From a virus, in the IMG/VR virus record IMGVR_UViG_3300023179_004565, positions 1 through 28,663 of that record: DNA of 28,663 bases. The stretch is one strand, 5' to 3'. Shown one piece after another: positions 1 to 28,663 of the stretch. The position numbers and the translations under genes are program-made. The notes beneath the pieces are model-generated. The model ran no database searches. It saw only the letters and a program-made list of their open reading frames with translations, and was not told the origin of the DNA. Position 1 is the first letter of the stretch. The number at the start of each line of letters is the position of its first letter.

Positions 1-466
1 TACGGTAGCCGTGAACCTTGAACACCATCAGGCACTCGAGCAGGCCGTTCTTGGCGGCGTCGGAGATCCGCGTTGCGAAGTTCGTGGTGCTGTCGCCGTC
101 CGGTAGACGGTCGAGATAGTATTTCAGGATGTTCCGCACAGTGGTGGCGGACAGCGGCGATTCCTTGCCCACCTGAACGCTGAACCAGTCGCCGAATTGG
201 GTGAGCGCGCGCTTGAATACCGCGGCGAACTGGTCGACCGTCTCACTCGTCTTGGGGATGAACTCGGTGGACTGCCCTTCGACCTTGTGGGTCCAGTCCT
301 GGATGCCGTTGTAGGCATCGCGGTTCATCTGCGAGCGCCAGATCCGCTGTCGCCGCCCGTCTTCCGCTTCCCGCTTGGCCGCCAGGATGGCCTGGACGGT
401 GGGATCGCCGCTATCGTCCGCCGGTTTTTCCGTTCGGGCCGTCGCTGTTCGTACGTTTCTCGCCAT
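1..466 (-). CDS. Phage portal protein, N-terminal part (cut by window edge)
   Basis: The open frame starts at ATG 466 and runs off the left edge after 155 codons, so only the N-terminus is visible. An AGGA Shine-Dalgarno lies about 7 nt upstream. The protein begins MARNVRTATARTEKPADD and continues with charged helices and the stretch GIQDWTHKVEGQSTEFIPK, then TSETVDQFAAVFKRALTQFG. This resembles the N-termini of podovirus-type portal proteins, which form the dodecameric DNA channel at one capsid vertex. Its place directly after the large terminase in the same operon fits the usual terL-portal order. The start overlaps the preceding 60-residue gene by 56 nt. The assignment rests on recalled sequence resemblance and position; the C-terminal part is needed to confirm it. 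Confidence 0.75.
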   Translation of the reverse strand, partial: MARNVRTATARTEKPADDSGDPTVQAILAAKREAEDGRRQRIWRSQMNRDAYNGIQDWTHKVEGQSTEFIPKTSETVDQFAAVFKRALTQFGDWFSVQVGKESPLSATTVRNILKYYLDRLPDGDSTTNFATRISDAAKNGLLECLMVFKVHGYR

Positions 467-593
467 AGCGGTATCCTGCGTCGCGGAAAGTCACCTTTTT
501 GTAGCGTACTTCATGGACACAGGTGATGCACGTCCCGATCTCCCGCTCGGCGCCCCGCAAAACCGCCTCACAGGACCGGCAATGGGTTCTCAC
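411..593 (-). CDS. Small zinc-knuckle protein between TerL and portal
   Basis: This is a 60-residue frame. The GTG start overlaps the TGA of the terminase gene (GTGA), suggesting translational coupling, and the 3' end overlaps the portal start by 56 nt. Cysteine pairs CRSC (residues 5-8) and CITC (22-25) could bind one zinc ion as a short ribbon. The C-terminal half is basic and hydrophilic. I do not recognise a family. The coupled start and paired CxxC motifs make it more than a chance frame, but the long overlap with the portal gene lowers confidence. Small zinc-ribbon proteins are common in phage packaging regions; any function here is unknown. Confidence 0.5.
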   Translation of the reverse strand: MRTHCRSCEAVLRGAEREIGTCITCVHEVRYKKVTFRDAGYRYGEKRTNSDGPNGKTGGR

Positions 594-2926
594 CGCTGCG
601 CGCCCTTGAACGAATAGCTGCCATCCCGGATGGACGTCTTGCCGAACTTCCGCCCGCTCGAGAACTGCGTCACCGGTGCCTCGTAGGCCAGCCAATACGA
701 CCAAGCGTCGGAGCTGTGGGTGCGTTTGAAGTAGGGATCTGACCGATTTGCGACCTTGCGCAGCCCGCCGCGCTTGTCGAGCTGGACTTGCTCCAAATCG
801 AGTATCAATTCCTCACATTTCGGGTCGATTTCGACGTTCACCTCGCCGTATTCGTCCTTCAACTGGCGGTTCACAGCGTTGATCCGGTCGCGCACCATGG
901 GGTTCTGGTGGGGCAATTTGAGCCGAATTCCGACCCCTTTCGAGCGCATATGGTTGATGATCAGCGTGTAATTGGTCTCAGCGGTCTGCGCAGAGCGGTG
1001 CTGGCCGGTCTGGTCGCCATACACCCACCACTCGCCACGGTGCGAGCCGTAGGTGTCGTATACGTAGTCGCACATCTCGGCCAAATCGGAGTTTTCGGTC
1101 ACAAACTCGTCGAAAACACGGAAAACGTTGCCGTCGCGCTGCCCAATGAGGGTGATCAACGGGTCGATGTTGAAGTCCCAGCACCAGACCAAGGGCCGCC
1201 GAGGGTTCCAGAAGCTGGCTTGGTCGTGGACGTGCAAACTGCGCTCGAAGCTCGTGAACGCTCGCGCGCCGCCCGTGCCCGGTAGGAGTTCGCCATCCAG
1301 GCGAATACGACGCTGAAGACTTCCAGGAGGATAAATGCTTTCAAGGAACCGTACCTCGTCCGGCCCGATGAAGGGATTGTCATAGATACCGGCGGTGATG
1401 AGCAGCACGTCCTTCAACTTTCCCGCCTGCCACGGGCGCACGATGTCGTCGTAGGTCCACGTCACGCCGCCCGGTACGCCTTCCGGCGGCAACAGCGTGC
1501 AGGTCACGATGACGGAGAGCGTCCGACCGGCCTCTACGCGGATGGTCGCTTCCTCGTACACGTCCTTATCATGCTCTTCGTCGAACCAGATGAGGTCTTT
1601 GCCGGTGCCCTGGTACTTCTCGCGCCCGGAGTCGTTACTTTTGAATCCTAAAATACTTCCATTTTTCAACTTCAAAATCTGCTGACTAGGCACCCATTGT
1701 TGGATTTCCCGTTGCGGAATGAACGGCTCATTTCCTCGGCCTTTTACGCCATAACCGTTATCGAATAGCTTCGGTTGCACGATGTCACGGCTTGACGGCC
1801 AGTCGAGTGAAGAAGCCCATACGGACACTGAGCGATCAGTAATCGTCATATCAGGCGAATAATGCACGGTCTCAGAATCGGGCCAACCGAAGCGCAGCGC
1901 CTGGGCAACAATACTCGCCCCCACTTGCGATTTGCCGCTGTTGTGGTGCAACGCCCCCGCAGCGTAATAACAGTGCGTTTCTTCTACCTCGAAATCCACA
2001 ATCGGCTGCAAACCGAGTTCCTGGTATGCTATAATTCGCCTATCACCAAACAGAGAAACCGCGCATGGCTGCAAATAATCGGAGGGGCATGAAGCCGTTC
2101 GATCTCGAAGCTCGAGGTATCGTTCCTCTACTGGAGCAAGGGCTGACTCGTCGTGCAATCGCAGAAGCGTTGGGGGTAGACAAAACGACGGTTGACCGTT
2201 GGTGCCAGAAACGGGGGCTTTCCACAGGCCGAACAGGGCCTCTAGCAGGCCAGGGTCATCCAGACTGGCTTGGGGGAAGGACGCTAGACAAGCATGGATA
2301 CATTCTGGTGTGGGCCCCGATGCACCCATTTTGCCGAGCTTCTGGAAAACTTGCTGAGCATCGGCTTTTGGCTGAAGCGCTTCTATTTCGGCATCTAACG
2401 CCAGAAGAAGTTGTCGACCACGTCGATGACTGTCCGTACCACAACTGGCCAGATAATCTTCGCCTATTTCCTTGCAACGCCGATCATCTAGGCTGGACCA
2501 CAGGTCACCGAGCGAAGCCCACCCAGAGGTGGTCAATACCCGGTGCCTACAAGTCGCCTCAAAAACTTCCCCGTTGTCCAGATGAAAGCGAAACGCTGGC
2601 TCAATGCTCTTCAGAAATAAAGCAGAGGCTCGCTTGGTACATCGACTGCTACCGTCCCAGGATCGAACATAGAAACCTTTCTCGCCGAGAACTTCGCGAA
2701 GTGGGCGCGTGGCGGAACCCATTTCCACGTTTGTCCAAGGCGTAAGGCATCTATTACCGCCGAGGAAAAAGCCGCGCTTGTACTTGCGCGACATGATCTC
2801 GTCGATGAACTTCTGCTGCTTCTTGTGCGGCTTGAAGCTCAGCAGCGGATCATCCGCCCGCCGCCGTGCCAGCTCTTCCCGAAGTGCGAGCGCCTGCTCG
2901 AGCAGCGCCCGCTGGTTGTCGCTCAC
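590..2926 (-). CDS. Terminase large subunit precursor, interrupted by an intein in Walker A
   Basis: TerL is the ATPase-nuclease motor that cuts phage DNA and pumps it through the portal. The precursor is 778 residues. Removing the 270-residue intein (residues 60-329) leaves a 508-residue protein, a normal TerL length. The spliced Walker A would read GGNR-SGKSQVG. Walker B is LIWFDEEH and the coupling motif is near VIVTCTLLPPEG. The RNase-H-fold nuclease shows acidic positions at WCWDFNIDP, VYGDQTG and SSDAWSYW. The GTG start overlaps the TGA of the upstream membrane-protein gene (GTGA). Without splicing the P-loop is broken, so packaging should depend on intein excision. The extein has no frameshift. 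Confidence 0.93.
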   Translation of the reverse strand: MSDNQRALLEQALALREELARRRADDPLLSFKPHKKQQKFIDEIMSRKYKRGFFLGGNRCLTPWTNVEMGSATRPLREVLGEKGFYVRSWDGSSRCTKRASALFLKSIEPAFRFHLDNGEVFEATCRHRVLTTSGWASLGDLWSSLDDRRCKEIGEDYLASCGTDSHRRGRQLLLALDAEIEALQPKADAQQVFQKLGKMGASGPTPECIHACLASFPQASLDDPGLLEALFGLWKAPVSGTNGQPSFCLPPTLLRLHDESALAPVEERYLELRDRTASCPSDYLQPCAVSLFGDRRIIAYQELGLQPIVDFEVEETHCYYAAGALHHNSGKSQVGASIVAQALRFGWPDSETVHYSPDMTITDRSVSVWASSLDWPSSRDIVQPKLFDNGYGVKGRGNEPFIPQREIQQWVPSQQILKLKNGSILGFKSNDSGREKYQGTGKDLIWFDEEHDKDVYEEATIRVEAGRTLSVIVTCTLLPPEGVPGGVTWTYDDIVRPWQAGKLKDVLLITAGIYDNPFIGPDEVRFLESIYPPGSLQRRIRLDGELLPGTGGARAFTSFERSLHVHDQASFWNPRRPLVWCWDFNIDPLITLIGQRDGNVFRVFDEFVTENSDLAEMCDYVYDTYGSHRGEWWVYGDQTGQHRSAQTAETNYTLIINHMRSKGVGIRLKLPHQNPMVRDRINAVNRQLKDEYGEVNVEIDPKCEELILDLEQVQLDKRGGLRKVANRSDPYFKRTHSSDAWSYWLAYEAPVTQFSSGRKFGKTSIRDGSYSFKGAQR
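2027..2035 (+). promoter_or_regulatory. Extended -10 promoter for the antisense HNH gene
   Basis: TGCTATAAT is a perfect extended -10 element (TGnTATAAT). No good -35 is seen at 17 bp (TGCAAA, 3 of 6), but extended -10 promoters tolerate that. Transcription would begin near 2042 and leave a leader of about 45 nt before ATG 2089. The element lies within intein DNA that encodes the C-terminal splicing region on the other strand. It would let the endonuclease be made independently of the late terL operon. Confidence 0.65.
2081..2085 (+). promoter_or_regulatory. Shine-Dalgarno site deciding the HNH start
   Basis: GGAGG, continuing GGC, directly precedes ATG 2089. The earlier in-frame ATG at 2065 has only a weak purine stretch upstream. 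The site favours 2089 as the start and leaves the helix-turn-helix intact. Confidence 0.6.
2089..2745 (+). CDS. HTH-HNH homing endonuclease encoded antisense inside the intein
   Basis: The gene encodes 218 residues from ATG 2089, chosen because GGAGGGG lies directly upstream; an in-frame ATG at 2065 would give 226. Numbered from 2065, a helix-turn-helix is at 29-51 (RRAIAEALGVDKTTVDRWC) and an HNH domain at about 97-145. The HNH contains AEHRLLAEALL, then VVDHVDDCPYHNWPDNLRLF, then NADHLGW, the usual EHRL, H-x-D and N-x-x-x-N-L layout of phage HNH endonucleases. The roughly 80-residue tail is basic and aromatic. The frame lies wholly within the intein DNA on the opposite strand, and its TAA ends 4 bp inside the intein border. 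By analogy with known homing enzymes it probably cuts intein-free terL. Conservation of HNH residues argues against a shadow frame. Confidence 0.88.
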   Translation: MKPFDLEARGIVPLLEQGLTRRAIAEALGVDKTTVDRWCQKRGLSTGRTGPLAGQGHPDWLGGRTLDKHGYILVWAPMHPFCRASGKLAEHRLLAEALLFRHLTPEEVVDHVDDCPYHNWPDNLRLFPCNADHLGWTTGHRAKPTQRWSIPGAYKSPQKLPRCPDESETLAQCSSEIKQRLAWYIDCYRPRIEHRNLSRRELREVGAWRNPFPRLSKA

Positions 2927-3165
2927 ACAACAACCCCGAGCAGACCACCGCCGAAGATGAACGCGAGGTCCATGTAGCTCCCTGGCCCCATCTCATCGGG
3001 CGTCCAGTCGTGCTGCCACAGCTCGCGCAGGTAGCCGATGGCCGTCACGATGACCAGCGCGACGATGGCAGGCATGATGAGATGCAGGAGCGCACCCACC
3101 GCGAACCCCGCGGCGGCGTGCGCAACCTGATCTACGAGTTCCTTGTGGTCGTCGTAGAAACTCAT
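2923..3165 (-). CDS. Small two-helix membrane protein upstream of TerL
   Basis: The protein is 80 residues. Two to three hydrophobic segments are visible: about 14-43 (HAAAGFAVGALLHLIMPAIV and on) and the C-terminal LAFIFGGGLLGVVV. Between them is a charged, aromatic loop (LRELWQHDWTPDEMG). The ATG overlaps the stop of the NeuA-like gene (ATGA), and its TGA overlaps the GTG of terL, so it is translationally tied to both. Size and topology would suit a holin or another inner-membrane phage protein. However, a separate lysis cassette lies at 23.3-24.9 kb, so I call it only a membrane protein of unknown role. It could also serve the sugar cassette. Confidence 0.75.
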   Translation of the reverse strand: MSFYDDHKELVDQVAHAAAGFAVGALLHLIMPAIVALVIVTAIGYLRELWQHDWTPDEMGPGSYMDLAFIFGGGLLGVVV

Positions 3166-3914
3166 GTCAGCAGCCCGGCTTCGGGCGCGGCTTCGACTTC
3201 TTCTTTGCCATGCTTCTTCTCCTTCAGGTTGAGCCTTCTTTCAGCTTCGGCCATGTCCGCCTCGTCGTCAATGTTGACGAGCGGCGGGGTTTTGACGGGG
3301 TAGGTCGACAGCGGGGAATACACCGCCGACCGCACCGACATCATCCACACCCGCGATAGCGCGTAGACCGCGCCATTGCGGATAAATCGCTCCGGGATAT
3401 CCTGGCGGCGCAGCGCCGTGTCGGCACCCTCCACCGTGGCCAGCACGCCCTTGGAAATGGCGAACTGCTTCATGTTCGCGTAGCGCACCGGCACCTCTTC
3501 CACGGTCCAGGCAGCACTGTACGCCTTCATCGCGGAGATCGCCGACACGGCATGCTCCGCCATCCACACTTCGCGCAGCGGGCTCGTGGGCTCGAGGTAG
3601 ATGCTGGTCGCGAAGAAGTGCCCTGCCTGCTTCTCCGCTTCCAGCCACGCATGCTTCCATACGTCCACCGCGCGGGACTCGTCGCCGTGGTAGGTGGGTG
3701 GCAGGCAGAAGTCGATCATCGCGCGGCTCCCCACGTGCTGGACAACCTCCTGCGATTCTGTGCTGACGATCACGTGCGGCGAGACGGACTCTGCGAAGTC
3801 GATGGCGCGGTCCAGTAAAGTCCGCCCCGCCACCAGGCGCATGTTCTTGCGCGCGACGCCCTTCGAGCCCATTCGGCAGGGGATGACGCACAGCGTGGTG
3901 GGCAGGATGGTCAT
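3162..3914 (-). CDS. neuA-like: CMP-N-acylneuraminate cytidylyltransferase-like protein (NeuA family)
   Basis: This 250-residue protein has the N-terminal nucleotide-binding signature IPCRMGSKGVARKN (residues 11-24), close to the IPARxGSKxxxxKN motif of NeuA/KdsB enzymes. Further family-like stretches are DRAIDFAES, VSTES, YLEPTSPLR and NGAVYALSR. Members activate nonulosonic acids by joining them to CMP from CTP. The start ATG overlaps the TGA of the methyltransferase gene (ATGA). NeuB- and NeuC-like genes in the same operon make a CMP-sialic-acid-type product the natural inference. The exact sugar (Neu, Leg, Pse or other) cannot be read from sequence. The C-terminal tail (LKEKKHGKEEVEAAPEAG) is charged and unlike the core. 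Confidence 0.85.
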   Translation of the reverse strand: MTILPTTLCVIPCRMGSKGVARKNMRLVAGRTLLDRAIDFAESVSPHVIVSTESQEVVQHVGSRAMIDFCLPPTYHGDESRAVDVWKHAWLEAEKQAGHFFATSIYLEPTSPLREVWMAEHAVSAISAMKAYSAAWTVEEVPVRYANMKQFAISKGVLATVEGADTALRRQDIPERFIRNGAVYALSRVWMMSVRSAVYSPLSTYPVKTPPLVNIDDEADMAEAERRLNLKEKKHGKEEVEAAPEAGLLT

Positions 3915-4714
3915 AGCTTTTGGGCGGCTAGGTACTGGTACATCCAACCGTCCGGCCGGGTCCAGTATTCCGGGTCGCCGTGGACCGCGTAGCCGCACTT
4001 GTTCAGCATCCGGCCCAGCGACTCGAAAGTGAAATACCAGCGGTGCTGCGCGCAGAACCACATGTTCCGATAGGCGGCCTCCGACCACGCGCGGTCGAGG
4101 TCGAGGCACGGCACGACGATCTTCAACGTCGCGCCCGGCGCCATGAGCGTTGCGACGTCGCGCAGAACCGCCCAAGGGTCGCTGACGTGCTCGAGCACCA
4201 GCAGGAGCAGCACCTCGTTCGCCGTCGCGCCAAAACGCTCGTAGGCGTCCTGTACGGTGGCGAAGGCGTGGTGCCGGCGCTGCTCGGTGATGAAGCCGCG
4301 GAACTTCTCGTTCGGCTCGACGGCGATTGTGCCGAGCGATCCGTCCATCTGCAGCAGATGATCGAGCACCAGCCCGCCGCCCGCGCCGATGTCGGCCACG
4401 TTACTGCCACGCGGCACGCGCAGCCCTTCGGCCATCATCTGCGCGTAGGCGCTCTGTACCTTCACGTACTTCGCGTAGTCGTCGTCCCGTGCGACCGACT
4501 CGTGGTATTCCTCGGTCTCGTATGCCTCGTCCGGCAGGCACTGCTGCTCATCCAGCCGCAGCAACTTGCACTCCCAGCACTGGTAGAAGTCGCCGAGCAC
4601 AGGCGGTTTGCCGACGTGCGCGCGCATCGGCAGCGCGAACATGAAATCGAACGGCTTGTCGCAGGTAGCGCAAGTGGCGCTTCGCGCCCCATCTTGCTTC
4701 GCAATAATGGTCAC
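3911..4714 (-). CDS. SAM-dependent methyltransferase with N-terminal zinc site
   Basis: The protein is 267 residues from a GTG that overlaps the TGA of the HD-domain gene (GTGA). Two CxxC pairs, CATC (15-18) and CWEC (46-49), form a likely zinc site. A class I methyltransferase fold follows, with motif I VADIGAGGG (about 106-114) and an acidic motif II near TIAVEPNEKF. A post-motif-III segment reads LVLEHVSDPWAVL. This zinc plus Methyltransf_23-like layout is typical of sugar C- or O-methyltransferases in surface-polysaccharide clusters. Lying between NeuC- and NeuA-like genes, it most likely methylates the sugar or a precursor, but no substrate is shown directly. Confidence 0.8.
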   Translation of the reverse strand: MTIIAKQDGARSATCATCDKPFDFMFALPMRAHVGKPPVLGDFYQCWECKLLRLDEQQCLPDEAYETEEYHESVARDDDYAKYVKVQSAYAQMMAEGLRVPRGSNVADIGAGGGLVLDHLLQMDGSLGTIAVEPNEKFRGFITEQRRHHAFATVQDAYERFGATANEVLLLLVLEHVSDPWAVLRDVATLMAPGATLKIVVPCLDLDRAWSEAAYRNMWFCAQHRWYFTFESLGRMLNKCGYAVHGDPEYWTRPDGWMYQYLAAQKL

Positions 4715-5142
4715 CGTATGACCCTCTGAATGATGGGCTGGAAGGCGTTCAGCGATAGGCGGATGTACGCCGGGTCGAAGCTCGGATGGTCGTACTTCTG
4801 CGCAAAGAACATCGCGTCGTTGGCCGGCACGTGCCAGTCGTCGCCGGCCGAGAGCAGTTCCTGCATGGCCAGGGGGTGCTCGTAGCAGGCGATGAGCGCA
4901 CGGGCTGAAATGAACGGCCGCAGCACCACACCGGCCATGTTGCCGTGCTGCAGCGCCTCGAAGCCGCCGAAGACATCGTGGAACAGGCACATCACCACAT
5001 AGTCGTCCGGCTCCTTGGCGTAGAGCGCGCGCGTTGCGCACTGGAGTGAGTGCTCGTACTTGTCGATACGCTTGTCGAACGCCGCGTACTCACCACGACG
5101 CGTCTCGAGCAGCGCGAGCAGGCGCTCAGCTATCTTGTGCAA
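4711..5142 (-). CDS. HD-domain protein (PhnZ/MIOX-like metal hydrolase or oxygenase)
   Basis: This 143-residue protein has the ordered metal ligands of an HD domain: H31 in YEHSLQ, H55-D56 in CLFHDVF, H66 in LQHGNMAG and H89 in ACYEH. A single compact HD domain with the extra histidines resembles the mixed-valence di-iron oxygenases (PhnZ, MIOX) and related HD phosphohydrolases; I cannot decide between these. It overlaps NeuC by 17 nt and the methyltransferase by 4 nt. I infer a step on the sugar or its phosphate, for example removal of a phosphate in place of a dedicated NulO-9-phosphatase. The link to the pathway is by position only. Confidence 0.7.
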   Translation of the reverse strand: MHKIAERLLALLETRRGEYAAFDKRIDKYEHSLQCATRALYAKEPDDYVVMCLFHDVFGGFEALQHGNMAGVVLRPFISARALIACYEHPLAMQELLSAGDDWHVPANDAMFFAQKYDHPSFDPAYIRLSLNAFQPIIQRVIR

Positions 5143-6217
5143 GCAGCACCTCCGCGATGGCCTGGCCGGCGTTGCCGCGGCCGTAGGTGTGATCGGGCGG
5201 GTAGCGCCCCGTTGAGATCTGCTGGGCGATGGCCTGGGATAGGTTCTCGAACGCCGGCTGCAGCACGTTGACCGTCGTCAGTCGCCCTCGCTGGCGTTCA
5301 CCCACGTCCACCACCGGCGTACCGAGAATGCCTGCTTCCCGCACACCGACGCTGCTATTCCCCACGAGGCACGCGGCGTTCCGTAGCAGCCCCAAGAACT
5401 GCTCGGCCGGCAGGTGGCGGTAGAAGCGCACCGGGGCGTTGTGCTCATGCTCGAGGCGCAGTTCCTTCTCGATGCCCTCCGCGCCGGGGTCGATGTTCGG
5501 CCAGAACCACAGCACCTGCAGGTTGCCGGCGCTGCGGCACACCGCGTCGAACAACTCTCGCGGCGTGAACTCGTCATCCAGGCACGGATGGTAGAGCGCG
5601 ACGACGTAGGGCGACGCCGGGTCGAACTCAGGACCAATGCCCGTCGCGTTCAGAACCGGGGCCGGCGGCATCTTCGCCCTGAGCGCCAGGTCGACGCTCG
5701 GGCAGCCGGTCAGGTGCACGTTCCTGTGCCCGGCCTGGTAGAGCGTCCGGTAAGCGTCGCCTGTCGGCACGCAATGGACGTCGGCCAGGGCGGTGTTGGC
5801 GAAACGCACCTTGTCGTCGATGTTGCCACTGCGCTCACCGCCCAGGATATGCGTCAGCGGGATCTGGTTGTAGCTCGCCGCGATGCTCACTGCCAGGGTC
5901 TCGTAGCGGTCGGCCACCACGACCACGCGGTCGGGTTCCAGGAAGTCGAACACCGTTGTCAGCTCGGCGATGAGTTGGCCGGTGTAAGCCGCGGCGCCGT
6001 TCAGCCCATGCGGCTCGATGCCGGCGCAGCGGTAAATGGGCACGAACTCCGCGAAGGTGGCGATGTCGTGCTCGACGTTGCCGAAGCGGGTCAAGGCCGC
6101 GGAGCCCGCCAGCACGATGCTGAGGTGCGCGTTCCGCGCTTCCAACTCTTCGATGACCGTTTGCACTCGAGCGAGCGACGCCCGGGCGGTGATGACGATG
6201 ACAATGTGGTTGGTCAT
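5126..6217 (-). CDS. neuC-like: UDP-N-acetylglucosamine 2-epimerase-like protein (NeuC family)
   Basis: The protein is 363 residues, near the usual 370-390 of hydrolysing UDP-GlcNAc 2-epimerases. ATG 6217 starts directly at the Rossmann strand (HIVIVITARAS). Family landmarks are VVVVADRYETLAV (D103, E106), HILGGERSGNIDDKVRF (about 123-139), LTGCPSVD, VALYHPC, and the C-terminal nucleotide-binding part LVGNSSVGVREAGILGTPVV. The enzyme class converts UDP-GlcNAc to ManNAc and UDP, or acts on a related UDP-sugar. The usual RH in the GE..GxiDe..RH block is RF here, a departure worth checking. It lies 16 nt downstream of NeuB and overlaps the HD gene by 17 nt. Confidence 0.87.
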   Translation of the reverse strand: MTNHIVIVITARASLARVQTVIEELEARNAHLSIVLAGSAALTRFGNVEHDIATFAEFVPIYRCAGIEPHGLNGAAAYTGQLIAELTTVFDFLEPDRVVVVADRYETLAVSIAASYNQIPLTHILGGERSGNIDDKVRFANTALADVHCVPTGDAYRTLYQAGHRNVHLTGCPSVDLALRAKMPPAPVLNATGIGPEFDPASPYVVALYHPCLDDEFTPRELFDAVCRSAGNLQVLWFWPNIDPGAEGIEKELRLEHEHNAPVRFYRHLPAEQFLGLLRNAACLVGNSSVGVREAGILGTPVVDVGERQRGRLTTVNVLQPAFENLSQAIAQQISTGRYPPDHTYGRGNAGQAIAEVLLAQDS

Positions 6218-6233
6218 TGCGGCGCTTATAGCC

Positions 6234-6974
6234 CTACGGGTTCTTGCGGAACAGGCTGATTTTCTCCATCTCCGCGTCGAAGCACTCCTTCCTGCCACGG
6301 AGAATGCGCTCGCGCTGGTGAGCGAAGTCGCAGATCTCCTTCAACTGGTGGGCTTCGTGACTGCACGCCTGGTCGGGCCCGGGCAGTGCTTTCGAGAGGG
6401 TGAAGTGCACCTCGATGACCTCAGCGCCGAGCGTCATCGCCGCAATGGGTGCTGCCACGGTTCCGGTGTGATCGCTATAGCCCACACCGGTGTTCAGGTA
6501 GGACTGGTGCCACTCCTGGATGACGCCGAGCCGCGTCAAGGTCAGCGGCGTCGGATAGACGCTCGTGCACTGGAGCAGCGTCACCCGTGGTGCATCGGCC
6601 AGTGCCGCTCGAGCATGGATGACTTGCGGCGGCGTGCAGGCTCCAGTGGAGCAGATGACCGGCTTGCCCTTCGCCGCGACGTGCGCCAGGAAGTCGAGGT
6701 CGGTTACTTCGGCGCTGCCTATCTTGTGCACCCTCACCAAGGGGTCAATCTCGTCGGTGCCCTGCATGTCGTACGCCGTGCAGAGAAAGTCGAGATGCGC
6801 CTGTTCGGCATGCGCGTAGAGCGCAGACATTTGCTCGAGCGTAATCCGCCGCCGGTGCTGGAACTTCACCGCATCCACGCCGCACTCCGCGGCCACGTCG
6901 ATCATCCTCTTCGCAATTTCCACTGAGTTCTGAAAGTTGTTGCAGCACTCCGCAATCACATACACGTCAGCCAC
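6234..6974 (-). CDS. neuB-like: N-acetylneuraminate synthase-like protein (NeuB family), without SAF domain
   Basis: The protein is 246 residues from a GTG at 6974 that overlaps the end of the RHH gene by 8 nt. NeuB condenses phosphoenolpyruvate with ManNAc or a related sugar. TIM-barrel landmarks are clear: VIAECCNN, GVDAVKFQ, VHKIGSAE (83-90), VICSTGA, LLQCTSVYPTP, GYSDHT (165-170) and EVHFTLSKALPGPD. Known NeuB proteins are about 335-350 residues and end in an antifreeze-like SAF domain that helps form the active site across the dimer. Here the frame stops at SLFRKNP, where the SAF linker would begin, and the loop after KFQ is also shorter. The GxNH motif is altered (NNF). It may be a compact synthase or one with altered specificity. 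Confidence 0.85.
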   Translation of the reverse strand: MADVYVIAECCNNFQNSVEIAKRMIDVAAECGVDAVKFQHRRRITLEQMSALYAHAEQAHLDFLCTAYDMQGTDEIDPLVRVHKIGSAEVTDLDFLAHVAAKGKPVICSTGACTPPQVIHARAALADAPRVTLLQCTSVYPTPLTLTRLGVIQEWHQSYLNTGVGYSDHTGTVAAPIAAMTLGAEVIEVHFTLSKALPGPDQACSHEAHQLKEICDFAHQRERILRGRKECFDAEMEKISLFRKNP

Positions 6975-7110
6975 GGGTTTCCTCCAGGCGCTTCGCCAGC
7001 TCGGTCCGAATCCACGCACTCAGCGTCAAGCCGGCGCGCCTCGCGGCTGCAGCCCACTCACGCTTTTCCTCCGTGGGAATGCGTAACTTGATGATCTCGT
7101 CGTTTCTCAT
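6967..7110 (-). CDS. Ribbon-helix-helix regulator heading the sugar-packaging operon
   Basis: This 47-residue protein starts MRNDEIIKLRIPTEEKREW and continues AAARRAGLTLSAWIRTELAKRLEE. A short basic beta strand (IIKLRIP) followed by two helices with the G-L-T-L-S-xW-I turn is the Arc/CopG ribbon-helix-helix pattern. Such proteins bind DNA as dimers through the strands. It is the first gene after a strong promoter at 7119-7147, and an operator-like palindrome overlaps that promoter, so autoregulation is likely. The 3' end overlaps the NeuB-like start by 8 nt. Confidence 0.8.
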   Translation of the reverse strand: MRNDEIIKLRIPTEEKREWAAAARRAGLTLSAWIRTELAKRLEETRG

Positions 7111-7118
7111 GTTGCCAC

Positions 7119-7132
7119 ATTGTAGGCACAAC
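7119..7132. promoter_or_regulatory. Operator-like half-palindrome overlapping the -10
   Basis: ATTGTAGGCACAAC is a near copy of the perfect inverted repeat at 7232-7245 (12 of 14 identical). It covers the -10 hexamer of the operon promoter, so a bound repressor would block RNA polymerase. Confidence 0.6.
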
Positions 7133-7147
7133 TCCTGCGGCTTTCAA
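7119..7147 (-). promoter_or_regulatory. Sigma70-type promoter for the RHH-neu-terL-portal operon
   Basis: On the minus strand, TTGAAA (plus 7142-7147) is followed by a 17-bp spacer and TACAAT (plus 7119-7124), 5 of 6 matches at each hexamer. Transcription should begin near 7112, only a couple of bases before ATG 7110, so the regulator mRNA would be leaderless or nearly so. No other promoter of this quality is seen before the portal. Confidence 0.72.
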
Positions 7148-7231
7148 CTCTGTGCCGGAAAGTACGAACTCGGTCGGATTTCAGGCGGAGTTCGAGTTGG
7201 GGGATTTCAACCGATTGGGGAATGTGTACAC

Positions 7232-7245
7232 GTTGTGGGCACAAC
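7232..7245. promoter_or_regulatory. Operator-like perfect inverted repeat
   Basis: GTTGTGGGCACAAC has perfect 6-bp arms around GG. It lies 113 bp upstream of the promoter-proximal copy, close to a whole number of helical turns, which would allow looping. A minus-strand TTGAAA also sits nearby, as at the first site (10 versus 9 bp from the repeat). Confidence 0.55.
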
Positions 7246-7633
7246 TTGTAGGAATTTTCAAATTGCTTGAAGTGCTACTACGTCAACGTACCCGTGTCGG
7301 CGCAGCCCCACCGCCAGGGGTCGCCGCGTCGCGCTCCAAGCTCCGCGGCGCCTGGCACCTACCCAATCGGGTGTATCTCAGCGCACTAGAACGGTTGTTC
7401 TTCGCATAACGGGTGTTATGTCAAATCGAGGAGCGCACAGGGTGAAGGGTGAAGCATGCCGGCGAACGGCGCGTCGCTCTGCGGCTCCATGCGCGTAGCG
7501 CCGAGCCGGAAGCGCGGAAGGATTCGACCTACTAGCTTTGAGCTGTGACCACAGAGCGCAGGGTGATGAGCGCCGAGCACTGTGGCTTGGCTGTGACCAC
7601 GGGGTCAGAGCACAGAGCGCTACCTGGACGCGC

Positions 7634-8077
7634 TCAGCCCATCAGGTCATCAATCGAAGGTTCGCGGAACTCCGCATCGACGGTGACCGCCGAACGCTTG
7701 CGGCCATCCACCAGCGTGTCCAGCTTGCCGTCTATCGCTTCGAGCCGTTGCAGTAGCTCGCTGTCGCTCAGTTTGCCGATACTGGCGAATGGATGCGTTA
7801 GCGACGCGCCATCCTCCGGGCGTTCGCTGTAACCGGCGAGCCTTGCCATGGTCGCGACCATCGCTGCCCATCTGTCCGGATTCTTTGCGGCGTAGGCCTT
7901 GATGTCATCAACCGTCTGTGCCCCTAGCATCGCCCGGATTAGCTCTGGCCTGAATGCCGCTCTGTCGAGGCTCTGTATCTGCAGGAGCAGCGCTCTGCCC
8001 TCCGCTGACCTTTCGACTGCGGCGACCATGCTGCCGCACTGCTCTGGATACGATCCACTGTCGGATAAGTTCGGCAT
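7634..8077 (-). CDS. Helical phage protein, possible C-terminal part of the small terminase
   Basis: The protein is 147 residues from ATG 8077; the frame is open to 8158. It is mostly helical. A region reads NPDRWAAMVATMARLAGYSER, followed by KLSDSELLQRLEAIDGKLDTL and an acidic C-terminus FREPSIDDLMG. These features recall small terminase and related phage DNA-binding proteins, whose C-terminal helices oligomerise or bind TerL; this is a weak resemblance. The first 170 nt overlap the HTH gene in another frame. No strong Shine-Dalgarno is seen at 8077. It may be a separate coupled gene, or the second half of one protein joined by a frameshift. Confidence 0.6.
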   Translation of the reverse strand: MPNLSDSGSYPEQCGSMVAAVERSAEGRALLLQIQSLDRAAFRPELIRAMLGAQTVDDIKAYAAKNPDRWAAMVATMARLAGYSERPEDGASLTHPFASIGKLSDSELLQRLEAIDGKLDTLVDGRKRSAVTVDAEFREPSIDDLMG

Positions 8078-8231
8078 CGGTGGCGTATTCACCGCCAGGG
8101 AGTCGGCATGCGGGGAATCCGTCTTCGCTGATCCAGCGTCGCAGTGTCCAGTATCCACAGCCTATGTGCTCCGCGATTGGGGCTAAGCCGACAAGTAGCT
8201 TGCCAGTGCCCTTGATGTGTCGTCCCGCCAT
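7908..8231 (-). CDS. HTH DNA-binding protein (Nu1/excisionase-like), small terminase candidate
   Basis: This 107-residue protein has an N-terminal winged-helix-like HTH: LAPIAEHIGCGYWTLRRWIS (about 16-35), then GFPACRLPGGEYATDAELIRQWI. The pattern of an HTH, a G-F-P turn, a glycine wing and a final W-containing helix is shared by lambda Nu1-type small terminases and excisionases. The last 45 residues are low-complexity and basic, as if out of the natural frame. The helical protein in the +1 frame (7634-8077) would continue the fold better. It starts 86 bp from the 18-bp palindrome at 8317-8334 and diverges from the small-gene operon, so it could instead be a repressor. Confidence 0.62.
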   Translation of the reverse strand: MAGRHIKGTGKLLVGLAPIAEHIGCGYWTLRRWISEDGFPACRLPGGEYATDAELIRQWIVSRAVRQHGRRSRKVSGGQSAAPADTEPRQSGIQARANPGDARGTDG

Positions 8232-8293
8232 GCCCCGAGCCTAGGCCGCATCGCCCCGGAATATCAAGTCCCCTCGATATGAAAAACGGATCT

Positions 8294-8309
8294 ATGCGAT
8301 TTTTCGCAT
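8294..8309. repeat. Inverted repeat in the divergent promoter region
   Basis: ATGCGATTTTTCGCAT has perfect 6-bp arms with a 4-nt T loop, 8 bp from the 18-bp palindrome. It may be a second operator or a small hairpin. Confidence 0.4.
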
Positions 8310-8316
8310 CGGCCTT

Positions 8317-8334
8317 GCATTGTGGCCACAATGC
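8317..8334. promoter_or_regulatory. 18-bp perfect palindrome, third operator-like site
   Basis: GCATTGTGGCCACAATGC is a perfect palindrome between divergent genes at 8231 and 8383. Its core TTGTG-GC-CACAA matches the sites at 7120 and 7233 (TTGTR-GG-CACAA). It sits between a TTGCAT and a CATACT on the plus strand (16-bp spacing), a weak promoter candidate for the rightward genes. Confidence 0.6.
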
Positions 8335-8382
8335 GTCATACTGATACACACAGACCGACAACAACGAACGAGGCACCGAGAC

Positions 8383-8481
8383 ATGAACTACGAAACATTC
8401 AACGAATACGGGTTGATTGCTTTCACGCTGATTGCTATCGGCGGAATGGTAGCGGCTTGGTGCCTGATAGCCGGAATCTGA
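8383..8481 (+). CDS. 32-residue single-helix membrane peptide
   Basis: The peptide is MNYETFNEYG followed by one hydrophobic helix, LIAFTLIAIGGMVAAWCLIAGI, that runs to the C-terminus. It is the first gene of the rightward small-gene operon, just after the palindromic operator, and uses the repeated ACAACGAACGAGG leader. Such peptides are often early phage membrane effectors, but no family is recognised. Confidence 0.6.
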   Translation: MNYETFNEYGLIAFTLIAIGGMVAAWCLIAGI

Positions 8482-8494
8482 CAGCCGATTAGCC

Positions 8495-8520
8495 TAAGCC
8501 GCCCCACGCTGGGCGGCTTA
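8495..8520 (+). terminator. Strong hairpin after the membrane peptide gene
   Basis: TAAGCCGCCC (8495-8504) and GGGCGGCTTA (8511-8520) form a perfect 10-bp stem with a 6-nt loop. No U-tract follows, so it may be a partial attenuator or an mRNA-end stabiliser rather than a full terminator. Confidence 0.5.
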
Positions 8521-8553
8521 CACGAATCGACCGACAACAACGAGGATCTGAAC

Positions 8554-8790
8554 ATGCGAACAATCTGCACCACATGCAACGGCGAAGGCTCCATTTTCCA
8601 CGATGACGGCCCGCAAACTAACTGCCACGACTGCGAAGGTTTTGGCGAGTACGAAGTGACCGACGACGTTATCGCCAAAGCGCTGGCGCACCTTGACGCT
8701 TTGCGCGAAGCGGGAGCTCATCCGGATGACGAAGCGGAAGCGCACGGTGCCTTGTGCGATCTCGTCGCCGCCATGGATGCCGACAAGTGA
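8554..8790 (+). CDS. Small DnaJ-type zinc-knuckle protein (copy 1)
   Basis: This 78-residue protein begins MRTICTTCNGEGSIFHDD and has a second cysteine pair in CHDCEGFGE. The two CxxCxGxG-type repeats are the zinc-binding elements of the DnaJ cysteine-rich domain, here standing alone. The rest is an acidic helical tail (AKALAHLDALREAGAHPDDE). It is a clear paralogue of the gene at 10228, which has the same knuckle order and spacing. Small proteins of this kind are common in phage early regions, often without known function. GAGG lies 9 nt before the ATG. Confidence 0.75.
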   Translation: MRTICTTCNGEGSIFHDDGPQTNCHDCEGFGEYEVTDDVIAKALAHLDALREAGAHPDDEAEAHGALCDLVAAMDADK

Positions 8791-8894
8791 CCACCATCAC
8801 CCTACTAGCCATCAGCGGCCACCTATACGCACTAGAGCGCATCGGCGACCGCACCATTCTCACACTGCTAACAACGAACGGGGATAGGACATGA
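8787..8894 (+). CDS. 35-residue peptide coupled to both neighbours
   Basis: The frame starts at GTG overlapping the TGA of the zinc-knuckle gene (GTGA) and ends in a TGA overlapping the next ATG (ATGA). The product is VTTITLLAISGHLYALERIG then DRTILTLLTTNGDRT. Exact coupling at both ends is the main support. The composition suggests a beta-rich or amphipathic peptide. No family is recognised; it may be only a translated bridge. Confidence 0.4.
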   Translation: MTTITLLAISGHLYALERIGDRTILTLLTTNGDRT

Positions 8895-9637
8895 CCGACA
8901 AAATCAAGGGCGCGGCCGTGCTGTACCATGGCCCCAGCATGATCGACGGCGAAGAAATCGTGCTCATAGCCACAAGCGCGAGCCGCAATGCTAAGACGGG
9001 CGCGATGATCCAGACTTGGATCCTGCGCGCCGACGTCGCCCCCAACATCGCCGCGCGTGATGGCCGCGACGCTTCCATCTGCGGGAATTGCCCGCTGCGC
9101 TATGACGCGGCCACCGGTCGCCGCGACTGCTACGTGCGGACGCAGGAAGCGCCATTGTCCGTCTACCGCGCCTTCCAGCGCGGTCGATACGTTCGCGCGG
9201 TCGACCACGCCAGCCGCGCGGATTTCGGCGACGGACAGATTGTCCGCATGGGTTCTTACGGTGACCCGGCCGCCGTGCCCGCGTACGTGTGGTCGCAACT
9301 CTTGTCGCGCTCCGCCGGCCGGACCGGCTACACGCACCAATGGTGGCACCGCGACCCGCTCGTGACCGCGAACGCTCGCGCGTTGCGCCCCTACGTCATG
9401 GCGTCATGCGACACGCCGCTCGAACACCAGGTCGCAACCGCCGACGGCTGGCGCACCTTTCGCACGCGCCGCCCGACGGACGTCGCCATGCCGCCGGAGC
9501 GCGTGTGTCCGGCCAGCGCGGAAGCGGGCGCGAAAACGACGTGCGCCGCCTGCCGCGCGTGCAGCGGCTCCGCCGGACGCGGGCACAGCTCAATCGTCAT
9601 CAACCTTCACGGTGCGGCTGCCCGCCGCGCCGCCTGA
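8891..9637 (+). CDS. Conserved phage protein of unknown function (DUF7227-like)
   Basis: The protein is 248 residues. The N-terminus has the pattern GPSMIDGEEIVLIATSAS, then KTGAMIQTWILRADVAP and SICGNCPLR with a later DCYV cysteine. This recalls a conserved protein found in many phages and proteobacterial genomes with no assigned biochemistry; the DUF number is from memory. A second cysteine group (VCPAS, CAACRACSG at about 218-233) resembles a zinc or Fe-S site. The ATG overlaps the previous TGA. The first half is the conserved domain; the last 20 residues are low complexity. Confidence 0.75.
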   Translation: MTDKIKGAAVLYHGPSMIDGEEIVLIATSASRNAKTGAMIQTWILRADVAPNIAARDGRDASICGNCPLRYDAATGRRDCYVRTQEAPLSVYRAFQRGRYVRAVDHASRADFGDGQIVRMGSYGDPAAVPAYVWSQLLSRSAGRTGYTHQWWHRDPLVTANARALRPYVMASCDTPLEHQVATADGWRTFRTRRPTDVAMPPERVCPASAEAGAKTTCAACRACSGSAGRGHSSIVINLHGAAARRAA

Positions 9638-9646
9638 CACCTACAC

Positions 9647-9671
9647 GCCCCGCGCTTCAACCGCGCGGGGC
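9647..9671 (+). terminator. GC-rich hairpin after the 9637 stop
   Basis: GCCCCGCGC (9647-9655) pairs perfectly with GCGCGGGGC (9663-9671) around a 7-nt loop, 10 nt after the stop. Only weak T-richness follows, so termination may be incomplete. Confidence 0.5.
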
Positions 9672-9694
9672 TCGAAACCTTGAGGAATGACGAG

Positions 9695-9937
9695 ATGGAA
9701 ATTCTGAACGCTCACGATGCCGAACACTTCGCGACCCGGTGGCTGCTCGAATCCACGCCGGAACGCGCCGCGTGGCATATTCGCCACGCCGCCGACTCCG
9801 CTGACCGGTGCGCCGGACTAACCCCGCACCACAGCCCAACCATGCGCGCGGGATACGAAACCGCCGCGCGCGTCTTGCGGTCCTACCTTCCAGATGCCAA
9901 GCAGCTCGCGCGCAAGTACGCGCAAGGCAAACCATGA
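9695..9937 (+). CDS. Small helical phage protein of unknown function
   Basis: The protein is 80 residues from ATG 9695, with AGGA 8 nt upstream; an in-frame TTG at 9680 is an alternative. The sequence is mainly helical and basic (EHFATRWLLESTPERAAWHI, AARVLRSYLPDAKQLARKYA). The stop overlaps the next ATG (ATGA), so it is coupled to the HTH gene that follows. I do not recognise a family. Confidence 0.6.
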   Translation: MEILNAHDAEHFATRWLLESTPERAAWHIRHAADSADRCAGLTPHHSPTMRAGYETAARVLRSYLPDAKQLARKYAQGKP

Positions 9938-10224
9938 TCCGCCCCACCCCCTACGAACTCCGTGCCGCGCGCCTGGGCGCGCGATTGAGCCAAGCCGCGG
10001 CCGCTGCCCTACTCGGCGTCTCGCGCGTCTCCTGGTCGCGCTGGGAAAGCGAGACGAGCGGTTTTGCGATGTCGCCCGGACTGTGGATCGCGTTTAAGGC
10101 TGTGCTCGAGTCCGGTGAGGCCGCGCGCTGGGCGGCCACGCTGGCGAATCTCAAGAGCGCCGCTGCGCGCGCGCGCGCGCCCGTGAGCGCCTGGCGAATC
10201 GTTAAACCAACAATCGAGGACTGA
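9934..10224 (+). CDS. Cro/Xre-type helix-turn-helix protein
   Basis: This 96-residue protein has a clear HTH at about residues 12-35: ARLSQAAAAALLGVSRVSWS then RWESE, the S-Q-x-x-A-A-x-L-G-V-S-x-x-x-x-x-R-W-E pattern of Xre/Cro repressors. Later helices read WIAFKAVLESGEAARWAATL. The ATG overlaps the previous stop. It probably regulates a phage promoter, possibly those at 8.3 or 14.3 kb, but no target is shown directly. Confidence 0.75.
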   Translation: MIRPTPYELRAARLGARLSQAAAAALLGVSRVSWSRWESETSGFAMSPGLWIAFKAVLESGEAARWAATLANLKSAAARARAPVSAWRIVKPTIED

Positions 10225-10227
10225 ACC

Positions 10228-10578
10228 GTGAAAAAGAACTGCATTACCTGTGACGGCACCGGCACCATCTACCACCTGGACGACTCGCAAACCAAATGCC
10301 TCATCTGCAACGGCGCGGGCTTCCATGAAAAACCCGCCCCGCGCAAACCGACTATCTACGAAGCGCTGACCGCTAAACTTGGCCGCGCACCTACCAATAC
10401 CGAGTGCCGCGACGAATGCCGCCGCATCATCGCTAGCAGTGCCGAATACGCGCCCCGCGCGCCGAGCCGCTACCGCGTTGAGCGCCGCACCTTCGACACG
10501 CTGAGCGAAGCACAGGCGTACGCTAAGCGCTTCCTTCCGCGCGTCGTGGCCATCTGCTACGCGAGCCCAAAACTATAA
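10228..10578 (+). CDS. DnaJ-type zinc-knuckle protein (copy 2) with C-terminal domain
   Basis: The protein is 116 residues. The N-terminus MKKNCITCDGTGTIYHLDD and CLICNGAGF is collinear with the knuckle protein at 8554, so the two are paralogues. After a proline-rich linker, residues about 42-116 form a second basic domain (TIYEALTAKLGRAPTNTECR, then RRTFDTLSEAQAYAKRFLPR). The start is an ATG preceded by GTG after a CGAGGACTG leader. The gene ends the rightward small-gene operon and converges on the primase-helicase gene. Function unknown; RNA or protein binding through the knuckles is possible. Confidence 0.7.
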   Translation: MKKNCITCDGTGTIYHLDDSQTKCLICNGAGFHEKPAPRKPTIYEALTAKLGRAPTNTECRDECRRIIASSAEYAPRAPSRYRVERRTFDTLSEAQAYAKRFLPRVVAICYASPKL

Positions 10579-10606
10579 CCCTTTCAGGTACCCCCATTCG
10601 GGTAGG

Positions 10607-10622
10607 GGTGGCTGCGGCCACC
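10607..10622. terminator. Hairpin in the convergent intergenic region
   Basis: GGTGGC (10607-10612) and GCCACC (10617-10622) form a 6-bp stem with a TGCG loop, 29 nt after the 10578 stop. It is a candidate terminator for the rightward operon, without a T-tract directly after it. Confidence 0.4.
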
Positions 10623-10662
10623 ACTGCCCCCGCGCGGCCCGCGAAAGCGCAAAAAATCACGC

Positions 10663-10761
10663 GGTTAAGATGTTAAGATAATACCCCCTTTTTTAAAAAG
10701 TCCTCATGAAAAAACATAGGGAAAACTTTCAAAAGAGGCCCATTATCTTAACATCTTCACC
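10663..10761. repeat. Long inverted repeat with TTAAGAT units between convergent operons
   Basis: Arms of 20 bp at 10663-10682 and 10742-10761 are inverted copies with one mismatch, 59 nt apart. The left arm holds two tandem TTAAGAT units 8 bp apart. The right arm holds ATCTTAA and ATCTTCA. The loop is A/T-rich, unlike its surroundings. It could be a bidirectional terminator, a replication-protein binding array or a cruciform. Confidence 0.7.
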
Positions 10762-10779
10762 GCTGCACCGCAGCAAAAC

Positions 10780-13068
10780 CTATTCAACGTCCGAAAGCGA
10801 CGTTATTTGCAGATTCAACCCGCAAAAAACTGCACCTTTCTTTGCGTATTCTTTTGCGAATCCGCGGTCCTGCAATCTTTTGCTAAGTGCCTTCGCGCTC
10901 GACACAAAACGCAATTCTCCGCGCGCTCGCGCCCACGCTTCCCAGTCCCCCCACAAGCCAGACAGACTACACTTTTGGGTAGGTTCTAATACACACCGTT
11001 CGCGCAGCCAGTCCGCCAGCAAGTCCATATCCGAACGGTATTCGCGCCGCGCCGCCTGTACGGGTGGCGGAAACACGAGTCCTTTCTGGTGCAGGTAGTC
11101 GAGGTGCCCGCGGACGATCCACGCCAGTATTCCGCGCGCCTCTGCGCGCAGCCGCGCCTGCCGCTGGGGGTCTTTGGCGGGGTCGTTCTCGAACGAGCGT
11201 TCGCACTTGAGAGTGCAGAGGCGCCGCCAGATCCCTAAGTCATCGCCGCGGATGAGTGGCTTATGGTTGGTGGACATCCAGGCGGTCCAGGTAGGTTGGA
11301 TCTGAACGATGGTCCCGGAGTACAGCGCTCGCGCGGGTATTTTGTCGCCGCCGGCCATGGCCTTGATCACGTCCTCGCGCAGCTCGGCGTCCTTTGGCGG
11401 TTCGGACACCAGCACCAGCCGCGCGCCTATGAGGTCGAGCAAGTCCGGTCGTGCCAGGCCGGCATTGCCGGGGTTGGCGGGATCGCGGACGAACGACGAC
11501 GAGTGGGCGCTGAGCGCATGCGCGCCGAGTGGATGCACGATTGAATTGAGCAGCGTGCTTTTACCGTTGCCGCCGCCGCCGTAGGGGATCACCAGAATGT
11601 CCTCGACGGGATCGCCGCTGACTGAATAGCCGATCAGCCGCTGGAAAAAACGCACCATTTCCATGTCGCCTTGCATGACATCGAACAGCGTTTCCTCGAA
11701 TAGCGGGCACTGCGCCGCGGCGTCGTAGTCCACCGCGGCGACGCGCGTAATGCGGTGCGCTCTGTCCGGTGGTAGAAGCGCGCCGGTCATGAGGTCGACC
11801 ACGCCATTGCGCACGCCCAGGTATCGCGCCTGCGCGTCGATCTCACTGGCGCGCACCCACAGGGACGGCTCGAGCGTCGCGATCTTCACCATGTGCTCAT
11901 ACATCGACCAGCGCTGCGACGCGGCGCACCATTTGAGCAGATCCGCCTTTTCTTTGTCCGAATCACAAGCGTCCACGTCCGCGCGCATACCGTCAACAAT
12001 CGACTTCGCGAGTTGCTGCGGATACGTCAGCGACACCTTGTCCCACCACCCGCCGTTGAAATGGTAGAACTGCCCCGTCTCCGGGCAGAACATCAGATCG
12101 CGCCCAAACGCATCCACCAACCGCTGAGCGTTGCCCGCTTCGGTGCGAGCGTAACCGCCTCCGCCCTTCGCCCGTTGCGCCTCACCCCTGAGCGCTATCA
12201 GCCACTTCAACGTCACCGGCCGTCCGCTGCGGCGGCCGAAGGACTCCCACTTGTAGTCGCCCGTCTCTTGCACGAACTTCGGCGAGTCGCCGCACCACTC
12301 GTCCCACAACGCTTTCCACTCATCGGCGCCGCCACCCTCATGGTGAAGCGCCATGCCAACGCGCAGCCACTCGTCGTAATCCAGCACGGCAGGGTCGCCC
12401 GCGTAGGCGAGCAGCGCGCGCGCCTCGTCGATTGACAGGCCCAGTGGCGGCGCATAATCTGTCATCGGGTCGCCGGTCTCCCCCCTCGTGTCCGGCGCCC
12501 GGTTCTCGTTCAGTCCTCCAGTCCCCTTTGAGCCCGGTTCGCCGGGCTCTTCTCTTTCTGCTTCGCACGCCGCCATCCACGCCTCGACCGCCGACCACTC
12601 CACCAGAGTCAATTCCCCCGGCGCCCACTCCCTGAACCCCCCGAGCAAGTCCGTCCACTCGTACTCTCGGCCCGTATCCGGGTGCGTGCCGTACACCACA
12701 CACTGCTGGCCGGTGCAGAGCACCTCTAAATTCCCGCGCTTCAGCTTCGCGTGCGGCCCGCTGAGGCGATACAGCAGTAGCCGCTTAGGCCACGCCCCCA
12801 CCCGCACGGGCGCGCAGCCTAGAAGCTCCAGTGCCAGTGCTTCGCAGCGCTCGGCGTAAGCCTCGTCGGCTGAGTCGATGTCCAGCGCCACGACGTACCA
12901 CGGCGCGACGCCGAGCACCAGGCCGACGTTGCGTGCGTGGTGCTGGTTGAACTGCTCGGGGGAGATAGTGCCGCCCTTCTGCCAGGCGGGGAGGATCGGG
13001 GCTTTAGCCCTACAGGGGGTGACGGTGTAGCCCGCCGCTTGAAGCGCGGCGCCGATGGTTGCGAACAT
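10780..13068 (-). CDS. PrimPol primase and SF3 helicase fusion (D5-like)
   Basis: The protein is 762 residues from ATG 13068, with AGGAG 8 nt upstream. The N-terminal half is a bifunctional primase-polymerase domain (about 1-190) with the metal motif ALDID at 61-65. A PriCT-like helical segment follows at about 220-295 (LSIDEARALLAYAGDPAVLD, DEWLRVGMALHHEG). The C-terminal half is a D5-type superfamily 3 helicase with Walker A GGGGNGKST at 497-505, LVLVSEPPKD near Walker B, and a sensor-like TAWMSTNHKP. It should prime and unwind phage DNA at the fork. It lies in a leftward operon downstream of a methyltransferase and a Cro-like gene, whereas the polymerase is in the divergent operon. Confidence 0.9.
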   Translation of the reverse strand: MFATIGAALQAAGYTVTPCRAKAPILPAWQKGGTISPEQFNQHHARNVGLVLGVAPWYVVALDIDSADEAYAERCEALALELLGCAPVRVGAWPKRLLLYRLSGPHAKLKRGNLEVLCTGQQCVVYGTHPDTGREYEWTDLLGGFREWAPGELTLVEWSAVEAWMAACEAEREEPGEPGSKGTGGLNENRAPDTRGETGDPMTDYAPPLGLSIDEARALLAYAGDPAVLDYDEWLRVGMALHHEGGGADEWKALWDEWCGDSPKFVQETGDYKWESFGRRSGRPVTLKWLIALRGEAQRAKGGGGYARTEAGNAQRLVDAFGRDLMFCPETGQFYHFNGGWWDKVSLTYPQQLAKSIVDGMRADVDACDSDKEKADLLKWCAASQRWSMYEHMVKIATLEPSLWVRASEIDAQARYLGVRNGVVDLMTGALLPPDRAHRITRVAAVDYDAAAQCPLFEETLFDVMQGDMEMVRFFQRLIGYSVSGDPVEDILVIPYGGGGNGKSTLLNSIVHPLGAHALSAHSSSFVRDPANPGNAGLARPDLLDLIGARLVLVSEPPKDAELREDVIKAMAGGDKIPARALYSGTIVQIQPTWTAWMSTNHKPLIRGDDLGIWRRLCTLKCERSFENDPAKDPQRQARLRAEARGILAWIVRGHLDYLHQKGLVFPPPVQAARREYRSDMDLLADWLRERCVLEPTQKCSLSGLWGDWEAWARARGELRFVSSAKALSKRLQDRGFAKEYAKKGAVFCGLNLQITSLSDVE

Positions 13069-13070
13069 GT

Positions 13071-14030
13071 TCAAACTCCTGTGAGAGCGTTGAGCCGCTC
13101 TCGGGTCAGGTCGATATATTTTTCGTTGAGTTCGATGCCGACGTAGCGCCGGCCGTGCTGCAGGGCCACGGCGCCCGTTGTGCCGCTGCCGTTGAAAGGA
13201 TCCATGACGAGATCGCCAGAACGCGACCCGGCCAGAATGCACGGTTCAATCAGCGCTGGCGGAAAGGTGGCGAAGTGCGCGCCCTTGTAGGGCTTCGTCG
13301 TAACGGTCCACACCGAGCGCCGGTTGCGCGTCCCCCGAGCGCCTACATTCAACAGATTGGCTTTCGTGCGATGTTCTTCGCTGGCGCTCGCCTCGTAGGC
13401 GTCGGTGTACTTGTGCCGCTTGTTGCCCGGCGCACCGCCCGTGGCGGGCTCTTGCATAGCCGCGTTGTCGAAATAGTAGCGCTCCGACTTCGTGAGCAGG
13501 AACAGGTACTCGTGCGCTTTGGTGCAGCGGTCGGTGACGCTCTCCGGCATAGGGTTCGGCTTGTGCCAGATGATATCCTGACGCAGATACCAGCCATCTT
13601 CTTGAAGCGCGAAGGCGACGCGCCACGGAACGCCGAGCAAGTCTTTCGGCTTGAACGTCTTGTCCCGCAGACCATAACCAGACTTCAATTTCGGACGTTC
13701 GGTATCACATGCAGCCCCTGCGCTGAAACCACTAGAAGGCCCGGCGTTGCCGTTGTAAGCGTTGTAACAGTCCCCCAAATTCAACCACAGCGTTCCGTCA
13801 TCGCGAAGCGCGTGGCGCACATCGCGGAACACGCGAACCATGGTGGATATGTAGTCTTGCACGGTCGGCTCCAACCCCAGCTGCCCCTCGACGCCGTAAT
13901 CGCGCAGACCCCAATATGGGGGGCTGGTCACAACGCACTGCACTGACCCGACAGGGTAATCACTCAGCACTTCGCGCACGTCGCCGTGCAGCAATTCCGC
14001 ATCGCCCATCATCTCCGGCATACTAAGCAT
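13071..14030 (-). CDS. DNA methyltransferase (N4-cytosine/N6-adenine type)
   Basis: The protein is 319 residues from an ATG that overlaps the upstream stop (TGATG). The catalytic motif IV is TSPPYWGLRDYG. The SAM motif is at the C-terminus (DPFNGSGTTGAVAL), giving a beta-class order. LWLNLGDCYNAYNG, WRVAFALQEDGWYLRQDIIW and RRYVGIELNEKYID are further family stretches. SPPYW is seen in both N4-cytosine and N6-adenine enzymes, so the base is not decided. No restriction enzyme is adjacent, so it is an orphan methyltransferase, probably protecting phage DNA from host restriction or marking it. A TGA 3 nt before the primase ATG couples the two. Confidence 0.88.
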   Translation of the reverse strand: MLSMPEMMGDAELLHGDVREVLSDYPVGSVQCVVTSPPYWGLRDYGVEGQLGLEPTVQDYISTMVRVFRDVRHALRDDGTLWLNLGDCYNAYNGNAGPSSGFSAGAACDTERPKLKSGYGLRDKTFKPKDLLGVPWRVAFALQEDGWYLRQDIIWHKPNPMPESVTDRCTKAHEYLFLLTKSERYYFDNAAMQEPATGGAPGNKRHKYTDAYEASASEEHRTKANLLNVGARGTRNRRSVWTVTTKPYKGAHFATFPPALIEPCILAGSRSGDLVMDPFNGSGTTGAVALQHGRRYVGIELNEKYIDLTRERLNALTGV

Positions 14031-14260
14031 CACCCTTCCCCCTTCGCCCAGTGCGGGCAGCGCCGGCAAGCATCGCACAACTCGCCCCGGCCGATCCCCG
14101 TGGCCGCTTCAATTCGCCCAGCGAGATCGGCGCTCGCGGCCCGCTGCCCGTGTACCACATGGCGGAGCGCGTCCACGCTACTCTTGACAGCGCGCGCAAG
14201 CCTGCGCTTATCATTCGGCTTGGCTCCGCGCCACCAATCTGCAAATTCTTTCGGTTTCAT
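14030..14260 (-). CDS. Cro/YdaS-like helix-turn-helix regulator
   Basis: The protein is 76 residues: MKPKEFADWWRGAKPNDKRR, then ALRHVVHGQRAASADLAGRI and EAATGIGRGELCDACRRCPH. The segment from ALRHVVHG to RIEAATG fits the YdaS/Cro HTH pattern (recognition helix, sp-x-lA-x-rIE-x-aTg). Two cysteine groups at the end (CDACRRC) are unusual and could bind zinc. It heads the leftward methyltransferase-primase operon and diverges from the rightward replication operon. It probably controls both through the palindrome at 14276-14285. Confidence 0.72.
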   Translation of the reverse strand: MKPKEFADWWRGAKPNDKRRLARAVKSSVDALRHVVHGQRAASADLAGRIEAATGIGRGELCDACRRCPHWAKGEG

Positions 14261-14261
14261 G

Positions 14262-14290
14262 TTGACAGGCCTTGGACCACGTGGTACATA
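14262..14290 (+). promoter_or_regulatory. Promoter for the rightward replication operon
   Basis: TTGACA (14262-14267) is a perfect -35. After 17 bp comes TACATA (14285-14290), a modest -10 (3 of 6). The first gene starts at 14336, so the leader is about 40 nt. Confidence 0.55.
14276..14285. promoter_or_regulatory. Operator-like palindrome within the promoter
   Basis: ACCACGTGGT is a perfect 10-bp palindrome in the spacer of the promoter and touching its -10. It is suitably placed for the divergently encoded Cro/YdaS-like regulator. Confidence 0.45.
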
Positions 14291-14335
14291 GCTAAACACG
14301 AAACGCGAAACCCTGCAACCTAGGAGCATTGAACG

Positions 14336-14848
14336 ATGAGCTTGGAATCTGAAATCAAAACCCTGACGGCTGCGGTGCAGCAACTCACGGAGGTGCTGCG
14401 CAACCAGGCGCAGATGCCGCTGGCGTTTGACCAGCGCTACGAATTCAACAATTTACCCGTCGCCGCGGATGGTACGGTGGAGATCTCCAACAGCGATGAG
14501 CTTGCGCCGAAGGGCCACAGCGTTGCGGCTGTACGGGACAAAGCTGAGGGCTTCGCTGCAACGCCGCAGGACGCGAAACCCAAGCCGCAAGGATTGCAAT
14601 CTCTCGTTGAGCAGAAAGCGGTGCTCGAAGTCGCAGCGGACAACACCGTTACGGTCACGCCCGTCGCGGCGACGCTCGAGGACTGCAAGGCGGCGTTCCG
14701 CGTGTGGACGAAGCAGTATTCCGACATGCCGCCGAAAGAGCAGCACGCTCACGGTGCGGCACTGCTGGCGAAGTTCGGCGCGGCGAAGCTGCCGGACTTG
14801 AAGCCTGAGAGCTACGCGGCGTTTGTGGCTGCGTGCGGGGGTGCGTGA
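14336..14848 (+). CDS. Phage protein with N-terminal coiled coil, unknown function
   Basis: The protein is 170 residues. Residues 1-25 (MSLESEIKTLTAAVQQLTEV) form a heptad-like coiled coil. A variable middle follows, then a C-terminal helical domain from about 110 (CKAAFRVWTKQYSDMPPKEQ, ALLAKFGAAKLPDLKPESYA). The C-terminal part resembles a small domain common in phage replication-region proteins, where a helix pair ends in L-x-P-x-x-Y-x-x-F. It is the first gene of the rightward replication operon and its stop overlaps the next ATG. Specific function is unknown. Confidence 0.72.
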   Translation: MSLESEIKTLTAAVQQLTEVLRNQAQMPLAFDQRYEFNNLPVAADGTVEISNSDELAPKGHSVAAVRDKAEGFAATPQDAKPKPQGLQSLVEQKAVLEVAADNTVTVTPVAATLEDCKAAFRVWTKQYSDMPPKEQHAHGAALLAKFGAAKLPDLKPESYAAFVAACGGA

Positions 14849-15084
14849 TGGCTACGGCAAAACCGAGACTGAAGCCGCGCGTGAAGAAAGCGCCGGAAGG
14901 GCTGCGCGACAGCATCGCCTCCCGCGCTTTGGCGGCCATGGTTGGTTCCTGCGCGGAACGGATTCGTGAGGTCGCCAGCGACGGCAGCATTCGCGACGGC
15001 TGCCTCTTTGCGGATCGCTATGTCGTTGCGGGCCGAGCCGTGGAATACGCCGACGAACTGCTGAAGGCGCTCGGCTATGAGTAA
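14848..15084 (+). CDS. Small basic phage protein of unknown function
   Basis: The protein is 78 residues from an ATG sharing its A with the previous TGA (TGATG). The N-terminus is strongly basic (MATAKPRLKPRVKKAPEGLR), the remainder helical (AERIREVASDGSIRDGCLFA). The stop overlaps the DUF2800 gene start by 8 nt. The basic N-terminus suggests nucleic-acid contact. No family is recognised. Confidence 0.68.
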   Translation: MATAKPRLKPRVKKAPEGLRDSIASRALAAMVGSCAERIREVASDGSIRDGCLFADRYVVAGRAVEYADELLKALGYE

Positions 15085-16291
15085 CGGGCACTCCAAGCTT
15101 TTCTCTCCGAGCGCCGCGCCGCGCTGGATGCGCTGTCCGGGGTCTGTCGCGCTGACGAAGGACATGCCCGACGAGACGAGCAAGTTCGCCGAAGAGGGCA
15201 CGCTGGCGCATGAGGTGGCGGCGATGCTGCTGCAGTTCTCGCCGCCGGTCATCCCCGAGGGCGTCGAGCAGGAGATGGTCGACTATGCGCAGGTGTATGC
15301 GGACTACGTTTTGTCCGAGCAAGACCGCACGGGCGGGCAACTGTACATCGAGCAGCAGGTCCACTTCTCGGCGACGCTCGGCGTCAATGAAGGCGAAGCG
15401 ACGGGCACTGCCGACGCGATCATCGTGTCGGACGACGAGATCGTAGTCATCGACCTGAAGTACGGTCGCGGCGTTCAGGTGTTCGCGGAGAGCGAGCAGT
15501 TGAAGCTCTACGCGTTGGGCGCAATGGAAGCGCACGATCCGCTGGGTCTCATCGACCGGTTCAAGCTGGTCATTGTTCAGCCACGCCTCGATCACATTGA
15601 CGAGTTGGTGCTGACGCGCGCGGAGATGGAGGACTTTGCCAGCGACGCGCGCGTGGCTGCCGAAGTGGTGCTGGCGGGCGTTGCGCAGCAAGAAATCGGG
15701 CTGGTCAACGCGGCGTGGGCCGACGCCTTCCTCGCGCCGAGCGAAAAGGCCTGCCAGTGGTGCAAGGCCAAGGCGACGTGCCCGGCGCTGTCGAAAGCCG
15801 TGGCGGAAACGGTCGGCGTAGCAGGCATCGACGACATGGAGGATTTGACTGCGGAGACGGTCGCAGATCCCGACGCGCTCACCAACCGCTCGCACCTTTC
15901 ATCTGCGATGGCGCGGGTCGGCATGATTGAGGACTGGTGCAAAGCCGTGCGCGCAGCGGTCGAGGGCGAACTGATTGCCGGCCGCGCGGTGCCTGGCTAC
16001 AAGCTGGTCGAAGGTCGCCGGGGCGCCCGCAGTTGGTCCGACGAGACGGCCGCAGAGGAACTGCTGCGCAAGACATTCAGGTTGAAGGTCGAGGAGGCGT
16101 ACAACCTCAAGCTCATCTCGCCGACCCAAGCCGAAAAGCTGATTGGCGACTCGCCGCGGCGCTGGAACAAGGCCAAGGCGCTCATCACGCAAGGCCAAGG
16201 CAAACCGAGCGTGGCGCCGGAAAGCGATAAGCGCCCGGCGATAACTGTATCCCCGGACTCGTCCGGTATGGAATCAATCGAAGCGGAGTAA
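15077..16291 (+). CDS. DUF2800 Cas4/RecB-like nuclease
   Basis: The protein is 404 residues. It is a PD-(D/E)xK-type nuclease with TADAII (D113) and VIDLKYG (D126, K128). Cysteines at 20, 226, 229 and 235 (MRCPGS; CQWCKAKATC) repeat the one-plus-three layout that holds a 4Fe-4S cluster in Cas4/AddB nucleases. The family is common in phage replication modules with DUF2815 and a family A polymerase, as here, and is thought to be a 5'-3' or end-processing nuclease in recombination. The ATG overlaps the stop of the previous gene by 8 nt. Confidence 0.88.
   Translation: MSNGHSKLFSPSAAPRWMRCPGSVALTKDMPDETSKFAEEGTLAHEVAAMLLQFSPPVIPEGVEQEMVDYAQVYADYVLSEQDRTGGQLYIEQQVHFSATLGVNEGEATGTADAIIVSDDEIVVIDLKYGRGVQVFAESEQLKLYALGAMEAHDPLGLIDRFKLVIVQPRLDHIDELVLTRAEMEDFASDARVAAEVVLAGVAQQEIGLVNAAWADAFLAPSEKACQWCKAKATCPALSKAVAETVGVAGIDDMEDLTAETVADPDALTNRSHLSSAMARVGMIEDWCKAVRAAVEGELIAGRAVPGYKLVEGRRGARSWSDETAAEELLRKTFRLKVEEAYNLKLISPTQAEKLIGDSPRRWNKAKALITQGQGKPSVAPESDKRPAITVSPDSSGMESIEAE
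15100..15121 (+). repeat. 22-bp direct repeat, left copy (right copy 16910-16931)
   Basis: TTTCTCTCCGAGCGCC plus six further bases matches 16910-16931 at 21 of 22 positions. This copy lies inside the first codons of the DUF2800 gene; the other lies after the DUF2815 gene. The pair brackets the two-gene module. In matching frames both copies read FSPSA-x-P. Confidence 0.6.
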
Positions 16292-16296
16292 CCAAA

Positions 16297-16866
16297 GTGG
16301 AAATCATTCTCAAAAACGTGCGACTCGCATTTCTGAACTGCTACGAGCCCGGCAGCTACGAGGGCAAGCTGAGCTATGGGGCGCAGTTGATCATCGACCC
16401 GGCCGACGAGGCCCAGGTGAAGAAGCTGGACGACGCCATCCAGGCCTGCGCCGTCGAGAAGTGGGGCGCGAAGGCCGGCGCTTTCCTTAAGGAGATGAAG
16501 GCGAAGGACAGAGTGTGCTTCCGGCACGGGCCGAAGATGGCCGCGAACGGCGAGCCGTATGACGGCTTCGCGGACAAGTTCTATCTGTCGTGCAGCGCAC
16601 CGGAGAACAAGGCGCCGCTGTGCATCAAGCGGGACAAGTCCATCAGCACGCCGCGCGACGGCGACCTCTACGCGGGGTGCTACGCAGACGTGAAGCTGGC
16701 GCTGTGGGCGCAGGACAACCAATACGGCAAGCGCATCAACGCTCAGCCGCTGGTGTTCCAGCACCGCGCGCACGGCGACGCCTTCGCAGGCGGTCCGCCG
16801 CCGAGCGTCGACGGCATGGACGACCTGAGCGATACCGGCGAAGAGCTGGAGAGCTTGATGGGTTGA
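16297..16866 (+). CDS. DUF2815 protein, likely single-stranded DNA-binding
   Basis: The protein is 189 residues from a GTG, with GGAG about 9 nt upstream. It opens with VEIILKNVRLAFLNCYEP, continues with KLSYGAQLIIDPADEAQVKK, and shows the AGCYADVKLALWAQDNQYGK block. This is the DUF2815 pattern, proposed to be an OB-fold ssDNA-binding protein like T7 gp2.5. The acidic C-terminal tail (DGMDDLSDTGEELESLMG) fits that role, since such tails contact replication partners. It directly follows the DUF2800 nuclease. Confidence 0.87.
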   Translation: MEIILKNVRLAFLNCYEPGSYEGKLSYGAQLIIDPADEAQVKKLDDAIQACAVEKWGAKAGAFLKEMKAKDRVCFRHGPKMAANGEPYDGFADKFYLSCSAPENKAPLCIKRDKSISTPRDGDLYAGCYADVKLALWAQDNQYGKRINAQPLVFQHRAHGDAFAGGPPPSVDGMDDLSDTGEELESLMG

Positions 16867-16874
16867 GCACACGG

Positions 16875-16912
16875 CCGGAGGGTGGGCAGGGACGCTCTGC
16901 CTCCGGTTATTT
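16875..16912 (+). terminator. Probable terminator after the DUF2815 gene
   Basis: CCGGAGG (16875-16881) and CCTCCGG (16900-16906) are inverted, with inner GCAG/CTGC pairing. The stem is followed by TTATTT. It lies 8 nt after the DUF2815 stop and may reduce readthrough to the genes downstream. Confidence 0.5.
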
Positions 16913-16960
16913 CTCTCCGAGCGCCCCGCCGTAACCGCAACACCACGCGGCGGGGCGCTC
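16910..16960. repeat. Second repeat copy fused to a 13-bp inverted repeat
   Basis: The right copy of the 22-bp repeat (16910-16931) contains the left arm of a perfect inverted repeat. GAGCGCCCCGCCG (16919-16931) pairs with CGGCGGGGCGCTC (16948-16960) around 16 nt. The stem is very stable. It may be a second hairpin terminator or the scar of a duplication. Confidence 0.55.
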
Positions 16961-16980
16961 ACTTCTACGAGGGGCTGAAC

Positions 16981-17196
16981 ATGACAACGCTGACCGTTGA
17001 AGATCTGAGCGCCGAGGCCAAGCGCCGGATGGCTGAGTACCACATCAAGCCGCGCCAGGAGCGCGAGCCGGTGCCGCTCTGGTGTGACCGGGACATCGGC
17101 ATGAACGAACTGCATGCGGCGCTATCCGCTGCGGGCTTGGAGCTTGTGGCCGAGGTGCGCGCCCCGTGGAAGCTGGTGATCCGTCGGAGAACGTGA
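16981..17196 (+). CDS. Small phage protein of unknown function
   Basis: The protein is 71 residues from ATG 16981, preceded by GAGGGGC. It reads MTTLTVEDLSAEAKRRMAEY and then REPVPLWCDRDIGMNELHAA, with a short C-terminal strand (WKLVIRRRT). Its stop shares the A with the ATG of the HNH gene that follows (TGATG). No known family is recognised. Confidence 0.62.
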   Translation: MTTLTVEDLSAEAKRRMAEYHIKPRQEREPVPLWCDRDIGMNELHAALSAAGLELVAEVRAPWKLVIRRRT

Positions 17197-17708
17197 TGGA
17201 GAAGTGGCTACCAGTAGTGGGGTATGAAGGCGCTTATGAAGTGAGTGACCAGGGGCGGGTTCGATCGATTGACCGCTACATCACTCAGAAGAGCGCAGGT
17301 GGCGGTTTGATAACCCGGCTCTACAAAGGAAGGCTGCTCAAACCGGCGAAGTCGACGCGTTCCGGCCACGTAGGCGTTAGCCTGCGTAGCAAGACGTACC
17401 ACGTGCATACCTTAGTGCTTCGGACTTTTGTCGGGCCGCCGCCAGCGGGACTGGAGTGCCTTCATCTCAACCACAACGGCGCGGATAATCGTCTCGACAA
17501 TTTGAAGTATGGAACGCGGCGGGAAAATGCGCTAATGCGCGCCGCTCCGGATAGCCCGACGTACCGTACACACTGCAAACGAGGCCATGCGTACGGGCCC
17601 GACAATGTTCAGCCGTACATGGCAAGTCTCGGATGGCGAACCTGTCGAAAATGCCAGCACATCTGGCTCGCGAATCGCAGGGCGGAACGTAAGGCAGTGC
17701 AGGCATGA
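17196..17708 (+). CDS. NUMOD4-HNH homing endonuclease
   Basis: The protein is 170 residues. The N-terminus MEKWLPVVGYEGAYEVSDQG then RVRSIDR is the NUMOD4 DNA-binding signature. The HNH nuclease follows at about 69-107, with HVHTLVLRTFVG and CLHLNHNGADNRLDNLKYGT. A C-terminal zinc module has C127, H131, C150 and C153 (CKRGH...CRKC). It is a free-standing mobile gene directly before the DNA polymerase, whose ATG overlaps its stop (ATGA). Lower GC than neighbours supports recent transfer. The target is likely the polymerase locus or its flank, by inference. Confidence 0.88.
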   Translation: MEKWLPVVGYEGAYEVSDQGRVRSIDRYITQKSAGGGLITRLYKGRLLKPAKSTRSGHVGVSLRSKTYHVHTLVLRTFVGPPPAGLECLHLNHNGADNRLDNLKYGTRRENALMRAAPDSPTYRTHCKRGHAYGPDNVQPYMASLGWRTCRKCQHIWLANRRAERKAVQA

Positions 17709-19663
17709 TTCTATTCGGGGACACAGAGACGTTCGCCGAAGTGCCGATTAGCGTTGGTACGGCGCGCTACGCAGAGAGCGCCGAGATAACGCTCAACGTG
17801 TTCGCGCTGGACGACGGCCCGGTTATCGTTGAAGACTGGACCGCGGCGCCTCCGAGCGACGCCTTCCGTGCCGCGTGGGAACGCGCCGATACGTTGTGCT
17901 ACCACAACGCCAGTTTTGATAGAACCATGCTGGCAAAGCACGGGTTCGTTGCCCCCTTGGCGAAATTCTGGTGCACCGCTGCCCAAGCCTTGCAGCACTC
18001 GTTGCCGGGTAGCCTGGGGCCGCTGAGCGAAATCTACCAGCTCGGAGATCAGGGCAAGGACAAGCGCGGGAAGCAGTTGATCCAACTGTTCTGCAAGCCC
18101 CGACCGAAGACCTCTGCGCTGCGCCGCGCCACACGGGAGACGCACCCGACCGAGTGGGCCGAGTTCATCGAGTACGCACGCCAGGATGTGGTGGCGATGC
18201 GAGAGCTGCACCGCAAGCTGCCGAAGTGGAATCTGACGCCCGTCGAACGGCAGGCTTGGATACAGCATCAGGAGATCAGCGAGCGGGGCTTCCACGTCGA
18301 CCTCGACTTAGCCCGCGAAGCCGTGGCGCTCGGCGCCAGGACGAAGGAGGCGCTTCAAGAGCGCACCGCGGAGATCACTGGCACCGACCTTGCGGTCAGC
18401 CAGCGCGATGCGCTCCTGAAGCTGCTCCTTGAGGACTACGGCGTATCCCTGCCTGACATGCAGGCCGCCACACTTGAGCGGCGCATTCAGGACGAGTCGC
18501 TGCCGGAGCCGGTGCGGGAGTTGTTGGAGATCCGGCTCTGGTCATCCAAAGGCAGCAACGCGAAGTGGCAGGTGCTGCTGAACTCAGTGAGCCACGACCA
18601 GCGTCTGCGCTTCACGGCGAAGTTCTGCGGGGCGAACCGCGCCGGCCGGATCAGCGGCTCGGGCTTCCAGCCGCTCAACCTGCCCCGGCCGCCGAAAAAG
18701 CTGAAGAAGCACATCCCCGAGGGCATCGACTTCATCAAGGCCGGCGTGGCTGACCTCGTGTACGACGCACCGATGGACATGGCCAGCGCGGCGCTCCGTG
18801 GCGCCATCATCGCGCCGCCCGGCAAGAAGCTGGTAGTGGCGGACATCAACGGCGTACAAGACCGGCTGACGGCCTGGTACGCAGGCGAAGAGTGGGTGCT
18901 CAAGGCATATCGGGACTACGACGCGGGAGTGGGGCCCGACGTGTACATGACCACCTATTCGCGCCTGTTCAACGTCACGCTCGAGCGCGTGATCGCCGAG
19001 AACGAAGCGGGCGGCAACTGGCGGAACGTCGGTAAGGTCATACGCCTGGCCGGTGGCTTCGGCGGCGGCGTGAATGCCGTCACCCGGATGGCGGCGCTCT
19101 ACAACGTTGCGCTGAGCGATGCTGAGAAGAAAGAAATCATCGACAAGTACCGCGCGCAGAGTCCCCACATCAAAGCGTTCTGGTACGAACTGGAAGAGGC
19201 GTGCAAGGGTGTCATCACGTCACCGAGCGGCACGCGCCGCCAGTTGGACAAGCTGGAGATCGTGCGCTCGGGCTCGTGGCTGAGGGTCGTATTGCCGAGC
19301 GGTCGGTCGCTTAGCTACGCGCAGGCGCGCGTTGAGCCGGGCAAGTACGGCAACGGGGAGATCACCTACGCCGGCACGAACGAGTACACCAAGCAGTGGG
19401 GCCGCGTGAAGACCTGGGGCGGCAAGGTCACGCAGAACATTGCGCTCGGCACAGAGCGCGACATCCTGGTGGCGAACCTGCAACTGATGCGGGACAGCGA
19501 ATACGTGCCGGTGTCGACGTGCTATGACGAGGTGATCGCCGAGTGCGCCGAAGATGCGCCGCTCGAGCCGTTCGTCAGCCTGCTCGCCACCGTTCCGCCC
19601 TGGGCACCCAATCTCCCTTTAAAAGCCAGTGGGTTTGAAGCGCTACGCTATCGTAAGGATTGA
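17705..19663 (+). CDS. Family A DNA polymerase with 3'-5' exonuclease
   Basis: The protein is 652 residues. Exonuclease motifs are DTETF (D6, E8), CYHNASFDRTM and YARQDVVAM. Polymerase motif A is VVADINGVQDRLTAWYAGE. Motif B is WRNVGKVIRLAGGFGGG. Motif C reads CYDEVIAE, where many family A enzymes have HDE. The C-terminus WAPNLPLKASGFEALRYRK matches the usual ending of this phage lineage. Motif B carries F where Y or F controls discrimination against dideoxynucleotides. The gene is intact although an HNH gene flanks each side. It is the replicative polymerase working with the PrimPol-helicase. Confidence 0.93.
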   Translation: MILFGDTETFAEVPISVGTARYAESAEITLNVFALDDGPVIVEDWTAAPPSDAFRAAWERADTLCYHNASFDRTMLAKHGFVAPLAKFWCTAAQALQHSLPGSLGPLSEIYQLGDQGKDKRGKQLIQLFCKPRPKTSALRRATRETHPTEWAEFIEYARQDVVAMRELHRKLPKWNLTPVERQAWIQHQEISERGFHVDLDLAREAVALGARTKEALQERTAEITGTDLAVSQRDALLKLLLEDYGVSLPDMQAATLERRIQDESLPEPVRELLEIRLWSSKGSNAKWQVLLNSVSHDQRLRFTAKFCGANRAGRISGSGFQPLNLPRPPKKLKKHIPEGIDFIKAGVADLVYDAPMDMASAALRGAIIAPPGKKLVVADINGVQDRLTAWYAGEEWVLKAYRDYDAGVGPDVYMTTYSRLFNVTLERVIAENEAGGNWRNVGKVIRLAGGFGGGVNAVTRMAALYNVALSDAEKKEIIDKYRAQSPHIKAFWYELEEACKGVITSPSGTRRQLDKLEIVRSGSWLRVVLPSGRSLSYAQARVEPGKYGNGEITYAGTNEYTKQWGRVKTWGGKVTQNIALGTERDILVANLQLMRDSEYVPVSTCYDEVIAECAEDAPLEPFVSLLATVPPWAPNLPLKASGFEALRYRKD

Positions 19664-19667
19664 CGCC

Positions 19668-20150
19668 ATGCACTTAACGCACGAAGAAATACGCAACGTA
19701 TTTGAGTATGAAGATAGAGGTATTTTGCGCCGAGTTAACGGAGGCAAGAAAGACTACCCTTGGCGCGGTGCTGGATTGGACCGAAAGTATTTTTCTTGCA
19801 AGGTCAAAGGCAAGGACGTCTATCTGCACCGGGCGATTTGGTTTTGGCACTACGGTTGGGTGCCTAATTCGTTAGACCACATCGACGGTAACCCCAGCAA
19901 CAACAAGATTGAGAACCTCCGGCCGTGCACGCAAACTCAGAACAACTACAACATGCGAAGGCCAAGTAGTAATACGAGCGGAGTGAAAGGGGTCCGATAT
20001 TGTGCGGGTAGGGCAAAGCCGTTCAGGGCGGAGATTCGCATAGCCGGAAAGAAGCACCACATAGGGTATTACGAAACATTGGAAGAAGCTGCGATTGCGT
20101 ACAAAGATTACGCGACGATCGTTGCCGGTGAATTTGTGAGGGCGGTATGA
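19668..20150 (+). CDS. HNH-AP2 homing endonuclease
   Basis: The protein is 160 residues from ATG 19668, with AAGGA about 8 nt upstream, 4 nt after the polymerase stop. The HNH core is LHRAIWFWHYG, then LDHIDGNPSNNKIENLRPCT and QNNYN. An AP2/ERF DNA-binding domain follows at about 103-155 (TSGVKGVRYCAGRAKPFRAE, HHIGYYETLEEAAIAY). This two-domain layout is common in phage mobile HNH genes. The DNA is clearly lower in GC than the polymerase gene, a sign of insertion. Confidence 0.9.
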   Translation: MHLTHEEIRNVFEYEDRGILRRVNGGKKDYPWRGAGLDRKYFSCKVKGKDVYLHRAIWFWHYGWVPNSLDHIDGNPSNNKIENLRPCTQTQNNYNMRRPSSNTSGVKGVRYCAGRAKPFRAEIRIAGKKHHIGYYETLEEAAIAYKDYATIVAGEFVRAV

Positions 20151-20371
20151 GCGTTCAGCGCATCGAAGAGTACGCCCCGGACGGCGTGCGCTACGTGCAG
20201 GGTCCGCCGTGCAAGCATGGGCATTCAGGCGTGCGCTACAAGAAGCGCAACGGCAAGACCGGCGGCTGCGTGTACTGCCACACGGCGCGGAACCGCGGCG
20301 AGAAGCCCGAGCAGGAAGTGGTGCTGAGGTATGTGCTTAAAGCTGATTGGACAGTGGAGATCCGGACATGA
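20147..20371 (+). CDS. Small zinc-module protein related to the HNH C-terminal module
   Basis: The protein is 74 residues from an ATG overlapping the AP2-HNH stop (ATGA). CKHGHSGVRYKKRNG and CVYCHTARN share the C-x-x-G-H...C-x-x-C arrangement of the C-terminal zinc module of the HNH protein at 17196. This copy stands alone, without a nuclease core. It may be a small DNA-binding protein or a decayed part of a mobile gene. No further function can be assigned. Confidence 0.65.
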   Translation: MSVQRIEEYAPDGVRYVQGPPCKHGHSGVRYKKRNGKTGGCVYCHTARNRGEKPEQEVVLRYVLKADWTVEIRT

Positions 20372-20541
20372 GACTTTCAACCTGCAAGCGTTGCGGCGAA
20401 GACACGGTGCTTCGCCAAGCACAAGTGAAGGGCCAGGAGCAGTGGCTCGAGTACGACGACGACAACCACGAGCGGCTGCACAAGTATTCGTGCAAGCGCT
20501 CAGCTTGGCGCGGTGTGCAGTTAGAACGCCGCCATGCGTGA
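20368..20541 (+). CDS. 57-residue zinc-knuckle peptide
   Basis: The peptide is MRLSTCKRCGEDTVLRQAQV followed by a charged centre (GQEQWLEYDDDNHERLHKYS) and CKRSAWRG. One CxxC pair and a later cysteine and histidine could hold a zinc ion. ATGA overlaps join it to the gene before, and it overlaps the VRR-NUC gene by 8 nt. No family is recognised. Confidence 0.6.
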   Translation: MRLSTCKRCGEDTVLRQAQVKGQEQWLEYDDDNHERLHKYSCKRSAWRGVQLERRHA

Positions 20542-20812
20542 GACGGCGGTAGAACGTCACCTTTGCCGCGTAATCAAAACACTCGGCGGCGAATGCTTGA
20601 AGTTTGTCAGCCCTGGGCGCCGGGGCGTGACGGACCGAGTGGTGATGCTCCCTGGCGGCTTCGTGGCGTTCGTGGAGCTGAAAGCGCCAGGGGAGAAGCC
20701 GCGAGCAGAGCAGGTGCGCTTTCACCAGCGGTGCTTCGATCTCGGCGCGACGTGCTTGGTGTTCGATACGAAAGAGCAGATCAACGATTGGGCTATGAGG
20801 GTAAAGCGATGA
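20534..20812 (+). CDS. VRR-NUC domain nuclease
   Basis: The protein is 92 residues and consists of one VRR-NUC (PD-(D/E)xK) domain. Catalytic positions are D34 in GVTDRVV and E48-x-K50 in VELKAPGE, preceded by the SPGRRG turn. A C-terminal helix reads RFHQRCFDLGATCLVFDT. Stand-alone phage VRR-NUC proteins are structure-specific nucleases likely to resolve branched replication or packaging intermediates. Its ATG lies inside the previous gene's end and its stop overlaps the next ATG. Confidence 0.88.
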   Translation: MRETAVERHLCRVIKTLGGECLKFVSPGRRGVTDRVVMLPGGFVAFVELKAPGEKPRAEQVRFHQRCFDLGATCLVFDTKEQINDWAMRVKR

Positions 20813-21219
20813 GTGAAGCACCTCCGTATTTTGTTTTAGACGCTATCGCGCTGGACAAGGACGGCGGCCACTATTCGTATTGGGTGTCGCGCCTTACCGA
20901 GGAACGGCTGCACGAGAAAAGCCAGATTGCGACGGTGCTGGCATGGTATCGCCACGAGCTTTCCGCCCTGCGCGAGCAGTTGGAGGCGGCGCGAGCCGCC
21001 CGCTGTGGGCACCATGACGACGCGGCAAAGTGGCGCTGCCTGCGAGAGGAAGGCCACGAAGGTGAGCACGTCTTTGCTGGTGAAATCGAGCGCGTATTGA
21101 ACGACCGCGACGACCTTGCGCGCCGTCTGCGGCTCGCTCCCCACGCGCCTGGGTGCTGCTACGACGTTGCCCCTTGCACGTGCTTCCACGCAACGCCAGA
21201 AAAGGACTTCACGGCATGA
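20809..21219 (+). CDS. Cysteine/histidine-rich helical phage protein
   Basis: The protein is 136 residues. A helical middle (LAWYRHELSALREQLEAARA) is followed by CGHHDDAAKWRCLREEGHEG, which may bind zinc, and a C-terminal CCYDVAPCTCFHA. A second short coiled-coil reads EIERVLNDRDDLARRLRLA. The C...C..GH..H pattern suggests a small zinc fold. The function is unknown. It is coupled at both ends by ATGA overlaps. Confidence 0.65.
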   Translation: MSEAPPYFVLDAIALDKDGGHYSYWVSRLTEERLHEKSQIATVLAWYRHELSALREQLEAARAARCGHHDDAAKWRCLREEGHEGEHVFAGEIERVLNDRDDLARRLRLAPHAPGCCYDVAPCTCFHATPEKDFTA

Positions 21220-21671
21220 CCGACAGCGAGCGAGAGGCCGTCATAAACGCCCTCATTGACGCGGATCATGAATTGGCCAGCTACGGCGACTTGGCAGACG
21301 CCGCCATTGCCGCGCTCGTAGCGGAGAGGGATGAGGCGCGACGCCTTGCCGGTTACGACTGGAACGTGCTGCACGCTATGCAGGCGTCGCTACGCGAGCA
21401 CATGCAGCGCATCGCCACCCTCGAAGCCGACCTGAACGAAGCGCGACAGAACGCCAAGGCGTATCAGATTGGCGTGCATGCCGTCGTTAAGCAGATGGAG
21501 TCCGAGAGGGCCGCCCTTAAAGCCGAGAGCCGTGCGCTGCGGGAGGCGGGCGAGATTGCATTAGGCATTGTCCCGCGCGGGCCGATTCTCACAGCAGAAG
21601 CGCGGGCCATATTAGAAGGCCAGCCCGGCGCGCTCGACCGCTGGCTGGGGAAGGGGGTGGGAAATGGCTAA
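21216..21671 (+). CDS. Coiled-coil phage protein of unknown function
   Basis: The protein is 151 residues from an ATG overlapping the previous stop. Residues about 30-115 are predicted by eye to be a long helix with heptad spacing (ALVAERDEARRLAG, MQRIATLEADLNEARQNAKA, MESERAALKAESRALREAGE). A short C-terminal segment reads ARAILEGQPGALDRWLG. The arrangement looks like a variable ead/Ea22-type early protein, but I cannot name a family. Confidence 0.6.
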   Translation: MTDSEREAVINALIDADHELASYGDLADAAIAALVAERDEARRLAGYDWNVLHAMQASLREHMQRIATLEADLNEARQNAKAYQIGVHAVVKQMESERAALKAESRALREAGEIALGIVPRGPILTAEARAILEGQPGALDRWLGKGVGNG

Positions 21672-21840
21672 GTGGATGCGGGTTCCTGTGATGGAATCGT
21701 TGCGCGCCTCAACGTGCTGGGAGCATACACCGCTGGACTACTACCGCTATGGCGAATACCCGCGCTTCATTCGGCCTGTCAGTGCACACCAGCCGCGCGC
21801 TGAATGGAAGCGCGTTGAAATTGAGGGCAAGCCCGCATGA
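21664..21840 (+). CDS. 58-residue protein of unknown function
   Basis: The peptide is MAKWMRVPVMESLRASTCWE followed by HTPLDYYRYGEYPRFIRPVS. It is rich in aromatic and basic residues. It overlaps the coiled-coil gene by 8 nt and its TGA overlaps the next ATG, so it is part of the coupled chain. No homology can be stated. Confidence 0.55.
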   Translation: MAKWMRVPVMESLRASTCWEHTPLDYYRYGEYPRFIRPVSAHQPRAEWKRVEIEGKPA

Positions 21841-21944
21841 AGCGCCGCGCGCGGTTGAGGCGGGTGAGGCTGCATAGCCACAGGTGGTGGACTGCGGTGA
21901 TGCTCAAGATGCATTGCGAGCGCTGGGCAGGCGCGGCGCGGTGA
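21837..21944 (+). CDS. 35-residue basic peptide coupled to the helicase
   Basis: The peptide is MKRRARLRRVRLHSHRWWTA then VMLKMHCERWAGAAR, very rich in arginine. The ATG overlaps the previous TGA (ATGA) and its own TGA overlaps the helicase GTG (GTGA). Coupling on both sides supports translation. It could be an RNA- or DNA-binding peptide, or just a coupling cistron. Confidence 0.42.
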   Translation: MKRRARLRRVRLHSHRWWTAVMLKMHCERWAGAAR

Positions 21945-23308
21945 AATTCGAGCCCCGACCCTACCAGCGCGACATTGTGAACTACACGCTTGAGCATGAG
22001 CGGTGTAGCGCCTGGTCGTTCATGGGTAGTGGCAAAACCATATCTGTGCTGACGATGCTCGACTATCTCTACCGCTTCGGCTACGAGTCGCGGCCGACAC
22101 TCGTCTTGGCTCCGCTTCGCGTGGCAAGAAGCGTGTGGCCCGCGGAGGCGAAGAAGTGGGACCACCTCGACTTGGAAGTGAGCGCCATCGTCGGCACGGA
22201 AAGCGAACGGCTGGTGGCCCTTAAAAGAGACGTACCCGTCTTCTCATGTAACTACGAGAACCTGCCATGGCTGATCTCCCATACAAAAAACCAGTGGCCG
22301 TTTGCAGCGATTGTCGCGGACGAATCTACTCGATTGAAGGGTCATCGCCTGAACTCTGGTGGCATCCGCGCGCAGGCCTTAGGCCGCGTTGCGCACTCGC
22401 CCAAGGTCAAACGATGGATAAATCTTACTGGCACCCCCAGCCCGAACGGGCTGATTGACCTGTGGGGCCAGCAATGGTTCGTTGACCGCGGCGCGCGCCT
22501 GGGGCTCACCTTCACGGCGTTCCAGAACCGTTGGTTCCGCCAGCATCCATCCGGTTACGGCCACGTCGCTACGGAATGGGCGCAGGAGCAGATCCAAGCA
22601 GCGCTCGCCGACTGTTGCCTGACGGTCGACGCGAAAGACTACTTCGACCTGGAAGAACCCATAGTGACTGACGTCACCGTCGACCTGCCACCCAAGGCCA
22701 TGAAGCTCTATCGCCAGATGGAGCAGGAGATGTACATCGAACTAAACGGCGCGGGGGTCGAAGCGTTCAACTCAGCGAGCATGACCATGAAGTGCCTACA
22801 GCTCGCCAACGGGGCGATCTACAATCAGGACGCCTCGCGCTGGGATGAAGTGCATGACGCGAAGCTAGATGCGCTCGGAGAGATCATCGAAGAGGCCGCG
22901 GGCGAACCGCTCATCGTCTGCTACCAGTTCAAGCACGACCTGGCGCGCATCAAGGCGCGATTCAAGAAGGCGCGCGAACTGCGCACAGCGGGCGACGAAG
23001 CCGCATGGAACCGTGGCGAGATCCCCCTGCTGGTACTGCACCCTGAATCCGCCGGCCATGGGCTCAACCTCCAGGATGGTGGGAATCGTATAGTGTTCTT
23101 CGGTCATTGGTGGAGCCTCGAGCCGTACCAGCAGGTTATCGAACGCATTGGGCCGGTCCGGCAGATGCAGTCCGGTCACCAGCGCAACGTGTTCGTCTAC
23201 CACATCCTGGCACGGAACACGCTCGACCGCGAGGTGATGCTCCGACGCAAGACCAAGGCCAGCGTGCAGGACTTGCTGCTCGCGGCGATGAAGGAGAAAG
23301 CAGCGTGA
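21941..23308 (+). CDS. SNF2/DEAD-like superfamily 2 helicase
   Basis: The protein is 455 residues from GTG 21941, chosen over an upstream ATG because it overlaps the previous stop and begins at the conserved FEPRPYQ. Motif I is FMGSGKTISVL (29-33 GSGKT). Motif II is the variant DEST (127-130). Motif III is LTGTPSPNG. Domain 2 has LIVCYQFKHDLARIK, SAGHGLNLQ and an altered motif VI (QQVIERIGPVRQMQSG). It is a known companion of DUF2800/DUF2815/polymerase modules and is likely a fork or recombination remodelling helicase. Confidence 0.9.
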   Translation: MKFEPRPYQRDIVNYTLEHERCSAWSFMGSGKTISVLTMLDYLYRFGYESRPTLVLAPLRVARSVWPAEAKKWDHLDLEVSAIVGTESERLVALKRDVPVFSCNYENLPWLISHTKNQWPFAAIVADESTRLKGHRLNSGGIRAQALGRVAHSPKVKRWINLTGTPSPNGLIDLWGQQWFVDRGARLGLTFTAFQNRWFRQHPSGYGHVATEWAQEQIQAALADCCLTVDAKDYFDLEEPIVTDVTVDLPPKAMKLYRQMEQEMYIELNGAGVEAFNSASMTMKCLQLANGAIYNQDASRWDEVHDAKLDALGEIIEEAAGEPLIVCYQFKHDLARIKARFKKARELRTAGDEAAWNRGEIPLLVLHPESAGHGLNLQDGGNRIVFFGHWWSLEPYQQVIERIGPVRQMQSGHQRNVFVYHILARNTLDREVMLRRKTKASVQDLLLAAMKEKAA

Positions 23309-23445
23309 CCTTCGTAGCAGGACTCGTCGCGGGATTCGTTATGGGTGCTCTGTCGGTTGGGCTACTTGCACCGCCCACTCCTGCAAGGACTCGAGCTGCG
23401 CCGCGCACTGGTGATAGCGGCCATAGTTCGTCGCCACCGTCGTAG
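23305..23445 (+). CDS. 46-residue single-helix membrane peptide at the operon end
   Basis: The frame starts at a GTG overlapping the helicase TGA (GTGA). Residues 2-21 are one hydrophobic helix (TFVAGLVAGFVMGALSVGLL), followed by a proline- and serine-rich tail. It overlaps the 3' part of the Rz1 gene on the other strand for 107 bp. The N-terminal helix and coupled start are the support. The tail may be only the complement of Rz1 codons. Confidence 0.5.
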   Translation: MTFVAGLVAGFVMGALSVGLLAPPTPARTRAAPRTGDSGHSSSPPS

Positions 23446-23614
23446 CCACGTCACTCAGCGTGGAGTGCTCCGGGAAGAGATCCAGCAACGGTGGCGGGCT
23501 CAGCAGCACTGGTGGTGCCTGCGGGCTCGGGCACGTCACCTTGAGCGGCGGCGTTGAGCAAGCGGATAAAACCATCAGGGATGACGCAGCGAGAATCGTC
23601 AATCTGCGTGACAT
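23339..23614 (-). CDS. Rz1-like: Rz1-like outer-membrane spanin lipoprotein
   Basis: The protein is 91 residues from ATG 23614 in a different frame inside the Rz gene. The signal sequence MSRRLTILAASSLMVLSACS ends in the lipobox LSAC, so mature Cys19 would be lipidated and sorted to the outer membrane. A proline-rich stretch (PPLKVTCPSPQAPPVLLSPP) follows, as in many Rz1 proteins. With Rz it forms the spanin complex that fuses the two membranes in the last step of lysis. It continues 112 nt past the Rz stop, giving an overlapping arrangement. Confidence 0.85.
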   Translation of the reverse strand: MSRRLTILAASSLMVLSACSTPPLKVTCPSPQAPPVLLSPPPLLDLFPEHSTLSDVATTVATNYGRYHQCAAQLESLQEWAVQVAQPTEHP

Positions 23615-23888
23615 ACTTCGGCACCTCTTTGACGATGGTCTGCGCCTTCGCTTGGACCACGCGAACGCGATCCATGTAGCGCACTTCGACCTGACGGTTG
23701 ACGGCCTGCAGCCGCTCAACTTCGGCAGTGTACTTGGCCTGGAGTTCGGCCTTCTCTTTGTCCCACAGCGCCTGCGTGTGCGCTTCGCCCTTGGAATACA
23801 CCCACCACTCGAGCGCCAGTACGGCGGCCACCGCGGCCCAAACCTTCGGGTTGAGCCACGGTGGGGTGGCGAAGTCCAGCAGGCCCAT
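23451..23888 (-). CDS. Rz-like: Rz-like inner-membrane spanin
   Basis: The protein is 145 residues. A signal anchor lies at about 16-32 (VWAAVAAVLALEWWVYSKGE), followed by a periplasmic coiled coil (AELQAKYTAEVERLQAVNRQ and on). Its C-terminal end has CVIPDGFIRLLNAAAQG, typical of Rz-type proteins. The start shares an A with the stop of the preceding gene (TAATG). It works with the out-of-frame Rz1 lipoprotein. The pair shows a Gram-negative host. Confidence 0.85.
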   Translation of the reverse strand: MGLLDFATPPWLNPKVWAAVAAVLALEWWVYSKGEAHTQALWDKEKAELQAKYTAEVERLQAVNRQVEVRYMDRVRVVQAKAQTIVKEVPKYVTQIDDSRCVIPDGFIRLLNAAAQGDVPEPAGTTSAAEPATVAGSLPGALHAE

Positions 23889-24079
23889 TACGCTTTGCGG
23901 CGCTCGGCGATGGGGATGACGATGTTCGGATGGCCGCGACGGTCGAAGATGGTCGTGACATCTTCGACCGTACCCACCAACCGCTCACTCAGATCCTTCG
24001 ACAGCCGCTCGTTCTGCTCAAGCAGCTTCTCAGCTTCGCACCCAGGCAGTAGTCGACGTAGAAGTTCGGGCATTTTCAT
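23888..24079 (-). CDS. 63-residue protein in the lysis cassette
   Basis: The protein has a leucine-rich charged helix (MKMPELLRRLLPGCEAEKLL, EQNERLSKDLSERLVGTVED) and a short C-terminal strand region (GHPNIVIPIAERRKA). It has no membrane segment. It is joined by ATGA to the holin-like gene and by TAATG to Rz. Its place between holin and spanin suggests a lysis role, but no family is recognised. Confidence 0.7.
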   Translation of the reverse strand: MKMPELLRRLLPGCEAEKLLEQNERLSKDLSERLVGTVEDVTTIFDRRGHPNIVIPIAERRKA

Positions 24080-24285
24080 TTACCACTCTCGATAAATTTC
24101 TCCACGACGTCCTTGAGATTGCCGAGCGTGTTGACCAAGTTCGCTTTGAACTCTGTGTCTGCGATGAACGCGGCCATGATCTTGTCCTGGAGCGCCACAA
24201 TTCGCATGTAAAAATATCCGGCCGCGATTGCGAAAACCGCACCGACAGGTCCAATCGCCTTGGCTAACTGATCGAAAAACTCCAT
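24076..24285 (-). CDS. Holin-like small membrane protein
   Basis: The protein is 69 residues from ATG 24285. A short amphipathic start (MEFFDQLAKA) is followed by one membrane helix at about 10-30 (IGPVGAVFAIAAGYFYMRIV) and a charged C-terminal helix (FKANLVNTLGNLKDVVEKFI). Size, single helix and position right after the endolysin gene suit a class III-like holin. A holin pierces or depolarises the inner membrane to time lysis. The 25-residue peptide upstream of the endolysin is another candidate. Confidence 0.65.
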   Translation of the reverse strand: MEFFDQLAKAIGPVGAVFAIAAGYFYMRIVALQDKIMAAFIADTEFKANLVNTLGNLKDVVEKFIESGK

Positions 24286-24322
24286 GGACGGCACTCCGAC
24301 ATGTTCTTCATTCTTGGTTGTG

Positions 24323-24784
24323 TCAGGCGATAGCATCGTTGCCCAGCATCGTGCAAGTTTCCTCGCATCGTGCAGGGGTCTGTTTGTGCCAGTCGGAGTC
24401 CAGTGCGTGAGCCCGCGCCGCGGCGTAGTCGCCACTCTTGAGCGCGAGCAGCATCTTCGGAAAGCCCCGGACGCCTGCTACTCCCAACTGAAAAGCCATG
24501 TCAATTAAGCCGCGACGGGGCCATTCTGGTAACCCGCCGAACCACCCAAACGCCGCCGTGAGCTGCCTCACCTTGTCCTCGATGTCTGAGTCGAGAAGAC
24601 GGTCGCATTCGTCATCACTCAGCGGCGCGCCGCAGAGCGCACGCGCCTGGCCAGCGGTCAGCGACTTGTCCGTGCTGACCAAGTGTCCTATCGCTACAGA
24701 CCAAAAGCCCTCACTGTCCCGATATACGTCCAGCCGCCGCCCTTCCTGGCGCGCAAGAATGGCGCGGAGGGTGGGGTCAGCCAC
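24323..24784 (-). CDS. T4-type lysozyme endolysin (GH24)
   Basis: The protein is 153 residues from a GTG overlapping the small membrane-peptide gene by 8 nt. The active-site region EGRRLDVYRDSEGFWSVAIG then H aligns with T4 lysozyme: E14 matches E11, D23 matches D20, and S29 replaces T26. Later family stretches are LTAGQARALCGAPLSDDECD and PEWPRRGLIDMAFQLGVAGV. It cuts the bacterial peptidoglycan glycan. There is no signal sequence, so release would depend on a holin. Confidence 0.9.
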   Translation of the reverse strand: MADPTLRAILARQEGRRLDVYRDSEGFWSVAIGHLVSTDKSLTAGQARALCGAPLSDDECDRLLDSDIEDKVRQLTAAFGWFGGLPEWPRRGLIDMAFQLGVAGVRGFPKMLLALKSGDYAAARAHALDSDWHKQTPARCEETCTMLGNDAIA

Positions 24785-24854
24785 GGGTGCGAATGTGCTC
24801 GTCGTGCAATGCGACGATGACCAGGACGATCAACAAGAGCGGGAAAATTATCAT
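24777..24854 (-). CDS. 25-residue membrane peptide in the lysis operon
   Basis: The peptide is MIIFPLLLIVLVIVALHDEH then IRTRG: one hydrophobic helix and a short charged end. The ATG overlaps the stop of the ejection-protein gene (ATGA) and its stop overlaps the endolysin GTG by 8 nt. Such a tightly placed transmembrane microprotein could be a pinholin-like or regulatory lysis component; this is inference from place and form only. Confidence 0.6.
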   Translation of the reverse strand: MIIFPLLLIVLVIVALHDEHIRTRG

Positions 24855-26758
24855 TGCTGCTGCTGCCCCCGGAACATTTCTACACCTGCGGGCACCGGCG
24901 CCAACGCCGTAGCCGCTGTGGGAAGTATAGTTGCGGTCGGCGCTTTGGGGTAACTTGCAATCGCGCCGCCCAGCCCCTGTTGGTAGAGCTTCGAGAGGAT
25001 GCCGGCGCGAACGGCGGGGCGCGCGAAAGCTGCGGAGCCAGCCGCCAGCGCTGCCGGTACGTTTCCGCCCGTTTGCGCAAATGTGGTGGCCATCGAGCCG
25101 AACGCCAAAGCGGCGTCCCACAAGCTCCACTGCGGCACAGCGCCCGTATTGCGCACCGGCCCCATGACGTGTTTGAACGAGTTGGCGGTCTGCGCGATTA
25201 CCTCGAGTCCGCCACCCAGCGGCACCGGATTGTTCGGCCGCGCAGCCATACGCCCAAGCTGCAGCGCGTTGACGTGCCCGTCGCCGGTCAGGGCGCGGTC
25301 AATGTTGAGAGAACGCGCGATCAGCGAACGCCCTTGCTTGAAATTCGCCATCTTGGCTGCCCACGCCGCCGCTTGCTCTGGCTGGTTGGTCTGAGCATAG
25401 GTGCCAGCAACGCGCTTGGCATTCAGATCGATGAACTGCTCGAGCGCATCCGCTAACTGCAGATACGCCGCGGCAGTATGGAAGTCTTCTTTCGAGCCCT
25501 CAGGCCCGCGCGCTTTGGCGAACAGGCTCTTCGCGTCTGAACGGTAATCGGAGATCATATCCACCGCGTCGTGGATGTTCAGAACAGTCGCTTTTCCTCG
25601 GGTCGGCGCGTCGTTGTTCCACAGTGGCGGCTCGGCTTTCGGCGCCATCAGCCGGTAATCCGGCATGGGTGAACTGTCATCCACCACGGGGGGCTTTTGG
25701 ATTGGACCGCCCGTTACGTCTTCGATGGCATCGTTGATCTTCGACGCCGCAGAAGCATACTTCTTGTACTTCATTCCAAGTGCGCGAACCCGAGCGCCGA
25801 CATTCGCCACCAATTCATCCAACGGACCGTTCGGACCACCGGTCGGCATATCCCCAAGCTCGTCCAGCGGCCGGTAGTACTTCTGCACCACTTGTTTGCG
25901 ATAGGCGTCGAGCGCGTCGTGCGTCAGGACTTCTTCTTCCTGAAACCCTGGCAGCGACGACTTCGCGATGGCGTCGGAGATCTCCTGGTTGTGGTGCTCC
26001 GCCGTTTGCCGCGTCAGGAACTTGCCACTGAAGCCTTCCGCCGCGCTGTTCTTCAACGTCGGATTGGCCTCAGTGGGCGACAACTTGTAGCCGACCTGCA
26101 GCGCCTGCTTGGCGGCATTGTCCCGCACTTGGTTGGCTACGCGGTCAACCACGCCCTGTTGGGCGCGAAGCTCGAGTGCGCGCTGCACGCCGCTCAGCGC
26201 GCCGCCCACGGCCGCGCCGCCCGCTGCGCCGAGTTCGACGTTCGTTGCGCGGCTTTCCCCTTCGCTCGTCGGTAGCATGGCGCCGCCCACAGCGCCCTGT
26301 GCGCCGCCTACAAGCGCGCCGCCCGCTGCCGCAGCCAGCCGGCCCCCGCCAAGCGCTGCCGTTGCCGCCGCACCCACAGGCGCAGCTACAACGGCCACAG
26401 GGGCCGTCGCCGCAGCGCCGCCGGCCAGGTTGCCGATGAAGCCGGCCGGGTTCGCCAGAGCCCCAACGGATTCGTCTTTGAACTGGTCGACTTCGGACTG
26501 CGGCGTGAGGCCGAGCATCTGCCCGCCGGCCAGCTTCGCGCCCTGGAAGAAAGCGCCGACACCTTCGGCGAAGCGCGCGATGCTGGCTCCGGGCCACTCG
26601 TCAGGCTTCGCGTATTCCTTCTGGTCGGCCATGCGCTGGTCGAACTTCTTGCGCGCGAGCACCTGTGCGGCGTTGGGCTCTGCGGGAACGAAGCTACTCG
26701 GTTGCCAAGTGCTCTCCGTCGCAGGAACGAAACTGCTGGGTTTCCACTCGTCGGCCAT
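24851..26758 (-). CDS. Putative DNA-ejection (internal virion) protein, 635 residues
   Basis: The N-terminus contains two copies of a W-x-PSSFVPA motif (WKPSSFVPA, WQPSSFVPA). A long alanine/glycine-rich hydrophobic region lies at about 105-195 (GGAAATAPVAVVAAPVGAAA and on), followed by long helices (AKQALQVGYKLSPTEANPTL, DALDAYRKQVVQKYYRPLDE). Large proteins with a membrane-active Ala/Gly region near the end of the podovirus structural block are typical ejection proteins that cross the envelope ahead of the DNA. A TAATG overlap ties it to the gene upstream. I cannot place it in a named family with certainty. Confidence 0.7.
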   Translation of the reverse strand: MADEWKPSSFVPATESTWQPSSFVPAEPNAAQVLARKKFDQRMADQKEYAKPDEWPGASIARFAEGVGAFFQGAKLAGGQMLGLTPQSEVDQFKDESVGALANPAGFIGNLAGGAAATAPVAVVAAPVGAAATAALGGGRLAAAAGGALVGGAQGAVGGAMLPTSEGESRATNVELGAAGGAAVGGALSGVQRALELRAQQGVVDRVANQVRDNAAKQALQVGYKLSPTEANPTLKNSAAEGFSGKFLTRQTAEHHNQEISDAIAKSSLPGFQEEEVLTHDALDAYRKQVVQKYYRPLDELGDMPTGGPNGPLDELVANVGARVRALGMKYKKYASAASKINDAIEDVTGGPIQKPPVVDDSSPMPDYRLMAPKAEPPLWNNDAPTRGKATVLNIHDAVDMISDYRSDAKSLFAKARGPEGSKEDFHTAAAYLQLADALEQFIDLNAKRVAGTYAQTNQPEQAAAWAAKMANFKQGRSLIARSLNIDRALTGDGHVNALQLGRMAARPNNPVPLGGGLEVIAQTANSFKHVMGPVRNTGAVPQWSLWDAALAFGSMATTFAQTGGNVPAALAAGSAAFARPAVRAGILSKLYQQGLGGAIASYPKAPTATILPTAATALAPVPAGVEMFRGQQQQ

Positions 26759-28455
26759 TACTGCGCGCGCTTCCAGCCGTGCTTGAGGGCCTCACCCACT
26801 TCGGAAGCGTCGAGGAAACCGGGTTTTCCATCAGGTGTGAGAACCGGAACCATCCCTTGAGTGTTGGGCGCGGCCGGTGCGGCCGGCGCGGCGGCAGCGC
26901 TGCCACCGCCACCTTTCTTCAAGTTCAGGAACTTCGCCCGCACCTCCTGGCGCGAGTCCTCGAAGCCCTGGAGGCGATTGTCCATTTCCTGCTTGGCGGC
27001 GGCCATGGCCGCCTTGAAAGCGTCGGGCGTCTGTGCGGTGTTGATGATCTTGTCGAACTCGCCACGGGCGGTGTCGGTCGTCACGCCGCCGCCCGTGGCA
27101 GTCGTCACGATGCGCGCGTACTCGTTGCGGAAACCGTTGACGTACGTATTGAACGCGGCGAGATCTGGGTCGTTCGTGCCGGCCGCTTTGCCCGCATTCA
27201 ACCACCGGTTGAAGATGGGCACGTTGGTGTTGTCGACCTTATCGGCAAATTCAAGTGCCTTGTCCGCGTTCAGCTTGGCGGTCTTCTCAAACGCGGAAAT
27301 CTTCTGGCCCTGCGCTTCGAGTTGACGGTAGCCGCTCAACACGGCCTTGTTCATCGTGGCGCGCGCAGCCGCTTCGGCCGAAGTATCGCCAGCGTCTGCG
27401 GCTTGCCGTGTGGCCTCTTCGAGTACGGCTATGCGGTTCTGCGTGGCTTTCGTTCCGCGGCCTAGTTGTGGCAGCGTACCGTCGATATTGTATTGGGCCG
27501 CGGCGCGCGACTGCGCTTCTGGCGATAGGTCAGGCGTGGCGGCGTCGGCCACGTCCTGCCGCGCCTGCGCAGTGGCGCTGGCCTTGGCGCCGGCAATTCG
27601 GATCTGCTGCGCTTCCACGTCTGGAGGCAGCAGCTTGGATGCCTCGTCCGCTTGAAACAGCACCTTACCATCCGGCAGCACCAGTGCGCCGCCGTGGCCG
27701 ATGACTTTCGGCGCGTTCTGCGCGTTCAGTGTGTTCAACTGCCCATTCAGCGCTTGGATGCGCTGCTCGGTGGCGTTCATCAACGTGGTGAACTTCTCGA
27801 GGCCGGCCTGCGTGGTGATGCGCGGCGCGGCAGCCTGCAGGTTCTGCAGCTTCTGCGTCTCGATGTCGATGAGGCGCTGCGTCTGCGCGACCTGGGTCTG
27901 CACGCCGACGGCCTGCGGATTGGCCAGCGGGTCGTCGGGCGTAGCTTGGAGCTTCGCCGTGCGGTTGGCGATCAGCGCCGCAGAGCGCGTCGGATCGGTG
28001 AACACCGGCAGGGCCGCGGTGGCGCCGTTTCGTGCCATTTCGGTCGTGGCCGAATCGATCAGCGGAACGAGCGTTTCGGTCGGCGCTTTGCCGATGAACT
28101 CCTGCATGTTCGGCGCGATGTCTTGCCCTGTCGCCTTCTTGAACTGCGCGAACATGACGGGGAGTTGTGTCTTGCGGGTCTGCGGGTCCATGCCTGCGGC
28201 GTCGCGCAGCAGCGACATGAACTGCAAGCCCTGTGCGTCGGTCTGCGTGGCCTGAGCCGCGGGCGCAAGCGCGCTGCTGATGGCCTTCGAGTCCGACATC
28301 GCATTCTGGAGCTGCTGAAGCGTGATGTCCTGCTTCTGCTTTTCCAGGTCGATGGTTTGCTGGTGCTGCTGCAGCGACTGCCAGTGCTGAGCGATGCCCT
28401 GTCCTGCCGTGAAGCCTTGCGCAATACCGCCAAAGAGATCGCCGAGACCAGCCAT
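26758..28455 (-). CDS. Putative internal virion protein, 565 residues, coiled coil
   Basis: The protein starts with a glycine-rich segment (MAGLGDLFGGIAQGFTAGQG) and continues with glutamine-rich helices (QQHQQTIDLEKQKQDITLQQ). Long coiled coils follow near VQTQVAQTQRLIDIETQKLQ and KFTTLMNATEQRIQALNGQL. A flexible Gly/Ala/Pro linker (GGGGSAAAAPAAPAAP) near residue 525 precedes a short terminal module (PVLTPDGKPGFLDASEVGEA). It is likely a virion protein of the ejection or tail-hub set. The ATG overlaps the stop of the gene upstream (TGATG). No precise function can be given. Confidence 0.7.
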   Translation of the reverse strand: MAGLGDLFGGIAQGFTAGQGIAQHWQSLQQHQQTIDLEKQKQDITLQQLQNAMSDSKAISSALAPAAQATQTDAQGLQFMSLLRDAAGMDPQTRKTQLPVMFAQFKKATGQDIAPNMQEFIGKAPTETLVPLIDSATTEMARNGATAALPVFTDPTRSAALIANRTAKLQATPDDPLANPQAVGVQTQVAQTQRLIDIETQKLQNLQAAAPRITTQAGLEKFTTLMNATEQRIQALNGQLNTLNAQNAPKVIGHGGALVLPDGKVLFQADEASKLLPPDVEAQQIRIAGAKASATAQARQDVADAATPDLSPEAQSRAAAQYNIDGTLPQLGRGTKATQNRIAVLEEATRQAADAGDTSAEAAARATMNKAVLSGYRQLEAQGQKISAFEKTAKLNADKALEFADKVDNTNVPIFNRWLNAGKAAGTNDPDLAAFNTYVNGFRNEYARIVTTATGGGVTTDTARGEFDKIINTAQTPDAFKAAMAAAKQEMDNRLQGFEDSRQEVRAKFLNLKKGGGGSAAAAPAAPAAPNTQGMVPVLTPDGKPGFLDASEVGEALKHGWKRAQ

Positions 28456-28663
28456 CAGAAGAACCCGTACCTGTCGCCTTGCGACTGCATGTAGCTACTA
28501 CCGCCACCCCCGAACAAACCGCCGATCCCCCCGCCCAAACTGCCGCCGATGCTCGCGCCCAACGGGCCGCCGAGCGCCGCGCCGCCGATGGTGCCGAGCA
28601 GCGAGCCAATACCGCCGAACATGCTGCTCTGGTTTTGTAGTTCGGCCTGATATTGCTGGCTGC
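28455..28663 (-). CDS. Glycine-rich virion protein, C-terminal part (cut by window edge)
   Basis: The open frame enters from the right edge and ends at TGA 28455-28457. The visible 68 residues read SQQYQAELQNQSSMFGGIGS and then a long glycine-zipper-like stretch (LLGTIGGAALGGPLGASIGG) and a final SSYMQSQGDRYGFF. Glycine-zipper tails of this type are seen in podovirus ejection proteins upstream of the other two internal proteins. It overlaps the next start (TGATG). The rest of the gene lies outside the window. Confidence 0.75.
   Translation of the reverse strand, partial: SQQYQAELQNQSSMFGGIGSLLGTIGGAALGGPLGASIGGSLGGGIGGLFGGGGSSYMQSQGDRYGFF

Follow-up and report, generated by a model that had tools for sequence, protein, structure and literature searches.

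The window analysed here, a viral record 28,663 bases long, carries a leftward operon in which sugar genes are joined to the terminase gene terL, and a divergent rightward operon of small genes. Three short palindromes lie at the promoter regions of these two units, which raises the question of whether a single regulator reads all three of them and, if so, which protein it would be. The features discussed below are collected in Table 1.

Table 1. Features of the window and their counterparts in the related phage L032
Feature	Coordinates	Strand	Sequence, evidence or remark	Counterpart in L032
Predicted operator site 1	7120..7131		TTGTAGGCACAA; over the -10 of P1	5841-5852, TTGTGGCCACAC
Predicted operator site 2	7233..7244		TTGTGGGCACAA; over the putative -10 of P2	5791-5802, TTGTGGCCACAA
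Predicted operator site 3	8317..8334		perfect 18-bp palindrome GCATTGTGGCCACAATGC; core 8320-8331, TTGTGGCCACAA	core L032:4731-4742, TTGTGGCCACGA (window orientation)
P1	7119..7147	-	-35 TTGAAA (7147-7142), N17, -10 TACAAT (7124-7119)	-35 TTGACA
P2 (putative)	7232..7261	-	-35 TTGAAA (7261-7256), N18, weak -10 CACAAC	-10 CACAAT
P3 (putative, weak)	8315..8342	+	TTGCAT-N16-CATACT; read by eye	block conserved
dif-like XerCD site	7399-7426		TCTTCGCATAA-CGGGTG-TTATGTCAAAT; XerC arm, 6-bp centre, XerD arm	
Predicted ribbon-helix-helix (RHH) protein, 47 aa	6967..7110	-	MRNDEIIKLRIPTEEK...; first gene of leftward operon	
NeuB	6234-6974	-	Pfam match	
NeuC-type epimerase	5126-6298	-	Pfam match	
Methyltransferase	3911-5041	-	Pfam match	
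NeuA-type cytidylyltransferase	3162-4175	-	Pfam match	
TerL	590-2926	-	Pfam match and further family evidence	L032:10001-12574
Predicted winged HTH protein, 107 aa	7908..8231	-	family and fold matches	
ORF up to 174 aa	7634..8158	-	overlaps the HTH frame	89% identical
Rightward small-gene operon	8383..9637	+	downstream of site 3	
32-aa ORF	8383-8481	+	rightward operon	
CxxC protein	8554-8790	+	rightward operon	
phrog_2554 protein	8891-9637	+	rightward operon	
XRE-type HTH protein	9934..10224	+	MIRPTPYELR...; alternative regulator	

Three palindromes of one kind lie in non-coding DNA

The leftward operon is ordered RHH, NeuB, NeuC-type epimerase, methyltransferase, NeuA-type cytidylyltransferase and TerL (590..6974 below the RHH gene). 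Positions 3162-6974 hold a nonulosonic (sialic) acid-like cassette, neuB-neuC-methyltransferase-neuA, placed between the RHH gene and terL in a single phage operon. We also observed an apparent intein in the window TerL (about residues 60-335, at the Walker A motif) and an intein-like sequence at a different location in the TerL of L032.

A scan of the whole window for TTGTR-N2-CACAA (TTGTRNNCACAA) identified perfect matches at 7120, 7233 and 8320 and no others, against a Markov expectation of 0.03-0.04 for TTGTRNNYACAA, and all three fell in non-coding DNA. These are exactly the positions at which the preliminary description of this DNA had placed three sites with common half-sites and a 2-bp centre. 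Its further observations were borne out as well: sites 1 and 2 are 113 bp apart, the third site is the core of an 18-bp perfect palindrome, and one site covers the -10 of the operon promoter, with site 1 overlapping 5 of the 6 bases of the P1 -10. Because the motif was defined post hoc from the sites themselves, and because 0.43 matches are expected by chance when one arm mismatch is allowed (p ~0.01 before any correction), we regard the count within the window as suggestive, not decisive. With two mismatches allowed, the motif was no commoner than chance (17 occurrences vs 23.6 expected).

Sites 1 and 2 were found within a 25-nt direct repeat of 80% identity (7109-7133 and 7222-7246). This repeat, together with the modest post hoc significance within the window, would suit a reading in which these two sites arose simply by promoter duplication and the palindrome of site 3 is a chance occurrence unrelated to them. 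The scan for terminators and RNA hairpins identified none, and this meaning of the palindromes was rejected. A recognition site of the phage's own N6/N4 methyltransferase was also rejected, as TGGCCA is broken in site 2. The literature search on the motif returned nothing relevant.

The sites are conserved in a related phage

The related phage L032 (IMGVR_UViG_3300025635_000104, 31.8 kb) was reached via TerL, and shares 75-93% identity with the window in aligned blocks (about 86% where aligned). We found all three sites at orthologous positions in L032, each departing from TTGTGGCCACAA at no more than one position. No other sequence in its 31.8 kb came as close, while 0.07 were expected and at most 1 was seen in 150 simulations. 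We therefore accepted the sites as real, and the concern raised earlier, that the motif might be no more frequent than chance across related phages, was answered in their favour by this genome.

The pattern of change points in the same direction. Between the two phages, the core of site 2 is identical at 11 of 12 positions and its adjacent flanks at 6 of 20, while the figures for site 1 are 9/12 and 9/20; site 3 lies inside a conserved block and is therefore less informative on core-versus-flank conservation. The single change in site 2 (centre G to C in L032) produces a perfect palindrome, and 2 of the 3 core changes in site 1 raise its palindrome symmetry in L032. A motif that is kept while the neighbouring sequence drifts is the pattern of protein-binding sites. 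The duplication reading is thereby made highly improbable, as all three L032 sites converge on TTGTGGCCACAA at a count far above expectation, and the core of site 2 was kept where its flanks were lost. The spacing between sites 1 and 2 is 113 bp in the window and 50 bp in L032, and the difference of 63 bp, which is exactly 6 helical turns at 10.5 bp per turn, hints at looping or at binding on the same face; such a fit arises by luck about one time in four, and we gave it no weight.

The comparison covers two genomes, the window and L032, and a near-copy of the latter (L037) carries the same region. Searches of the viral contigs with TerL, the RHH protein, the 174-aa ORF and two conserved DNA blocks identified only L032 and L037 as relatives, with one further weak, partial TerL match (L033), and the genome_contigs, phage and plasmid collections contained no relative of this region. 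The exact 18-mer occurred in a single viral contig (L031), which is about chance level for a collection of that size; this contig was dropped, as the match lies just past an ORF end and signs of kinship were absent. Relatives of the phrog_2554 protein (L004-L030) were left out, being without such sites except for one TTGTATGTACAA in L014.

Two other elements in the region were nearly unchanged in L032. One is ATGCGA-TTTT-TCGCAT (8294-8309), a short palindrome immediately upstream of site 3 and within a 30-bp block that is almost unchanged. The other is a non-coding block around GCAGCCCCACCGCCAGGGGTCGCCGCG (7297-7330) with hairpin-forming potential.

Judged at the level of sequence, it is almost certain that one regulator binds the three palindromes and acts through them on both operons. 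The single regulator proposed in the preliminary description thus fits the three sites, the two promoter regions and the conservation in L032; its identity is a further step, which we infer together with binding and repression.

The sites would repress two divergent operons jointly

P1 was the only 10-of-12 sigma-70-like promoter found in the region by the consensus scan. Translation of the RHH gene would begin 8 bp below the P1 -10 and 9 bp below site 1, and the message is therefore predicted to be near-leaderless. At site 2 we identified a second putative promoter with its own conserved -35, which is new relative to the preliminary description. P2 was missed by the consensus scan and hence stays putative; it is a weak promoter by consensus, as is P3. 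Both phages have the same 13 bases, TTTTCAAATTGCT, around the P2 -35, and P1 and P2 share a common build in both, TTGAMA-N10/11-TTGTG, with TTGAAA-N10-operator at P1, TTGAAA-N11-operator at P2 and the same spacings in L032. The site 3 palindrome occupies the -35 and spacer of the putative P3.

Repression is predicted because site 1 overlaps the P1 -10. In the mechanism we propose, a single phage-encoded repressor would bind all three palindromes. Its dimer or tetramer at sites 1 and 2 would occlude the -10 of the leftward P1 and P2, which would drive RHH-neuB-neuC-methyltransferase-neuA-terL, and at site 3 it would cover the -35 and spacer of P3, the presumed promoter of the rightward small-gene operon. 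The sugar-packaging and small-gene operons would then be repressed jointly, and the 47-aa RHH protein, as the repressor, would repress its own transcription and limit its own level. A loop between sites 1 and 2 may form. We lean, at somewhat better than even confidence, towards this arrangement of one autorepressing RHH repressor on three operators that coordinates two divergent units. It offers a testable control circuit for an uncultured tailed phage group, in which a candidate autorepressor would act through three operators on two divergent operons, and it would place the terminase under the same control as a set of sialic-acid-like sugar genes. As a principle this is nothing new, since small repressors of this sort are common in phages, and the circuit would be a fairly ordinary phage switch.

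The RHH protein is the favoured regulator

The RHH gene is the first below P1 and P2, and site 1 overlaps the -10 of its own promoter. The family matches of its product were Arc-like, NikA-like or RelB-like; all of them were weak (E 1e-3 to 1e-5) and below curated cut-offs. The best Pfam match was NikA-like (E 6.7e-5), weak NCBIfam matches were to MobA, MbpA and TraJ, and the PDB match was AcrIF25 (E 3e-4). In a by-eye alignment on Arc, the predicted contact positions are I6/K8/R10 in the window and V/K/R in L032, so that K8 and R10 are conserved between two proteins of 51% overall identity. The usual target of an RHH repressor is a pair of half-sites spaced about 9-11 bp, or a set of tandem boxes. 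A lone 12-bp palindrome would be shortish for such a repressor, and this counts against our explanation. Provided that the sites are operators, we name the RHH protein as their probable binder with moderate confidence, and consider that role rather unlikely for another factor or a host factor.

Small Arc/CopG-type phage and plasmid repressors repress themselves and coordinate divergent units. The locus resembles the Arc/Mnt- and CopG-type RHH autorepressors of phages and plasmids in its tiny putative RHH gene beside the promoter, its palindrome over the -10 and its several operators of one kind, and autoregulation is implied here. It differs in the weakness of the sequence matches of this RHH protein to those families, and in its operon, which consists of nonulosonate-type sugar genes and TerL, not of an antirepressor or rep gene; to our knowledge, no 12-bp TTGTG-N2-CACAA operator has been described for these repressors. 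The NikA-like best Pfam match and the MobA/MbpA/TraJ matches also recall RHH mobilization proteins. However, those matches all fall below the cut-offs and the sites here are on promoters, not at an oriT; family scans named no relaxase.

The XRE-type HTH protein, absent from the preliminary description, could instead own the sites as its operators and repress P1, P2 and, via site 3, its own operon. Short palindromes are a common target of XRE dimers. The protein is small, its recognition helix is identical in L032, it matches HTH_31/HTH_3 and repressor families, and its gene lies downstream of P3 on the same strand, fitting almost as well as the RHH gene. However, some 1.6 kb separates the gene from the nearest site, its start carries no site, and part of its family signal goes to Xer activation factors, which may be its real role near a dif-like site. 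We favour the RHH protein because of its gene position, and regard the XRE protein as an unlikely but serious candidate.

The winged HTH protein had been named beside the RHH protein as a possible regulator; the RHH part of that proposal is retained, and the HTH part is now very doubtful. Its gene adjoins site 3, it matches PHROG 66 'excisionase and transcriptional regulator' (E 1e-9), and its predicted fold (AlphaFold and Foldseek) is similar to the DNA-binding domains of RacA, BldC and MerR, all of which would suit an operator-binding protein. However, 5 of the 11 positions of its predicted recognition helix (27-37) differ from one phage to the other although the operators have been retained, which makes it the less likely binder, and its putative start is about 95 bp from site 3. 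The fold matches also include lambda gpNu1, a viral packaging-motor DNA-binding domain and the Xis of mycobacteriophage Pukovnik, and the place of the gene before TerL suits a small terminase. The likeness to gpNu1- and Xis-type winged HTH proteins is limited by a model of only moderate confidence (pLDDT 65) and a PDB search without a match below E 0.001. Its predicted fold and gene position point rather to the DNA-binding domain of a small terminase or of an Xis protein. In both phages, the HTH frame shares up to 250 bp with a well-conserved second frame, the 174-aa ORF (7634-8231). This ORF gave no convincing family match, and its fold prediction was too poor to use; it is possibly the rest of a small terminase, and the whole of 7634-8231 possibly a frameshifted or two-part small terminase.

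Phages borrow host regulators, and palindromes this short are common as bacterial operators, so a host transcription factor has general plausibility as the reader of the sites, with no particular factor indicated by any analysis. Against it, the spacing is unlike that of CRP (TGTGA-N6-TCACA) or Rex (TTGTG-N6-CACAA), and neither TTGTGGCCACAA nor TGTGGCCACA was found in the prokaryotic regulation literature searched. We rate this reading a shade more doubtful than the winged HTH protein.

A dif-like site lies in the same regulatory region

The part of the region likely to interest specialists most is a dif-like XerCD site, located in non-coding DNA between site 2 and the HTH genes. It matches CGCATAA-N6-TTATGTYAAAT with 0 of 18 mismatches, and no match with three or fewer mismatches was found in 40 simulated windows. 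Its XerD arm is identical to the arm given for Burkholderia mallei dif sites (PMC2731167). An exact copy of the 24-mer was found in an unrelated phage (L035) and a copy with one mismatch in L032, and a further record (L010) carries a two-mismatch site in a non-coding region beside packaging genes. In a BLAST search with the site, 28 of the 32 matches were Acinetobacter plasmid records, which we take to be pdif sites.

Tyrosine and serine recombinase (integrase) families were not found in the five records, all of which may be fragments. Filamentous phages and some tailless phages are known to target dif (PMC2731167, PMC11630473). The literature search found no description of dif use by tailed phages, which is not proof of its absence. 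A temperate tailed phage that lacks an integrase might use the host dif for integration or resolution, with the RHH or XRE protein and the three operators as a switch between packaging and early operons, and we offer this as a speculation that is itself rather improbable. Against the VC1465 family of Xer recombination activation factors, the XRE protein scores only weakly (20 bits, cut-off 70), but the match deserves attention given the nearby dif-like site.
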